Below, piece after piece: positions 1 to 64,000 of a stretch of 64,000 nt of DNA. This DNA is from Ferrimicrobium sp. (GTDB lineage: Bacteria > Actinomycetota > Acidimicrobiia > Acidimicrobiales > Acidimicrobiaceae), in contig NZ_DAHVNP010000031.1 of the NCBI RefSeq assembly GCF_027319265.1, forward strand, positions 186,001 to 250,000, read 5' to 3'. The position numbers and the translations under genes are program-made. Position 1 is the stretch's first letter. Each line of letters opens with the position of its first letter. Under the pieces are notes generated by a model. It ran no database searches. It was not told where the DNA came from and saw nothing but the letters and a program-made list of their open reading frames with translations.

Positions 1-414
1 CAGGACAAAAACCACGAGAGGGAAGGTGAGGAACTGGAGAAAGCGCGAGTGCAAGAACCCGTCGATGAGTCGACGGGTATGCTTCTTTGAGGTCTGTAGT
101 GCCAACGTGACGGGAGCGGCGAGTGAGAGCAGACCCGGTGCCACGATCATCAAGAGAAGGTGCTGGGCGATGTGGGCAGTAAAATAATGCATCACGTAGA
201 CCGAAACCGGTCCGCCAAGGGCGTACTCGATGGCAAAGGCGCCGCCGACGAAGGCTCCCACACGAGCATTCGACCACTTTCGACCCTTTGCCCGCACTTT
301 GATGACGCTATCGAGATACCACGACGTTAGCGCAATGAGGAAAAATAACACGGCGATCGAGAACGGGCTGAGCGACCACGCGGTCAACAACCCTAGATAG
401 TGAAAAGTATCCAC
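1..414 (-). CDS. ctaG: CtaG-like cytochrome c oxidase assembly membrane protein, partial (C-terminus beyond window)
   Basis: The reading frame is open from a GTG at 414 to the window edge (138 residues). A GAGGAGGT ribosome site lies about 5 bases before this GTG; another in-frame GTG at 417 is too close to it. The protein has several hydrophobic segments, and the motif HIAQHLLLMIVAPGLL near residue 80 resembles the conserved histidine-bearing helix of the caa3_CtaG family (integral membrane proteins linked to assembly of heme-copper oxidases). The gene diverges from ccdA, another cytochrome-maturation gene, which supports a role in respiratory complex assembly. The family call is from motif memory, not a search. 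Confidence 0.75.
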   Translation of the reverse strand, partial: MDTFHYLGLLTAWSLSPFSIAVLFFLIALTSWYLDSVIKVRAKGRKWSNARVGAFVGGAFAIEYALGGPVSVYVMHYFTAHIAQHLLLMIVAPGLLSLAAPVTLALQTSKKHTRRLIDGFLHSRFLQFLTFPLVVFVL

Positions 415-569
415 CACACCTCCTCGTTCTTATGCTAGAGCATTCACCCCTCGTACTCCAACACGTTGCCCCCCGAATTGTCATGCTAGAGATCGGAGGT
501 GGCGGCGGAATGATGACGCACCCGTTTGCGACCTGAGAGAGGCGTTCCCAGCGGGTACGCCTCTTCCCC

Positions 570-575
570 TATACT
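570..575 (+). promoter_or_regulatory. Putative -10 element of leaderless ccdA
   Basis: TATACT lies six bases before the GTG at 582. There is no ribosome-binding site, so transcription probably begins at or next to the start codon. No convincing -35 hexamer was seen. Confidence 0.45.
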
Positions 576-581
576 GTGGAT

Positions 582-1334
582 GTGGGAATTGATGGGAGCT
601 ACGTGATCGCCTTCGGCGGCGGAGTGATCTCGTTCCTGTCTCCATGCGTGCTCCCCCTTGTCCCTGCCTACCTGTCCGTGGTGTCGGGACTCGATGCACA
701 AGAGATCGCCTCAGGCAGCGTCTTACAGCTCCGTAAGGTCACCACCTCGACGCTCTTGTTCGCGGCCGGCTTCACCGTCGTCTTCACCGCCCTTGGACTC
801 ACCGCATCGGCGCTCGGTCAGGAACTCGCTCGCGATCATGTCGCCATCGAACGCATCGGAGGGGTCGTCCTTATCGTCATGGCGCTCTTCTTGTTGGTAA
901 CCCAGTTTCTGTCGGCCCCGCAACTCGCTATGGAACGCCGTTTTCATCCCTCATTGCAGCGCTACGGCAAGTTCGCTGCACCGGTGGCAGGAATGGCGTT
1001 TGCCTTTGGTTGGACACCCTGTATCGGGCCCATCCTTGGCTCAGTCTTGGCGATCGCAGCGACCCAAGCATTACTGATCAAGGGTGCTATCTTGCTGCTC
1101 GCGTATTCGGCGGGATTGGCGGTTCCGTTTCTAGTGACTGGGCTTGTCTTCTCCAGAGCTGTCGGGGCGCTCAAGTTTCTCAAACAACACACTCGCATTC
1201 TCACGATTGGCTCTGCCGTCGTGCTGTTGGTGTTTGGCGTCGTTATGGCGCTCAATGAGTTCTCGTGGATCACCAGTCACCTCCAGTCGCTCGCTTCAGC
1301 CGTTGGGCTCTCGTCGCTCAACCGTCTTGGCTAG
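582..1334 (+). CDS. ccdA: CcdA/DsbD-type thiol-disulfide transmembrane protein
   Basis: About 250 residues with six predicted membrane helices, the usual size of CcdA. The motif FLSPCVLPLVPAYLS near the N-terminus and FGWTPCIGP around residue 150 carry the two conserved cysteines that relay electrons from thioredoxin across the membrane to extracytoplasmic thiol-disulfide proteins, for example in cytochrome c maturation. An in-frame GTG exists at 576, but a TATACT hexamer at 570-575 abuts it, so 582 is the better start for a leaderless message. No resB/ccsA partner follows directly; a CtaG-like gene lies divergently upstream. Confidence 0.9.
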   Translation: MGIDGSYVIAFGGGVISFLSPCVLPLVPAYLSVVSGLDAQEIASGSVLQLRKVTTSTLLFAAGFTVVFTALGLTASALGQELARDHVAIERIGGVVLIVMALFLLVTQFLSAPQLAMERRFHPSLQRYGKFAAPVAGMAFAFGWTPCIGPILGSVLAIAATQALLIKGAILLLAYSAGLAVPFLVTGLVFSRAVGALKFLKQHTRILTIGSAVVLLVFGVVMALNEFSWITSHLQSLASAVGLSSLNRLG

Positions 1335-1457
1335 GCACCAGTGGGTGTACGGCTGGATGACGCAGTCATGGCCAAGCCCTGGAGCAGATACTTGGAGTTG
1401 ATCTATAAAGCGCCGACATGCCAGGGGGAGGAACCACGGCATGATGACGGTCACGAC

Positions 1458-1463
1458 TAGAAT
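1458..1463 (+). promoter_or_regulatory. Putative -10 element of leaderless DUF151 gene
   Basis: TAGAAT lies seven bases before the ATG at 1471, and no Shine-Dalgarno sequence is present. The conserved family N-terminus begins at that ATG, which supports a leaderless start. Confidence 0.5.
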
Positions 1464-1470
1464 AGCCAAC

Positions 1471-1977
1471 ATGGTAGAGGTCGAGGTTGCAGGTGTCAAG
1501 GTGGATCTTCGCTCGAACTCGCCGGTGCTGTTGTTGCAAGAGCTGACTGCCCCGTACCGTGTAGTGCCAATCTTCATTGGTGTCCCTGAGGCAAATGCGA
1601 TAGATCTCGCCATCGCCAACGTTGATCCGCCCCGTCCATTGACCCACGATCTCGCGTGCACCTTACTTGACGTGCTCGATGCCAGAATCTCCCAGGTTGT
1701 GGTCACCGAGGTTCGTAACGGGACCTACTACGCCGAGATCACGCTCATTGCCAACGGCATCGAACACCGTGTGAGTGCTCGTCCCTCAGATTCGGTGGCG
1801 CTGGCGATACGTAGTGGGGCCGCCATCTTTGTGGATGATGCGGTCATGAACTCCGAGGGGACGGTTTTTGATGATACCCAGCAAGCCGACTCCGGACCCG
1901 AAGTCGTACAGGAGGAGATCGTCGGCGAATTTCGTGACTTCCTCAAGTCGATACGACCGGAGGATTTTTCCGAGTAG
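1471..1977 (+). CDS. DUF151 / bifunctional nuclease (BFN) domain protein
   Basis: About 168 residues. The protein begins MVEVEVAGVKVDL and contains EANAIDLAIANVDPPRPLTH and SARPSDSVALAIRSG, hallmarks of the DUF151 family that includes mycobacterial Rv1829. A C-terminal acidic tail ends in FLKSIRPEDF, as in actinobacterial members. The frame opens earlier at 1441, but homologous sequence starts at 1471, where a TAGAAT hexamer seven bases upstream suggests leaderless transcription. The gene sits next to ftsR, garA and gcvH, matching the Rv1826-Rv1829 order, although here it lies on the opposite strand. The biochemical role in bacteria is uncertain. Confidence 0.88.
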   Translation: MVEVEVAGVKVDLRSNSPVLLLQELTAPYRVVPIFIGVPEANAIDLAIANVDPPRPLTHDLACTLLDVLDARISQVVVTEVRNGTYYAEITLIANGIEHRVSARPSDSVALAIRSGAAIFVDDAVMNSEGTVFDDTQQADSGPEVVQEEIVGEFRDFLKSIRPEDFSE

Positions 1978-2129
1978 GTAACCCGCTACGTCGGTACGTT
2001 AGCAGGCCACGATACCGGCCAACGTTCATCCGTATAATGTCGCCTTGCTGCGATTGCAAATCGAGGGATTCACCTCTCCTTGTCGCTTTTTTAACTACGC
2101 TACAGAGGAAAACAAGGAGGTCCTATCCA

Positions 2130-2324
2130 GTGAAGGTGGCGCTCATCGTCGTTGGCGTGCTCATTGTTTGCATCGTCGGTGCCTACTTCGTATCCACTTC
2201 GCTCGGCGTGGCGGCAACCATTGGGGGTACTTTCTTCATGATTGTCTTTGGCTTAGCCCTCTTTCGTCGCCCACTCCGTGACGAGGATGAGCTCTATGAT
2301 GAAGGCACGACTCATGACGATTGA
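2130..2324 (+). CDS. Small membrane protein, 64 residues, unknown function
   Basis: GTG at 2130 follows AAGGAGG at 2114-2120 at good spacing, so I prefer it to the longer frame from 2037. The protein has two adjacent hydrophobic segments (about residues 3-22 and 27-45) and an acidic C-terminal tail (RDEDELYDEGTTHDD). I do not recognise a family. Its last 13 bases overlap the convergent 3' end of ftsR, and no terminator is visible between the two genes. Confidence 0.6.
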   Translation: MKVALIVVGVLIVCIVGAYFVSTSLGVAATIGGTFFMIVFGLALFRRPLRDEDELYDEGTTHDD

Positions 2325-3136
2325 TCCGTCAACCTTTTGAGGCTGACCAGCGCATTCTCGAGCAGCAGGCCACGTAGACCCGAGCTGAGTTCAACAAGCT
2401 CTTCTAGCTCCTCACCAGCTCGCCGTCGACCCTCTGGGCTCCGTTGACGAACGAGCGGCATGAGGAGCTGTTCGATGAGCCCCACCTCGCGATCGGTAGA
2501 GGTGCGATAGTGTCGTAGGTGTCGCGGTTCAAGTCCGAACTTGGCAAAGGAGTGAATAGTTCGGGCGATCTCTATCTCGATAGGGGCGAAGTGACGTTGA
2601 CCAGCGACGGTAACGCCGGCGATGAGCCCGTTACGAATCATCTCATCGATGGCAGTGGCTGGAGCCCCAGTAAGGCGGGCGAGTTCATCGATGGGAAACA
2701 GCTCTGGTCGACTAGTGGAGAGCGGGGCATCGTCGCTGTGAGCGACCTCCGGGGTCGACGGTTCTTCGGTCTCCTGGGAAAATAGGTCGACGCGCGTGTC
2801 CGCATCGAGATGTTCCTTGATTTTGCGAAGCGGCATGTAGGTCGATTTTTGGAGCCGCAGGACCTCGCAGAGCCGTTCTATGTCTGGCTGGTAAAACTTT
2901 CGGTACCCGGCGGCATTGCGCTCGGGTGCGATCAACCCTTGGCTCTCGAGAAAACGAATCTTGGAGATCGTCACCTCGGGGAACTCCTGTTGGAGGAGCG
3001 TGAGCACCTCTTTGATGGAAAATTCTTTTGCTGATTCCCCTCGCAAAACCTCCCAGCGCGGCGTTGTCAGCTTCCCTGACCCTGCTGCAGGAATAACAGG
3101 CGGAACTTGCCGATCTGTATCTCGTTGCCCGGGCAC
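2312..3136 (-). CDS. ftsR: MerR-family regulator, FtsR-like
   Basis: Up to 274 residues. A MerR winged helix-turn-helix begins around residue 39 (FSIKEVLTLL) with VTISKIRFLESQGL and GYRKFYQPDIERL. The C-terminal half holds a second helical region (about 145-270). The arrangement matches actinobacterial FtsR (Rv1828 type), described as an activator of ftsZ. The gene follows garA in the same direction. The frame extends 70 bases into garA from a GTG at 3136; the conserved domain would allow a start further in, near 3047 (a TTG close behind GGGAGG), so the true start is unresolved. Translational coupling to garA is likely. Confidence 0.85.
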   Translation of the reverse strand: MPGQRDTDRQVPPVIPAAGSGKLTTPRWEVLRGESAKEFSIKEVLTLLQQEFPEVTISKIRFLESQGLIAPERNAAGYRKFYQPDIERLCEVLRLQKSTYMPLRKIKEHLDADTRVDLFSQETEEPSTPEVAHSDDAPLSTSRPELFPIDELARLTGAPATAIDEMIRNGLIAGVTVAGQRHFAPIEIEIARTIHSFAKFGLEPRHLRHYRTSTDREVGLIEQLLMPLVRQRSPEGRRRAGEELEELVELSSGLRGLLLENALVSLKRLTDQSS

Positions 3137-3546
3137 AATTTCTCCTCCTCCACCCGCTCTCGGTCCACATAGGTCCCGTTGAGCGAACCAGCATCTTTGA
3201 TGTAGTACCCCTCATCACGCAGTTCCACCTCCGCGTGGCGTCGGGAGACGGTCACATCGTTCAAGAAGATATCACTATCAGGATGTCGGCCGATACTCAT
3301 GATCTTGCGATCCAACTGAAACCATGAACCTGCCTCCTGTCCAATCTGGATCATCAGATACCCGTAGCCGCCCGTAGGGGCAGGCTCCATGCTCTCCGTC
3401 CCCTCCTCTTGAACGAGCACGGATGGATCGATGACATCGAGTGACCCAGTAGTCTCCTCGGGGCGCTCAAGCAGCCGCGCACCGCAGGCAGCACAAAAAT
3501 GAGCTGATGGTGGATTCACTTCAAGGCACTGCGGGCAGGTTGACAT
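3067..3546 (-). CDS. garA: GarA/OdhI-like FHA domain protein with N-terminal zinc ribbon
   Basis: 159 residues. The N-terminus carries a double CxxC zinc ribbon (CPQC and CAAC, residues 4-22). A threonine pair in EETTGSLD (about residue 30) resembles the ETTS phospho-switch of GarA. The FHA domain (about 65-155) has the phosphothreonine-binding motifs SIGRHPDSDIFL, VSRRHAE and SLNGTYVDRE. In mycobacteria and corynebacteria, phosphorylation by PknB/PknG-type kinases makes the FHA domain close on its own tail and releases 2-oxoglutarate dehydrogenase and glutamate dehydrogenase. The gene starts three bases after the gcvH stop, and its 3' end overlaps the ftsR frame. The zinc ribbon is an addition relative to mycobacterial GarA. 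Confidence 0.9.
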   Translation of the reverse strand: MSTCPQCLEVNPPSAHFCAACGARLLERPEETTGSLDVIDPSVLVQEEGTESMEPAPTGGYGYLMIQIGQEAGSWFQLDRKIMSIGRHPDSDIFLNDVTVSRRHAEVELRDEGYYIKDAGSLNGTYVDRERVEEEKLCPGNEIQIGKFRLLFLQQGQGS

Positions 3547-3549
3547 GTT

Positions 3550-3930
3550 CTACTCGCTGTGGAGCAGTTTGCGGTAGGCCTCGAGATCGAGCAGTTGTTC
3601 GGTTGTGCCGGCAGTGACGGTGATCCGGCAGATCCAACCCTCCCCATAGGGGTCGCTGTTGAGTAGCTCAGGGCGGGTGTTGAGTTCTTCGTTAACCTCG
3701 GCGATGACACCTGCGACCGGTGCAAAGATATCGGAGACGGACTTTGTTGACTCGACTTCAGCGATCGAATCGCCGACGGCGACGGATCTTCCTAGTTCCG
3801 GAAGTCCTACGAAGACGACATCACCGAGGGCATCCTGGGCGTAGTCGGTGATCCCCATCGTTGCGGTACCGCCATCACTCAGGACCCACTCGTGCTCGGC
3901 GGTGTATTGAAGATGTTCTGGAAAGTTCAT
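3550..3930 (-). CDS. gcvH: Glycine cleavage system H protein
   Basis: About 126 residues, the usual length. The protein opens MNFPEHLQYTAEHEWV, and the lipoyl lysine is in VESTKSVSD (about residue 62). It shuttles the aminomethyl group on lipoate between the P, T and L proteins. ATG 3930 is preferred to a TTG at 3939; no ribosome site is visible for either. It lies in the pgsA-manC-gcvH-garA-ftsR run, away from gcvT/gcvPA/gcvPB on the other strand, so H protein may be controlled separately from its partners. The gcvH-garA-ftsR linkage is the same as in M. tuberculosis. Confidence 0.95.
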   Translation of the reverse strand: MNFPEHLQYTAEHEWVLSDGGTATMGITDYAQDALGDVVFVGLPELGRSVAVGDSIAEVESTKSVSDIFAPVAGVIAEVNEELNTRPELLNSDPYGEGWICRITVTAGTTEQLLDLEAYRKLLHSE

Positions 3931-4032
3931 AGTTGCCAAGGCTAACGGCTAATCGGCGTCGGTGCTGACTCGCAGCGAAAAAAACTGAGAATCATCATCA
4001 TTGTGCGCCTTCACGTAGGGGCACGATGAGAT

Positions 4033-6549
4033 CTATGACAGGTGAGGAGCACTATCACGGATGGTGCGCACCTGTTCATGAAGCTTGGCGATCATGGCAT
4101 TCGCAGCAGCATCGTCGTCGTCAGAGACCCAGACCTTCAAGAGGGGCTCTTGTTGGTCTGGCGCGATGAGCCAAAACCGATCACCGTCACCGACGCGTAT
4201 TCCGTCAATCACGATCAGTTGTTCGTTGGAGTCAGACTCAGCCCGCGTTCGCAACTCCCGCATGGTGTAGCCCATCTGCGCATAGCTCACTGAAATCTCA
4301 TCCACGTGGACCTTTGGCACCTGGATGCCCCTGCGCAGCCTCGACAGCGGCTGGCGGACATGCTCGAGCCCTGAGAGCAAATAGGCGAGGCTCACGGCCG
4401 CATCGGGAACCGAGGTGAGATTGGAGAACAGGAAAAGTCCTTGCCCGCCCACGCCGAGCGCTGGGACTCCGCTTGCGCGCACGCGACGACTGATATCGTT
4501 TAAGTCCAGTCCGGCCCAGGTAAAGGTGATAGCTGCATCATTGGCTAACTTCTCCAACGTGCTTGGCATGTTGACAGGCGCCACCACCTCCTGGATCCCA
4601 TCACTTTGGATGACCAGTTTGGTCAAGAGTGCCGCGAGTTCAGCATCGCTGAGCGTGACCCCTTCGTCATCGATGACGGTGATACGCTCCGCCCCAGCGT
4701 CGACTAGGAGGCCCAGCTGTGCCGAGGATGCGACGACGAGGCGGGCGAGGGACTGGAGTTGAGCGTGGGCATCATGGGTGATTGATCGAATCGTCGATGG
4801 ATAGGAGTTGACGGCGAGGACATCCATGCCCAGTGAACTGAGCACCTGAGGAAGCGAGAGATTGCCGCTTCCAAAGGAGAAATCGATCACGACTTTTGCA
4901 CCCAGGTTACGGATGCGCGTCATGGGGAGCTGCGCGTTGAGCTCAGCCTTCCAGCTCTCAAAGGAGCGCGGGTAGGCACGCAGGTCACCGACCTCTGAAC
5001 CTGAGACACGTCGGAAGTCCTCCCGCTCCAGCGCACGCTCGATCTTGCGACGATCACCCGAGGGAAGGTCACACCCAACTTCATTGACCAGATGGATGAG
5101 GATCGCCTGTGGGTCCTGGGGGTCGAGGGCGACGCGAACGCCGGCCCGGCTGTCGGAGCGAGCAACCAGGTGCCGCAGAACCGGGAGCGTCGAGACCTCT
5201 AAGTCCTCAACATCCATCCCCACCGAGTTAAAGCCGACCATCATGGCGCGTTTGATCGCGCGGGCGGATCGCGAGGTATCCCGTGCGGCCATCACGACGG
5301 AGTGCAAGGGCAGCATGGAACCATAGGCCATCGCGATACGGCACGCGAGCTCTGGGGTAATGTCGATGTTGGCCAGCCCGGCGATGCCTAGTGGGCCAAA
5401 GACAGTGCGGGGTGAACCCGCTTCCCAAACGATCGAGTTGGTGACGGTAGAGAGCGGTTCAATCTTCTTGGCTGGGTAGATCTTGATGTCGGGGGCTAAG
5501 ACAGCTTCGCGGCCGACGTAGACCCCATCGGCGATGATCACTCCATCGTTGACGACGGAGCGGGAACGGATCTCCGCGCCTCGACCGAGAATGGCGGCCC
5601 TGATGCGAGACGCCTCGCCGACAAAGACATGGTCAAAAACCACACTTCCAGAGAGCACGGAGCCCGTCTCAATGCGCGCATTGTCCCCGAGGATCGTGTA
5701 GGGACGAACCTCAACGCCAGGCCCGAGATAGACGTAGTTGCCGATCAGTGCGGGCCCTTCAATCTTGGCAGTCGGATGCACTTCGCAATCCTTGCCGATC
5801 ATGACGCCGCCCTGAAAGCTAAAACCCTCCAAGTGCGTCTGGCTACGACCGTCGAGGACGTCGCGTCCTGTCTGGAAAAACCCTCCGAAGGTGCCAACGT
5901 CGGCCCAATACCCTTCGGACACGTAGCCGTAGAGAGCCTCACCGTCAGCGAGGAGGCCAGGGAACACCTCGCTCGAGAAGTCAACGGGTCGATCTGTCGG
6001 GATAGTGTCTAAAACCTCGGGCTCTAGCACATAGATGCCGGTGTTGACGGTATCGGTGAAGACCTCACCCCAGGTCGGCTTTTCAATCAGTTGTTCGACC
6101 TTTCCGGTGGTATCGGTCGCCACGATACCAAACTCGGTTGGTGCGTCTACGGAGGTGAGCACCATAGTCGCCTTGGCGTTGCGGTGTTGGTGAAACGCGA
6201 TCGCCTCGCTCAGATTGATATCGGTGAGAACATCCCCGCTGAGGACGAGAAAAGTGCCACGCACAAGATGCCTGGCGTGGGCTACCGCGCCTGCGGTACC
6301 AAGGGGTGTCTCCTCTTGTAGGTAGCGCACTGACACACCAAATTCGGCGCCATCACCAAGGTAGTTACGGATGGCGTTGCCAAGATATGCGACCGTCACA
6401 ATGATATCGGTAACGCCATGCGCTGCCAGTAGCTCCACGACATGCCCGATCATTGGTTTGTTGGCGATTGGCAACATCGGCTTTGGTGTCGTGCTCGTGA
6501 GCGGCCGTAGTCGGGTCCCTTCTCCTCCCGCGATAATGACTGCCTGCAT
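4033..6549 (-). CDS. Fused sugar-1-phosphate nucleotidyltransferase and phosphohexomutase-like protein
   Basis: 838 residues. ATG 6549 is preceded by AGGAGG at five bases. Residues 1-230 are a nucleotidyltransferase (IIAGGEGTRLRPLT, then PKPMLPIANKPM). Residues about 245-375 are a left-handed beta-helix rich in hexapeptide repeats. Residues about 380-838 resemble an alpha-D-phosphohexomutase (GSMLPLHSVVMAARDTSRSA). This layout matches large mannose-1-phosphate guanylyltransferase/phosphomannomutase proteins of cyanobacteria and actinobacteria. The TASHNP active-site serine loop expected after domain 1 is not visible; the region around residues 475-495 reads GVRVALDPQDPQAILIHL. The mutase half may therefore be inactive or regulatory. 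Substrate (mannose or glucose) is not decided by sequence. Confidence 0.88.
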   Translation of the reverse strand: MQAVIIAGGEGTRLRPLTSTTPKPMLPIANKPMIGHVVELLAAHGVTDIIVTVAYLGNAIRNYLGDGAEFGVSVRYLQEETPLGTAGAVAHARHLVRGTFLVLSGDVLTDINLSEAIAFHQHRNAKATMVLTSVDAPTEFGIVATDTTGKVEQLIEKPTWGEVFTDTVNTGIYVLEPEVLDTIPTDRPVDFSSEVFPGLLADGEALYGYVSEGYWADVGTFGGFFQTGRDVLDGRSQTHLEGFSFQGGVMIGKDCEVHPTAKIEGPALIGNYVYLGPGVEVRPYTILGDNARIETGSVLSGSVVFDHVFVGEASRIRAAILGRGAEIRSRSVVNDGVIIADGVYVGREAVLAPDIKIYPAKKIEPLSTVTNSIVWEAGSPRTVFGPLGIAGLANIDITPELACRIAMAYGSMLPLHSVVMAARDTSRSARAIKRAMMVGFNSVGMDVEDLEVSTLPVLRHLVARSDSRAGVRVALDPQDPQAILIHLVNEVGCDLPSGDRRKIERALEREDFRRVSGSEVGDLRAYPRSFESWKAELNAQLPMTRIRNLGAKVVIDFSFGSGNLSLPQVLSSLGMDVLAVNSYPSTIRSITHDAHAQLQSLARLVVASSAQLGLLVDAGAERITVIDDEGVTLSDAELAALLTKLVIQSDGIQEVVAPVNMPSTLEKLANDAAITFTWAGLDLNDISRRVRASGVPALGVGGQGLFLFSNLTSVPDAAVSLAYLLSGLEHVRQPLSRLRRGIQVPKVHVDEISVSYAQMGYTMRELRTRAESDSNEQLIVIDGIRVGDGDRFWLIAPDQQEPLLKVWVSDDDDAAANAMIAKLHEQVRTIRDSAPHLS

Positions 6550-6588
6550 GCAAACCTCCTATGTGACCGACGATCCTGTACGGTCTTG

Positions 6589-7179
6589 CTAGGGCAGTTC
6601 CTCCGGATGAGCTGTTCTCGCAAAGTTTAGGGCGTAGAACACCAGTGCAACGTAGAGCAGCACCACTGCCAAGGTCATCAGGGCGACTGCTGTCTCCTTC
6701 ACGATCGGCTGGTGCAGGCCGTCACCAAGAACTACCAAAGGAAATCCTAGCAGCAAGCCAAAGGTGCCCGCCTTGCCGATCCAGACCACGTCGTTGCGAT
6801 GACGGTGGATGAGCAGGTCAGCAAGGACTGTGATCCCAACAAGTATCTCCCGTAGAAGCACAATGACGAGAAGCCAGGTCGGAACGAGGTGGTCCAAGAG
6901 CGCAGCGATGGCCACCACGATGAGGACGACGCGGTCCGAAAGTGGATCAAAGATCTTGCCAAAGGTCGTCACCGCACCAGTACGACGCGCGACGTAGCCA
7001 TCGAGAAAGTCAGTGATGCCCATCACCGCGAGCAGGATTGCGGCGGCGATGTCGTGTCGCCCGTGTGAGAGCAGAATCCACACAGGAAGCAGGAGGAGTA
7101 CGCGAAGTGCCGTGATGAGCGAAGGGATCGCCGTGCGTGTGATGGCCAATAGCCGATGCTTGTTCACGGCTCTTAGCAT
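6589..7179 (-). CDS. CDP-alcohol phosphatidyltransferase (PgsA-like)
   Basis: 196 residues with about five membrane helices. The signature D-G-x2-A-R-x8-G-x3-D-x3-D is present as DGYVARRTGAVTTFGKIFD followed by PLSD (about residues 57-80). The enzyme would transfer an alcohol phosphate to CDP-diacylglycerol to make phosphatidylglycerophosphate, phosphatidylinositol phosphate or a similar lipid. It is the first gene of the minus-strand run, 39 bases before the nucleotidyltransferase fusion. Mycobacterial pgsA2 (Rv1822) also lies a few genes from gcvH-garA, which supports orthology, but the head-group substrate cannot be read from the sequence. Confidence 0.85.
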   Translation of the reverse strand: MLRAVNKHRLLAITRTAIPSLITALRVLLLLPVWILLSHGRHDIAAAILLAVMGITDFLDGYVARRTGAVTTFGKIFDPLSDRVVLIVVAIAALLDHLVPTWLLVIVLLREILVGITVLADLLIHRHRNDVVWIGKAGTFGLLLGFPLVVLGDGLHQPIVKETAVALMTLAVVLLYVALVFYALNFARTAHPEELP

Positions 7180-7230
7180 AGACCTCGCCGTCGATTGTGG
7201 GAATTCTCCGTTTAGTCAAACAGCCTACAG

Positions 7231-7236
7231 TACAAT
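7231..7236 (+). promoter_or_regulatory. Putative -10 element, leaderless start at 7243
   Basis: TACAAT lies six bases before the GTG at 7243. An AGAGG sequence overlaps but is too close to the start to act as a ribosome site. Confidence 0.4.
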
Positions 7237-7242
7237 AGAGGT

Positions 7243-7695
7243 GTGCCACAGGGATCCATGCTTTCACTCGTTGTCTTCCCATCGACCATCGTTTTGATGG
7301 GAATCGTGGCGTTTCTAGTCGGTTGGCGGCGACATACTCGATTCATGAATTCGATACGAGCAAGGCGTGCGGCAGAGTTTAACGCGAATCATCTCTCGCA
7401 GACGATGGCCTATGAGCCCGAGGTGCTCATCACCAACGTGATGCGTGCGGAGGAATCAGTCCTCATCGGGTACCAACCGTATCTGCATGCCGCCCAGGAC
7501 GTAGCTAAGGCACAAGGCACCTTTGTCGCGTTTGGCTCGGACGCTGGGGTCTTCGAACGGCTAGAGAACTGGTGCACGCAGCAGGCCTGCATTCGCGTTG
7601 AACTCGATCACCTGGGCAACCGACTCCGCCTGTCTCGCTCCTATACCACTGAAGAAGTCGAACTCTCGATGGTGCCAAAGAAGAATGTGGGGTGA
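7243..7695 (+). CDS. Single-span membrane protein of unknown function, upstream of gcvT
   Basis: 150 residues from GTG 7243, or 145 from ATG 7258. One hydrophobic segment (about residues 7-28) is followed by RRHTRF and a soluble domain of about 115 residues with no recognised motif. The domain contains an acidic, cysteine-bearing stretch (VFERLENWCTQQACIRVELD). It lies 29 bases upstream of gcvT on the same strand and diverges from pgsA, so it may be co-transcribed with the glycine cleavage genes, though gcvT has its own -10-like hexamer. Confidence 0.7.
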   Translation: MPQGSMLSLVVFPSTIVLMGIVAFLVGWRRHTRFMNSIRARRAAEFNANHLSQTMAYEPEVLITNVMRAEESVLIGYQPYLHAAQDVAKAQGTFVAFGSDAGVFERLENWCTQQACIRVELDHLGNRLRLSRSYTTEEVELSMVPKKNVG

Positions 7696-7711
7696 TGGCG
7701 GGTCTGACGGT

Positions 7712-7717
7712 TAGCAT
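7712..7717 (+). promoter_or_regulatory. Putative -10 element of gcvT
   Basis: TAGCAT lies seven bases before the gcvT GTG at 7725, in a gap of only 29 bases. No ribosome site is evident. Confidence 0.35.
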
Positions 7718-7724
7718 GTGAGAA

Positions 7725-8768
7725 GTGACGAAGACCACTGCTCTCCACGCCACCCACCTCGGGCTTGGCGCAAAAATGACGCAATTTGGTGGCTACGAAA
7801 TGCCGCTAGCCTATCCAGGGGGCACATTGGCGGAACACCTCGCGGTGCGTGAGGACGCTGGGGTCTTTGATGTCAGCCATCTAGGCACCGTCGAGGTCGT
7901 CGGTACTGACGCCTTTGGGCGCCTTCAAGCCGCGCTGACCAATGACCTCAGTCGGATAGGGCCTCGCCGCGCACAATATACCCACCTGCTCGATGACGAT
8001 GGCTCTGTCTTGGATGATATCATCGTCTGGTGGCTCGACGATGATCGCTTTCAGGTGATGCCCAATGCGGCCAACACGGCGAATGTGCTAGCCAGTATCG
8101 GTGGAGATGACATCACCCACGACAGGACGATTCTCGCCGTCCAAGGACCTTTGGCACGCGGGTATGTCCGCGGTGTGTTAGCCGTCGAAGAGCTGCCGGC
8201 CAAGAACCGTATCGTCGCTGGGACCTACCGGGGTGCTTCGGTTCTCATCGCGGGAACGGGGTATACCGGAGGCGATGGGGTAGAGCTATTCCTCCCTAAC
8301 GCCGTTGCCGAGGAGTGTTTTCTCGCACTCGTCGAGGCGGGCGTCTCCCCGTGTGGGCTTGGGTCACGCGATACCCTTCGACTTGAAGCAGGGTTACCAC
8401 TCCATGGTCACGAGCTCGGCAATGGTCTCACCCCCTTGAATGCGCGGCTCGATTGGGTGGTGAAGTTCGATAAAGGTGATTTCCCTGGCAAAGGAGCCTT
8501 GCTCGAACAGCGACGTCGAGGAGTCTCCCCCCTCCTCGCTGGATTGCGTTCGGGTTCGCGCGCTCCGTTGCGCACCGGGGAGCGTGTCTACGCTGGCGAT
8601 GTCGAGGTCGGATGGGTCTCAAGTGGTGGATTTTCACCGCTGCTCAAGGAAGGCATCGGACTGGCCTTCCTCGACGCTGATGCCCCAGACGCGCTGCACC
8701 TGCGGCGTGGTGCCTCCACCATTGCACTCCAGCGATGCACCTACCCCTTCGTTGACCTCCCTCGGTAA
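7725..8768 (+). CDS. gcvT: Aminomethyltransferase, glycine cleavage T protein
   Basis: 347 residues, slightly short for GcvT. It contains FGGYEMPLAYPGGTLAEH, AGVFDVSHLGTVEV and the family motif GTGYTGGDGVELF (about residues 183-195). The protein transfers the methylene unit from the H-protein lipoyl arm to tetrahydrofolate and releases ammonia. The start is GTG 7725 without a clear Shine-Dalgarno. It is followed by gcvPA after 97 bases. No glycine riboswitch could be recognised upstream; there is not room for one between the preceding gene and the start. Confidence 0.95.
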   Translation: MTKTTALHATHLGLGAKMTQFGGYEMPLAYPGGTLAEHLAVREDAGVFDVSHLGTVEVVGTDAFGRLQAALTNDLSRIGPRRAQYTHLLDDDGSVLDDIIVWWLDDDRFQVMPNAANTANVLASIGGDDITHDRTILAVQGPLARGYVRGVLAVEELPAKNRIVAGTYRGASVLIAGTGYTGGDGVELFLPNAVAEECFLALVEAGVSPCGLGSRDTLRLEAGLPLHGHELGNGLTPLNARLDWVVKFDKGDFPGKGALLEQRRRGVSPLLAGLRSGSRAPLRTGERVYAGDVEVGWVSSGGFSPLLKEGIGLAFLDADAPDALHLRRGASTIALQRCTYPFVDLPR

Positions 8769-8853
8769 GAAGCAGGGCGCAAGCAGCATCCAGACGGGCG
8801 CACTAGAGTGGATAGCGGCGTTGTGGGTCACCGGTTGTCAGGGTCCTATAGGC

Positions 8854-8859
8854 CATACT
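8854..8859 (+). promoter_or_regulatory. Putative -10 element of gcvPA
   Basis: CATACT lies six bases before the ATG at 8866. TTGTCA at 8835-8840 is only 13 bases upstream, too short for a standard -35. Confidence 0.3.
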
Positions 8860-8865
8860 GATTGA

Positions 8866-10221
8866 ATGGAGAAGGAGGATCGGTTGCCATCTTTCGCGCC
8901 GCACACCGATGAAGAGATCCAACAGATGTTGGCAGATCTGGGGATGAGCTCCCTCCAAGAACTCTACTCCTCGATACCTGCTGCACTGTTGCGGACCGAG
9001 CCCCTTGCACTTGCCAAGGATCAGTCGGAGATCGAAGTCCTTGAACAATTCGCCCAGTATGGTGCCGAGAACGCCGCCGTGCGCACCGTCCTAGTGAACT
9101 TTGCGGGAGGTGGTGCCTACGACCATGATCTCTCCGCCGCCGCACGCCACCTCGGCACCCAATCCGCCTTTGTCACTGCCTACACTCCGTATCAACCGGA
9201 GGTGGCTCAGGGTGTTCTCCAGGCTCTTTTTGAGTTTCAGACGATCATCGCGCGTCTTTTTGGTTTGCCGATCGCCAATGCATCCCTCTATGACGGGGCA
9301 GCCAGTCTGGTTGAGGCGGTGAATATGGCAGTCGGCTTCACCAAGGAGCGACGCATCCTTGTCTCGGCCGGCGTGAACCCCGCCTATCGCGAGGCGCTCG
9401 CCACCTTTGGCGCCGGTACCCGTCTGTCACTCGAGACGATCGAACTCGGCGCCGGTGACGCCACGTCGTTTCCGTTCACAGAAGATGGGGCAGATGGCTC
9501 CAAGGCTGGAGCGGTGATCGTTGGCTACCCTAACTACTTCGGCGCCATCGAAGACCTCAAGGCCGCGCGGGCATTGGCCGATCGACGCGGGGCGCTGCTG
9601 ATCGTGGTCGCTGACCCCATTGCGCTCGGACTCCTTCGCTCTCCTGGGGAGTTTGGTGCGGACATCGTGGTGGGGGAGGGCCAATCGCTTGGCATACCGC
9701 TGTCCTTTGGTGGTCCGTATCTAGGCCTCTTCGCTGCGAAGAGCGAATATGTCCGATTGATGCCAGGGCGGCTCGTTGGCGAGACCCTCGATCAGGAGGG
9801 ACGACGGGCATTTGTGACGACACTTCGAACCCGTGAGCAGGATATTCGTCGTGAGAAGGCGACATCGAATGTCTGCACCAATCAAACACTCATGGCTATC
9901 CAAGCCGCCATCCACATGGCGTGGCTTGGCAAACAAGGGTTTGGACTCCTCGCTCGCCGGAACTACGATGGCGCCCACTACCTTGCGGAGCGGCTCGAAG
10001 AGATCGGTCTGGCGCCGAGCACCACCCATTTTGTTCGTGAGTTCACGGTGCGTACCCCGATCAGTGCTACCGAGTTGCAGCATCGACTCCTTACCCATGG
10101 TTTTCTCGCTGGGGTCGTACCTCCAGGGTTTGATGATCGACTGGTCATTGCCGTCACTGAGGCACGCCGACGGGTAGAGATCGATAGTTTTGTTGATACG
10201 ATTGCGAAGGAGCTGCGATGA
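8866..10221 (+). CDS. gcvPA: Glycine dehydrogenase (decarboxylating) subunit 1
   Basis: 451 residues, normal for the first subunit of split P protein. It contains the start region FAPHTDEEIQQMLADLGM, SAFVTAYTPYQPEVAQG and the family stretch PIANASLYDGAASLVEA (about residue 130). With gcvPB it forms the PLP enzyme that decarboxylates glycine and loads the aminomethyl group on lipoyl-GcvH. The last four bases overlap the gcvPB start (ATGA), indicating translational coupling and 1:1 synthesis. Confidence 0.95.
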   Translation: MEKEDRLPSFAPHTDEEIQQMLADLGMSSLQELYSSIPAALLRTEPLALAKDQSEIEVLEQFAQYGAENAAVRTVLVNFAGGGAYDHDLSAAARHLGTQSAFVTAYTPYQPEVAQGVLQALFEFQTIIARLFGLPIANASLYDGAASLVEAVNMAVGFTKERRILVSAGVNPAYREALATFGAGTRLSLETIELGAGDATSFPFTEDGADGSKAGAVIVGYPNYFGAIEDLKAARALADRRGALLIVVADPIALGLLRSPGEFGADIVVGEGQSLGIPLSFGGPYLGLFAAKSEYVRLMPGRLVGETLDQEGRRAFVTTLRTREQDIRREKATSNVCTNQTLMAIQAAIHMAWLGKQGFGLLARRNYDGAHYLAERLEEIGLAPSTTHFVREFTVRTPISATELQHRLLTHGFLAGVVPPGFDDRLVIAVTEARRRVEIDSFVDTIAKELR

Positions 10222-11735
10222 GATTCGCTTCGACCAGTGCCCCAGGTGGACGGGCTCGTTCAGCGCCACTCGTTGGCGATGCTGAGGAGCCAACGATCTT
10301 TGAACTTTCGGTTCCGACACGCCGCGCCTTCTCCCTCCGTGACACTGAGGTCCCAGCGATGGATCTTGCGCCGATTGCGGCATGGATTCGCGATGAGCCA
10401 GTCGAGCTGCCGGAGGTGTCTGAGCGAGACCTCGTTGCTCACTACACACGCCTTGCGAGCAGAAACTACTCGGTCGACCTTGGTGCGTATCCTTTGGGTT
10501 CGTGCACGATGAAGTACAACCCAAAGTTTGCAGATCAGGTAGCTAGCATCGACGGACTTGCTAACGTCCACCCAGCCACACCACCAGAGGCCATTCAGGG
10601 TTGGCTGCGACTCTTTCATGAGCTCGAACGCTATGTGTGTGAAATTACCGGTATGGCTCAAGCAACGCTGCAACCGCCGGCGGGAGCTAGCGGTGAACTG
10701 ACTGGACTGTTGATCATGCGTGCCTACCACGCGTCACGCGGCCGCTCACCGCGGAAGGTGGTTATTCCGGACTCTGCACACGGAACTAATCCTGCCTCGG
10801 TATCGCTCGCCGGATTTGAAGCTGTCACCGTTCCAAGTGGCGCCAATGGACTGGTGGACTTGGCGAAGCTGCGCGATCTTGTCGATGCTGATACCGCCGG
10901 CATCATGCTCACGAATCCCAATACCCTCGGTCTTTTTGAGGAGGAGATCCGCGAGATACTCGCGGTGATCCACTCGGTGGATGGCCTTGCCTACTACGAC
11001 GGAGCGAACCTCAATGCGATTGTCGGTGTCGCACGTCCCGGTGATATGGGGTTTGACATCGTCCACTCCAATCTCCACAAAACCTTTGCAACACCCCACG
11101 GAGGTGGGGGCCCAGGAGCTGGGCCGGTCGCGGTTGTCGAGCATCTTGCACAATTTCTCCCTGGTCCGCTCCCGCGCTCGCTCGATGGTGGTTCCTCGTA
11201 CTCGTGGGTGACCCCGGAGCGCTCGATTGGACGGGTGCATGCCTTCTACGGGAACGCGGTGGTGCTCGCGCGTGCTCTGGCCTTCATGAAGTACCTCGGC
11301 AGCGATGGTATGCGGACCATGTCAGAGCTGGCAGTTCTGAACGCGAACTGGCTGCGTGCCCGGATAGCCGATTCTTTTGCAGTTGCCTACGAGCAACCCT
11401 GCATGCATGAGTTCGTCGTGTCGGCGGAGGCCCTCAAGGCCAAGACGGGTGTACGCGCGCTGGATGTGGCCAAGGCGCTTCTCGACAGTGGTTTCCATTC
11501 GCCCACCGTGTATTTCCCCCTTGTGGTGCACGAAGCACTGATGATCGAGCCAACCGAGACCGAGTCCCCGCAGACGCTTGAGGCGTTGGCGTTGGCCTTG
11601 GAAGAGATCGTCGCGACCTCCTACAAGGATGCAGAGGCGATCTTCGCGATGCCGCGCAACACCCCGGTTCGCCGTCTCGATGAGGCGCTTGCGGCGAGAA
11701 AGCCCATCCTTACTGAGGATCAGCGGCGTCTGTAG
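10218..11735 (+). CDS. gcvPB: Glycine dehydrogenase (decarboxylating) subunit 2
   Basis: 505 residues. The PLP-binding lysine is in NLHKTFATPHGGGGPGAGP (about residue 286), and LGSCTMKYNPK and IPDSAHGTNPAS are typical of GcvPB. It overlaps gcvPA by four bases. The 3' end overlaps the convergent PsiE-like gene by 26 bases. It carries the catalytic cofactor of the heterotetrameric P protein. Confidence 0.95.
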   Translation: MRFASTSAPGGRARSAPLVGDAEEPTIFELSVPTRRAFSLRDTEVPAMDLAPIAAWIRDEPVELPEVSERDLVAHYTRLASRNYSVDLGAYPLGSCTMKYNPKFADQVASIDGLANVHPATPPEAIQGWLRLFHELERYVCEITGMAQATLQPPAGASGELTGLLIMRAYHASRGRSPRKVVIPDSAHGTNPASVSLAGFEAVTVPSGANGLVDLAKLRDLVDADTAGIMLTNPNTLGLFEEEIREILAVIHSVDGLAYYDGANLNAIVGVARPGDMGFDIVHSNLHKTFATPHGGGGPGAGPVAVVEHLAQFLPGPLPRSLDGGSSYSWVTPERSIGRVHAFYGNAVVLARALAFMKYLGSDGMRTMSELAVLNANWLRARIADSFAVAYEQPCMHEFVVSAEALKAKTGVRALDVAKALLDSGFHSPTVYFPLVVHEALMIEPTETESPQTLEALALALEEIVATSYKDAEAIFAMPRNTPVRRLDEALAARKPILTEDQRRL

Positions 11736-12204
11736 GAGCTGCCTGCTTACGCTTGGTGAGTGCGTGAAGATAGAGGGCCACCGTGAGTGCCAACACGACG
11801 AGTGTCTCGACGAGGAGTTCGGTCACGGCCGAGTGAAACTCTGGCGCATTTAACGCGTGATTGATCGTCGAGAGTTCGGCGCCGAGCACCAGGATGCGCC
11901 GCACAGAGGAGACGATCCCGATGATGAGGAAGGGTCGGAGTTGAAAGCCACCGTGCTTGAGGTGGTTGTAGACGGTACTCATGAGTTCTAGTAGGATGAT
12001 GACAAACAGGATCTCATTAAGCGTGGCAACGAGCGATCGTGTGACGTCGGCGTCGAGATTGATGTCAATGAAGCTATGGGCCGCTTGGTAGAGAACAGCC
12101 GCGGCCATGAGGGCTAGGAACAACGCTACGATGAGATAAAACACCGTCTCGGTTCCAGAGATATAGTTCGCCAGCTTCGATGATTTGAGGGGGGAGTTAC
12201 TCAT
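11710..12204 (-). CDS. PsiE-family membrane protein (phosphate-starvation-inducible E-like)
   Basis: 164 residues with four predicted membrane helices. The pattern of helices with NEILFVIILLELMSTV and a basic loop around residue 85-105 (HLKHGGFQLRPFLIIG, then SSVRRIL) fits the PsiE family, whose molecular function is unknown. A TATGCT hexamer at 12214-12219 (minus strand) lies nine bases from the ATG, so the transcript probably has almost no leader. The gene is convergent with gcvPB and divergent from the EamA transporter. Confidence 0.75.
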   Translation of the reverse strand: MSNSPLKSSKLANYISGTETVFYLIVALFLALMAAAVLYQAAHSFIDINLDADVTRSLVATLNEILFVIILLELMSTVYNHLKHGGFQLRPFLIIGIVSSVRRILVLGAELSTINHALNAPEFHSAVTELLVETLVVLALTVALYLHALTKRKQAAPTDAADPQ

Positions 12205-12248
12205 GTGCAGGGTAGCATATCTGCTCCACTGGCGATCCTAGGTCGGCG

Positions 12249-13157
12249 ATGATCGATTCCCGTCACCGACGAGCTCGCCTCGGCCTCGTATCGGTCACCG
12301 CGCTGTGGGGTGTGACCTTCTCGCTCAACCAAGTCGCGCTCCACTCGATGGGGGCGGCGACGCTGACGTTCCTCCGCTTTTTGGTAGCCTCCCTCTTCCT
12401 GCTGTTGGGCTTTGGCCTCCGTCGGTCGTTTTGGCAAGGCGTGAACCGCGCTGAACTCTTGGGCGGGCTGCTCACCGGGTCTCTGCTGTTTGGTGGCTAC
12501 CTAACACAGACGGAGGGGCAACGCTTTCTTTCAGCATCGTTAGCGGGCTTTCTGACTGGTCTCTCGGTTGTACTGGTGCCGCTGATCCTGCTGGTATTGC
12601 ATCGGGGTCTTACCCGCCGCCAGTTCGGTGCAACACTGATCGCGGCGGTCGGCCTCTACCTACTCGCAAGACCCCAAGGACACGAGGGCCTCCTTGGCAT
12701 TGCGCTCCTCCTGGCCTGTGCGCTCTTCTTCGCCCTCCAACTCGTCGCCGTTGAATACTACCGTATCACCACAGCGGCTGTCATCCGCTTTACCCTTTTC
12801 CAGATGGCGACCGTCACCGCCTTAGCCGCCTTGGTGGCGATGGCACCTGGAGGAGGGGGGCTGTTGCCGCTGCACGCGTCCCAGGAGGCTTGGGCAACCG
12901 TCGCGATCAACGGTGTTGGTGCCTCAGCGCTCGGATTTATGGCCCAAACCTGGTCCTTGCGCTGGCTCAACTCGATTGAGATATCGGTGATCTACTCCCT
13001 TGAGCCCGTCTTCGCCGCCCTCGTTGCCCTCATCGCACTCCATCAACGGGAGGGTTTGGCCGTCTGGATCGGCGGTATAATCGTCGTAGTGGCCATGGTT
13101 CTTGTCTCTATCACTCCTCCAGGCGGGGCGACGTACCCCCAAGAGTCCTCTACCTAA
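12249..13157 (+). CDS. EamA/DMT-family transporter
   Basis: 302 residues with ten predicted membrane helices in two homologous halves, the usual EamA layout. The first helix contains TALWGVTFSLNQVAL, and the end of the second half contains SLEPVFAALVALI. Members export or import small metabolites; substrate cannot be inferred. The gene is divergent from the PsiE-like gene with 44 bases between starts. Confidence 0.88.
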   Translation: MIDSRHRRARLGLVSVTALWGVTFSLNQVALHSMGAATLTFLRFLVASLFLLLGFGLRRSFWQGVNRAELLGGLLTGSLLFGGYLTQTEGQRFLSASLAGFLTGLSVVLVPLILLVLHRGLTRRQFGATLIAAVGLYLLARPQGHEGLLGIALLLACALFFALQLVAVEYYRITTAAVIRFTLFQMATVTALAALVAMAPGGGGLLPLHASQEAWATVAINGVGASALGFMAQTWSLRWLNSIEISVIYSLEPVFAALVALIALHQREGLAVWIGGIIVVVAMVLVSITPPGGATYPQESST

Positions 13158-13239
13158 GGGACTTAAGTCACACCTGCGCGTGGGTGTTGGTCTTTGACGG
13201 TGCTTCTCCCTACGATAAAGGACAAGATGAAGGTCCATG

Positions 13240-13767
13240 ATGGTTGAGTATGCAGATCGCGACGCTGCGTTCAGTGGTGACGAGTCTCCAGTCCGTTTTG
13301 TTCGAGATTTTGTTGATCTCGATATGAACTGGGAGATGGCAGCGCTGCAGCTGACCCAACACCCCAACAGCTGGCTTGGAGAGTTGATCACTGGAACACG
13401 CCTCAGCCAGAGCCCCGTGCAGGCCCGTATGGGGCTGCGAGCTGCGAGGATTTTTGGTGCCTCCGTGGTGGTGACCCTTGCCGCACCGTCACGTTCGAGA
13501 GACAGCGTGATCTTCCCCATCACGTGGGCACCCGTCTCGGGATCGCGTCTGCTCCCGACCTTTGAGGGTATGCTAGGGATCTCACGCATGGAGGCTGAGA
13601 TGAGCCAGCTCTGGCTCGAGGGCACCTATCGCGCGCCGCTCGGGAGACCTGGCCAGCTCATGGATCAAGCGGTCTTTCATCGACTGGCAGACTCGAGCAT
13701 TCGTGGCTTTTTGTTGCGGCTGGCTCGTTCACTCAAGAATCAGGTCCCCGACGACGAGATTCCGTGA
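13240..13767 (+). CDS. Putative SRPBCC-like protein
   Basis: About 175 residues. ATG 13240 lies six bases after AAGG; an ATG at 13237 is also possible. No signal peptide or membrane helix is present. The pattern of beta-rich central sequence (SVIFPITWAP, LLPTFEGMLGI), then TYRAPLGRPGQLMDQ and a long C-terminal helix (HRLADSSIRGFLLRLARSL) resembles START/SRPBCC ligand-binding folds in actinobacteria. This is a fold impression only. It lies between the EamA transporter and pyruvate kinase and shows no operon link. Confidence 0.55.
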   Translation: MVEYADRDAAFSGDESPVRFVRDFVDLDMNWEMAALQLTQHPNSWLGELITGTRLSQSPVQARMGLRAARIFGASVVVTLAAPSRSRDSVIFPITWAPVSGSRLLPTFEGMLGISRMEAEMSQLWLEGTYRAPLGRPGQLMDQAVFHRLADSSIRGFLLRLARSLKNQVPDDEIP

Positions 13768-13915
13768 TCGGGGAGAGCTTCTCTGGCGCCATGGCTGGTC
13801 TGGGTCGCAAACCGGCGGCTGGTTGTTGAGGCTCATTCAAGGAATTGAACGCGTATCCCATCGCGTTATGACCAGAGGCGCAGTAGGGTGATAGGCAAAT
13901 GCGACTGGAGCCTTG

Positions 13916-15391
13916 ATGAACGCACCTCGGCGGACGAAGATCGTCTGCAGTATCGGACCCGCCTCTCAAGATGTTGAGAGTCTTGTAGCACTTATCGAAG
14001 CCGGGATGAATGTGGCCCGCGTCAACATGTCCCATGGGACCTACGCCGAGCATACCATTACCATCGAGAACGTTCGCGAGGCGGCCAAACGAACTGGCCA
14101 GATCATCGGGATTCTCGGCGACCTCTGCGGACCGAAGTTGCGGATCACTGGGTTGCCAGCGCGTCTTCATCTCGTAAAGCCTGGGGATCAATTTATCCTT
14201 TCGGAGGGGGAACCCGAGGAGGTCCCCCAAAAACTTACCATTACGTCGCTCGGGGTCTTGGGCGAGGTCGCAGTGGGCGAAAGCATCGCCTTTGCGGACG
14301 GGGCAGTTCGTGGTGTCATCGAGGGTATCTCCGACGAAGGGGTCTCCGTACTCGTGACCCAGGGTGGCTCACTCGCGATGCGTAAAGGCGTAAACCTGCC
14401 CGACTCGCACCTCTCAATACCTGCGATGACCGACAAGGACTTTGCCGATGCCAGTTTTCTCCTCGAGCATGCTATCGACTTTCTTGCGTTATCATTTGTG
14501 GGAGGCCCCCAAGATCTCACGCTGGCTCGTGAATTTATCCGATCACACGCTACGACCCAAAACACGCCACGACTGGTCGCCAAGATCGAACGTCGTGATG
14601 CCCTTGGACATATCGGCGATATTATCGATGTTGCCGACGCGGTCATGGTGGCGAGAGGTGATCTAGGCGTTGAGATCCCGGTCGAGGAGGTGCCGATCGA
14701 GCAGAAGCGCATCATCCACATGGCCAACGCTCGCGGCAAGATGGTGATCACCGCCACACAGATGCTTGAGTCGATGATTAGCGCTCCAACCCCGACGAGG
14801 GCTGAGGCCTCTGATGTGGCCAATGCGATCCTCGACGGAACCGATGCGATCATGCTCTCCGCCGAGACGGCGGTTGGATCCTATCCTGTCGATGCGGTAG
14901 GGCAGATGGACCGGATTGCCCGCGCCACCGAGGGGATTGTATCGGACCAAAGCCTCACGCTGCTCACGCATCCCACCAGGACGATCCACTCAACCGCCGA
15001 CGCGATTGGCTCCGCTGCCGCTGATCTGAGCCGGCATCTGCTGCTCAAGGTGGTGATCGCGGTGACGGAGTCTGGCCACTCCGCTCGGACGATCTCCCGG
15101 TATCGCCCAAGCGTACCGATCCTGGGGGCAACTCCGGATAGCTTCGCTGCGCGATCCTTGACGCTCAGCTACGGTGTGATTCCTGTCGTGATTCCCCGTT
15201 CCCCAAGCACGGAGGTCATGATCCAGGAGGCGATTGAGAATGCCATCGACCTCCACCTGTGCGTATCCGGAGATCTCTGCGCGCTGGTCGCCGGCATTCC
15301 CTTTGGTGTTCGCGGCACGACCAACTTGATCAAGGTCCAGATCGTAGGTGAGGGTTTCCTCTCGATTACCGATCGCTATCAAGATGACTAA
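13916..15391 (+). CDS. pyk: Pyruvate kinase
   Basis: 491 residues. GGAG five bases before ATG 13916 decides this start over the TTG at 13913. Conserved elements are present: ARVNMSHG, GDLCGPKLR, VAKIERRDAL with the catalytic lysine, MVARGDLGVEIP and ITATQMLESM. The B domain lies at about residues 70-165, and a C-terminal regulatory domain follows (about 350-490). It converts phosphoenolpyruvate and ADP to pyruvate and ATP at the end of glycolysis. It appears monocistronic; no clear terminator was seen. Confidence 0.97.
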   Translation: MNAPRRTKIVCSIGPASQDVESLVALIEAGMNVARVNMSHGTYAEHTITIENVREAAKRTGQIIGILGDLCGPKLRITGLPARLHLVKPGDQFILSEGEPEEVPQKLTITSLGVLGEVAVGESIAFADGAVRGVIEGISDEGVSVLVTQGGSLAMRKGVNLPDSHLSIPAMTDKDFADASFLLEHAIDFLALSFVGGPQDLTLAREFIRSHATTQNTPRLVAKIERRDALGHIGDIIDVADAVMVARGDLGVEIPVEEVPIEQKRIIHMANARGKMVITATQMLESMISAPTPTRAEASDVANAILDGTDAIMLSAETAVGSYPVDAVGQMDRIARATEGIVSDQSLTLLTHPTRTIHSTADAIGSAAADLSRHLLLKVVIAVTESGHSARTISRYRPSVPILGATPDSFAARSLTLSYGVIPVVIPRSPSTEVMIQEAIENAIDLHLCVSGDLCALVAGIPFGVRGTTNLIKVQIVGEGFLSITDRYQDD

Positions 15392-15444
15392 TCAACCGTC
15401 CCCGATTGAGTGAACGTCGCCACTGAGAACTTGTCAGGCGCACC

Positions 15445-15948
15445 TCAGCGCGGTGGGTGCTGTCTCGCCTCCGGAACCAGTCGGTACAGGATGACAAGGA
15501 CTGCCAGGATGAGAATACCTGAGATCAGGTGACCCACAAGATTCGTAAGCGGGGTGACCAAGGCGACGACCACGACGAGAGCGGAGACGATGCTGGCGCC
15601 GAGAAGGAAGCTCCACTCAAGGGGACCCAACGTGGAACGCAAGGGCTCCGGTGAGCTAGCCAGAAGAAAGCCAATGAGGTCGAAGACGCCGAGGGGCACC
15701 AGGAGGAGGAGGTGTGCTGTCGTGCGAGGCGGACTGATGGCTACCATCGCAATTGGGCCAACTAGGCCGGTGGCGACCAAGAGCGAGGTACCCTCCTTCC
15801 CCCGGGTCGTGCCGATCACCGCTGTCAGGATGGTCACTGCACCGATGAACCACGTCGCGGTGGATCGCTGAGCCACGACGACAAGGGCTAACGCAACCCC
15901 AAGGACGATGAGGGCTAGACCACTGTATCTCGTCGAACTAGTCGACAT
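15445..15948 (-). CDS. Multi-span membrane protein ending the MoxR/DUF58 operon
   Basis: 167 residues with about five hydrophobic segments and no recognised family. ATG 15948 overlaps the end of the DUF58 gene by 11 bases, so it is the last gene of that operon and probably translationally coupled. A longer frame to 16008 lies wholly inside the DUF58 gene and is not favoured. A role in the same membrane or envelope function is inferred from context alone. Confidence 0.7.
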   Translation of the reverse strand: MSTSSTRYSGLALIVLGVALALVVVAQRSTATWFIGAVTILTAVIGTTRGKEGTSLLVATGLVGPIAMVAISPPRTTAHLLLLVPLGVFDLIGFLLASSPEPLRSTLGPLEWSFLLGASIVSALVVVVALVTPLTNLVGHLISGILILAVLVILYRLVPEARQHPPR

Positions 15949-17116
15949 GCGAGGGTCCTGGAGTGGGGGAGAGGGTTGGGTTCTCCAAGTCCACCACGCT
16001 GACACCAAGCCGCGTGATATCCTCGAGGAGCTGGCGGCGAATCAAGCCACCTAGTCGTTCGGCGTCGTCGCCATCGGTGGTCTGCGATCCTACGGGCCCG
16101 ACGAGCGTCAGCGGATGCCCTGCAAAACGCAGGTCGCGTACTGCCTGTACCATTCGACGATCTTGGAGCGTGCTGAGGACTACGACCGCCGCTGACCGAG
16201 GGATTGCGTTTTGTGGCAGGAGATCGATGCGTTTGTCAGCAGCAGTCGCGTACGGACGAACCTGCAAGAGCCGCTCAGCGATCAACCGTTCCTGATAACG
16301 ACCGGAGGCCGGAGGAATCCAACCGATGGTTCCACCAAAGACGACAAGACCCACGCGATCGTAGTTACGTAGATGCACCCGGGCCAGGTTGGACGCTACT
16401 TTGGTGAGGTTGGCTAACTGCACGGGTGAAAACGTGTCGAGGAAAATAACGAGATCAAGCGGGAGCTCGCTGCTGCGCTGGTTTAGCCACACCGTGCCGG
16501 TCCGGGCTGTTGCCTTCCAGTTGACGTCGGCCAGAACGTCGCCAGGACCTGCCTGGCGAACATCGACAAACTCGAGACCGGCGTGCGTCTTCTTGTTCGA
16601 GCGATGACGGCCAACGGCGAACTGTGCATCCACGGCTCGAGAGAGCGGACTGATCTCCTCGATAGCGGGAAAGACTTTGATAGGACCAGGTACCTCGGGG
16701 TGCACCACATCCTCAAAGAGTCCGAATGGTCCCTCCCTCACGAGGGTACTCGCCTCGAGGTGATGGCTTCCAAAACAGGGGAAGATGACGGTGATCATCG
16801 CCGACTCAGACGCGACTTCAGCGTCGCCCAAAAGAAGATCTCCGCTGCGCAGCTCGATCCGATAGCGCTGTGATCGAAGCGCCTCGAGGTTGATCCGGAA
16901 CGTCATCGCATCTCCCTCGAAACACATCGCAGAGTCACCAGCCTCGAGTTTGACAGCACCGAAGGGTGTCCTCGGCCACAATAAACCGATGGCAACCAGG
17001 AGCATGAGGGGTGCACCGATGACGATGATGGCAGGGCCATCAATCACTGCGAAGATAAGGGTTACCCACGTAGCGAGCAACAACAGTGCAAATCGAGCTG
17101 TGTAGCGACGCTGCAT
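15938..17116 (-). CDS. DUF58 domain protein, membrane anchored
   Basis: 392 residues. Two membrane segments lie at the N-terminus (about residues 8-50). The DUF58 core motif region is visible as DVRQAGPGDVLADVNWKATA (about residue 195), followed by a von Willebrand-like strand LDLVIFLDTFSP. Its ATG overlaps the TAA of the MoxR gene. MoxR-DUF58 pairs are thought to act as chaperone-like assembly systems, with the ATPase remodelling a target bound through the von Willebrand-like domain. The actual target is unknown. Confidence 0.85.
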   Translation of the reverse strand: MQRRYTARFALLLLATWVTLIFAVIDGPAIIVIGAPLMLLVAIGLLWPRTPFGAVKLEAGDSAMCFEGDAMTFRINLEALRSQRYRIELRSGDLLLGDAEVASESAMITVIFPCFGSHHLEASTLVREGPFGLFEDVVHPEVPGPIKVFPAIEEISPLSRAVDAQFAVGRHRSNKKTHAGLEFVDVRQAGPGDVLADVNWKATARTGTVWLNQRSSELPLDLVIFLDTFSPVQLANLTKVASNLARVHLRNYDRVGLVVFGGTIGWIPPASGRYQERLIAERLLQVRPYATAADKRIDLLPQNAIPRSAAVVVLSTLQDRRMVQAVRDLRFAGHPLTLVGPVGSQTTDGDDAERLGGLIRRQLLEDITRLGVSVVDLENPTLSPTPGPSHVD

Positions 17117-18093
17117 TAATGTGGGTTGCTACCCTCGTTGAGGGCGACAGGTGCCGGCACCGCCTGCACCGCTTCGTTGACGATGCTCTCTCGGCGTACG
17201 CCACGTATCCACGCCTCGGGACTTAGTCGAATGCGATGGCCCAGTGCGGGCAGCGCCATGGCCTTCACATCCTCTGGAGTGACAAAATCTCGACCAGCTA
17301 CCGCAGCCGATGCTCGAGCGAGCAAGGCGAGTGCGATGGCCCCTCGTGGGCTCGCGCCTAACGAGACTGACGAACGATCACGCGTGTAGCGCGTGAGCGC
17401 GACGATGTAGGCGACGATCGCGTTCGAGACAAAAACCTTAGGCAGTGTTCCTCGAACCTCTTGCAGCTGTTCGCTATCGAAGATCTGTCGCACCGACGTG
17501 TTTGCCAGCCCGGTTAGCAGGTGATCGTTCACGATCTGCTCCTCATCGGTCTGGCTGGGATAGCCGATTGTGGTAGCGGCGAGGAAGCGATCGACCTGGG
17601 CCTCTGGCAGTGGGTATGTTCCTTCGAACTCGATTGGGTTCTGAGTCGCGATCACGATAAAAGGGTCCGGTAGCGGGTAGGTGACGCCATCGACGGTGAC
17701 TTGCGACTCTGCCATCGCCTCGAGCAGTGCTGACTGGGTCTTTGGCGAGGCACGATTGAGTTCGTCAGCAAGCAATATATTGGTAAATATTGGTCCCTTC
17801 CGAAACTGCATTTCCTGGTTCTTAGCATCCCAAATAGTCAGACCAATGATATCACTTGGCAGGAGATCTGGGGTGAATTGAATGCGTGCGAAACCAAGAC
17901 CCAATGTCCCCGCCAGGCTACGCGCAAGTAGTGTCTTCGCCACGCCTGGCACGTCCTCTAAAAGTACATGGCCCCCGGCAAACACCGATGCAACGACCAG
18001 CTCCACTACACTATCTTTTCCATGAATAGCATGATTCATCTCATTGATAATGTCTCGTATGGTAGCGTGATATCTCGTTATTGCTGGTTCCAA
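17116..18093 (-). CDS. MoxR-family AAA ATPase
   Basis: 325 residues. Start TTG 18093 is supported by GGAGG four bases upstream. Walker A is degenerate in the usual MoxR way (LEDVPGVAKTLLAR, residues 46-59). Walker B lies in ILLADELNRASPKTQSALLE, sensor 1 in IATQNPIEFEGTYPLPEAQ, and the C-terminal lid follows. It is coupled on both sides (overlaps of 16 bases and 1 base) with membrane proteins of the same operon, so the complex probably acts at the membrane. Confidence 0.93.
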   Translation of the reverse strand: MEPAITRYHATIRDIINEMNHAIHGKDSVVELVVASVFAGGHVLLEDVPGVAKTLLARSLAGTLGLGFARIQFTPDLLPSDIIGLTIWDAKNQEMQFRKGPIFTNILLADELNRASPKTQSALLEAMAESQVTVDGVTYPLPDPFIVIATQNPIEFEGTYPLPEAQVDRFLAATTIGYPSQTDEEQIVNDHLLTGLANTSVRQIFDSEQLQEVRGTLPKVFVSNAIVAYIVALTRYTRDRSSVSLGASPRGAIALALLARASAAVAGRDFVTPEDVKAMALPALGHRIRLSPEAWIRGVRRESIVNEAVQAVPAPVALNEGSNPH

Positions 18094-18533
18094 CTATCCT
18101 CCAGTAGTGAAAGCGCACGCTGTAGCAGATCGTCATCGAGCGCACGGGATCGGTCGACCTGTGAACTCCCTGTCGCCGAGAGAGATGTTCTCAGGTTAGT
18201 GATTTCGCTACTGGTTGACCTACGTTCGGCTGCGAAGAGAAGGTCATTCAAGATCGCGATCAAGTTCTGTGCCGCGGCTGTGTCAACGGTATAGGTGGCG
18301 AGCAAAATGTCGATGGGGTCAGGGTCAAGTGCGCGATCAAAGTTCCGCGACCGACTGCTTCCCAAGCTCCACCAGGCACGGGCCTCGAGGGGCAGCGAGG
18401 CAAGAATAAGCAGTACGCTGCTCGTGATGAGCACGGCCTGGATCGCCACCAGGGTGGAGATGATATGGAAAAAGGCAAGAGCGGCCCCCAGGGTGATGAT
18501 AGCGAGTACACCAAGGATGGTTGGATTACGCAT
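18078..18533 (-). CDS. Membrane protein in MoxR operon
   Basis: About 151 residues from ATG 18533, with two hydrophobic segments (about residues 4-55) and a soluble, helix-prone C-terminal part. The start overlaps the stop of the DUF4129 gene, and its stop overlaps the MoxR start, so the chain of overlaps is unbroken. An upstream extension to 18638 would run deep into the DUF4129 gene and is unlikely. No family recognised. Confidence 0.65.
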   Translation of the reverse strand: MRNPTILGVLAIITLGAALAFFHIISTLVAIQAVLITSSVLLILASLPLEARAWWSLGSSRSRNFDRALDPDPIDILLATYTVDTAAAQNLIAILNDLLFAAERRSTSSEITNLRTSLSATGSSQVDRSRALDDDLLQRALSLLEDSWNQQ

Positions 18534-19425
18534 AGGTCGTGGATCTCGTACAAGCGGCGTCGAAAAGCGTGATGAGCGTGTAAGCGAGTTGTCCATCCCG
18601 CTGGCTGACGCGATGATTCGAGTAACGCGCCTCCACAAACAGGTTGGCCAGTGTTTGCAGCTCTAGCGGAGGAAATGGGAGGCTTGGCGCTAGCCTGCGT
18701 ACAAATTCGATGGATGTTTCATAGCGCAAGCGCGTAAAGCCGATCTGTGCGAGGCGAGACTCCGCATACCCCCAGCAGGCAAGGATCTGATCACGGGGAT
18801 CTTCGATGGTTTCGAGCTCTTGGATTGGGCGAAGTTGTCCACCGGTACCGGGTTGGCGGGTCAATGCGTGTTCACGACCAGCATAGCTACGGCGTCGTGC
18901 GCGTTGTCGCAGGAGTCCAGCAGCACTCAACACGACCAAGATGAGGAGACCGATAACGATGGGAAGCAGGTAGTTGAAGTGAGTGGGCACCGGTACGGGT
19001 CCCTTCGCATGGAGACCTGCACTCACCCTGGGCCGTTCGATCGATGCTTGTCGATGCTTGCGTCGCGGGGCGAGCGCATAGAACAGGAACCCGAGAAAGG
19101 CTAAGAAGAAGATTGCGCCAGTGGCGATGAGTATCCGCAACCACAGCGGGAAGGTGAAGGGACTCTGTTGACTGGTGAACCAGCGGGTGCCTTGTCCTGC
19201 GTTTCGGCGCAAGGCCGCGAAGACCAGCAGACCCACACCGACGACGAAGAGAACCATCAGTGCACTGATGAGTGCACGCACGAGAGCGGTCAGCAGGACG
19301 CGGTGATCGACTCCTGTGTGCACAGCCTTGCCAGCAGTGAGGCCCTCGACGCCCGTACCAACAATGAGTATCGCGGCGACAACAAGTGCGACCCATCGCC
19401 TTCCAAGTGCTTTGGATGAGGTCAT
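18526..19425 (-). CDS. DUF4129-containing membrane protein
   Basis: 299 residues with four predicted membrane helices (about residues 12-32, 48-70, 92-115, 152-172). The C-terminal soluble region has the DUF4129 pattern DQILACWGYAESRLAQIGF and YETSIEFVRRL. DUF4129 proteins usually accompany MoxR and DUF58 or transglutaminase-like genes, as here. ATG 19425 overlaps the TGA of the preceding small gene, with GGAGG three bases before it. Confidence 0.8.
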   Translation of the reverse strand: MTSSKALGRRWVALVVAAILIVGTGVEGLTAGKAVHTGVDHRVLLTALVRALISALMVLFVVGVGLLVFAALRRNAGQGTRWFTSQQSPFTFPLWLRILIATGAIFFLAFLGFLFYALAPRRKHRQASIERPRVSAGLHAKGPVPVPTHFNYLLPIVIGLLILVVLSAAGLLRQRARRRSYAGREHALTRQPGTGGQLRPIQELETIEDPRDQILACWGYAESRLAQIGFTRLRYETSIEFVRRLAPSLPFPPLELQTLANLFVEARYSNHRVSQRDGQLAYTLITLFDAACTRSTTYA

Positions 19426-19628
19426 TGGCCTCCCTCATGGCGCTCGAGACGTCGTACTGCCTCTTCGAGCTCTCGGAGGATGGCTCGCGAGTGCGCCCCA
19501 ACCTGGCGCAATGGTTGCGCGGGAGACTCCTGCTTGTGGGCAAGCAGCTGGCGCTCGATCTTCTCCACCCGCGCGGCTAGTTCCTGATAGGTCGAGGTTA
19601 AGGACCGCAACTCATTCGCGTCAGACAT
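19422..19628 (-). CDS. Small coiled-coil protein heading the MoxR operon
   Basis: 68 residues, almost wholly helical. A heptad-like stretch (YQELAARVEKIERQLLAHK) and a second one (RAILRELEEAVRRLERHE) flank a short linker. GGGAG precedes ATG 19628 at a suitable distance. The stop overlaps the start of the DUF4129 gene (ATGA). It has no membrane segment; it could be an adaptor in the MoxR complex, which is a guess from position. Confidence 0.65.
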   Translation of the reverse strand: MSDANELRSLTSTYQELAARVEKIERQLLAHKQESPAQPLRQVGAHSRAILRELEEAVRRLERHEGGQ

Positions 19629-19751
19629 TGATTCTCCCTCGTAAGCACGAAACGACCTATGGTAACGATATCACGTTACCCAGCGACGATCCATTGATGA
19701 CCGATCGAAGGCACGACCGCATATCCCAGCATAGGTCGGCCGTCATCGATC

Positions 19752-20396
19752 CTACGAAGGTTCTGCCGCCACTGGTTGTACTTGAATGGTGCCACATTTG
19801 AGAGCCTGTACGGTGCCGCCAAAGGCTTGTATGGTCCCTGCCGGACCGGTAAGCGTGAGGTAGTGATAATCATTGGGTGGGGTGATCTCTAGCGCGGATG
19901 AGGTCGGACAAGACTCGTTACCGTACCCAGTTGCATTGGCGAACTGCATCATGAATGCGACCTTTGCATCATGGGCAAGCTTCACCGTCTTTTCGCTCGC
20001 TGGAGTTCGAACCACTCGGGTCGTCAACTTGGCGCCGCCTGTACCGAGAAGCTGAAGCCCAGGATAGCCGTACAAGGTGCAGGTGTTGTTGCCCGTATTC
20101 ACCAGGGTATAGGTACGAATGGTGCTGCCCGCAGCACCCTCTACGGATACCATATGCGCCACCAGATTGGCTGACCGACAACGTCCTCCTCGATCCGCGG
20201 TCGAGGTATCGGTTGACTTCGTCGTTTTGTTGCTGGCCTTTGAGGAGTTCGTTTTACTCGTTGCACTTTGTGAAGTCGATGTCGGCTTCGATGAGGAGCC
20301 GCAGGCTGATAGCGTGAGGCCAGCGGTCAAGACAACAGTGGCACCGATAAGCGTTGGGCGTCGTAGGCCGGTCCTTAATCCCCAGGTTCTCTTCAT
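19752..20396 (-). CDS. Lipoprotein with DUF4232-like domain
   Basis: 214 residues. AGGAG stands five bases before ATG 20396. A signal peptide ends in the lipobox LSAC (Cys about 32), followed by a low-complexity Ser/Thr/Lys linker (about 33-68). The mature domain contains VEGAAGSTIRTYTLVNTGN and CTLYGYPGLQLLG, which is the DUF4232 pattern found in actinobacterial secreted proteins. It should be anchored to the outer face of the membrane. Function unknown. It is preceded by a long gene-poor stretch. Confidence 0.8.
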   Translation of the reverse strand: MKRTWGLRTGLRRPTLIGATVVLTAGLTLSACGSSSKPTSTSQSATSKTNSSKASNKTTKSTDTSTADRGGRCRSANLVAHMVSVEGAAGSTIRTYTLVNTGNNTCTLYGYPGLQLLGTGGAKLTTRVVRTPASEKTVKLAHDAKVAFMMQFANATGYGNESCPTSSALEITPPNDYHYLTLTGPAGTIQAFGGTVQALKCGTIQVQPVAAEPS

Positions 20397-21167
20397 ATCG
20401 ACTCCTCTCGCTTGGCCAACAGGGCACGTCCGAGGTTTCTTGACATCCGAACCACCCTAGGGTTTCTTGTCATTGGATCGGATCGCGCCGCCTAAAACCT
20501 AACTCCATGCTAGGCATTTCCCGCCACTTCCGCCGACACCTAGCTGCTTGTCTCCGGCATCTACCAGACTAGTGGGAATGGAAACTTCTACGAAGATCTA
20601 TCGTCATCACGTGTTGTACCCAGCTGAGAGCAGACCTGGAAGGCAACGTCGTCGGGCAAGCGGTGGTGTCACGGTGCGTTGGTGAAGGCTACGGCCACGG
20701 CATGGGCGGGAAAGGCCAGTCAAAGCGATCGCCTGGGAGTCTTGCCGTACCAGTGACCGTTGCACCAGTAACGGTCGGGCGGGTCTTAAGGATCGCTGTT
20801 ATCGGATGCGTGGGTCCGGGTCCAGTGGGCCTGTCCGAGCACTGGCCACTGGCTACTGTCGCGGATGGCCGCGACTTGACCGGTCTCGCAACCGTTGCAC
20901 TGCACGCAAAGTTGTTGTGATCCATCGCATTGCCAAGATCGGATAAGGTGCATAGGCGCTGGCTATCGCTTGCAGGCGATGGCGAGCGTGCGATACCGTC
21001 GTTCTTGCTTATGGCTCCCATGAGCACCACCTCGATCACACCGAAAGGGCGGTAACAGCCATGCAATCCTAGCCGCGATATTACCCATCTGAAGCGAGCC
21101 CGGTCCTGGCGCACCGTACCACCGTTTGTTCACGGATAGAATTGCTACTAGAGCACCGTGAAGTTGG
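20397..21167. other. Gene-poor stretch between DUF4232 lipoprotein and YwaF-like gene
   Basis: About 770 bases. Short frames exist on both strands, but none has a good start or recognised protein. An imperfect 15-base duplication is seen at about 20750-20780 (ACCAGTGACCGTTGC then ACCAGTAACGGTCGG). An inverted repeat, GCTATCGC/GCGATGGC, lies near 20963-20984. The stretch may hold the promoter of the lipoprotein gene or decayed coding sequence. Confidence 0.4.
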
Positions 21168-21911
21168 GTGGAGATGACGCCAGACACGTTGGATTGCTAC
21201 CTTGGTGGAATTGGCCTTGCCATCATTGTGACCGTCGCCACCTGTCGTGTTGCGCGCACCGATCCTGGCGGCAAAGGAATCATAATCTCCCGAGTACTCG
21301 CCATCCTTCTCCTGGCAAAAGGTGCGTTGTGGTTTTATACAATCTTCACCGATGGACCTTGGCATGCGAGCTACGGGCTTCCCCTCTACCTCTGTGATTT
21401 TGCGGTCTTTGTTGCGGCAGCTGCCTGCTGGTGGCGCACTCCGCTCCTGGTTGAGGTCACCTATTTCTGGGCACTAGCGGGTGTGGTCCAGGCATTGATC
21501 ACGCCCGATCTACCACGCACCCTCTCTCACTTACTGGTCTTTCAGTACACCTTTGGTCATCTCGCCGTGGTTGCAGCTGCTATCTACCTAGTCGTTGGAC
21601 TCAAGATCTACCCTCGACGCTTCGCTATCGTCAAGGTCTATGGGGTTACGCTACTCTTCACCGCTGGTACCGGATTGATCGATTGGCTCACCGGTGGCAA
21701 CTACATGTTCCTGCGAAGGACGCCACACTCTTGGAGTATTCTCAACCTCTTCGGACCGTGGCCTTGGTACATCGTCGTTGCAGGGCTCGTTGCTGTTGTC
21801 TTCTTCCTCGTTCTCAATCTCCCCTTCTGGTGGATGCGCAGAGAAGAGGCCGGTGTTCCAACGCAGAAAATGACGGTCAGCCCAGCCTCTGTCCGAGAGG
21901 GCCCGAGATAG
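21168..21911 (+). CDS. YwaF/TIGR02206-like integral membrane protein
   Basis: 247 residues with about seven predicted membrane helices. Features of the family are visible: GLPLYLCDFAVFVAA (about residue 70), a central HLAVVAAAIYLVVG region, GGNYMFLRRTP, and LFGPWPWYIV near the C-terminus. Function is unknown. The start is GTG 21168 or ATG 21174; neither has a well-spaced ribosome site. Confidence 0.75.
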   Translation: MEMTPDTLDCYLGGIGLAIIVTVATCRVARTDPGGKGIIISRVLAILLLAKGALWFYTIFTDGPWHASYGLPLYLCDFAVFVAAAACWWRTPLLVEVTYFWALAGVVQALITPDLPRTLSHLLVFQYTFGHLAVVAAAIYLVVGLKIYPRRFAIVKVYGVTLLFTAGTGLIDWLTGGNYMFLRRTPHSWSILNLFGPWPWYIVVAGLVAVVFFLVLNLPFWWMRREEAGVPTQKMTVSPASVREGPR

Positions 21912-22026
21912 CCGCGCCTCGCAAAACGGAGCCCCGAAGCTATATCGTGATAATCAGGTTGTGCTGATCGATTTGGTTAGTCATGAGTTGGAGCACGCGC
22001 TACACTGGGGGTGTTACGGAGGTGGG

Positions 22027-22203
22027 GTGCAGCCAAGTGAGCCTACAAGAACCTGGAGTGGTCGCGCAATTGCAATTGCGTTGGTGGTTGCCATCCTTGT
22101 GGTGACGTTGCCCATTATCATTCTTGTCGTTACCGCCAAGCCGGTCCATTCTGGTGGGTCGATAGCCCAACAAAGTATCAGTATCGTCGGTCGACAGTTC
22201 TAG
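22027..22203 (+). CDS. Small single-span membrane protein
   Basis: 58 residues from GTG 22027, which has GGAGG four bases upstream; the frame is open further back to 21961 but without a site. One hydrophobic helix spans about residues 14-37, flanked by a Trp/Arg-rich N-terminus and a short polar tail. No family recognised. Confidence rests on the ribosome site and the clean membrane segment. Confidence 0.5.
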   Translation: MQPSEPTRTWSGRAIAIALVVAILVVTLPIIILVVTAKPVHSGGSIAQQSISIVGRQF

Positions 22204-22270
22204 GATGGACATGGGCCGATTGCTCGTTCCTCAGACGGGGAAAAGGGCGGCCGTCCCTCTGGCAATGTTG

Positions 22271-23047
22271 TTACTGAAATACATAGGGCTCATCGCTCCG
22301 GAGGGAGATATGTTTCCTCACAAAGAGGAGAACCTTGGCGATACTCGCACCTAGTATATAAGCGACTGGCAGGCTAATAATCGAGGCGAACACCCATGGA
22401 TTGTGGTAATAATAACGTAGTGTTCCAGCAAACGCTATCCACAACGCTAGGGTGTACAAGTAGGGGCCAGGAGCATTCCGGGCCGCGAAAAGGGCTGAGC
22501 GATCACGAACATCGGTGAGAAGAAGATGAATCTTAGAAGTAGGATCAACTGTCGCTGCAATGTTTCCATCCTTACTCATCCTCTTGCAGTCGTGGATCAC
22601 GCGGATAGTGAACATACAGGGGTGTCCATGAGCCTGACGGATAAGATCAGCAAGTCCTGCCATCCGTGACATAAGAGCGAACCCGTAGAGTAGGTCTACG
22701 TCATCGACTAGCTGCGCCATCGCAAAGCGATGCGACGCACTGGCACCAAAGGAATAGGTCACGATCTCGTCCCACCCGGGATAGAAATCGTGCTCGTTCG
22801 CCAACAAGGTTTCTAGCAGGCCTCGATCTTCGGTGAGGAAACGATCGAGAAGCTCGCCGGTTATCCCAACACGGTTGAGGGTGTCGCGAATCGGCGATCT
22901 TCCAACGGCGAGCATCGCCTGCAGCACGTGGATGACAGTAGTGTTTTGATATCCTCCGCCGTCCGATAATGATGCAGCGAATTCGAGGATTTCCTGTGCG
23001 CGAACCGACACGCCCCTGCCTGCGGCTCGGGACTGGCTGTTGGTCAT
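22271..23047 (-). CDS. Clp-N-like domain protein with C-terminal membrane helices
   Basis: 258 residues. AAGGAG lies seven bases before ATG 23047. Residues about 14-70 (VSVRAQEILEFAASLSDGGG, then TVIHVLQAMLAVG and RDTLNRVGITGELLDRFL) resemble the first repeat of the Clp N-terminal domain, and a second helical repeat is plausible at about 105-145. Residues about 195-245 contain two membrane helices. No AAA ATPase module is present. The likely topology puts the Clp-N-like part in the cytoplasm. The domain call is by pattern and needs a profile search. The neighbour at 23272-24018 runs in the same direction. Confidence 0.6.
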   Translation of the reverse strand: MTNSQSRAAGRGVSVRAQEILEFAASLSDGGGYQNTTVIHVLQAMLAVGRSPIRDTLNRVGITGELLDRFLTEDRGLLETLLANEHDFYPGWDEIVTYSFGASASHRFAMAQLVDDVDLLYGFALMSRMAGLADLIRQAHGHPCMFTIRVIHDCKRMSKDGNIAATVDPTSKIHLLLTDVRDRSALFAARNAPGPYLYTLALWIAFAGTLRYYYHNPWVFASIISLPVAYILGASIAKVLLFVRKHISLRSDEPYVFQ

Positions 23048-23271
23048 GGTGCGCTCCTTTGTGGTCCATGAGACTCTATGAGAATCACAGGCTAACTCCT
23101 GTGATCATAGGCCATTGATGCCCCAGGACGCGGTGGTGGGTCTGCGGCAGTAGCTACCTCCATCCAATTGGGGCTGACGATATGCTCCCTGGTGGCTTCC
23201 GGTTCTTCAACGGTGGAGCCGTTACACCGGCTTGTTGGGTCACTGTAGCGCTCCTAGCAGGCGATAACCGA

Positions 23272-24018
23272 TCACGTTTGGTCACGACAGAGCCGAAGGT
23301 CGATCAGTTGCCCTCCCGAAGCATCGAAAACGCGGTGCCGTCTGAGTACCCTCCTTCCGGTATCGAAATCGGCTTGCACTCGTGTTGCGTACGGAACCAT
23401 GGCTATATCGGCCCAGCGACAGTAGGGCACCGGGGGCTGTTGGGCCACCGTATCCAGATCGAAGGCGTCGGCCTCGAAGATGAGGGCCAACGTTACATCC
23501 TCGTCGGATCTCATTGCGCACGAGAATGGCAACCCGAGCCCTAACTTCCTCGCCTTTGGTAGCACGACGAAACTCGCCAAATCGTATAGAAGTCCCCCAA
23601 TCGTATCACTTGGACGTTGACCGTGAATGGGAAACTGAACCATGTCCCCATCACTATCCTCGGCGCGAACGATTCCTTCCCACGAGGTACGGATCTGGAT
23701 TGAATGGAAAGCGTCGAACTGCTGGGCACGAGTGAGAGGCTTCTGCTTTTGTCGAGTCAACAGCCAGTGGGCGGAGGCTATGCCCAGGCGTACTGGTGCA
23801 AGAACACCTAGGATAACTTGCTCCTTGGTGAGCGGCTGCGACGCGCGCTGCCGAGCTCGCCAGGCCATGAACTCCACCAGCATCGAATCGAGGGCCAGAC
23901 GGTCGATCTCGAGATCATACGAGAGCGTGAGTTCTCGTCCAACGAGTGACATCTCCATGAGTTCGTGACGGATATCGTCTGGGACTCGCGGTTCCCCCCT
24001 CTGGTAGTGCTCGACCAT
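23272..24018 (-). CDS. Hypothetical protein upstream of Clp-N-like gene
   Basis: 248 residues. GAGGA is placed close before ATG 24018. No signal peptide or clear membrane helix is present. The first half is helical (RHELMEMSLVGRELTLSYDL, then LTKEQVILGVLAPVRLGIAS), and the second half looks beta-rich. No family recognised. A gap of 224 bases separates it from the Clp-N-like gene, so co-transcription is uncertain. Confidence 0.6.
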   Translation of the reverse strand: MVEHYQRGEPRVPDDIRHELMEMSLVGRELTLSYDLEIDRLALDSMLVEFMAWRARQRASQPLTKEQVILGVLAPVRLGIASAHWLLTRQKQKPLTRAQQFDAFHSIQIRTSWEGIVRAEDSDGDMVQFPIHGQRPSDTIGGLLYDLASFVVLPKARKLGLGLPFSCAMRSDEDVTLALIFEADAFDLDTVAQQPPVPYCRWADIAMVPYATRVQADFDTGRRVLRRHRVFDASGGQLIDLRLCRDQT

Positions 24019-24307
24019 TGTTCCTCATTTTCTGCGCTAGACTGGCAAGGTCCGCTTCCTCCGCGCACCGGTTGCGGCTATGAAGTCGATGCTACATACC
24101 ATCCTCAGTACCGGTATAGATTGCCTAAGGAATGGTGTAGATGTCACCATATTTTCACAAGACGCAGGACCTGCTCGGTGCAAGAGTATTTGAGGCCCAT
24201 TGTTGCCTAGAGACCCGATGTGGGAACGAAGATAATCAGTTGGCATCCGAGTTTGATCAGCCAAGGACAACCTCGATGATATCTTGTGTACAGTTCGTGG
24301 ATCCTCT

Positions 24308-24736
24308 TCACGTTTCATAGATCACAACCCGCCATTCAGTTTTCTTGCTAGCCGTCCATTCCAGCTTTTGTCCACTGAGCAGATCCACTGGTACCTCCGT
24401 CGAGAAGAATGTTTTGGCCCGTTTACCGCACTCAGGCTGAGAGGTTAGCATCTTTCCAGCAGTCTCAAATCGGATTCCCCCTGGGCCCTCGCATTCCCAT
24501 TCAATGACGACTGGCTTTCGGATTGCTCCTAGACGGTTCCACATCTCCGAGGCATCTCCGTGCCCAGCATCTCTTACTGTTCGCATCGCACTACTAGGTA
24601 CGGCCGGCAGCAACGGTAAATTCACGGTGTTCTTGGTGGCTACCGGCTTTGTCCCACAGGAACACAGTACAAGTGCCAATATGGTGATGGATACCGAAAC
24701 GAGTATGGAGCGATGTTGGACTGCCTGACCCTTCAC
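24308..24736 (-). CDS. Putative small lipoprotein
   Basis: About 142 residues from GTG 24736; the frame continues upstream to 24844 but the signal peptide begins only here. A hydrophobic stretch (ILVSVSITILALVL) ends in a lipobox-like LCSC. The mature part has two further cysteines (WECEGPGG and PECGKR) that could pair, and ends VPVDLLSGQKLEWTASKK. No family recognised. The bases between 24019 and 24307 hold no convincing gene. Confidence 0.55.
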   Translation of the reverse strand: MKGQAVQHRSILVSVSITILALVLCSCGTKPVATKNTVNLPLLPAVPSSAMRTVRDAGHGDASEMWNRLGAIRKPVVIEWECEGPGGIRFETAGKMLTSQPECGKRAKTFFSTEVPVDLLSGQKLEWTASKKTEWRVVIYET

Positions 24737-25615
24737 GATACTTGGTGAGTGCTCCTGGTACACGTTCTTTTCTACCCTTCGTATCCTCTGCCACCCATCT
24801 CTGGTTATGGCAGCCGACCTTGTTGGCAATGCCTCCACGTCCAACTACGAACGTACTAGATCATCGCGACGCTTGCACACCATCATCCGGTAGTTCCAAA
24901 AATTTAGTTTCTAGCAGGCGCTTGGGGAGGCTCAGTCTGAGAGTGCTCGTTGACGAGTGAAAGTGTGCGTCAGGCGTGCTCATAGCTGGGAATTCTCTGC
25001 TTGTGGATGTAGGAGGCCATGAAGTATATCAAGACAATTGCTACGTAATTGTAGTCTTCCGGTTCGCTAATCCCAACCCTTCTAGCATGGATAAGGTGGA
25101 GAGGGTCTGCATAGTGCGTTAGGGGAGACCTCCTTTGCCCGTCGTGCCTTCCCGATAGAACAGAGGCCTGGTGGGAGGTCAAACCCTCGTCATTGTTGTG
25201 GTGATCGACCAGCACGAGGGGTCGGTTTGGCCGGATCATCGCGATCTATCCAAAGGCAGAACCGTGTCCCGTATCGTGAGTAATTTCCACGCCTACACAT
25301 CGAAGCAGTAGCTCCACCTTGCAGGGTCTTTATTCTCGGTAGCGTGACGCAGCGGTAGGGGATGTGGATCACTCCAGATGGTGCTAGGGATAGAATTCGC
25401 CTACTTCTTGGAAGGCCTGTCGTATTCGGTACGCCGTGAACACGAGTAACGATTGTCGTCGCCAGTGAACGACGTCGATGAGCTACCTGGGACCAATGGA
25501 TGTGCACTTCGAGGAGGGAGAGCTGGAATTAGGGCTACTTCGGTACTCCACGACGGCAGCCTTGCGCCGTGAGAACCTGATGCCACAGGCAATCATTGAT
25601 TGTCCTGCGAACCCT
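24737..25615. other. Gene-poor stretch
   Basis: About 880 bases with only short frames on both strands. The minus-strand frame 24970-25239 ends in a hydrophobic stretch (NYVAIVLIYFMASYIHK) but has no credible start and matches nothing I know. AGGAGG at about 25007-25012 precedes only a nine-codon frame. The region may be decayed DNA. Confidence 0.4.
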
Positions 25616-26467
25616 CTACATCGGCGAAGGGAGGTCATTCGGTAGTTGTACAATGGGAACGGGACTGTTTACTACAACCGGGTGCAGGCTGTCAAGATGT
25701 TTTGTCATCCAAGCAGCCAGAGCAGCACGTTGATTATGGATAGAACCCCCAGGTGCGTACTGGTCTCCGGCAATCTTCTTTCTCATCTCTGTGGTTGTAA
25801 GCGCATCGCGGAGAAGATGGACGGCTTCCGGAGAGATAAAACTCTGTTTCGCAGTTTGACCACTGGGCAGCGACGGCGGTGGTGAACCCGCTACCAAGTA
25901 CCCATGGTAGTTTTTCTGCGCCTGTTGGAGCGCAGTGGAATACGGTACCATTTGATTCGTCTTCGCCGCGTATTGTAAGAGCATCACATCCAGCGTTGCA
26001 CTAGCAACGGCCTGCAATGAGTAGGACCTTGAAGACTGTTCGATTGACGTAACGACAGTCGTCTCAATCGTCGACATGCTCATCGACGGCGATACACGAC
26101 TAACCAGATCGTTCACTTCGAAGCCATGCATCATTTGACCGATACCTGATGCAGATTCTGTATATCTCCCGTCGCTGACGGCGATGCCCTGGGCGGCTAT
26201 TAGGGCGGCATCGGCTGATTGTGATGGCAACTTCGCCTAGGCCTGCTGGACTACCGCTGCGACCGCACCGCCCGGAACCGGTGAGGTTGGCTGTGATGGC
26301 GAAACGTCGCTCGATACCCGGTGACTATGGGCAACTGCTTGTTGTCGAGCCCCGCCTTCGATACTGACATAAGCAGCCAGCGCCCCAACACCTATGCAGG
26401 CGCCGACAGTCAGCATCACTACGCGCGAGCGCAACCGACGTGCATCGCGACCTGCGTTCTTGCCCAT
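25616..26467 (-). pseudogene. Membrane-anchored extracytoplasmic protein interrupted by one in-frame TAG
   Basis: Two open frames (26237-26467, 76 residues, and 25616-26230) are in the same phase and separated only by a TAG at 26237-26239 plus two codons. Read through, they make one protein of 283 residues. It has a basic start (MGKNAGRDARRLRSR), a membrane helix at about 17-37, a Ser/Pro/Thr/Val-rich linker, and a helical extracytoplasmic domain with a Pro-rich segment (AGSPPPSLPSGQ). No family recognised. The amber could be a recent CAG-to-TAG mutation or a programmed readthrough site. The second half has no strong start of its own. Confidence 0.6.
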
Positions 26468-26574
26468 TTGTCACCACCCAAAAATCATGCTGTCTGCTTT
26501 AGGTATTACCGTTGACCGTGAATTGCTTCATCTTCAATAACTCAATAGTAGTCGCGAACTGCACCGAATTCAAG

Positions 26575-26800
26575 GCCCATCCACCAAGTGAGGCTGGACA
26601 CTCAGCCCTTCCACGAGCGTCGTATTCAACTGGCGGCCATGATTGGCAATCGACAAGTGTAGCCTTTTTATCATCGGGCTAATCCACCCACTTGCGGGTC
26701 TCCCATTCAACAGCGATCTCGTCGGGAGACCAATCGCTCGGACGACTTCCGTCGTGTACAGGCCATTCAAACTCTTTAGCCAGAGCATTGTCATCGTGCG
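26575..26800 (-). mobile_element. Decayed IS3-family transposase fragment (C-terminal end)
   Basis: On the minus strand, fragments of the DDE transposase C-terminus occur in order but in shifting frames: DDNALA at 26778-26795, then KSLNGLYTTEVVR, then VEWETRKWVD at 26682-26711 (followed by TAG where WVDW is usual), RLHLSIAN, and PVEYDA at 26617-26634. In intact IS3 elements these form one stretch (DNALAES.NGLYK, then EWVDWYN.RRLH.S, then PAEYE). Several frameshifts and one stop make it inactive. No terminal inverted repeats or flanking duplications were identified. The rest of 26468-27243 holds no gene I can support. Confidence 0.6.
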
Positions 26801-27243
26801 CACCCGTCGTTATGAGTCCAAGGTCGGATGGCAGCGGCCAGCCATCATTCCCGAACCCACAGCGATCGTGCGATCGCCATCTGCCGCTCCATTGACCTCG
26901 TATCGCTCAGTGATCTGACGCGCGGGCCAGGGCCGAGACCGCGGCGTAGCTACGTTGCGAGCCCAATGCTCGGAGTCAGACAGGCTACCACCGAAGCGCA
27001 CTTCGGAGCAACGGGGTAGTTGAGGTGGTCCCTGCTATCAGGCGGTCCATCAAGCCCAGATCAATTCTGGTTCATGCTCCATGAGCGGACACTTGGTGCA
27101 CACCGGAAATCTTCTCAGGCAGGACTTTCTCTACGCAATCCATAGCCATCAGAGCCCTCTGTCGCCAGGTCATTAGTCCTGGAAGACGAAACCGCGCGCC
27201 AGTGGAACCACACTAACGCGACAATGGACTCCAGATCTAGGCT

Positions 27244-29319
27244 TTAGCTGCTGCAACGTAATGCCGTCAAAGGGATGTCTTTGAAGGTAGAGGTCTCGGA
27301 GCTGGAGTATGTGACAAAATAGAGACTGTGCTTTCCCGTGATCGCCCCACCCATATTCTTTGGAATGATGCTGGTAGGTATTGTGCACCACTGGTGCGCA
27401 TGAGGGGCGAGCAGGGCGCTCTTGGTGCCCTGTCCCAGACTTAAGAGATCCCCTGACCCCGGGAGGATGAGCGCAGTCGCACCCCAACTGGTTTGCTCAA
27501 GCGGAGAGACGCTTGAAGACTCCACTCCTGGTGGGGGCGGAACGCTACTCACCACCTGCCAATTGGCACCACCATCAGTGCTGCGACGCAGTGGGTAATA
27601 ACTGGAATCATCGAGCAGGTACTCCGCTCCATGAACTGAGAAAAGTTCGTTGAGTCCACAAGCATTCACCACGCTTGGCCAACCTGGTTCCTTGAAGCTC
27701 TTCCCCTGATCCCCCGAGACGAGGATCGCTTCTTGCGATCCGTTCATTGCGCAGTTCGTCAAGTTTGTAATGGGGGAGAAGCGAACGCAAGGTCCAGACC
27801 GCGGACAGCGCAATCCACCCTGTTGCCAGCTAGTTCCGTTCAGGGTACGTTCGGCGATCACGCCATGATGTGGAACGCTGAAGTAGGCGCGGATGCCGGA
27901 TTGTGTGGCTCGAAGGCCGGCGAAGCTCGTATCGCTGATTCCAGTAGGCGAGGGAATGATGGTCCACGTCGTGCCCTCATTGGTCGAGATGACGGGAAGA
28001 TAGGAGAAGGCGGGAGACTGGCTGGGGATATCGATAGCGTAGGAGGCCGCTATCACGGTTTCTCCGCTGGAGGTGCGCAAAGCTGCAAGACCAGCACAGG
28101 ACTCATTGCTCGCGACGGAGGTCGGCACTCCCTTGTTCTCCAAAAGCACAACAACACCCTTGGTGTCCACGGTACTGACCTTTCCATTGGACAGCATCCT
28201 GATCGCGTTCGCCTGACTTTGCGGGTTATAGCTACAGGTGAGCGCGACCCCGTTAGTTCCTCGTTCGGTAACAATTGGGGGATCAGCGCTCGTCTGGATA
28301 GCTGTAGGACCTTTGAGACTGATGGACTGGTACGTCAACGGGGTGATCATCCGCAACTTCACGGGGCTAAGGAGTAACGCGGTGCCGGTGCCAGACCGCG
28401 TGCGAGGCAGCTCATACACCCCTGCGCCAAGTGTCTTGCTGGGAAGTCGATCGACGATGTCAAACTGATCGACAAAGGGTTGGTTGTTGCCGATGATGGT
28501 GGTGAGTACCGAGGTGCCCTCCACCGGAATCATTTCGCCGGGGAGAACCTTGTCGGCCGGGAGGACGATCTGCGGCAGAACCGTCTTGACGGAGTGTGCG
28601 AAGGTGAGGGTCGTCGATCCCTCAGCGTGGCCCAGCCCACAGGCTTGCAATATCTTGAGACATTGAATCCCCACACGATAGTTACCAGCCTTCGGCGAAA
28701 CGACCCGCAGCGGATAGTGTTCAAGCCAAGGAGCGCCTGGCGTAACGAAGGAGGTTTGAAACTCGGTTGAGGAGAGCCAATGCACTGGAACGCCATCGTA
28801 GTGCAACCCATCCACACAACCATCGAAACATAGATTGGCATGGCCTGGCTCTGGGGAAAGTGGCGTGCTGACACGACCAGAAACAGTTACTGTCGCCCCA
28901 GGTTTAACTGATGGAGGCGATACCGTGAGATCTACCGCTGGCTCGCTATGACCGGAGGGCACCGTGAAGCCCCCTTTTTCCGCCGCCGTTCCTCGCGGCA
29001 TAGGGACTGCCTCGATACCGAGATAGTAAGTCCCCGAGGGGAGGTTGGGGATGCGGTAGCAGGACTTTGCAAGGCGCCCACTCATCGTCGCCGTCAGCGT
29101 ACCGAGAGTACATCCTGCTTGCGACGCGCTGGTGGGAACAGCAGTAGGCTCCCGCCCAGAACGTGTTGGAGTGGTCGTACTCGTCGATTGCTGACGCGCG
29201 GCGGAGTGCTGATGAGTCGTAGCCGCGTGCGGTGACGTCGTCGAACCACAAGCAGCGAGTACCAACCCAAGAGCGGTAAGTACGATCACCCACCGCCGTC
29301 CCTGCATCCACAAAGCCAA
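27244..29319 (-). CDS. Large lipoprotein with sialidase/BNR-like repeats
   Basis: 691 residues. TTG 29319 has AAGGGG nearby; ATG 29307 is an alternative start. The signal peptide ends with the lipobox VLAAC (Cys about 24), followed by a Ser/Thr/His-rich linker to about residue 65. A cysteine-containing region and an Ig-like stretch (VSPPSVKPGATVTVSGRVST) follow. The second half (about 340-690) has repeated strands of the type ISTNEGTTWTII, VSGDQGKSFKEPG and STDGGANWQVV, that is, BNR/Asp-box motifs of a beta-propeller. The protein is probably exposed on the cell surface. No catalytic sialidase residues were identified. Confidence 0.8.
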   Translation of the reverse strand: MALWMQGRRWVIVLTALGLVLAACGSTTSPHAATTHQHSAARQQSTSTTTPTRSGREPTAVPTSASQAGCTLGTLTATMSGRLAKSCYRIPNLPSGTYYLGIEAVPMPRGTAAEKGGFTVPSGHSEPAVDLTVSPPSVKPGATVTVSGRVSTPLSPEPGHANLCFDGCVDGLHYDGVPVHWLSSTEFQTSFVTPGAPWLEHYPLRVVSPKAGNYRVGIQCLKILQACGLGHAEGSTTLTFAHSVKTVLPQIVLPADKVLPGEMIPVEGTSVLTTIIGNNQPFVDQFDIVDRLPSKTLGAGVYELPRTRSGTGTALLLSPVKLRMITPLTYQSISLKGPTAIQTSADPPIVTERGTNGVALTCSYNPQSQANAIRMLSNGKVSTVDTKGVVVLLENKGVPTSVASNESCAGLAALRTSSGETVIAASYAIDIPSQSPAFSYLPVISTNEGTTWTIIPSPTGISDTSFAGLRATQSGIRAYFSVPHHGVIAERTLNGTSWQQGGLRCPRSGPCVRFSPITNLTNCAMNGSQEAILVSGDQGKSFKEPGWPSVVNACGLNELFSVHGAEYLLDDSSYYPLRRSTDGGANWQVVSSVPPPPGVESSSVSPLEQTSWGATALILPGSGDLLSLGQGTKSALLAPHAHQWCTIPTSIIPKNMGGAITGKHSLYFVTYSSSETSTFKDIPLTALRCSS

Positions 29320-29803
29320 GCCGACACCCCTTCCGCCAGTTGAGACTGATCAGAGTAACCCTAACAAAATACTGGTAAGTTCATCAGTTGGTTGTCGTGA
29401 TTACTCTCAGGATTCTCAGCTAGTGAGTCGTTCGCTATGATGGACAGTTTGACGGCTTCATGCGCGTGCTGTGATCCTCTGTGCTCTTATTCCGATGCGT
29501 TTGTGATTCGGTGGTCCTTTACAACGCCGGACCCTTTTCACGATCCATCGTCGATCCGCTTCCACAGTGCGCCGATCGATGACGATTGCATTATCGCCGT
29601 TGCTCGTGGCACACTCTGGCCTGTCTCAATCAATATGATCTTCTCGGGACGCCCTGTCCTGCTGATTTAGAGCTGAAGAGAGTCCGGAAGGCGGCTGATG
29701 TGAGTTCATCATCGTAGTACCTTCGCCCGCCATCGCACGCTTGTGGTGAGTCAAGGTCCAGCAACTCGGGAGGAAAGCAGAGTCTGTTTGTCAGGGAGCT
29801 TCA
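29320..29803. other. Gene-poor stretch upstream of small ORF
   Basis: About 480 bases. The minus-strand promoter of the large lipoprotein must lie near 29330-29400, which is A+T-rich, but no hexamer pair is convincing. A plus-strand frame at 29437-29670 has no ribosome site and unlikely composition. Confidence 0.35.
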
Positions 29804-29941
29804 GTGGTAACTGCAACGGGTATTGTGAAGCAAGACAGATGGGTTCTTTGGATCATGGAACCGGCCAAAGAAGTAACTGATTCACTGAAATCATTCAAAA
29901 CACATCTCGAACCACCTGACACGTGTCGTGATGATGATTAA
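29804..29941 (+). CDS. Possible small protein, 45 residues
   Basis: GTG 29804 lies five bases after AGGGAG. The product is 45 residues (MVTATGIVKQDRWVLWIMEP at its start; acidic end CRDDD). It is soluble with a tryptophan-rich core and has no known relative. It lies 59 bases before the DUF4232-like gene on the same strand. Evidence is only the ribosome site and the open frame. Confidence 0.3.
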   Translation: MVTATGIVKQDRWVLWIMEPAKEVTDSLKSFKTHLEPPDTCRDDD

Positions 29942-30000
29942 GATGTCGGTGTTAGCGGGGTCATTATCAATGATAACTCACAACCCCGACGTGGGAGGGC

Positions 30001-30834
30001 GTGACGCGCATAACGCACAAGAAACTCATCATGGTAGTTGCGTCTCTTGCCTTGATCTTTGCTGCAACCGGGAGCTTCACATTGACGAGGAGATCTGCAC
30101 CGCACCTTGTTCCACTCAAGTCAATACCGACCTCCAAGAACACGGGGGGTCCACCGTGGGAGCCATCGCAGCGTGGAGGCGCGACCAGAAGTGCGATGGT
30201 AAGCTCTCCACTTTGTACGTCGAGCCAGCTTGAGACGCAGTACTGGACAAGTTTGCCGGGATTTGACAACCAGATGAGTGGCTTCAATCTCATCAATAGG
30301 TCAGGGCAGGCATGTTCGCTGCCGGTGTATCCTTCGTCTCTGAATCTGGCAAATGCGGACGGCACCCCAGCGACGATGCCGCTGCTACCCGGTCCGGCGG
30401 GGACAAAGGGATCGAGCGACTTCTTGGCCTATGGGTCCTCTTTAGCTCCCGCGACATCGTCATTTGGGATCCCTCTCAGCCCTGCTCCCATCACCCTCGC
30501 ACCAGGTGGTACGGCAGTAGACATCCTTTTCGGTACCGTCGGTGTCAATCAGCAACCAGGAGATCCCGCTTGTATTTCTACACCCGTCGGAGGTAGCATC
30601 GCCGTCTCACTGGGAAATGGGTCCCCGGTACAGGTTCACATGCCTGCTAAAGCAGGGACGTCAAAGCCGCTAATTGATCCAACTGGAGCTCCCTTTTCGT
30701 CATGCACTGCAATGGCGTTCTCCCCGTTCCTCACCTGGAGTGAGGCGAGTAATCTCGTCGGTGCTCCATATACCCGCACTAGTCAAGGAGATCTCCCGCT
30801 CAAGTACACCGCGGCCTTTATTAACGCGCCGTAG
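30001..30834 (+). CDS. Secreted or membrane-anchored DUF4232-like protein
   Basis: 277 residues from GTG 30001. An N-terminal hydrophobic segment (about 9-27) acts as signal anchor. A Pro/Ser-rich linker leads to a domain starting near residue 70 (SSPLCTSSQLETQYW) with FNLINRSGQACSLPVYPSSL, the N-G/S-x-C pattern of DUF4232-like proteins. Conserved-looking cysteines occur at CTSS, ACSL, ACIS and SCTA and could form disulfides outside the cell. GGGAGGG lies immediately before the start. It is the second DUF4232-type protein in the window. Confidence 0.7.
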   Translation: MTRITHKKLIMVVASLALIFAATGSFTLTRRSAPHLVPLKSIPTSKNTGGPPWEPSQRGGATRSAMVSSPLCTSSQLETQYWTSLPGFDNQMSGFNLINRSGQACSLPVYPSSLNLANADGTPATMPLLPGPAGTKGSSDFLAYGSSLAPATSSFGIPLSPAPITLAPGGTAVDILFGTVGVNQQPGDPACISTPVGGSIAVSLGNGSPVQVHMPAKAGTSKPLIDPTGAPFSSCTAMAFSPFLTWSEASNLVGAPYTRTSQGDLPLKYTAAFINAP

Positions 30835-30910
30835 GTGCCCCATATACCATCCGGACCCCAGGTTTCTACAGTGTGGTTCAGCGGCAAGAGATCAATGAAA
30901 GTAGGCTCCA

Positions 30911-31792
30911 GTGATTGAACGATTTCCCCGACGGATAGGCGGGACAGTAGCTCTCTTAGTGTCGGCCGTTACGATGGTCATCGCGCTTACCGGCACTGTG
31001 GCGTATGCTGGTGATATGCCAACAGGATATTGGTATGGCTCAGACGGCTCCGGGCCACCCCCTCAGGGGACGGGAGTCGAGTACACGATGCCGAACTGTG
31101 GTGGGGCGTATGGCTCGTATATAGGCCAGCTCAACCAAGTGAGTAGCGCTTTCAACGTTGCTTCAGATTAGAATGCGGCTAATACGAATTAGATATCAGG
31201 ACACGGCGTCGGAAGCCAGAACTCTTATTTTATTGCACAACCTCAGTCAGGTCCTTCATACAACGGTACGGCTACTGAAGCAACATTCTGGGGTGAGTCT
31301 CAAGGTAATGCTGCGGTAGAAAACTGGGGTTCATTTTATGGTCAAAGTGGAATCAACTTACCGTCCAACCCGATAATTTATGCAGATCTTGAGAACTCGC
31401 AGTACACCTGGAATTCGGAGGCTACTTCACTAAATCGAGACGTCTTCAACGGATTCTGGAACGAGGTGCATCAGAAGCTCATCTCCATCAAGGGTACTCA
31501 ACGGGAAATCTATGCTGGTGTGTATTCTTCCCCTTACTTCTGGTCTACCTTCATGTCGGGCAGTCTTGGAGCGACATATGAGTGGACTGCGGAGACAACC
31601 TATGGATCATACTCTTCAGGCAATTGTGCGTGTGGCTGGGGTTCACCCCTTGGCTATACGGCGGACTTCTTCGCAGGTTGCAGCCAGAGTTATCCATGTG
31701 CTGTGGCGTGGCAGTGGATTTCGGGATCAGCTGACTATGACCAAGTCTATGGTTCTCAAATCGTAAGCGGCGAAAGCGATACTTGTAACTAG
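30911..31792 (+). pseudogene. Secreted GH25-like (DUF1906-type) protein interrupted by two in-frame TAG codons
   Basis: From GTG 30911 one phase stays open to the TAG at 31790-31792 except for TAG at 31169-31171 and TAG at 31190-31192. The joined product of 293 codons has a signal peptide (about 1-33) and a glycoside-hydrolase-like domain: ATFWGESQGNAA, NPIIYADLENSQYTW, REIYAGVYSSPYFWSTF, and near the end CAVAWQWISGSADYDQVYGS. The acidic pair in YADLEN and the late AWQW are typical of GH25-like barrels that act on cell wall. There is no frameshift in 200 codons after the stops, and flanking residues (SD-x-NAANTN-x-ISG) fit Gln at both ambers. It is either recently inactivated or read through. 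Confidence 0.65.
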
Positions 31793-32208
31793 TTCGACAT
31801 GGGTAGGTTCATAGGACCTGCTATCCTGGCGAAATGAGGTGCTGCCTCGTTAGTGCGAGCTGCTGGCGGCGATGAACAGGTCGAGCATGCCTCAGATGGC
31901 GGAAGTTGAGCACTGGGTTTTAATTGAGACGTGCTCGCACAGTTCCCTGACTAGGTGCGCGATGCGCGGCGAAGACCTGGACTGCCTAGGCTGGGTGGAT
32001 GGCTTGTGACGCAATATGTCGACTGGATGGTGGTGTTGTCCGAGTAGGACGCAGTTCGTGCTTGATGCTCAACAGGGAAGCCGGAAGGGAACCGTGAACT
32101 GTGCTGTATTAAAGCGGAACGGTAACTGGCCCAAGTTGCAAAATAGTGAGGTTCTGGTGCTTCACGCTGCCTTATAGATTTGTTTGTAGTCTCACCATGG
32201 AGGTCAGT
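31793..32208. other. Intergenic stretch before leader peptide
   Basis: About 415 bases with no supported gene. Around 32160-32200 the sequence is A+T-rich (CTTATAGATTTGTTTGTAGT) and could hold the promoter for the downstream leader and propeller gene. Confidence 0.35.
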
Positions 32209-32259
32209 ATGGAGCATGTTTTGGTCAGAATTATGGTTGTGGAGGTCTCCTGGGGATGA
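32209..32259 (+). CDS. Possible leader peptide overlapping the next gene start
   Basis: GGAGG lies five bases before ATG 32209. The 16-codon frame (MEHVLVRIMVVEVSWG) ends in TGA at 32257-32259, which overlaps the ATG at 32256 as ATGATG. An in-frame ATG at 32197 would add four residues. The arrangement suggests termination-reinitiation coupling to the gene at 32256. Confidence 0.4.
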   Translation: MEHVLVRIMVVEVSWG

Positions 32260-33248
32260 TGAGAAAGGCTAAAGTGTCGGTAATATCAGCTGCTGTACTA
32301 GTAGTTGTTCTCGTCATGGGAGTAGTTATCTTCGGTAGGATCAATGCTCACACGACCAGACCTGGCGCAACAGCCCCGAATGCCGCAGGTGGTGGATTAC
32401 TGGTCGGGGTTGGACCATCACTAGGTGGAATATCTATCTACAGTCCCCAATCAGGGCGACCGCTAAAGAAACTTACCGCACCCCCGTTTGGACATTTCCC
32501 TTTTCTCAGCCCCAACGGAAGTTCAGTATACTTCACCACTTCAACACCAGGTAACGAGACCTGCGAATCTGACATTGAGAAAAAGCTGATCGATGGCAAG
32601 AGCCATCCGATTGTCCAGGGCCAACTGATCAACATCAACTCTTTTACCATGACCCGGAACCGACACTGGGCACTCTGGCTCTCTTCAAGCGTGGGTTGTG
32701 ACGGCAGACCTCCGTATGCGCTGCACAAGATGAATGTGAAGACCGGCCAGACGCAAGTGAAGAACTACCATACTTTCGTCGAATCCATGGCCGTAACGGC
32801 CAACGGATCGGAACTTGCGCTCCAACAGGGTGCGATAGCAGTCCCTTTGAGTCAATCACGTGAGAAGATCTACCTCTATGAATGGGCGAGCGCCACACCG
32901 GAGGCGAGTCCAGCGAACGTCTTGCCGTGTCCCAAGGGCGACTCAGAATGCGCTCAGACATCACCTGCCTTTACCCAGAATGGCGAGCTCTTCTATATCG
33001 CATCTATCGGACCCCATGACGCAAACTGTTTTTATGGTGGATGTGCAACACAGAGGTTCATACTCGTGCGTATGCATCAGCACAAGGCGATCCAGGTCGC
33101 CTCTGTCGTCGCTCCGAGTCTCCAGACCTATCTGGCCGTCTCACCATCCGGCAACGAAGCAGTGTTGAGCATTGGTAGGCGGTCATACTTTTGGAAGGCA
33201 GGTCATGGGCTGGTTCACATAGCGACGCTGTACGAGGAGTCATGGTAG
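32256..33248 (+). CDS. Membrane-anchored beta-propeller-like protein
   Basis: 330 residues. An N-terminal membrane helix (about 8-29) is followed by an extracytoplasmic domain with repeated propeller-like blades: GGISIYSPQSGRPLKKL, FPFLSPNGSSVYFTT, SMAVTANGSELALQQ and YLAVSPSGNEAVLSIG, similar to TolB/WD40-like repeats. Several paired cysteines are present. ATG 32256 or 32259 may be used; GGAGG is ten bases upstream. No enzymatic motif is visible. It lies in the accessory block of secreted proteins. Confidence 0.7.
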   Translation: MMRKAKVSVISAAVLVVVLVMGVVIFGRINAHTTRPGATAPNAAGGGLLVGVGPSLGGISIYSPQSGRPLKKLTAPPFGHFPFLSPNGSSVYFTTSTPGNETCESDIEKKLIDGKSHPIVQGQLININSFTMTRNRHWALWLSSSVGCDGRPPYALHKMNVKTGQTQVKNYHTFVESMAVTANGSELALQQGAIAVPLSQSREKIYLYEWASATPEASPANVLPCPKGDSECAQTSPAFTQNGELFYIASIGPHDANCFYGGCATQRFILVRMHQHKAIQVASVVAPSLQTYLAVSPSGNEAVLSIGRRSYFWKAGHGLVHIATLYEESW

Positions 33249-33532
33249 CAACGTGAGCAAGCAGTTCATTCTGGTGGTGACAGTTAACGGAGGCAGAACA
33301 GTGGCACCTTGTGATCAGAGCGTCAACTGCCTTTACCAGATACCACCCCGACACCTCTGACTCGACCTGTTCGAAGGTGGATTATTGACACGAGGGCGTT
33401 GGGAATGAGGTCTGTTGTTAGATTGCAGGCGAGATGTCAAGACCCTCCGCGAGCATATATCCGGCTCACCACACGTCCTACTTGACATAATATCCATTCT
33501 CGGCGCATTCTAGACCTTCTTAGATCCCTTCA

Positions 33533-34234
33533 TTGCTGTCCTGTTGTCAAGTATCCTTCGAGATTGTCACGTCCCAGCAGCTACTCCGACACATCACACA
33601 AGGACTGTCCTCCAGTCAGTCAACGGTGCAGATAAGCGCACGCCTCCGGGGCGTGGGGCAATACCAGTTGAAGCCCGTTACCGATAGGCAGAACGATCTT
33701 CGAATGGGAGACGATCCACAACCGGGTGAAGTAAGGGAATTTCTGTTCGATCACGGAAATGGGACCATTACCATCGAACGCACCGAGTGGTATCAGCGAG
33801 TGCTGTCAGCGACACGAAGCGAGGAGTATCGATTCCTAGAACTTGCGCTTCCCCGTTCAGATCGTGAACTGGCCCAAGAATGGGATAAGGCCGTCTATCA
33901 CTTACAGAACGCAGAGGGCTCCTATGCCAGCGGGGATGACGCGGCGACCTTCAGTCACCTGCGAGGTGCCCTTGACGCGCTACCTGGTGCGAAGCAAGCA
34001 ATTTGCGACAGTATCGCGGATGTCGGAAAGAGAAGGGCGGTAGATGATCTCCTTAAGCAACTTGGAAGTTACCTCCATCTAGGCCGACACGTTTCTGAGT
34101 CCGGCCCTGCTATAGGCTCATTCCCAGTCGATCATCTTGACGCTGCCTTCGCGATTGATCTTATGCGAACAACTCTTTCGCATTTATCACTCATGCTCTC
34201 CGCCGAAGCTGAACGAGCCAGACGGAACGCCTGA
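33533..34234 (+). CDS. Hypothetical protein with helical C-terminal domain
   Basis: Up to 233 residues from TTG 33533; GTG 33626 and ATG 33704 are possible later starts, and none has a good ribosome site. The C-terminal half (about residues 110-230) is alpha-helical with EWDKAVYHLQNAEGSYASGD, then HLRGALDALPGAKQAI, then KQLGSYLHLGRHV, reminiscent of HEPN-like or TPR-like helical bundles. No catalytic RxxxxH-type motif was confirmed. The N-terminus may be missing. No operon partner; 284 bases without a supported gene precede it. Confidence 0.5.
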   Translation: MLSCCQVSFEIVTSQQLLRHITQGLSSSQSTVQISARLRGVGQYQLKPVTDRQNDLRMGDDPQPGEVREFLFDHGNGTITIERTEWYQRVLSATRSEEYRFLELALPRSDRELAQEWDKAVYHLQNAEGSYASGDDAATFSHLRGALDALPGAKQAICDSIADVGKRRAVDDLLKQLGSYLHLGRHVSESGPAIGSFPVDHLDAAFAIDLMRTTLSHLSLMLSAEAERARRNA

Positions 34235-35060
34235 TTATGGAAAGCGCAAGCTCCAAGCTGAACGCTCAGCGTGAGTTGGTAACTTTGCCTGAACACGGCG
34301 CGAGCTTTGCGACTTCGCAATGACGGACACTGGTCTGATGATCAGAACGCGAAGATGGTCGGATCAAAGTTGTGTAGCCAAGTCCTCAGACGTGGATGCC
34401 AGCGCTCCAACAAGGCTGTCAGAAAACAGTTGCTCACTGCGGGCACCGAAGGGCTTCCGGCAGGAAGACACGTATTCCCGTTAGTCCTGCCCGAAATGGC
34501 CAGAATGAACGATAATATGCACGATTATTGTTCTCATAGCGCCAACTATAATGAGAATTCGCTTCCAGAGATCTCACTGGAGATGGCATTATCCCTAGTA
34601 GGAACGTTGTGAAAGTGCCAACTGTATTGAGACTGGACATTTGTCCTGCACGATTGCGCACCTAATGGTTGGTAACGTGCCCGAGGTCGACCCGGCGGGA
34701 CCGGCCTCAACGGCGGAGGTCCTCAGCCGAGTACGAGATGCCTGTTGGTAGCAGCAGCCGGATTCCTTGGCCACTGCTGGTGATCGTCGGTTGTGGATCC
34801 TAGGCCTCTTGGGATGACGCTTGCAGACGGTTGACCGAACTGGCTCCACTCCAGTCAACCACCTCCGGAACGATCAACAACTTACCGACTTCCAGGCGAC
34901 TTTGGACCAGAATCACCGCTTACTTCCGAAGATCCCATCAGGAAGCAAGGGAGGGGTGATTGCAGAGTCGGATTATCCCTCAACCTTGACGGAGAAGCTG
35001 CTCTTTAGGACTTGCGCTACGATGAAAGATGCGAGGATACACTAGCGTGTCGCAACACAG
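34235..35060. other. Gene-poor stretch with a hairpin pair
   Basis: About 825 bases without a supported gene. Short frames on both strands have no recognisable products. Two adjacent inverted repeats lie at 34507-34533 (ten-base arms, seven-base loop, one G-U pair) and about 34531-34554 (TTCTCAT/ATGAGAA). They could be the trace of a mobile element end or a terminator. Confidence 0.4.
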
Positions 35061-36392
35061 CTACCATTGCGGCCAATTGCCTGGAACCGATCCCGTCGGA
35101 CTGTTTTGCAGAACTCCGCCGGGGGCACCCAGTGACGACAAGAGTTGCGAGAAATTGGCGCCAAATGCGGTCGAGTTTGAACCGTAGAACTGACCGTAGC
35201 TCATCGCCATCGTCTCCCCGAGCGCTCCCCCATCAGCCCATCCAGTCTCAATACCATCAGGACCGTTGTAGAGCGTTCCGATCACGGTGTTGGGCGTGAC
35301 CGCTTGGCCAACACTGACATCAGGGTTGATATCTTCAGCTGCGTAGACCACCAGTCCTGCAGCTGGTCCATTGGTCAGTCGGTACGTAATGAACGTACCT
35401 CCCGGCCAACCTCCGTTGAAGGTTGAAAGCACTACCCCATCGCCGAGAGCATAGATCGGCCCATAACCGTTAAAGTCGACGCCTTGATCGATCCGCCAGA
35501 CTTGGAGATCGCTGATGGATCGTATCGGATTAGCATAGCCGCTCGGTGCAACCGCAGCCGGAGAAGGAGCTTGACTCACCGGGGGCTGACTCTGTTGCTG
35601 GGAACCCGCACCCTGTGCCTGACCAGCTGCTGCCTGTTGTGCCGCTTGAGCCGCCGCAGCCGCTTGAGCCGCCGCAGCCGCTTGGGCCGCCGCAGCCTGC
35701 TCAGCGGCGATCTGCTGTTGCTCGATCTGTGCCTGGCGGGCCTGCTCCTCTGCGGCGAGTTGCGCCGCCACCATCTGCTGAATCTGGGAGTTCACACTCG
35801 ATAACTCTGTCGAGGCCTGTTGCTGTGCTGATTGGGCCTTAGCCTCCTGCGCACTGAGAAGATTAAGCAAGGATGCCTGTTGCGATTGATCGGCCTTTAG
35901 TTGCGACTGCTGATTCGACAGTTGTTGTTGTACGGCTTCGTAGGCATTGACCGCCTGCTCCTGAGTAGATGATGCTGTCGAGATGTCCTCTTGTGCGACT
36001 GCAGAAGCGTTGGGGTTATCCTGTAGGACGCTTAAGACCTGAGAGTCGGTACCAGCCTGAGCAAACAACGAAACCGCCTCGGTGACGATTTCACCATGAA
36101 GTTTCTTTAGCTCAAGCTGCTTTTGTACGATCGCTGTCTCGACAGTGCTCTCCTTCGCCTGTAGCTGTCGGATCTGGCCCTCAACTGCCGCATAGTGCGA
36201 GCTGATCGACTGAACCTGTGCATTCAATGCGGCGATTCTCTGCGTCAATGAGTTTGCTTCTTGCTTCATTGACTGAACAGAGCTCGTGAGCTGGGGATGC
36301 ACCTCCGAGGAGCTCGACGCCGAGATCAGTACAACGGCCACTGCCGCTCCACCAATCGCCTGCCAGGCACTACGCCTAAGCCGGTTTCTCAT
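35061..36392 (-). CDS. Secreted coiled-coil protein with degenerate M23/LytM-like domain
   Basis: 443 residues. GGAGG is eight bases before ATG 36392. A signal peptide (about 1-28) precedes a long coiled coil (about 35-225) and an Ala/Gln-rich linker (about 220-275). The C-terminal domain (about 290-410) has the LytM layout IDQGVDFNGYGPIYALGDGV and WPGGTFITYRL, with VYAAEDI and VGQAVTPNTVIG. This resembles coiled-coil activator or hydrolase proteins such as EnvC or RipA-associated factors. The zinc-binding His of HxGxD and the HxH motif are replaced, so peptidase activity is doubtful. It probably acts in the cell wall during division or growth. Confidence 0.8.
   Translation of the reverse strand: MRNRLRRSAWQAIGGAAVAVVLISASSSSEVHPQLTSSVQSMKQEANSLTQRIAALNAQVQSISSHYAAVEGQIRQLQAKESTVETAIVQKQLELKKLHGEIVTEAVSLFAQAGTDSQVLSVLQDNPNASAVAQEDISTASSTQEQAVNAYEAVQQQLSNQQSQLKADQSQQASLLNLLSAQEAKAQSAQQQASTELSSVNSQIQQMVAAQLAAEEQARQAQIEQQQIAAEQAAAAQAAAAAQAAAAAQAAQQAAAGQAQGAGSQQQSQPPVSQAPSPAAVAPSGYANPIRSISDLQVWRIDQGVDFNGYGPIYALGDGVVLSTFNGGWPGGTFITYRLTNGPAAGLVVYAAEDINPDVSVGQAVTPNTVIGTLYNGPDGIETGWADGGALGETMAMSYGQFYGSNSTAFGANFSQLLSSLGAPGGVLQNSPTGSVPGNWPQW
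35641..35694 (-). repeat. Three 18-base tandem repeats coding an Ala/Gln linker
   Basis: GCCGCTTGAGCCGCCGCA occurs three times in direct succession (the third copy has G for A at one position). On the coding strand it gives the repeating Ala-Ala-Gln-Ala-Ala-Ala linker of the secreted coiled-coil protein. It is a site prone to length change. Confidence 0.85.
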
Positions 36393-36871
36393 CTACAAAC
36401 CCTCCAGTTACTCGGCAATGGTCCACGGTGGGACAAGACCGAAATAGCCTTTGCACAGACTAACACAGCAACGCACAAGCCGCAACCCTTTTTGTGATCA
36501 TCGGCATAAAGTAACCCATACTCAACCAGCAGTGAAGCTCTACTTGAAGGTTCAGGTCGTTCACGATAGAGCGTACGTTCACCATACACCCTCGCCCACT
36601 GCCAACAAAGAAGGAGTGGCGTCGGGGTAGGCGCAGACCAGCTCGTGCACACCGATACGCAGGCCGACGGCAAAACGAACTCGGGACCGTATGAGCGAAT
36701 GCCCTGCTGCATGGACCTTGCTCGACATTTGCACCAGAGCAGCCGTCGACGAACACTTGACAACCTCAGTGGCACTACGGAATGCGCATTTGCCAATTCC
36801 TCCTCCGAGCTTAACATCACTATGTAGCACGATTAATAGCTCCCGAGGATTAGCGAGGCCAACAGAGGAAC
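36393..36871. other. Intergenic stretch
   Basis: About 480 bases between the secreted coiled-coil gene and lpd. Minus-strand frames of 80-140 residues overlap each other (for example 36579-36830) but have low-complexity or cysteine-rich composition and no ribosome site. I see nothing certain. Confidence 0.35.
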
Positions 36872-38242
36872 TTAGACAAGAGTACGAGCTGCTCGTGAGA
36901 TCGCTTCGTGGGCTAAGGGATGTTGATCCGCAACTGAAGCGATGTCCGCGATTGTCGCCCCGAGCCTAATCGCCATTGCGAGTTCACCGATGAGCTGACC
37001 TGCCTCCTTCCCCACTACCCAGGCGCCGAGCAAGCGACCCGAGCGAGCGTCCCCAAAGAGTCTGACTTCGCCGTAGGGTTCATTCAGGATCTGGGTGCGT
37101 GCCTCATGATCAAAGGGCGCAGCCACCTCTACTGTGTCGATATTGCGGGTGGTTAGTTCAGCTCGTGTCATTCCTACCCGGGCCGCTTCAGGGAAGGTGA
37201 AGATGGTGGCAGGAATCGTTTGGGGATCGGCCCGATCTACAACTCGTCCTGCGAGGATGTTGTGTGCCACAGCCAACGACTCGCGTGTAGCGGCGTGAAA
37301 TAGCATCTGGGTTCCGGTCACATCTCCAGCAGCAAAGATTGATGGCATCTTGGTCGTGCCACCAGGCCCAACGACCAGCCGCCCCCGTTCATCAAGCAAC
37401 CCAAGTTCCTGGACGCCAGGTGGGTACACTGGATGCCGTCCCGTGGCCAGCAAGACCATATCTGCATCAAAGAACGCCGATGTTGACTGCTGGGAGTAGG
37501 TTACTCGATGATGATCATCGACCTCGATGACCTCAGCGCCGAGTTCCACCCCAATACCCTTGGCTAACCCGTCAGCGACCAGCTTGGCGAAGTCGGGATC
37601 CATACCTGGTAAAAGTTGATCGGCAGCCTCGAACACGGTCACATCGACGCCAAGGGCATGCCACATTGTGGCGACCTCTAAGCCGATATACCCGCCTCCT
37701 ATGACGGCAAGCGTTCTGGGTAATGTGGCAACGGTGGGCGAGACGGCGAACAGGTCTCGGCTCGTGACACAGTGCTCGATTCCTCGGATCGGCGGTATCG
37801 AGATGTCTGATCCGGAAGCAAGGAGAAGATACTTGGCCGTCACGGTCTTGACCTCAGATTTGGTCTCATACGCCACGCTATGAGGGTCCAGGACGGTCGC
37901 GATACCGTCGATCAAACGAAGACGGTCTCCAAACCGTGCAAGTTCTTGATCATGCTGTTGGTAGCGAAGTTGTTGCACAGCGTCCTTGAAAGTGATCAGT
38001 GACCGATAGTCAGGAGGAACTTCTGATGGGAAATATGGCATCGCACGCATACCGCGATACAACTCTGCAGCCTCACGAATGGTCTTTGAAGGAACGCAGC
38101 CTTCAGCCAGACAATTGCCGCTCATGACACCTTTGGGGTCGATCATGAGGACACGCTGGCCCGTGCGAGCAAGCTGGAATGCCGCAGGATAGGCACCGCC
38201 TCCGGCTCCAATGGTGACAAGGTCATAGTCATAGTCAGTCAT
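36872..38242 (-). CDS. lpd: Dihydrolipoamide dehydrogenase-like pyridine nucleotide-disulfide oxidoreductase
   Basis: 456 residues from ATG 38242 (GGAG nine bases upstream); a frame extension to 38308 lacks support. The FAD motif is TIGAGGGAYPAAFQLA. The redox-active disulfide is CLAEGC in GNCLAEGCVPSKT. The NAD motif is AVIGGGYIGLEVATMW, the second FAD motif is MPSIFAAGDVTG, and the C-terminal active-site pair is HPLAHEAIS. The gene stands alone, away from 2-oxoacid dehydrogenase genes. It could serve as the L protein for the glycine cleavage genes in this window, or be a mercuric/glutathione reductase relative; the sequence alone does not settle substrate. Confidence 0.8.
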   Translation of the reverse strand: MTDYDYDLVTIGAGGGAYPAAFQLARTGQRVLMIDPKGVMSGNCLAEGCVPSKTIREAAELYRGMRAMPYFPSEVPPDYRSLITFKDAVQQLRYQQHDQELARFGDRLRLIDGIATVLDPHSVAYETKSEVKTVTAKYLLLASGSDISIPPIRGIEHCVTSRDLFAVSPTVATLPRTLAVIGGGYIGLEVATMWHALGVDVTVFEAADQLLPGMDPDFAKLVADGLAKGIGVELGAEVIEVDDHHRVTYSQQSTSAFFDADMVLLATGRHPVYPPGVQELGLLDERGRLVVGPGGTTKMPSIFAAGDVTGTQMLFHAATRESLAVAHNILAGRVVDRADPQTIPATIFTFPEAARVGMTRAELTTRNIDTVEVAAPFDHEARTQILNEPYGEVRLFGDARSGRLLGAWVVGKEAGQLIGELAMAIRLGATIADIASVADQHPLAHEAISRAARTLV

Positions 38243-39227
38243 CTTGTTTGACTCCAATCCGATAGGTCTAGGAACAAAGGTAGACGAGGGCGACCATCCG
38301 GCCCCCATCTAGGCACCTAATTGGGACCTTTGACTAGGTGAAAGGGTAAGGAGACCATCAAGGCTTGTCGAAAAGATCACGCGGACTGCTATGCCGAGTA
38401 CGTCATCTCCTACGTTGCCGCGTGTGCCTACCCCATGGTTTGGGACCGTCACGAGTCCAGCACCTCCAATGGTAGAGTTTGCATTTGGCTCCCTAAGTAT
38501 CGCTGCCACTGACGTTGCCCCCGATGAAGGGCACCGGTGGACGTCTGCAAGCAAGGTAGGCTGCTCGTGGAACGTTTGCGACGACGAGCCATCGCAACAA
38601 TGAGTTCACGAAACTCTGCTTAACCTACACAAACAGCGATTCCTCTTCGAGAACAATTGGCACATGATCAATAACATCCCCGGCTGTGCGCCACCTATTG
38701 ACCCCGGCTGACCTCATGAGAGCAATCCCAAAGCCAACAAAAAACATTTGCAGGGGATCACTCGTCTGGTCATGAGGTTCAACAGCACGCCGAGGCGACC
38801 GGAAGGCCTCCTCGTGCCCGGTCCACTACTTCTCAGATGGAGTGATACACCTCGGCTCCAGTGGAGACTCCTACCTGCCCTCAGTTCCTTAGCCCTGGCA
38901 TCTTGCACGAAAACTAGGTCAATCTACCTGCAGCGCTTCGGAGAAGGAGAGGAGAGTACGCCTTACCAACTGCCCTAGCGCTGCTTCATGGAACGCTCCC
39001 TCACCGAGGATCAACGGTAAAGTAACTTGATCACCAATGATCGACAGCTCAACGAATCATCTCACACCGACAAGCTTGCGTCAAGCGCGACAACCTTTAC
39101 AGATCCGCAGCAGCCATCTCATTCCTCGATCCCTGTGGACGAGGGTTGCGCTGAGAGGAAGGACCCCCTCTTGGCTAGCCTTCGAGGGAGATATCCTTGA
39201 TTCCCAGTCTTTCCACCGCTGTACTCA
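38243..39227. other. Gene-poor stretch between lpd and nrdJ
   Basis: Nearly 1 kb. A minus-strand frame at 38309-38554 gives protein-like sequence (GVGTRGNVGDDVLGIAVRV) with only a TTG start and no ribosome site; a plus-strand frame overlaps it at 38391-38603. Either may be a remnant. The remainder shows no gene. Confidence 0.4.
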
Positions 39228-39266
39228 GTCTCCTTGGCACCAACAAACTAACGGTACCAAGGAGAC
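39228..39266 (-). terminator. Strong hairpin terminator after nrdJ
   Basis: Arms of 14 bases (39228-39241 and 39253-39266, GTCTCCTTGGCACC and GGTACCAAGGAGAC on the plus strand) pair with one G-U wobble around an 11-base loop. It begins 19 bases after the nrdJ stop. No U-tract follows. Confidence 0.75.
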
Positions 39267-39285
39267 ACTCCAAGAGCCCTAAAAA

Positions 39286-42036
39286 TCAGCTACAACCCGA
39301 GGTTGTCCCACAGCTTGAGCAGACGAAACAGGAACCAGAACGCTGCATCACGTTACCGCATGAGTAACAGTAGGGAGCATCCGACTGCGTGAACGACACC
39401 GCATCGTCAAGGGGAGGCAGCGGCTTCTCGGAGGCTTCATAGCTTTCGTCGATCTCCCTTGTTGAGGCTATCTCCTGCTCATCGGCGGGGAATAACAAGT
39501 TGTGTGCCCGCTCTCCAGTCGTATGGATCCCCAAGTCTTCGCGAGTCTCGGTGTCAAGATAGTCGATAGCAAGGCGACGGAAGATGTAATCGACAAGGCT
39601 CGAGGCGATACGGATGTCCTGATCATCAGTGATACCGGCCGGCTCGAATCGCATATTGACGTATTTGCGGACAAACGTCTCCATAGGGACCCCATGCTGG
39701 AGGCCCAAGCTCACCGCAATCGAAAACGCGTCCATGACGCCAGCAAGCGTCGATCCCTGTTTGGAGACCTTGATAAACACCTCACCAGGTCGTCCGTCCG
39801 GATATTCACCAACCGTAGCGTAACCCTCTGCATCGGCTACCTGAAATGCGTACGTCCTCGACTGTCGATGTCGTGGCAATCTCTCGCGTTTGGACTGTGA
39901 CCCCAACGCAGCCAGTTCACGCCGCAGTTCGTCAACCTCAGCCGTTACGATGGGTTTCTCTTCTTTACGCATTGTCTGGAGAGGTTGACCAACCTTGCAG
40001 TTATCGCGATAGATCGCAACGGCCTTCAGACCCAACCTCCAGCTTTCGATATACGCCTCTTCAATATCCTCAACCGTCGCCGATTCTGGCAGGTTGACGG
40101 TCTTCGAGATCGCTCCGGACAAGAAGGGCTGGACGGCGGACATCATCGCGATGTGACCACGGTAACTGATGACATTATCCCCCATCGCACAGGCGAAGAC
40201 CGGCAGATGTTCCTGGCGGAGTTGTGGTGCTCCGAGAATCGTCTTGTGTTCATCGATGTAGGCGACGATCGAGTCGATCGCTACCTGGTCGTAGCCGAGC
40301 GATCGCAAGGCCCGAGGGACGGTTTGGTTGACAAAGGTCATCGTTCCACCCCCGACCAATGTCTTAAATTTCACAAGACCGAGATCCGGCTCGATACCAG
40401 TGGTATCGCAGTCCATTAGCAGACCGATGGTGCCAGTTGGTGCGAGCAAGGAGACCTGCGCGTTCCGTACCCCCTGCTCTTGGGCGAGGGTTTCAGTCTC
40501 CTGCCATATCTCCTGAGCCGCCGAGAACAACTCCGGTGGGACAAAGTAGGAGTTGATCTTTGACACATGCTCGTGATGCATCGCGATAACCCTGAGCATG
40601 CCCTCGCGGTCAGCAGCGTAACCATCAAAAGCACCGACTCTTGCGGCAAGACGTGCTGAAGTGTCATAGGCCACACCGGTCATGATGGCGGTGATGGCCG
40701 CGCCGTAGGCGCGCCCTGGCTCCGAGTCGTAGGGCAATCCAAGCGCCATCAACAACGCTCCGAGGTTGGCGTAACCGATGCCAAGCTGTCGATAGGCCCT
40801 CGATGTTTGGGCAATCTTCTCGGTCGGATAATCTGCGTTGCCCACAAGAATGTCCTGAGCAACAATCAACAGCGAGACGGCATGGCTAAACCCATCGACA
40901 TCGAAGGTTCCATCCTCGTTGAGATACTTCAAAAGATTGATCGAGGCGAGATTACATGATGAGTTATCAAGATGCATGTACTCGCTGCACGGATTGGATC
41001 CGTTAATAGGGCCAGCATTCGGCGTCGTATGCCAACGGTTAATGGTGGAGTCGTACTGAACACCGGGATCGGCACACTCCCATGCGGCCTGAGCGATTTG
41101 GCGCATTAAGTCCCGTGCCGGCAAGCGCTTGAGTACTTCTCCGGTGGTCACCGCTCGCAACTCCCAGTCACGACCCTCGAGCACGGCCTGCATGAATTCG
41201 TCACTCACTCGGACTGAGTTGTTGGCGTTCTGGTACTGCACCGAGAAGGCATCTTTCCCATCGACCCCCATGTCGAAGCCGGCAGCCTCAAGGGTGCGGG
41301 CCTTGCGTTCCTCGATCGCCTTTGTCCAGATGAACTCCTCGACATCCGGGTGGTCAACATCTAAAATGACCATCTTGGCCGCACGACGCGTCTTGCCGCC
41401 AGACTTGATGGTTCCAGCGGAGGCATCTGCGCCACGCATGAACGATACCGGTCCTGACGCGGTTCCGCCACCATTGAGGTGCTCGAGTGAGGAACGAATC
41501 CGTGAGAGGTTCACGCCTGAGCCAGACCCGCCCTTAAAGATCACACCCTCTTCGCGGTACCAATTCAAGATGGCATCCATCGTGTCATCTACCGAGAGGA
41601 TGAAACAAGCTGACCCTTGCTGTGGTACCCCTTGAACGCCAATGTTGAACCACACCGGCGAATTGAAGGCTGCCCTCTGATGGATCAGAAGGTACTTGAG
41701 TTCATCGGCGAACGTCGATGCCTCTTCAGCATCAGCGAAGTAGCCGTCCTTCTCTCCCCACCGTGCCAAGGTATCCACGATCCGATTGGCCACCGTCTTC
41801 AAGGACCCTTCTCGATCAGCTGAATCGAGGGCTCCGCGAAAATACTTCTGGGAGAGAATATTGGTGGCATTCATGCTCCATGTGCTCGGCACTTCGACCC
41901 CTCGCTGCTCGAAGGCCACCTCACCCGTGCGGTAATTCGAGATTTTGGCGTCTCGTCGATCCCACACGACCGAGTCAAACGGACTCATCCCCTGGGTTGT
42001 GAAATGCCGTTCCAAGCCCTTTAACTGCCTCTTCAT
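39286..42036 (-). CDS. nrdJ: Adenosylcobalamin-dependent (class II) ribonucleotide reductase
   Basis: 916 residues. GGAAGGAG precedes ATG 42036, which decides this start over the frame opening at 42078. Class II features are visible: FNSPVWFNIGVQG and ACFILSVDDTMDAI, GSGSGVNLSRIRSS, NPCSEYMHLDNSSCNLASIN with active-site residues, and LLAPTGTIGLLMDCDTTGIE. The C-terminus has a zinc-ribbon-like cysteine cluster (YCYSCGN ... CFVCSSCG) that regenerates the active-site dithiol. It makes dNTPs using vitamin B12 and without oxygen dependence. The gene appears monocistronic, with a hairpin terminator behind it and NrdR-like sites in front. Confidence 0.97.
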   Translation of the reverse strand: MKRQLKGLERHFTTQGMSPFDSVVWDRRDAKISNYRTGEVAFEQRGVEVPSTWSMNATNILSQKYFRGALDSADREGSLKTVANRIVDTLARWGEKDGYFADAEEASTFADELKYLLIHQRAAFNSPVWFNIGVQGVPQQGSACFILSVDDTMDAILNWYREEGVIFKGGSGSGVNLSRIRSSLEHLNGGGTASGPVSFMRGADASAGTIKSGGKTRRAAKMVILDVDHPDVEEFIWTKAIEERKARTLEAAGFDMGVDGKDAFSVQYQNANNSVRVSDEFMQAVLEGRDWELRAVTTGEVLKRLPARDLMRQIAQAAWECADPGVQYDSTINRWHTTPNAGPINGSNPCSEYMHLDNSSCNLASINLLKYLNEDGTFDVDGFSHAVSLLIVAQDILVGNADYPTEKIAQTSRAYRQLGIGYANLGALLMALGLPYDSEPGRAYGAAITAIMTGVAYDTSARLAARVGAFDGYAADREGMLRVIAMHHEHVSKINSYFVPPELFSAAQEIWQETETLAQEQGVRNAQVSLLAPTGTIGLLMDCDTTGIEPDLGLVKFKTLVGGGTMTFVNQTVPRALRSLGYDQVAIDSIVAYIDEHKTILGAPQLRQEHLPVFACAMGDNVISYRGHIAMMSAVQPFLSGAISKTVNLPESATVEDIEEAYIESWRLGLKAVAIYRDNCKVGQPLQTMRKEEKPIVTAEVDELRRELAALGSQSKRERLPRHRQSRTYAFQVADAEGYATVGEYPDGRPGEVFIKVSKQGSTLAGVMDAFSIAVSLGLQHGVPMETFVRKYVNMRFEPAGITDDQDIRIASSLVDYIFRRLAIDYLDTETREDLGIHTTGERAHNLLFPADEQEIASTREIDESYEASEKPLPPLDDAVSFTQSDAPYCYSCGNVMQRSGSCFVCSSCGTTSGCS

Positions 42037-42101
42037 ATTTTCTCCTTCCAGCGCAGAAACACTCTGCAGCCCCCACAAGTAGCGTCTTCAACAAACCAAC
42101 A

Positions 42102-42138
42102 ACACTACATCTAGCGCACCACCCACTATACCAGTTGG
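42102..42138 (-). promoter_or_regulatory. Possible tandem NrdR boxes upstream of nrdJ
   Basis: ACACTACATCTAGCGC (42102-42117) matches the NrdR box ACACWATATATWGTGT at about 12 of 16 positions. CCACTATACCAGTTGG (42123-42138) matches less well. Their centres are 21 bases apart, two helical turns. They lie 66-102 bases before the nrdJ start. Confidence 0.4.
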
Positions 42139-42281
42139 CTTGGTCACTGTGAGAGAAATCACGAAATTCTCGAATTTCAAGGAAGGAATTGCTTCTCGGT
42201 CACAGGAACTCCAACGTTGACGCTAGGCCGAGGCTGTGACAGAGGAGTAATCTCTCCTATCGCCACTACAGTGGGGGGTTT

Positions 42282-42296
42282 GGTGACCCGGTCACC
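42282..42296. promoter_or_regulatory. Perfect 15-base palindrome GGTGACCCGGTCACC
   Basis: Seven-base arms around one centre base lie in the nrdJ/glycosyltransferase divergent region. Related GTCAC/GTGAC sequences occur at 42143-42152, 42199-42205 and 42234-42240. It may be an operator. Confidence 0.4.
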
Positions 42297-42375
42297 ATTG
42301 GTAGCATGGGTGTGCCAGCAACAGTGATCGTTATGCTACGGCCAACACGATCGACCTACGCGAGTATCGGTGTAC

Positions 42376-42423
42376 GGTACGATGGCTATACGGTACTATG
42401 GCTGTACACTACGATGGCCCTAC
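42376..42423. repeat. Three imperfect 16-base tandem repeats
   Basis: GGTACGATGGCTATAC, GGTACTATGGCTGTAC and ACTACGATGGCCCTAC follow each other directly and end 27 bases before the GT2 start. They contain -10-like hexamers (TATACG, TACGAT). Confidence 0.75.
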
Positions 42424-42449
42424 GATGAGGTAAGGAGTTCGAAACCACG

Positions 42450-43253
42450 ATGCGCGTGACTCGACCGCTCGCGATCGACGCTCGCGATCCCCTTGACCCG
42501 ATCGACCGCCGCACACTGACGGCATTCCTGTCGGATGTTGACATTGACGACGTTCATGTGGTGGTGGTGATCCCCGCCTATAACGAGGCAGAGGCCCTCC
42601 CCGCAGTCCTTGCAGCGATGCCAGATCGGCTCGATGGCGTCGCCCCAACTGTCATCGTCGTTTCCGACGGCTCGACCGATCAAACCCGTGCTGTGGCGCT
42701 CGCCAATGGGGCGCTTTGTTGTGAGACCCCCATCAATAGAGGCCAAGGAGCCGCACTCCGTCTTGGGTACCTTGCCGCACTCCGCCTCGGTGCGACCTAC
42801 ATCGGTGTGATCGATGCTGACGGGCAGTGGTCACCCGAGGGGCTCGTGTCTGGCCTCGACTACCTCACATCCGGTCGGGCCGATTTCGTCCAAGGATCAC
42901 GTGTCCTCGGCTCCACCATCGTCGGGGATCCCGTGCGAGACCTGGGGGTCAAGGTCTTCGCTACGCTGATATCGCGCATGGCCCGCGTGTCGGTGACCGA
43001 CACCTCCTCCGGCCTGCGCCTCTTCACCGCAACCCTGGCCGGCAAACTCCGCCTGGATCAACCACAGTATCAATCATCGGAGCTTCTCATCTCGGCAGCC
43101 TTTGCTGGAGCTCGTATCCAGGAATTTCCAGTCGACATGGTGAAAAGGCTGGCAGGTCAGTCCAAGAAGGCGACAAATCTGCTCTATGGTTGGTATTACG
43201 GCCGAGCAGCACTGCGCACCTACCTTCGTGAGCGCTGGATAGCGCCATCGTGA
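42450..43253 (+). CDS. GT2-family glycosyltransferase (dolichol-phosphate-mannose-synthase-like)
   Basis: 267 residues. The GT-A fold motifs are VVVVIPAYNEAEALPAV (about residue 36), VIVVSDGSTDQT, PINRGQGAALRLGYLAA and the metal-binding IDADGQWSPEGL, followed by FVQGSRVLG and DTSSGLRLF. It resembles enzymes that load sugars on a polyprenyl phosphate. No membrane anchor is seen. AAGGAG is 12 bases upstream, somewhat far. The stop overlaps the start of the YfhO-like gene by four bases (GTGA), so the two act together. Confidence 0.88.
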   Translation: MRVTRPLAIDARDPLDPIDRRTLTAFLSDVDIDDVHVVVVIPAYNEAEALPAVLAAMPDRLDGVAPTVIVVSDGSTDQTRAVALANGALCCETPINRGQGAALRLGYLAALRLGATYIGVIDADGQWSPEGLVSGLDYLTSGRADFVQGSRVLGSTIVGDPVRDLGVKVFATLISRMARVSVTDTSSGLRLFTATLAGKLRLDQPQYQSSELLISAAFAGARIQEFPVDMVKRLAGQSKKATNLLYGWYYGRAALRTYLRERWIAPS

Positions 43254-45883
43254 CATCATCAGAGGCGAGCCGAAGGAACCGCCTCACTTACCGGAATTGG
43301 ATGGCGCTTGCACTCCTCCCCATTCTGGTGATTGTGATTCCAGCCCTGCTCGGCCACCCCCCCATCCTCGGCGATAATGCCACCCAGAACATCTCCTTTC
43401 GATGGCTAGTCGGTCAGGACTACCGCGCTGGGCACCTTCCAACTTGGGATCCATTCAATTGGGATGGCACCCCGCTACTCGCTGGCTTCAATGCAGGCGC
43501 CCTCTACCCATTGATGATCTTGTTCGTGCTGCTTCCTGCCACCGTCGCCATGACCTTGACCCTGATGTTGTGCTGGTTCCTCGCCGAAATCGTCACCGTC
43601 AAGATCGCCGAAACCATCGGGATCAGTCGCTGGTTTGCAGTCGCCGCCGGAATCGTCTTTGTCGGCACAGGTGCGTTCACGGCGCAGGTGGTTCACATCG
43701 ACATGATCGAGGGTGACCTTGCCTCTCTTGTCGCCCTCCTGTTTCTCGTGCGCCTACTCGATGCGCCAACGCGTCCCGGGCAGATCGCCAACGCCGCTGG
43801 CCTCGCCGTTGCCTTCGCGTGTGCTGTCTTTGCGGGCGCGCCCGAGGCGATGCTCGCGAGTGTCGTGGCCCTCGGCGTTCTGTTTGTGGTGCGACTCGCC
43901 TATCGCACCCTGAGGGTCAGTGCCATCGGGTTGACGGCCGCTGCTGCAGTACTCGCACTCGGACTATCGGCGCCACAGTGGTACACCGGATTGGCCTACA
44001 CCGCCATCTCGAATCGGGCACATCTCCCAGCCGAATACGCTGGCTTTGGTCCTTTTGCCTATCGCTTTCTGCCGCTTATCCTCTTTCCCTTTGCCTATGG
44101 CGGCTATAGCGGCGGCTACCTTCCTAACTACTTCGGCAACTACAACCCCTCTGAGATCACCATTGCGATCACTGCGGTCGGCCTGGTCTTTACCATTATC
44201 GGTATCGCTACCCGACATCTACCCACCATCAAACCCTGGGCGAAATCCTTCCTGGTCACACTGATGATCGTCGCAGCGTTGCTCGCCCTTGGCTCTGAGA
44301 CACCCGTTGCGACCATTATCTATCATCTACCGCTCTTCAATCTCCAGCGCCTTGCATCCCGTTACATCATCGATGTCGACCTCGCGGCTGTTCTCATCGC
44401 CGCTGCTGGTGCTCAGTTCTACTGGAACAACGGCAAGCTGCGGCCGTTGTCACGGTCAGTTACCTATCTTCTATCGTTGCTCGGCCTGATCACCGTGGTC
44501 GTCGGCGGCGATATCGTACTGGCGCCCTCTTCCTTCTACAAAATGGTTGCTGCCAACGCTGCGCCAACGCACGTTGCCCTCTTGGAGATTCGGATCTATG
44601 TCCTCATCGAGGTCGCCATCATGCTGGCGATTCTCGGGGCACTCCTCGTACGAAGGCCACCTCGGCAACCCTCACCTCCCGATGGCAACACCACTCCCCG
44701 CTCGACTCGCCGGATCCGACAGATCCTTATCGGCGCACTCACCTTCGAGATGCTCGGGATGTCGATCCAATTCGTGGTGCTGCCAGCCTTCTATGAGCCC
44801 TTGGGGAACCCCGCCGCTCCTGCGGCAAGCCAACTACTTCATGGATCAGAACGTTATGGACTCTACGATCCAAATCTTTACCTTTACGATCGGACGATCG
44901 TGGCCGACGAGCAACTCGACCGTAATGTCTTTACCCACACAAACTCGATTCAGGGTTACGCCTCACTCTCGCTCGCTACCTACAACAATCTCACCCACAC
45001 CAAGACCCAGTCCACCCTCGACCCGGCCTTGCTATCCCTCTACCGCCAGGACCTCAATATGGATCTACTGATCACCGCTCGGCGCTATTTTCATGTACCG
45101 ATTCGCACGCTAGCTGCTAGCACACTTCGCAAACATGGTGCCCGCCCCTTGCTCCAGGCCGGCAAATCGAGCGCCTTCTTTGTTGGGAATATTCGGACAG
45201 CTCGCTCTGTCCTGCTTCGGCCGGGACCCGGTGTATCCTCGCTAGCGGTAAGAGCAACCACCGTCAACGGTCAAACCTATGTCGATCCCAACGCGATGGT
45301 CGGCTCTAATGGGTGGGCTACCATCAACCTACCAGCTTCCTTCTCCTCTGGTCTACTCGCCTCCCTTGTGGTCACGCCTCACCCTCATCTGACACGAACG
45401 CAACCCTTCGACGTCGTCATCACAACGGCCTCGACGGACCTTGAGGTGGCCGGACCACTGGTTAATCATCTTGATCCGTCTCGATGGCGCACCTTCCAAG
45501 GCAAATACAGCTCAATCGACTTTGTCAGTAGACACCCCACTAGTGGCTACCTTCGATCGAATGCTTCGGTGACAATACTTTCTCAAGCGCAACACATCGA
45601 TGGTACGCTTACTGCGCACCTTGCGGCGCGAATACCAAGTGTCGTTCGCTCAACACTGGCCTATGCGCCTGGCTGGCAAGCACGCACAAGCACTGGCGCC
45701 AGGGTCGCTGTTCATGACGACCATGGTCTGATCGTCCTCGACGTACCGGCGGGGACATCACGGTTGACGTTGCGCTATCGAGCGCCGAGAATCGTTGACG
45801 CACTCGTGCTCGGTGCGCTCTCTGCGTTGGGGATCGCGGGGCTCTTGAGCTTTGCTTGGTTCGATCGGCGGCGAACGATATAA
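43250..45883 (+). CDS. YfhO-like multi-span membrane glycosyltransferase-type protein
   Basis: 877 residues. About 12 membrane helices occupy residues 15-515, and a large extracytoplasmic region (about 520-840) is followed by a last helix (about 845-868). WDPFNWDGTPLLAGFNAGALYPL in the first external loop (about residues 65-85) is typical of the YfhO family, which is related to GT-C transferases that use lipid-linked sugars. GTG 43250 overlaps the GT2 stop, so coupled synthesis of the donor-making GT2 and this enzyme is likely. The modified polymer or protein is unknown. Confidence 0.8.
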   Translation: MTSSEASRRNRLTYRNWMALALLPILVIVIPALLGHPPILGDNATQNISFRWLVGQDYRAGHLPTWDPFNWDGTPLLAGFNAGALYPLMILFVLLPATVAMTLTLMLCWFLAEIVTVKIAETIGISRWFAVAAGIVFVGTGAFTAQVVHIDMIEGDLASLVALLFLVRLLDAPTRPGQIANAAGLAVAFACAVFAGAPEAMLASVVALGVLFVVRLAYRTLRVSAIGLTAAAAVLALGLSAPQWYTGLAYTAISNRAHLPAEYAGFGPFAYRFLPLILFPFAYGGYSGGYLPNYFGNYNPSEITIAITAVGLVFTIIGIATRHLPTIKPWAKSFLVTLMIVAALLALGSETPVATIIYHLPLFNLQRLASRYIIDVDLAAVLIAAAGAQFYWNNGKLRPLSRSVTYLLSLLGLITVVVGGDIVLAPSSFYKMVAANAAPTHVALLEIRIYVLIEVAIMLAILGALLVRRPPRQPSPPDGNTTPRSTRRIRQILIGALTFEMLGMSIQFVVLPAFYEPLGNPAAPAASQLLHGSERYGLYDPNLYLYDRTIVADEQLDRNVFTHTNSIQGYASLSLATYNNLTHTKTQSTLDPALLSLYRQDLNMDLLITARRYFHVPIRTLAASTLRKHGARPLLQAGKSSAFFVGNIRTARSVLLRPGPGVSSLAVRATTVNGQTYVDPNAMVGSNGWATINLPASFSSGLLASLVVTPHPHLTRTQPFDVVITTASTDLEVAGPLVNHLDPSRWRTFQGKYSSIDFVSRHPTSGYLRSNASVTILSQAQHIDGTLTAHLAARIPSVVRSTLAYAPGWQARTSTGARVAVHDDHGLIVLDVPAGTSRLTLRYRAPRIVDALVLGALSALGIAGLLSFAWFDRRRTI

Positions 45884-46118
45884 GTTTGCAAATACCCTGA
45901 ATTGCCAATACTGACGTGAGCCAAAGAGCGGCCTACCAACGGGCAATAGCTGCGGCGTATCCATTATCTGACATTTCACCAGTTCACAAGCTGCTAGGGC
46001 AACCAACCGCAACCTCGCTAACGCCTAAGACCCGCCAAAGACAATGACCCGGTACCACGTCACGACGGGAATAGGATAGCAACATGCCAGTTGGGCATCA
46101 CTGTGCAAAGGGGAGCAG

Positions 46119-47654
46119 TTGCTAACAGACGCTACAAAACGAACCGAGACATGGGTCAAGGTGCTCGATCAGAGCAAATGCATCGGTTGTCATGCGTGTA
46201 CCACCGCGTGCAAAGCGGAGAATGAGGTACCGCTTGGGGTTACGAGAACCTATGTGAAAGCCGTTGAAGTCGGGGTGTTCCCTCATGTTCGCCGCAACTT
46301 TCAGGTCACGCGGTGCAACCAGTGCGACAATCCACCCTGCGTAACCGCCTGTCCAACCGGCGCCATGTATCAGCGCCCCGATGGTATCGTCGATTTCGAT
46401 AAGTCAATCTGCATCGGCTGTAAAGCGTGCATGGCCGCGTGCCCCTATGATGCCATCTTCATTAATCCTGAAGATCATTCCGCTGAGAAATGCAACTTCT
46501 GCGCTCATCGACTCGAGGTGGGTCTCGAACCAGCCTGCGTCGTCGTCTGTCCCACAGAGGCGATTCTGATCGGGCGTCTCGATGATCCCAGCTCCCCGGT
46601 GACGAAAATCATTCATCGCCAAAGCGTGGCGGTTCGCTCTCCGGACAAGGGCACACGTCCCAAGGTCTATTACAAAGGAGCACACCAAGCAACGCTCGAC
46701 CCGATCGCTGCCACCCGTCCTGGCGGGGATACCTTTATGTGGTCCGAGATACAGCGCGGACCAAACACGACCGTATCTGGCCACCCAGCTGAATTTCATG
46801 ACTCCAACCTCTCTGCCGAGGCTAAGCTCGCCTATGACGTGGCTCACTCGGCACCTTGGGGATGGAAGGTGAGCCTGTACACCTGGACGAAGGGAATCTC
46901 GGCCGGCGCCTATCTCGTTCCGATTCTGCTGGCGCTCCTCCACCGTCTACCCTGGTCTTCACCAGTGGTACGATTTGTAGGACCGATCACCTCACTGGTG
47001 TTCCTCGGTATTACCGGCGTGCTCCTCATCATCGACCTCAAGCATCCCGAGCGCTTTCATCTGATCTTCCTGAAGGGCCGACTCCAGAGTTGGCTTGTGC
47101 GGGGGGCTTGGGGGCTCATGTTGTTTGGTGGTATCGTCACGCTCGACCTCGTCGCCGCCATCTTCCGCGCGAGGACCTTCGAGGAGCTGCTGGCAATCCC
47201 AGGAATTCCCCTCGCCTGCCTCGCCGCCCTTTATACCGCCTTCCTCTTCGCGCAGGCAAAAGCGCGTGATCTCTGGCAGAATCCACTCCTGCCGCCCCAC
47301 TTGGTGGTACAAGCCCTTCTGGTCGGTGCTGTCATCGCGCTGTTTGGGGTAGCGGCGGCCAATCCTTTGCACGTCGCCTATCTCGATCGCATTGTGAGCG
47401 CCCTCGCGGTCATCAACCTTGCGATGGTGATCGGTGAGGCCACCATCACCCATCCAACGGCCAAAGCTCACCTCGCCTCCTACGAGATGACCCGCGGCCG
47501 GTTCCGATGGTTTTTTCTTGTCGGCATCCTCCTAAATCTGCTTGCGATCGCCACCCCGGTTGTAGGCATGGATCTCGGTGTTGCTGCGCTCCTGTGCATC
47601 TTGCCACTCGAACACGCTTTCGTGCAGGCTGGGCAAGCCGTTCCGCTCGCGTGA
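46119..47654 (+). CDS. Fused four-cluster ferredoxin and NrfD/PsrC-type membrane subunit of a molybdo-oxidoreductase
   Basis: 511 residues from TTG 46119, with AAGGGGAG three bases upstream. Residues about 15-180 hold four cysteine motifs of a PsrB/NrfC-type ferredoxin (CIGCHACTTAC, CNQCDNPPCVTAC, CIGCKACMAAC, CNFCAHRL with a later CVVVC). Residues about 245-505 have eight membrane helices with WTKGISAGAYLVP, as in NrfD/PsrC quinone-reactive subunits. There is no signal peptide, so the iron-sulfur part should face the cytoplasm. Electrons would pass between the Mo subunit encoded next (60 bases downstream) and the quinone pool. Confidence 0.88.
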   Translation: MLTDATKRTETWVKVLDQSKCIGCHACTTACKAENEVPLGVTRTYVKAVEVGVFPHVRRNFQVTRCNQCDNPPCVTACPTGAMYQRPDGIVDFDKSICIGCKACMAACPYDAIFINPEDHSAEKCNFCAHRLEVGLEPACVVVCPTEAILIGRLDDPSSPVTKIIHRQSVAVRSPDKGTRPKVYYKGAHQATLDPIAATRPGGDTFMWSEIQRGPNTTVSGHPAEFHDSNLSAEAKLAYDVAHSAPWGWKVSLYTWTKGISAGAYLVPILLALLHRLPWSSPVVRFVGPITSLVFLGITGVLLIIDLKHPERFHLIFLKGRLQSWLVRGAWGLMLFGGIVTLDLVAAIFRARTFEELLAIPGIPLACLAALYTAFLFAQAKARDLWQNPLLPPHLVVQALLVGAVIALFGVAAANPLHVAYLDRIVSALAVINLAMVIGEATITHPTAKAHLASYEMTRGRFRWFFLVGILLNLLAIATPVVGMDLGVAALLCILPLEHAFVQAGQAVPLA

Positions 47655-47714
47655 TGCGACAAAACAGCTCTACGGTACCGATGACCATCCCCTTCATGAA
47701 TCTAAGGAGTAGCA

Positions 47715-50618
47715 ATGAGTGAACTCAACAAGCTAAGCGATCGTCTTCGAGCCAAACGCGAGGCGATCGATGCCGCTGGCGAGACGTTCTATCAAGGACC
47801 CTCGCGGACCGACCTCGCGAGCTTCCCGCCTAAAGAGCGCTGGGATGATTGGGTCGAATTAGATTCCCGCCAATGGCCAAAGCGCGTCGAGCGCCATTCG
47901 ATGTTGATCCCCACGACCTGTTTCAATTGTGAGTCTGCCTGTGGGCTGCTTGCGTATGTCGACCGGAGCACTTTGCAGGTTCGCAAGTTTGAAGGCAATC
48001 CTGAGCACCCAGGATCACGAGGCCGTAACTGTGCCAAGGGCCCGGCCACCATCAATCAAGTGACTGACCCTGATCGGATTCTCTATCCGTTGAAGCGAGT
48101 TGGACCTCGAGGTCAGGGGCGATTCGAGCGCGTTCCTTGGGATGAAGCGCTACGCGATATCGCCAATCGCTTGCGTACGGCCATCCTCGAGGAGCGCCAA
48201 AACGAGATCATGATCCATCTTGGACGTCCAGGTGAGGACGGCTACACCGAGCGCGTTCTGGCTGCCTGGGGGGTCGATGGTCACAACTCGCACACGAACG
48301 TCTGTTCCTCGGGAGGGCGTGCCGGTTACCACTATTGGAGCGGAATCGATCGCCCCAGTGCGGACTTTGCCAACGCAAAGGTCATCTATCTGATCAGCTC
48401 CCACCTTGAGACAGGCCATTACTTCAACCCACACGCCCAGCGCATCACCGAGGCTCGCCAACGTGGTGCAAAGCTGATCGTGGTGGACACCCGACTCTCC
48501 AATACCGCTACCCATGCTGACCTCTGGATCTCTCCCTGGCCAGGCACGGAGGCGGCGATGAATCTCGCGTTTGCCAACTATCTCATTCAGCACGATCTCT
48601 ATAACCGGGACTTCGTGCGGTCATGGTGGAACTGGCAAGAGTACCTCTCAATTGAAGCACCGGACGAACCACAGACTTTTGAGAACTTTGAGGCGCACCT
48701 CAAGTCACTCTACGCCGACTACACACTGGAGTTCGCCGCTGCCGAGACGCGTGTCGACATCGAAACCCTTCGGGAAGCGGCCGAGATCATTGGCACCTCC
48801 GGAACGGCGCTCTCGAGTCACAACTGGCGTTCCGCCGCGGCAGGGAACCTCGGCGGTTGGCAAGTTTCACGTACCACCTTTCTGCTCAATGCGCTGCTCG
48901 GGGCGGTGGCAACTCCAGGAGGCACCAATCTAAATGCCTGGAACAAGTACGTCCCTCGGCCCATCCATACGCCCGGCCATCCCAACGTCTGGAATGAGCT
49001 CTCATGGCCATTGGACTTCCCCCTGGCGATGAATGAACTCTCCTACCTTTTGCCACACCTCATGGAGCGAACGGGGCGACGACTTGAGGTATATATGACC
49101 CGCGTCTACAACCCCGTGTGGACTAATCCCGATGGCTTCTCTTGGATTGAGATGCTCCTTGACGAGCGCAAAATCGGTTGCTATGTGGCACTGACGCCGA
49201 CATGGAATGAGACCTCGTTCTTTGCTGACTACATCCTGCCGATGGGGCATGCATCGGAACGGCACGACACCTTTTCCTATGAACAATACGATGGACAGTG
49301 GATCGGGTTCCGGCAACCGGTGCTCAAAGTCGCGCGAGAGCGCCTCGGTGGACGCGTCTATGATACCCGCGAAGTGAATCCAGGCGAGGTTTGGGAGGAG
49401 AACGAGTTCTACATCGAACTCTCGTGGCGCATCGACCCCGATGGATCGCTTGGAATACGTCAATACTTTGAGTCACGGCGCCATCCAGGAGCAAAACTCA
49501 GTGTCGAGGAGTACTACAGCTGGATGTTCGAGAACTCTGTGCCCGGCCTACCCGAGAAGGCAGCAGCCGAGGAGTTGAGTCCATTGGGCTATATGCAGCG
49601 CTACGGTGCGTTCGAGATCCGTAACGGAGTGGGTCAAGTCTTTGCCGAGGAGGTACCCGCGAAGGAGCTTGAAGATCTAGCGGTGACGTCGCTTGGTCGC
49701 GTCTACACAAAGACTCCCAAACCGATGAGCGCAAACGTCGTCCCAACAGGAGACCCCGCCCCTGATGACGATGGTCGGCGCCCCGTTGGGGTCATCGTCG
49801 ATGGAGTCGTGCGCCGCGGCTTTCCGACCCCTTCGGGTCGCCTTGAGTTCTACTCGACTACGTTGGCGGATTGGGGTTGGCGAGAGTATGCGACTCCCAC
49901 CTACATCAAGAGTCATGTCCATCCGGATCGCCTCACGCAAGACCAGTTCCCTCTGATCTCGACGTTCAGGTTGCCAGTGCAGATTCATACGCGCTCTGCA
50001 AACTCAAAGTGGCTCGATGAGATTGCGCACACCAATCCAGTTTGGATCAATCCAATCGATGCCTCGCACCTCTCGCTCCACGACGGCGACCTGGTCCGGG
50101 TGAATACCGACCTCGGCTACTTTGTTGCAAAAGCCTGGGTCACCGAAGGCATCCGACCTGGCGTGGTTGCCTGTTCACACCACATGGGGCGTTGGCGAAT
50201 CGGCGATCTCGGTTCATCCGCCATGATGCGCTCGGTGAGTCTCTCCAAGGAAGGGACCCAGTGGGGAATGCACCCGCACGGAGGTGCTGAGCCCTATGAG
50301 TCGAGCGATCCTGACACGGCTCGGATTTGGTGGACCGATATCGGGGTCCACCAGAACCTCACCTTCGGCGTGCATCCTGATCCGATATCTGGCATGCACT
50401 GCTGGCATCAGGTGGTAACGGTCACGAAAGCTGAACCAAATGACCTTCATGGTGAAGTGCATGTTGATACTTCGCGTTCACGAGCGATCTTTGAACGCTG
50501 GATGCAGCTCACGCAGTCGGCGCGGGACGTGTCGCCAGATGGGACTCGGCGACCTCGTTGGCTTCTACGCCCACTGAAGCCAAGCGTGGAAGCCTTCGAG
50601 CTTCCCACACCGGTCTGA
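47715..50618 (+). CDS. Molybdopterin oxidoreductase catalytic subunit (DMSO reductase superfamily)
   Basis: 967 residues. AAGGAG is five bases before ATG 47715. The [4Fe-4S] motif is CFNCESAC with a fourth Cys in RGRNCAKG (about residues 75-115). The Mo-ligand region is probably NVCSSGGRAGYHYWSG (about 195-210), with Cys as candidate ligand. Bis-MGD binding regions follow (WISPWPGTEAAMNLAFANYL) and the C-terminal molydop-binding domain is at about 750-940. No twin-arginine signal is present at the N-terminus. The substrate is unknown; polysulfide, thiosulfate, tetrathionate or formate would fit the subunit set. Confidence 0.88.
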   Translation: MSELNKLSDRLRAKREAIDAAGETFYQGPSRTDLASFPPKERWDDWVELDSRQWPKRVERHSMLIPTTCFNCESACGLLAYVDRSTLQVRKFEGNPEHPGSRGRNCAKGPATINQVTDPDRILYPLKRVGPRGQGRFERVPWDEALRDIANRLRTAILEERQNEIMIHLGRPGEDGYTERVLAAWGVDGHNSHTNVCSSGGRAGYHYWSGIDRPSADFANAKVIYLISSHLETGHYFNPHAQRITEARQRGAKLIVVDTRLSNTATHADLWISPWPGTEAAMNLAFANYLIQHDLYNRDFVRSWWNWQEYLSIEAPDEPQTFENFEAHLKSLYADYTLEFAAAETRVDIETLREAAEIIGTSGTALSSHNWRSAAAGNLGGWQVSRTTFLLNALLGAVATPGGTNLNAWNKYVPRPIHTPGHPNVWNELSWPLDFPLAMNELSYLLPHLMERTGRRLEVYMTRVYNPVWTNPDGFSWIEMLLDERKIGCYVALTPTWNETSFFADYILPMGHASERHDTFSYEQYDGQWIGFRQPVLKVARERLGGRVYDTREVNPGEVWEENEFYIELSWRIDPDGSLGIRQYFESRRHPGAKLSVEEYYSWMFENSVPGLPEKAAAEELSPLGYMQRYGAFEIRNGVGQVFAEEVPAKELEDLAVTSLGRVYTKTPKPMSANVVPTGDPAPDDDGRRPVGVIVDGVVRRGFPTPSGRLEFYSTTLADWGWREYATPTYIKSHVHPDRLTQDQFPLISTFRLPVQIHTRSANSKWLDEIAHTNPVWINPIDASHLSLHDGDLVRVNTDLGYFVAKAWVTEGIRPGVVACSHHMGRWRIGDLGSSAMMRSVSLSKEGTQWGMHPHGGAEPYESSDPDTARIWWTDIGVHQNLTFGVHPDPISGMHCWHQVVTVTKAEPNDLHGEVHVDTSRSRAIFERWMQLTQSARDVSPDGTRRPRWLLRPLKPSVEAFELPTPV

Positions 50619-50629
50619 CCACCACTAGT

Positions 50630-51475
50630 ATGACCATGACACTACGGAGAAGTGGCGAAATTCTTGAGGCTCTCGCTGAGGTGATCGAGAATCCTGACCC
50701 TCACCCAGCGATCCTGGAGATCCTTGACCTAGAGTGGACGAGGGACGGCTTCACTGAGCTCTTTGACTTCGATCTACCTCCCTTTGCTAGCTACTACCTA
50801 ACGATTGGCCCTGTCCTTGGTGGAGCGCCTGTCGATTTCTTACGCGGCCTTCTTGCGGCCTATCTACGGCCCGAACTGCAGCCTGCCCAGCCCGACTCGC
50901 TCGCATTTCTCTTACGCTTACTCGCACTCCTGGTTCATGAAGAGAGCTGGGAGCGTGCTAACGCGATCTTCTACGAGGCGATGGGTCCCTGGCTCAGTAC
51001 CTATGCGCGAGCCGCAGCGACCTTCGCACCTCCTGGCCTCCGTCGAATTGGTTCCTTACTCGGTGAGGTTCACCAAACGTGGCAGGAAGAGGCTCCGCCC
51101 GCTAGCGCCCTACCGTATCTTTTGCGGCATGCCCCACCGCCGCCGGCGACTGATGAACGTAAGGATTTGGTAGATTTCTTATTGTCACCAGTAGCCTCTG
51201 GACTGATCCTCCCGAGATCGCAACTCATTAGGATCACCCATCAACGTGAACTAGGAATGCGTCCTGGCGGAAGACGCTTTAGCTTTGAGTCATTGCTCGA
51301 TGCCTCCCCTGAGACGACGTTGGCGGCGGTGCTGGAGACCGTTGAGGCTCAGTTGCTATGGTATCGACATCGGAGTTCCCCCATTGATCAGTGGTGGGGC
51401 GAGCGCCTTACTCAGACTCATGTGGTGGTGAACGCCTTGCTCAAGCAGGCCGTTGATGCTGGGACTCCCCACTGA
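50630..51475 (+). CDS. TorD/DmsD-like chaperone for the molybdoenzyme
   Basis: About 281 residues from ATG 50630 (or ATG 50636), 11 bases after the Mo-subunit stop. It is all-helical without membrane segment. The family pattern is visible in FASYYLTIGPVLGGAPVDFL, DSLAFLLRLLALLVHEESW and the hinge-like stretch around YARAAATFAPPGL. TorD-family proteins bind apo-molybdoenzymes and aid cofactor insertion. With no Tat signal on the catalytic subunit, the job here would be maturation rather than export proofreading. Confidence 0.75.
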   Translation: MTMTLRRSGEILEALAEVIENPDPHPAILEILDLEWTRDGFTELFDFDLPPFASYYLTIGPVLGGAPVDFLRGLLAAYLRPELQPAQPDSLAFLLRLLALLVHEESWERANAIFYEAMGPWLSTYARAAATFAPPGLRRIGSLLGEVHQTWQEEAPPASALPYLLRHAPPPPATDERKDLVDFLLSPVASGLILPRSQLIRITHQRELGMRPGGRRFSFESLLDASPETTLAAVLETVEAQLLWYRHRSSPIDQWWGERLTQTHVVVNALLKQAVDAGTPH

Positions 51476-51693
51476 CCCGATCCCACTCAATTGGCTGCCA
51501 ATCGGCAAGCAGTGCGGCTCTTCGGTCTGGAGCGTTCATTCTTCGACACAAAGGGTAGCACTCGCTAGCGCTGAAACTATGGTGTTGGCCACCATGCTTG
51601 CCCCAGGAGCGAACATGACCAACTGTTCGTCATTTCGGTACACCGTTGCGATTCTGAGGTCACGGCTATCGTTTGGTTGCAGACGATGTTCTG

Positions 51694-52722
51694 TTAGTCA
51701 ATACTCGTAAGAAAATCACGCCATGCTCGTCCTAAACCCTCTTGAAGATTGACATCGGCCTTGAGTCCTGCGGTACGCGCACGCTCAAGTGAGACGCTCA
51801 CTCCTGGCATCTCGCCTGCTTTTGCTGGCACACGATCAGGGTGTAGTTCTTTGCCTACCACTTCACCGACGAGCGCGACGAGTTCATTGACCGAGACACT
51901 CTCCCCAGATCCGAAGGAGACTGGCCCAGCGAACGCACTCTCAGCTAACGACAGGAAGGCCCGGACCACGTCTTCTACGTAGACAAAATCTCGAAACTGT
52001 GTGCCATCGCCATAGATGGCGAAGTCACCCATACCCTGGGCATAGCGAAAGAGCCGAGGTACGATGCTATCCTTGCGCCACATATCTGGTCCGTAAACGT
52101 TTGTCAAGCGGACAGCCACCACTCGAACACCATAACATTCGCTGTAGGCGGAACCAAGCATCTCGTCGGCTGCCTTGCTCGCACCATAAGGGGTGAGCGG
52201 TGCAAGTGGTGAGAGCTCGGTGATCAGATCCGTTCCGCCACTCATCCCAACCACCGCATTGGTTGAGGCGAGGATTACACGCGGTATCCCGTGCAGTCGG
52301 CAAAACTCGAGCGCATGGTGAAAGCCAACGAGGTTCGAGGCAAACACATCGGCTGGGTCCTTGATCGATTCGAGGACCGAGGTCCTCGCTGCCAAGTGCA
52401 CCAACGTATCAGCGCCATCCGGCAGCACTCGCCCCAATGCGTCCCATGTCGACGGATCTTCGATGGCACCGCGAACAAAATGGTCGACCCCATCTACGCG
52501 CGGCTGATTCCGATCGACGATAGCGACCTGGGAGTTCTCGCGCTGCAAGGTCTTCACGAGATGTGTACCGATAAATCCGGAACCCCCGGTGACCACTACG
52601 CGACGCCTAGCGCTACTCTGTTCCAACGATACACCTATCCTATTTCCGACGACACCACACGGCAGGGGCTGAGGCAGAAGTCGCCACGACGACTCGCTTT
52701 TTGGCGAGTTCCCGGCGGTCAT
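51694..52722 (-). CDS. NAD-dependent sugar-nucleotide epimerase/dehydratase
   Basis: Up to 342 residues. The extended-SDR features are the NAD motif VVVTGGSGFIGTHLV, the catalytic YGASKAADE (Tyr-x3-Lys), and a substrate region with GDGTQFRDFVYVEDVVRA. It is related to UDP-glucose 4-epimerase and dTDP-glucose dehydratase. Homologous sequence begins only about residue 38, so the start may be the TTG at 52626 rather than 52722. It diverges from a GtrA-family gene, and both fit envelope polysaccharide synthesis. Confidence 0.85.
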   Translation of the reverse strand: MTAGNSPKSESSWRLLPQPLPCGVVGNRIGVSLEQSSARRRVVVTGGSGFIGTHLVKTLQRENSQVAIVDRNQPRVDGVDHFVRGAIEDPSTWDALGRVLPDGADTLVHLAARTSVLESIKDPADVFASNLVGFHHALEFCRLHGIPRVILASTNAVVGMSGGTDLITELSPLAPLTPYGASKAADEMLGSAYSECYGVRVVAVRLTNVYGPDMWRKDSIVPRLFRYAQGMGDFAIYGDGTQFRDFVYVEDVVRAFLSLAESAFAGPVSFGSGESVSVNELVALVGEVVGKELHPDRVPAKAGEMPGVSVSLERARTAGLKADVNLQEGLGRAWRDFLTSID

Positions 52723-52830
52723 TCAGACCCAACACCCGCTCACGACAACCAACTACATATTCGTTAATCAATATATCAAGCTTACCCGGCCGCGAGCAGC
52801 GCACGGACCATGCCCCAGCTCTCCCCTAAC

Positions 52831-52846
52831 CAAATGGTAACATTTG
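52831..52846. promoter_or_regulatory. 16-base inverted repeat in divergent promoter region
   Basis: CAAATG-GTAA-CATTTG lies between the divergent epimerase and GtrA genes. It may be an operator for one or both. Confidence 0.35.
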
Positions 52847-52906
52847 ACCAGGGTTTTCGGGTCGCTACCCGTCTCAGTCATGCACGCATCGTGTTGCCAG
52901 TGGTGC

Positions 52907-52912
52907 TATGCT
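52907..52912 (+). promoter_or_regulatory. Putative -10 element of GtrA-like gene
   Basis: TATGCT lies eight bases before GTG 52921. GGGGG in between could also act as a weak ribosome site, so a leaderless start is not certain. Confidence 0.35.
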
Positions 52913-52920
52913 GGGGGTAA

Positions 52921-53433
52921 GTGGATACCATAGAAATCGTTGCACAACGGCTCGCTACTCTCGTCATCAGCGAGGAACAGTACCGTAGGATACGGGCTCT
53001 GTGGTCTCGTTTTTGGCGCTATGCGACTGGCTCCGTCATCACTGCAGTCTTTTCACAGCTGGTACTGTTTTTCGTCTTTTCGGTACTGCGTCTTGAGAAC
53101 GCACGTGACTCAGCGATCACGGCGACGCTTATCGGTGCGATACCATCGTATTTCATCAATCGCTACTGGGCGTGGGGGAAAAAGAGTCCAACCTCCTTTC
53201 GGCGAGAGGTTCTTCCCTATATTCTCATGGCCGTAACGGGACTGATCTTTTCTACATGGTTCGTAGACTTTTCTCACTCACATGCCGGCTTTCTAGGGAC
53301 TTCACGACTTGCCACTGACATCGTCGTGCAAGGGTCCTATCTCCTCTCCTTCGTGCTCTTATGGTTTGGCAAGTTCACCTTCATGCACAAGTGGCTTTTC
53401 CGTAGTGCACCCCTTGCCGAGTCCACGCCGTAG
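52921..53433 (+). CDS. GtrA-family membrane protein
   Basis: 170 residues with four predicted membrane helices. The motif RFWRYATGSVITAVFSQLVL and the loop SYFINRYWAWGKK (about residues 77-89) are typical of GtrA proteins, which are thought to flip polyprenyl-phosphate-linked sugars or organise their transferases. The end also carries the family-like FGKFTFMHKWLF. The gene is divergent from the epimerase and may use its product. Confidence 0.85.
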   Translation: MDTIEIVAQRLATLVISEEQYRRIRALWSRFWRYATGSVITAVFSQLVLFFVFSVLRLENARDSAITATLIGAIPSYFINRYWAWGKKSPTSFRREVLPYILMAVTGLIFSTWFVDFSHSHAGFLGTSRLATDIVVQGSYLLSFVLLWFGKFTFMHKWLFRSAPLAESTP

Positions 53434-53629
53434 GTAAACTCCTCGGTTCCACAAGTGTGTCGTCTGCTACGACCAGTCAGCCGCTCGGGTACACCTTGTG
53501 CGGCTGGACGCGGTGTCACGAACGGCCAATCACAACACACCTACCGCCCTGTCTTACCCCTCTTGGTCTGATCGCGGCCGATCACCTCGACCCTCTGTTT
53601 GAGGATTCATCTGCTCGCTACTTACGGTT

Positions 53630-54523
53630 CTATCTCGATTCCGTCGCGGCGCGAATCCGTGCGCCCAGTTTCACCCAGTCCGCATAGGTCCTCCGCAATA
53701 GGCGCTGTGGCCCCGCTGGGCTCATCACCTCCTCGCCCAACCCCAAATCCAGTGGCAATCCTCCACGGGAAAGAACAGAAACGGGATCGACAAAGAGTAC
53801 CGAATCGCCGCAAAGAACCGCGAGATCGGCAGCAATAGCGCGCGTAGCGGACGTCCAACCCGTCACCACATACCTTGTCGCATTGTCGGCACGAAAAATA
53901 GTGGCTGCGCAGTCAAAGATGGCTGCTGCAAGGAGCACCTGAGCATCGGTAGTCGCCGATACCCCCACCAACACTCGCCGTCCCGCCGAGACCGCACTCA
54001 AACATCCGTCGAGTGGGTGCACCGAGGCCCCGACGATCTCGGTCACCGATCCCAACAGTGACTCCAATGTCCAAAGAGTTGAACTCCCCCAACCATGGAC
54101 CACACCCCTTGCCGGCGTTGCATCCGTGTTAGGCCCACCCACCACCAAGGTGCCCTCGCCGATGACAACCCCTACATTACGTGGATACTGTGCTGCAAGC
54201 ATCGACGGCATGTCAATGACATAGCCTTGATTCCCTTCGTGCCAAAAGTGATACAGGTCGGGGGCGGCCAATGTGAGGCCGATGGCAGGGCCACCCATTA
54301 TTGACTGAAGCGCCCGGCCAGGATCTCGAAGTGGTCCGCCAGGGGTTGCGTCAAGGGCGATGGCTACTACCGCATCAGGGTGTGCGTCAAAGAACAGCCT
54401 CCACTCCTGGGGACTCGATGGCCGCCGTAATCTCAGGGTTGGGTCACCGGAACGAAGCGGAAGCTGATAGAGGTCACACGCCTCGACGATATAAGGATGC
54501 CGAACAGGGTTCGCTGATGCCAT
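53630..54523 (-). CDS. Hypothetical protein, about 297 residues
   Basis: ATG 54523 has AAGG about eight bases upstream; the frame extends to 54586 without support. There is no signal peptide or clear membrane helix. The sequence alternates hydrophobic strands and helices (AVVAIALDATPGGPL, RNVGVVIGEGTLVVGG, RRVLVGVSATTDAQVLLAA), suggesting an alpha/beta fold, but I do not recognise the family. A glycine-rich GEGTLVVGGPNTDATP (about 145-160) may be a binding loop. Its neighbours (GtrA-like gene convergent, MBL-rhodanese gene same strand but 430 bases away) do not define a role. Confidence 0.6.
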   Translation of the reverse strand: MASANPVRHPYIVEACDLYQLPLRSGDPTLRLRRPSSPQEWRLFFDAHPDAVVAIALDATPGGPLRDPGRALQSIMGGPAIGLTLAAPDLYHFWHEGNQGYVIDMPSMLAAQYPRNVGVVIGEGTLVVGGPNTDATPARGVVHGWGSSTLWTLESLLGSVTEIVGASVHPLDGCLSAVSAGRRVLVGVSATTDAQVLLAAAIFDCAATIFRADNATRYVVTGWTSATRAIAADLAVLCGDSVLFVDPVSVLSRGGLPLDLGLGEEVMSPAGPQRLLRRTYADWVKLGARIRAATESR

Positions 54524-54954
54524 TCGTATGACCTTAGCTCTGTTAAAGGGCGAACCATCTCCGTTCTCTCTGGATCCTCTACACAACGGGCCAACGAGAA
54601 TTCCTGTTGTTCACGCATCCGTCACAGCGAGTTAGCCTCACCCCTGCGCACGACGCTAGTGTGCACACCAGTGCTTCTCTCTCCCTATCATTGCTTCCGG
54701 AGACGCTCGCCCTGAAGCTCCTCTAGGGACGCGAAGCTCAAACGATCGCTTCGATACGCGCAGCCAAAGTCCTGTTGCGAGGAGCTCTACGAGCCCATCC
54801 AGCCATGTGCACAGTTTTGCAACACGACTACCAAGCTAGGCCGAAGGATATGGCCCCAGCGGCAACTCCCAATTCAGTGTCAATGACACTGCTACTCCCT
54901 GTACCACCGTGTCACGGTGATCAGCGATGCGGTCAAGCGCCCCTGGTCAACTGC
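54524..54954. other. Intergenic stretch
   Basis: About 430 bases with no supported gene. An inverted repeat of moderate strength (GTGTCA/TGACAC around 54880-54891) lies downstream of the MBL-rhodanese gene. Nothing else noted. Confidence 0.4.
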
Positions 54955-56295
54955 TTAGATGAGCGACAGGCCATTTGCTAAGTCATCGTCGATGACGACA
55001 ACCTCGAAACCCCTTGCTGCCAACATGGAACCTGCAGCGGAGGCACGATAACCAGCAGCACAGTGGACGACGACCGTGGTAGTGGGATCGATCTCATGAA
55101 GCCGATCCGCCACTTCGTAGATCGGAATCTGTTTCGCACCTGGCAGACGATTCTGCCGATGCTCCGATGGATTACGAACATCGAGTAGCTGATGAGGCGT
55201 GGAGATCGTAGTCGAAAAATACTCGGCAAAATCGATCGCCGGGATCGAGCGCTCCCCTACTACCGCACTGAACTCCTTCGCCTCCACCTGTCCAAGAATG
55301 TTCTCAATTCCGATGAAACCTAAGGAGGTAACGGCGGCGAGTGGATCAGATGACCCATCGGTGACCAGGATGATCTTGGAATCGCTGGGGATCGTCCACC
55401 CGAGGTAGGTAGAAAATAGCGTGCCATACTCCATGAGCTGCGCTCCAATGGGATGGTTGTCGAAATGATCACGTCGAGGACGAATATCGACCGCAATGGC
55501 GCCCTCATCACGTAACTTCGCCGCCTCGGCGCCTGTCAGCATGCGGGGCGTCTTCGGACGAAGCGCTGATGCGCCAGCAAGATTTGCTGGCCCCATATGT
55601 CGGTAGTAGGCGGGATAGGGGTCATAACTCCCAACCAACATGGCAACAAAGTCGTCTTCGGATGGATACTGGAAGACGATATTGACACGCCGCTCCCCAC
55701 CGACAGTGCCATCGGAGACCTCCTGGACAGAGACGGCTGAGCAGAAGGACCCGAAACCATGGGTGGGCATTAACTGTGTCGCACTCGGCAACTCGTCAGC
55801 AAGCCGGTGCACGCTTTGATACTGTGCATGTGTCAAAGGCTCCGTCAGCTCCTCTGAGATCAAATCGGTTCGACCAACGCTGCCATAGAGCATGGACCCA
55901 CCACTCATCACCGCGCCGACTGGATCTTGCGTCGAGGTGATGCGGAAAGAGATATGGGTGGGGGTATGGCCAGGGGTATGAAGAACGCTAACCGTCAATG
56001 GGCCGAACTCGAAAATATCCCCATCCCGCACTGGTACGCGATCAAAGGCAACTGGGTCATCCGCGTGAACAAGATACGGAACCCCCAGTTCGCTCGCGAG
56101 CGCAAAACCACCACTTACGTAGTCGTTGTGCATGTGGGTGTCACCGATTCCTGCGATGATAAGTCCTCTTTGCGCACACGAGCTGATAATGCGATCGATA
56201 TCGCGTTGTGGATCAACGACAAACGCAGTTGTCCCCTCCGAGACCACGTATGACCGATCACCAAGTTCAGGTGTAGCAACGACCGTAATGTCCAT
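54955..56295 (-). CDS. MBL-fold persulfide dioxygenase-like protein with two rhodanese domains
   Basis: 446 residues from ATG 56295, with GGGGAAG upstream; an extension to 56349 is unlikely. Residues 1-230 are a metallo-beta-lactamase fold (GDTHMHNDYVSGG, HTPGHTPTHISF), like ETHE1/CstB proteins. Residues about 255-345 form a first rhodanese domain whose expected Cys position reads VTDGSSD. Residues about 360-446 form a second with VVHCAAGYRAS, active Cys present. The last histidine of HxHxDH is Tyr, as in many actinobacterial members I recall. The protein likely oxidises glutathione- or low-molecular-weight persulfides and transfers sulfur. Confidence 0.85.
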   Translation of the reverse strand: MDITVVATPELGDRSYVVSEGTTAFVVDPQRDIDRIISSCAQRGLIIAGIGDTHMHNDYVSGGFALASELGVPYLVHADDPVAFDRVPVRDGDIFEFGPLTVSVLHTPGHTPTHISFRITSTQDPVGAVMSGGSMLYGSVGRTDLISEELTEPLTHAQYQSVHRLADELPSATQLMPTHGFGSFCSAVSVQEVSDGTVGGERRVNIVFQYPSEDDFVAMLVGSYDPYPAYYRHMGPANLAGASALRPKTPRMLTGAEAAKLRDEGAIAVDIRPRRDHFDNHPIGAQLMEYGTLFSTYLGWTIPSDSKIILVTDGSSDPLAAVTSLGFIGIENILGQVEAKEFSAVVGERSIPAIDFAEYFSTTISTPHQLLDVRNPSEHRQNRLPGAKQIPIYEVADRLHEIDPTTTVVVHCAAGYRASAAGSMLAARGFEVVVIDDDLANGLSLI

Positions 56296-56492
56296 AGGAA
56301 CGCTTCCCCTCTCAACACACACCCGCATAAATACCCTACACGGTATCATTCATTCTATCACGATTCGAAACTCCGTGCAGTACGTATGAAATCTGATTCA
56401 CGACATGCTTGGTTCGATGCCGAAGGACATGCTCGTTCTTATAGGGATAGTACGAGGATGATACCGCTATGCAGACCTAGAATGGTTAGGCG

Positions 56493-57764
56493 ATGCCAGA
56501 TCCCCATGACCACCAGCGCTCCACAACGGGCGAGATTCTACGCGACCCAGTCATCCAACGACTGACCGCTGCGCGCAGCTTCGTGTCGATGGCCAATGGC
56601 ATGCTGCCGGTCGCCTTGAGTTTTACGATTCTTCAACTCCTCCACTCGGCAACTGACCTCGGCCTGATCCTCGGCGCGGAGACACTGACCATGGTCATTG
56701 CGATTCTCTTTGCTGGCGTACTCGCCGACCGCGTACCTCGCAAATCGCTCTTGGTGCTCTCCGATGTCTTTTTTGGCCTCAGCATGCTTGCCTCGGGAAT
56801 CCTCGCGGTCCTCTCCGTCCGCCAGCTACCCTACTACCTTCTTGCCGCTGTGTTGATTGGCTTCGCCGACGCCCTCTTTGTCCCTGCTTTTGAGGGCTGG
56901 GCACAACAGGTCATCCCGGTCCAACAGCGACAACAGGCGAGCGCAGTGCGCAGCATCTACCGGAACATCGGTGCGATTGCTGGCCCCTTCCTCGCCGCGG
57001 TCTTGGTAGCAGCGATCTCTGCTCCTTGGGCCTTGGTCGTGGCCGGTATCCTCCCACTCATCGGTGGTGCCATCTTTATCAAGCTGCCCGCAGGGGCAAG
57101 CACGGGCGAGGCCCCGGCTTCATTGCTCAGCGAGTTGCGCAGTGGCTGGGGGGCTTTTCGCTCTCGGAGCTGGATCTGGTCAGTGGATTTACAGTTTGCT
57201 CTCTGGCATGTGGTGATTTGGGCCCCCTTGATGGTTCTTGGTCCGGTGTTGGCAGAGCATTACTACCACGGCGCGACCAGTTGGGCGCTGATCTGGGCTG
57301 GCGTGGGCGTGGGTGGCGTGATCGGTGGGCTGGTTGCATTCCGATACCATCCACGATTTCCCGTTCGAACAGGTACCATTGCCATGGTTGGACTGACGCC
57401 GGTGATGGTGCTGTTAGCGCTCCACGCGAATGTTTGGTTGACAAGCGCGGCTGCTATCCTCGGGGGTGCTGGTCTCGAACTCTTTGGCGCACTCTGGTCA
57501 TATAGCTTCCAGACACATGTGCCAGCGGACGTGATCTCGAAGGTTGCCAGCTTCGATTTTCTCGCCTCAGTGGCATTCCTGCCGCTCGGACTCGCTATCG
57601 TCGTTCCACTCTCCCGACTCATCACCGTCGAGGGTGTGTTTCTCCTTGGTGCTGGTTACCTTGTGCTCTCCGCCATCTTGGTCCTCTGCGTCCCATCAGT
57701 GCGCCAACTAGGGCGTGCCCCGTTGGAACAAGTACTCCCTGACAACGGAGACAACGTCACATGA
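56493..57764 (+). CDS. MFS transporter (drug/solute efflux type)
   Basis: 423 residues with about 12 membrane helices. The loop between helices 2 and 3 has the MFS motif A as GVLADRVPRKSLLVLSD (about residues 75-92). Domain layout resembles the MFS_3/enterobactin-exporter type. A TAGAAT hexamer lies at 56478-56483, nine bases before ATG 56493, and there is no strong ribosome site. It is monocistronic, divergent from the MBL-rhodanese gene and convergent with pilC. Confidence 0.88.
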   Translation: MPDPHDHQRSTTGEILRDPVIQRLTAARSFVSMANGMLPVALSFTILQLLHSATDLGLILGAETLTMVIAILFAGVLADRVPRKSLLVLSDVFFGLSMLASGILAVLSVRQLPYYLLAAVLIGFADALFVPAFEGWAQQVIPVQQRQQASAVRSIYRNIGAIAGPFLAAVLVAAISAPWALVVAGILPLIGGAIFIKLPAGASTGEAPASLLSELRSGWGAFRSRSWIWSVDLQFALWHVVIWAPLMVLGPVLAEHYYHGATSWALIWAGVGVGGVIGGLVAFRYHPRFPVRTGTIAMVGLTPVMVLLALHANVWLTSAAAILGGAGLELFGALWSYSFQTHVPADVISKVASFDFLASVAFLPLGLAIVVPLSRLITVEGVFLLGAGYLVLSAILVLCVPSVRQLGRAPLEQVLPDNGDNVT

Positions 57765-57795
57765 GGTGCTTTGGAAGGGCGCTAGCGAAAGCAGA

Positions 57796-59013
57796 CTACT
57801 TGAGCAATTTGATGATATCAAGCATCGGCAGATAGAGGGCGATGACCATTCCCCCGACCACGGTTCCAAGCACCACGATAAGAAGGGGTTCGAGCAGCGA
57901 TGAGAGGGATTCGGTCATCGCCGATACCTCTTGGGAATAGAATCGAGCGATCTTTTCGAGCATGGTGTCGAGCGAACCCGACTCCTCCCCCACCGCAATC
58001 ATCTGTGCCACCATGGGAGGGAAGATCGGGTGGGTCCCGAGTCGTTCCGCGATTCCTTCTCCCTGGGAGACCCCACGCTTCGTGTCAAGCGCCGCAGCAG
58101 ACACGAGAGAGTTGTTCGCGACCCCACTCGCAATCTCTAGCGAAGGAACGAGCGTCACCCCACTGCGTATCAGCGTTGACAGCGTCGAGGCGAACCGTGC
58201 GACGGCATATTTTTGAATCAACACACCAAAGACCGGAAGTTTAAGCACCAACCTGTCCATCATGGCCTTGCCACGCTTGGTCCGACGCAATCGAACAAAA
58301 CCGACGACAACTCCGACATAAAAGATGATCAGCAGCGGGAAAAAGGTGACGGCCAGATGCGAAACGAACATCAAGATCCGGGTGGGTAAGGGTAATTGAC
58401 TCCCAAGGGACGTGAAGATACTCTGGAAGGTTGGTACCACATACACCAGCATCGCGGTAAGGATCACTACGACCAGCACCACGACGGCTGCGGGATAGGT
58501 CAGCGCGGATTTGATTTTGCGCTGGAGTTCCACTCGAGTCTCGAGCGTCTCGGCGGCCCTTGAGAGGACCTGATCAAGGGTTCCAGAGACCTCACCAGCA
58601 CGGATCATCGCCACAAACAGGGTGTCAAACACCTTCGGGAACCCTTCAACCGCCTCAGAGAACGACTTCCCAGCCGTGATCTCCTGACGAATCGACGTTA
58701 CCGCATCTCGCAACGTGGGATTATCCGTCTGCGCTTGGAGAATCGACAGGGCGCGAACGATCGTGATACCTGACTCAATCATGGTGGCGAACTGGCGCGC
58801 GAAGACCGCCACCTCTGCGAGCTTGACGCGACGTGAGAAGCCGAGATTGACATCGCGCTTGAGCACTGGCACCCGTTTCGCGTTGACCGAGACCGGCAAC
58901 AACCCTAGATCGCGAAGATGACGGAGCACCGCCTCACGACTATCGGCGTCGATGGCCCCCTGCTTGACGTTGCCCTGTGTGTCGCGGGCACGATATTCAT
59001 AGGTTTCGAGCAC
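57796..59013 (-). CDS. pilC: Type IV pilus inner-membrane platform protein
   Basis: About 405 residues from GTG 59013, which follows GGGGGG at five bases; longer frames reach into pilT. Two T2SF domains are visible: the first with ARQFATMIESGITIVRALSI and KSFSEAVEGFPKVFD, the second with RFASTLSTLIRSGVTLVPSL and EGIAERLGTHPIFPP. Three membrane helices lie between and after them. It anchors the pilus assembly motor. The start overlaps the end of pilT by 17 bases. Confidence 0.93.
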   Translation of the reverse strand: MLETYEYRARDTQGNVKQGAIDADSREAVLRHLRDLGLLPVSVNAKRVPVLKRDVNLGFSRRVKLAEVAVFARQFATMIESGITIVRALSILQAQTDNPTLRDAVTSIRQEITAGKSFSEAVEGFPKVFDTLFVAMIRAGEVSGTLDQVLSRAAETLETRVELQRKIKSALTYPAAVVVLVVVILTAMLVYVVPTFQSIFTSLGSQLPLPTRILMFVSHLAVTFFPLLIIFYVGVVVGFVRLRRTKRGKAMMDRLVLKLPVFGVLIQKYAVARFASTLSTLIRSGVTLVPSLEIASGVANNSLVSAAALDTKRGVSQGEGIAERLGTHPIFPPMVAQMIAVGEESGSLDTMLEKIARFYSQEVSAMTESLSSLLEPLLIVVLGTVVGGMVIALYLPMLDIIKLLK

Positions 59014-60094
59014 CGATTCCCCCCATCGCTTCATAGAGTTCCCGCTGATTCGTGGTCGCGAGCAGTGCTGCCTCTCGTGAAATCTGACCAAGCTTAACCA
59101 ACCGAAGGAGCGCAGAGTCCATCGTCTGCATCCCCATCTGTGCGCTCGACTGCATGATCGAATAGAGCTGATGGCTCTTGGCTTCGCGTACGACGTTGCG
59201 TACCGCTGAGGTTGCAACAAGTACCTCTACTGCGACCGCACGACCAGGCTGGTCACAGCGGGGTATGAGCTGTTGGGTGAGGATCGCCTGCAGTGAGGAA
59301 GCGAGCTGGACCCGAATTTGCGCCTGTTGGAAGGAGGGAAAGACGTCGATCATACGATCGATCGCCTGGGGAGCATCCTGGGTGTGCAGCGTGGCAAAGA
59401 CAAGGTGGCCCGTCTCAGCTGCGGTGATCGCCGCAGCAATAGTCTCAAAGTCCCGCATCTCACCCACCATGATGACATCGGGATCCTGTCGCAAGACCTG
59501 ACGGAGGGCCGTGGCGAAGGCTTTGGTATCAGTACCAACCTCGCGTTGATTGACGATGGAACTCCGGTGGGTGTGGAGGAATTCAATGGGATCCTCAATC
59601 GTGACGATGTGCCGTCGCTGGGTCCGGTTGATGAGGTCAACGATGGCAGCAAGTGTCGTCGACTTACCCGAACCAGTAGGTCCGGTAACTAACACTAAAC
59701 CCTTAGGGATCTCGGCGAACGTTTTGACGACGGGTGGCAGCTCAAGCGTCTCGAGGGGCGGTATCTGGTGTGGGATCACCCGGAACACCGCACCGATACT
59801 CGAGCGTTGTCGGAAGAGGTTCAGGCGAAATCGACCCAGACCCCGTAACGAGTAAGCGAGATCGAGCTCCCATGATTCTTCAAAGCGCTCACGCTGTGCT
59901 TGGGTCAGGATTGCATAGACACCATCACGGATCGTCTCAGGGTCAAGTTCAGGTGTACCCTCAACCTCACGTAAAGCGCCGTAGACGCGGATAAGGGGGT
60001 GCGCCCCGACCGAGAGGTGAAGGTCACTTCCTCGGGCCGCGACCAGCTCCCTGAGCAGGGCATCGATCGATAACTTGTCTTGGGTCTCTAACAC
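58997..60094 (-). CDS. pilT: Type IV pilus retraction ATPase
   Basis: 365 residues from GTG 60094. Walker A is TGPTGSGKSTTLAA (about residue 131). The Asp box and Walker B lie in HIVTIEDPIEFLH and DPDVIMVGEMRDFETI, and the His box is GHLVFATLHTQDA. It lacks the long N-terminal domain of PilB. The C-terminal region QMGMQTMDSALLRLVKLGQI resembles the AIRNLIRE-containing tail of PilT but the exact AIRNLIRE string is not present. It powers pilus retraction. It begins 31 bases after pilB and overlaps pilC. Confidence 0.93.
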   Translation of the reverse strand: MLETQDKLSIDALLRELVAARGSDLHLSVGAHPLIRVYGALREVEGTPELDPETIRDGVYAILTQAQRERFEESWELDLAYSLRGLGRFRLNLFRQRSSIGAVFRVIPHQIPPLETLELPPVVKTFAEIPKGLVLVTGPTGSGKSTTLAAIVDLINRTQRRHIVTIEDPIEFLHTHRSSIVNQREVGTDTKAFATALRQVLRQDPDVIMVGEMRDFETIAAAITAAETGHLVFATLHTQDAPQAIDRMIDVFPSFQQAQIRVQLASSLQAILTQQLIPRCDQPGRAVAVEVLVATSAVRNVVREAKSHQLYSIMQSSAQMGMQTMDSALLRLVKLGQISREAALLATTNQRELYEAMGGIGARNL

Positions 60095-60125
60095 CTGGAG
60101 GCGCCCTTTCTTGCATTGGTATTCA

Positions 60126-61838
60126 TCAAATCAATACTCTCAATATCTCTTCTATCGAAGTAACTCCTTGCAATACTTGAACCAAACCGGCTTGGCGCAG
60201 GGTGATGAACCCCTGGGCCGCAGCGATCCGGTGCAGCTCCTCCATCGGTGCACGTGCAGCGATCGCTCGCCCAAGTGGCTCCGTAATCTCCAACAACTCA
60301 TGCAAAGCGACTCGCCCGTAGTAACCGGTTCGAGAACAACGTACGCATCCTTTGGTATCGGCCCGATAGAGCGTGAAGGCCTCGTCCTTCGCTGGGACGA
60401 TGAAGCCAAGTTCTCGTAAGCCTTCACGTGTGATCGAGGAGGGGATACGACAGTTGAGACAGAGCCGTCTTGCGAGACGCTGCCCTACCACCGCGGTGAG
60501 CGCAGATGCGACGAGATAGGGTTCCACCCCCATCTCAAAAAGCCTGGTTGGCGTGGAGAGTGCATCGTTGGTGTGCAGTGAGGTGAGGACAAGGTGGCCA
60601 GTGAGCGCCGACTCGATCGCAATCTCTGCCGTCTCACGGTCACGCACCTCCCCCACCAAGATGATGTCGGGGTCGGCCCGGAGAATGGACCGAAGAGCCG
60701 ACGAAAAGGTGACGCCTGCAGCAGGGTTGACCTGCATTTGTGCGATGCCGCTCAACTGGTACTCTACCGGATCCTCGACTGTGATGATATTGGTCTCCAC
60801 CCGGTTCAGTCGGTTGAGCGTTGCGTACAACGTGGTCGACTTGCCTGAACCAGTGGGACCAGTGATCAGGATCGTGCCCCAAGGCTGGTCGGTCAGCCGA
60901 TCATAGAGCCGTCGAACATCAGGGAGGAATCCAAGATCTTCGAGGTCGAGCCGAGCAGTACCGGTGTCAAGTACACGGATGACGACCTTCTCGCCGAGAT
61001 AGGTCGGAAGGGTCGCCACCCGAAGATCAACCTTCTGGCCCTCAATGCCTACGCTAAAACGTCCATCCTGTGGTCGGCGCCGCTCGGAGATGTCAAGACC
61101 CGCGAGAATCTTGATTCGCGTCATGAGTTTGGCATGAACGTTGACGTTCAGCCGGCCTACTTCGTGCAGTACCCCATCGATACGGAATCGGATCCGGATG
61201 GCCCCATTGATCGGTTCAACGTGGATGTCTGATGCGCGGTCGAGGACTGCTTGAGAGACCATCTGATTCACGAGCGAGACGATGGGACCATCTTCTACGA
61301 CGTCCGCAACATCAGACTTGACAGCCTCCTTCCTCTCTTCAGCCTGCTCGGAGAGATCGAACTGCTCTTTTAGATTCAGTTGGGAACGCTCAATGGTGGC
61401 GAGCAGCTGCGAATAGGTCACCACCACCAGATGAAGATCCCGCCGCAAGACGGTCTTGAGATCATCCTTGGCGACTACGTCGGTCGGATCAACCATGGCG
61501 ACCATGATCGAGCTAGACTCCTCACGAATGGGGAGAGCAAGATAGCGGCGCGCCGCTCGAGAAGGCAACAGTGCGACGACATCTGGATCGAAGGTGAGAC
61601 CGTTTAGATCGAGCTCCTCGACACCATAGCGTTCAGAGAGAAAATGGCATAGCGCAACCTCATCGACCAGTCGACCTTCCACCAAGGCTCTGATCAACGA
61701 TCGCTGCTCGTCTTTGGTTCCCAAGAGCTGTCGAAGTGTATCCTCGGCTACAAGCCCTGCATTCACGAGACCGCGAGCAAGCGAAGAGAGTTCAGGGATC
61801 GTGAAGGTACGCTGTGCCTCGGGCTCGCTCATATCCAT
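60126..61838 (-). CDS. pilB: Type IV pilus extension ATPase
   Basis: About 570 residues from ATG 61838 (ATG 61832 or a start at 61862 are possible; no ribosome site decides). Residues about 10-150 form an MshEN-type N-terminal domain that may bind cyclic di-GMP. Walker A is ITGPTGSGKSTTLYAT, the Asp box is ITVEDPVEYQL, Walker B is DPDIILVGEVRDRETAEI, and the C-terminal zinc site has CLNC and CVRC. It drives pilin polymerisation. No pilin or prepilin peptidase gene is in this window. Confidence 0.93.
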   Translation of the reverse strand: MDMSEPEAQRTFTIPELSSLARGLVNAGLVAEDTLRQLLGTKDEQRSLIRALVEGRLVDEVALCHFLSERYGVEELDLNGLTFDPDVVALLPSRAARRYLALPIREESSSIMVAMVDPTDVVAKDDLKTVLRRDLHLVVVTYSQLLATIERSQLNLKEQFDLSEQAEERKEAVKSDVADVVEDGPIVSLVNQMVSQAVLDRASDIHVEPINGAIRIRFRIDGVLHEVGRLNVNVHAKLMTRIKILAGLDISERRRPQDGRFSVGIEGQKVDLRVATLPTYLGEKVVIRVLDTGTARLDLEDLGFLPDVRRLYDRLTDQPWGTILITGPTGSGKSTTLYATLNRLNRVETNIITVEDPVEYQLSGIAQMQVNPAAGVTFSSALRSILRADPDIILVGEVRDRETAEIAIESALTGHLVLTSLHTNDALSTPTRLFEMGVEPYLVASALTAVVGQRLARRLCLNCRIPSSITREGLRELGFIVPAKDEAFTLYRADTKGCVRCSRTGYYGRVALHELLEITEPLGRAIAARAPMEELHRIAAAQGFITLRQAGLVQVLQGVTSIEEILRVLI

Positions 61839-61976
61839 GGCATCGGCCGAAAACCAGCGCAACCCAAGTCTGGGCTACTCCGACCAGTACCCTTCCCACA
61901 GTACCTGCACTTGGCTGTCTCGGCCCAAGCGGGGCTCCATCCCATGGCTTGGCACCCTTACACGTTGGAAGCCACC

Positions 61977-62621
61977 ATGAGCATGTTCTCACTCACACGA
62001 CCATCATGCCTCGCATCAGTACTTGATCGTGCCCTCCACCATCGTGGACCCCACTCAAGGTTTCACCCATCCGCAGCGGGTACCGCATACATCCCCAACC
62101 GCGCCGAACTCCATTCTTGGCTTCGACAACTGTGTACTATGGCCATCGATCACAACGAAACCCCCGGGATGCTCGAACTGGCTGAGCTGGCCCGACGTCT
62201 CCGCCAACCATCGACAGCGAGACTCGACACAGCGCTCCCTGCTATGCCGCCTCCGCTTGATAGCAGTCGTGTTGATGATGCCGGGGGGACGGGAGGACCG
62301 GTCTTGCCCGTCGCGGTAGCCGGGGTCGAGTGGACAGGCGTTGGCCTCGTCACCACACCGGACCCGGCAGATAACCTCATCATCGGTATCGTCACGCGTG
62401 TGGAAGCATACGTCGTATTGCCATCCTGGTTGAGATCACTGATGCGGATCCCCATAAATTGGACAATCCTTGCCAAGCTCGAACGCAGGCGCGTTGACAA
62501 GGAGCCAATCGCGAGCGTCACCAGATGCTTCCCGTCCTCCCGAACACCACTTCAGCTGGGTTGCCTCGGTGGTGCTAGCCGGCGCTACGCTGACGTGTCT
62601 GGGCGATCTCTCTTGTGCTAG
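61977..62621 (+). CDS. Doubtful hypothetical ORF between pilB and aroE
   Basis: 214 residues from ATG 61977, with GGAAG five bases upstream. The first third is rich in Arg/His/Pro and looks unlike a folded protein; a more protein-like central part reads LPVAVAGVEWTGVGLVTTPD and IIGIVTRVEAYVVLPSWL. An opposite-strand frame (62150-62521) is Ser/Thr-rich and looks like a shadow. It interrupts an otherwise minus-strand cluster. The 267 bases to aroE hold nothing supported. Confidence 0.3.
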   Translation: MSMFSLTRPSCLASVLDRALHHRGPHSRFHPSAAGTAYIPNRAELHSWLRQLCTMAIDHNETPGMLELAELARRLRQPSTARLDTALPAMPPPLDSSRVDDAGGTGGPVLPVAVAGVEWTGVGLVTTPDPADNLIIGIVTRVEAYVVLPSWLRSLMRIPINWTILAKLERRRVDKEPIASVTRCFPSSRTPLQLGCLGGASRRYADVSGRSLLC

Positions 62622-62888
62622 TTGAAGAAGTTCCAGCTGAGTATGCAGGCTTTTGTGACCGTTAACACCCTTTCCATTGAAAGAAGCCTTGACGCGAACC
62701 TTTACTGGAACTTCGAACTTGAGTGGCGAATCTTCACAGTCGTGCCTACGAATCGATCGATCGTCTATCCGTTCGCTGGCCTATCGGATCGAAGTTTCGT
62801 GGGAAGGTGCTCCAATCCTCTGGTACTCCACAACTGCGCTACTTCGATGGCTAGTTATCAGCCATGGTGTCCAGTTGATCTCCGCTGA

Positions 62889-63749
62889 TCAGCCATGTGG
62901 GTCTCGATCGCTATTGTGGTGACCCAGGGCGTCCATGAACACCTGAAGGTCGGGTCGACCACCATAGAAGAGTGCAAAAGCAATCCTCGCCTGGGCAGCT
63001 AGCATTGACCGTCCATCAAAAGCGCTGATTCCCAGGCGTCGAGCCGCTTGCATGAGAGGTGTCGTCGTTGGCTCATAGACCATGTCATAGACGAATTGGC
63101 ACCCTTTGAGCTCAGTAAGGTCGATCGGAGCCTGTCCCTCCGCTCCCGCACCCTTCATACCGACGATCGTTCCATTGATAACGAGGTCGACCGACAGCTC
63201 TCGCGTATCCTCGCAGATACCTACCGGACCCGTAAAGGATTCCACCAACAGCCGTGCCCGAACGGGGTTACGATTCGCGACCCAAACCTCGACGGCTCCG
63301 GCGGTGAGCATCGCGAAGACGGCGGCTCGCGCAGCACCGCCAGCCCCCAAGATCAGCACTCGTTGCCCCGATGGCTCGAAACCCACAATCGTCCGCAACG
63401 CCTCCAAGAGCCCAGGTGCATCGGTATTGTAACCGATCACAGAGCCCTGGGAAAACAGGACGGTATTGGCTGCGCCGATCGTGCGTACCTCATCGGTCAT
63501 CCGATCGAGGAGCGGCAGCACCTCTACCTTGAGTGGTGCTGTAAGGTTTGCACCTTGGAACCCAAGCACCTGCAGCGCTCGCAGGGTATCCTCGAGTTGA
63601 GAAGATGGGGTCCGAAAGGCAAGGTAGTTACCAGCGAGTCCGCTCCGGGCAAGAGCAGCGAGGTGAAGTCGAGGCGACAGACTCTGGGCGATCGGATCAC
63701 CGAGCACGCAGGCCAATGGCACACTCGGCTGGCTGAGCGCTGTACTCAC
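62889..63749 (-). CDS. aroE: Shikimate dehydrogenase
   Basis: 286 residues from GTG 63749. The substrate-binding motif is GDPIAQSLSPRLH. The catalytic lysine is in GANLTAPLKVEVLPLLD and the paired Asp in GYNTDAPGLLEAL. The NADP motif is LILGAGGAARAAVFA followed by ANRNPVRA. It reduces 3-dehydroshikimate to shikimate in aromatic amino acid synthesis. The start overlaps the mltG stop by two bases (GTGA), so the two genes are coupled, an order common in actinobacteria. Confidence 0.95.
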   Translation of the reverse strand: MSTALSQPSVPLACVLGDPIAQSLSPRLHLAALARSGLAGNYLAFRTPSSQLEDTLRALQVLGFQGANLTAPLKVEVLPLLDRMTDEVRTIGAANTVLFSQGSVIGYNTDAPGLLEALRTIVGFEPSGQRVLILGAGGAARAAVFAMLTAGAVEVWVANRNPVRARLLVESFTGPVGICEDTRELSVDLVINGTIVGMKGAGAEGQAPIDLTELKGCQFVYDMVYEPTTTPLMQAARRLGISAFDGRSMLAAQARIAFALFYGGRPDLQVFMDALGHHNSDRDPHG

Positions 63750-64000
63750 GACTGCTCTCCGTAACGCGCGATCGCCGCCTGCTGTTGTGCAAAGGTATCA
63801 TAAAACGACAGATGTCGGTGCCCCCGAAGGGCGACGAAGTACAGCCACGACCCCCGCGCTGGATGCAGAACGCTGGAGATGCCAGCAGCATCGACTGCTC
63901 CAATCGGTCCAGGAGGCAGACCTACATGGGTGTAGGTGTTATAGGCCGACGCATCTTGTAGCTGTGCGCCGGTGATAGGGTTCGAATAGTTGGCGGTCGC
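63746..64000 (-). CDS. mltG: Endolytic transglycosylase MltG, partial (N-terminus beyond window)
   Basis: Only the last 84 residues are present. They contain the family's C-terminal motif YNTYTHVGLPPGPIGAVDAA followed by WLYFVALRGHRHLSFYDTF. MltG cleaves nascent peptidoglycan strands in the periplasmic space and sets glycan length. The stop overlaps the aroE GTG start. Confidence 0.9.
   Translation of the reverse strand, partial: ATANYSNPITGAQLQDASAYNTYTHVGLPPGPIGAVDAAGISSVLHPARGSWLYFVALRGHRHLSFYDTFAQQQAAIARYGEQS

Follow-up and report, generated by a model that had tools for sequence, protein, structure and literature searches.

The reading frame described here raises the question whether amber codons inside a gene are translated in this organism or mark a gene that has only just died. 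In the stretch of DNA that was analysed (the window, 64,000 nucleotides) a single frame on the forward strand runs from GTG 30911 to TAG 31790-31792 and is interrupted solely by TAG 31169-31171 and TAG 31190-31192. It comprises 293 codons and the stop; the two internal TAGs, codon 87 and codon 94, are 21 bases apart. The initial annotation had described one phase broken by these ambers only, with no frameshift downstream, and re-reading the frame confirmed both points. At the base composition of the window approximately 10.5 stops are expected in 293 random codons (P = 0.0016 for two or fewer), and the run of 199 stop-free codons after the second amber has a probability of 0.0007. No indel was found in the rest of the frame. 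The features of the locus are collected in Table 1.

Table 1. Position and basis of the features at the locus.
Feature	Position	Strand	Basis
Intact DUF4232-like secreted-protein gene; ends in TAG; purifying selection (dN/dS about 0.3)	30001..30834	+	Profile match, comparison with relatives
Probable pseudogene with two nonsense codons; secreted protein, weakly Rv2525c/DUF1906-similar	30911..31792	+	Frame, orthologues, profile comparison
Likely Sec signal peptide, codons 1-33; cleavage after AYA (RRIGG...LTGTVAYA / GD)	30911..31009	+	By eye; conserved in orthologues
First amber TAG, codon 87; Ser in G006, G002 and G001 (TCG in each)	31169..31171	+	Orthologue alignment
Second amber TAG, codon 94; Gln in G006 (CAG), G002 (CAA) and G001 (CAA)	31190..31192	+	Orthologue alignment
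D-x-E motif (D-L-E), 3' of both ambers; D159 and E161 in the G006 protein	31385..31393	+	Family alignment
Terminal TAG, common to both intact orthologues (G006, G002)	31790..31792	+	Orthologue alignment

The source genome is a 2.88-Mb draft of 82 contigs, estimated to be 95.9% complete, and the window lies within a contig of 357 kb. Of the named relatives of the gene, the closest is found in a metagenome-assembled genome of Ferrimicrobium sp., and the host is probably an iron-oxidising, Ferrimicrobium-like member of the Acidimicrobiia. For comparison we used six other genomes of the genus (G001-G006). The gene is intact in G006 (88% identical) and in G002 (83%), and the frame can therefore be regarded as the body of a real gene. 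In G001 the frame can be followed from codon 1 to about codon 132 and then departs from that of the intact copies and stops; in G004 what remains is a C-terminal part of about 55 codons, the terminal stop being lost; and in G003 and G005 the gene was not found. The family is dispensable in the genus, since four of these six genomes lack it or carry a shortened form. A second intact copy was not found elsewhere in the source genome.

All three relatives that span the amber sites (G006, G002, G001) carry sense codons at both of them, and neither internal stop occurs in any relative, so that the ambers are confined to one genome. The residues at these positions, which the initial annotation had proposed to look up, are Ser at codon 87 and Gln at codon 94. 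Its suggestion that both ambers could stem from CAG fits the second site, where the relatives have CAG or CAA, and fails for the first, where they have TCG.

To judge the age of the damage we consider the substitutions. Pairwise dN/dS is approximately 0.6 in all pairs, including the pair of two intact genes, compared to about 0.3 for the adjacent DUF4232 gene; five genes located further downstream, compared with G004, range from 0.01 to 0.15. By this measure even intact copies of the gene are under weak constraint. On the branch of the window copy 24 amino-acid changes and two stops stand against 12 silent changes, a ratio that does not differ from neutral evolution (P = 0.25), and the branch of the intact G006 gene is alike, with 13 amino-acid and seven silent changes (P = 0.29). 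Two stops among the 38 substitutions of the window branch are as many as expected by chance (2.1). Family-invariant residues are changed at two of 44 positions in the window copy, two of 44 in intact G006 and four of 46 in intact G002. Since these residues are no more changed than in the intact copies and no indel is present, the gene body appears to have been translated until not long ago.

Taken together, weak constraint even in the intact state and the absence of further decay indicate that the nonsense changes are recent or, otherwise, an error of the record. The earlier proposal that the gene died very recently is in agreement with the sense codons of the orthologues and with a copy that is otherwise no more degraded than they are. 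Against a pseudogene one can hold the frame without indel, the retained invariant residues and a dN/dS as between intact genes. This lack of further decay fits a recent loss, but translated ambers or a record error would show it as well.

The first possibility to be weighed is that the two TAGs reflect assembly errors or minority variants, most cells having an intact gene. Two nonsense changes within 24 bases and no other sign of decay would be in line with this, as would the draft state of the genome with its 82 contigs. The substitutions of the window branch are also mildly crowded near the ambers (9 in 60 bases, P = 0.045), but this crowding is not significant at other interval sizes. The window sits in a contig of 357 kb, and two independent base errors would have to occur together. 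We consider an assembly error unlikely and take the ambers to be real. Gene conversion was considered as well with regard to the crowding and rejected, the effect being marginal only (P from 0.05 to 0.35 depending on interval size).

A second possibility is that the ambers are translated, by a suppressor tRNA, by recoding or by programmed readthrough, and that the full-length protein is made. The 199 open codons past the second amber and the dN/dS of about 0.6 are arguments for it. The initial annotation had suggested looking for an amber-decoding tRNA; the 47 tRNA genes, all typed, cover all 20 amino acids, and none of the 47 has a CTA anticodon in this genome of 95.9% estimated completeness. 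Release factor 1 is intact, scoring above the NCBIfam cut-off with its PVT and GGQ motifs present. TAG is the terminator of 11 of the 34 large ORFs in the window, and a stop inside an ABC_tran domain was found in none of the 53 such domains in the genome.

We further tested six TAG-fused frames of the window with TAG read as Gln (3070-7215, 15620-17377, 25532-26470, 36875-38605, 53319-53939 and 61233-62885). Pfam domains in them lie only between TAGs, or there are no domains, and none crosses a TAG. An example is 7215-3070 on the reverse strand, where four successive genes share one reading frame and are divided by TAGs only; with TAG as sense they would look like a single frame of 1382 codons. 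Their domains (CDP-alcohol phosphatidyltransferase, nucleotidyltransferase/phosphomannomutase, glycine cleavage H, FHA) do not extend across a TAG. These six frames gave no indication of another gene in the window split by TAG, and genome-wide amber recoding was rejected in view of the intact release factor, the tRNA set and the usage of TAG.

Every sign is that the organism reads TAG as a normal stop. With release factor 1 intact, no CTA tRNA, TAG as an ordinary terminator, also of neighboring genes, and no tested domain across a TAG, amber recoding is unsupported, as is the reading that these two ambers are read through. Of the three observations named beforehand as marking a plain pseudogene, the third being the absence of downstream peptides, two were made: sense codons in the relatives and no amber-decoding tRNA. 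Two successive unassisted readthrough events would yield very little product. Readthrough is favored by the argument of Belinky et al. 2021 (PMC7918605) that certain functional genes of bacteria retain in-frame stops, and the present case resembles theirs in having TAG where relatives have CAG and a dN/dS below 1. Their stops are orthologous, whereas those reported here are confined to one genome and common to no relative. Translation of the ambers is thus very improbable, and so is the variant in which both codons are passed in vivo with no dedicated suppressor tRNA involved, giving some full-length secreted protein. Least likely of all is a use of the 86-residue N-terminal product itself as a truncated secreted peptide: the signal peptide and the first 50 mature residues are kept and dN/dS upstream of the ambers is lower than in the rest of the gene in every pair, but this bias is also present between two intact genes and hence not caused by truncation, and most family-invariant residues lie beyond the ambers.

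In our view the locus is most probably a recently inactivated, dispensable gene for a secreted protein in an organism that uses TAG as stop. Two point changes in the lineage of this genome would have turned a Ser codon and a Gln codon into nonsense codons 87 and 94, and the affected product would be a secreted, glycoside-hydrolase-like accessory protein. Translation would halt at codon 87 and leave at most the signal peptide plus some 50 residues of the mature protein. The invariant D-x-E is located downstream of both ambers and would therefore be missing from the truncated product, together with most other family-invariant residues. As no in-frame start codon was found between 31193 and 31466, a functional restart is unlikely, and the product is presumably non-functional. 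Such a gene would resemble recent bacterial nonsense pseudogenes in being single-copy, in carrying two nonsense substitutions where sister species have sense codons, in having no frameshift so far, and in the losses seen in other species of the genus. Two close nonsense codons without an indel are slightly unusual for them; otherwise nothing is distinctive here.

The function of the intact gene can be approached from its family, which is present in 9 of 147 near genomes and 6 of 395 genomes of the class (own genome included). No sequence matches in Pfam, NCBIfam, PHROG or PDB were obtained for the gene or, where tested, for its family; six family members had no Pfam match at E-values up to 5, and no homologues were found in viral contigs or plasmids. 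Complete members start with a stretch resembling a signal peptide, and the signal peptide assigned earlier to this gene looks like one by eye and is conserved in the orthologues. D-x-E, which could represent the active-site acids, is invariant in all eight aligned members, and these share aromatic motifs as well.

The annotation as a GH25-like domain could not be upheld: apart from the acidic D-x-E motif the gene shares almost nothing with GH25 lysozymes (PF01183) at profile level (hhalign probability 3%), and the source genome holds no PF01183 gene. The alternative label, DUF1906-like, survives in part. The gene has no match above the curated cut-off to the Rv2525c-like family (PF08924, DUF1906) nor to any other of the collections named above, but hhalign gave a probability of 38% with a weak collinear match over 75 columns, centred on P-I-x-x-D-x-E and G-V-Y-S-S. 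True PF08924 members are encoded elsewhere in the source genome (contigs C18 and C77) and are clearly unlike this gene. A structure predicted from two sequences was unusable (mean pLDDT 28). A distant kinship to DUF1906-type glycoside-hydrolase-like proteins is plausible, if weakly so.

A further hint arises from the neighborhood. Genes of the family adjoin DUF4232 (PF14016) genes in several families of the class (window 30001-31792; L007, L008, L082), which suggests that both secreted proteins may act together outside the cell. At L080 the neighbor is a similar-looking secreted protein with no Pfam match. G003 retains the upstream DUF4232 gene though it is without the gene discussed here. In G004 (L064 10348-10858) the last approximately 55 codons directly adjoin a class II ribonucleotide reductase gene and the DUF4232 gene sits on a different contig (C10); a rearrangement therefore appears to have broken the locus there. 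In G006 (L002 2375-2485) the 3' end of the gene including the stop is duplicated, with 37 identical bases at a spacing of 74. The spacer between the two genes (30835-30910) contains the 20-base unit ATATACCATTCGGACCCCAG once in the window and twice in G002 (L003 1412-1451), so that the number of repeats varies.

The result is mainly a negative one, as one candidate for amber recoding, in an acidophilic actinobacterium, can be struck off. What is gained, on a small scale, is a secreted family that evolves fast, has a narrow distribution and no Pfam model, and has been lost repeatedly in one genus.
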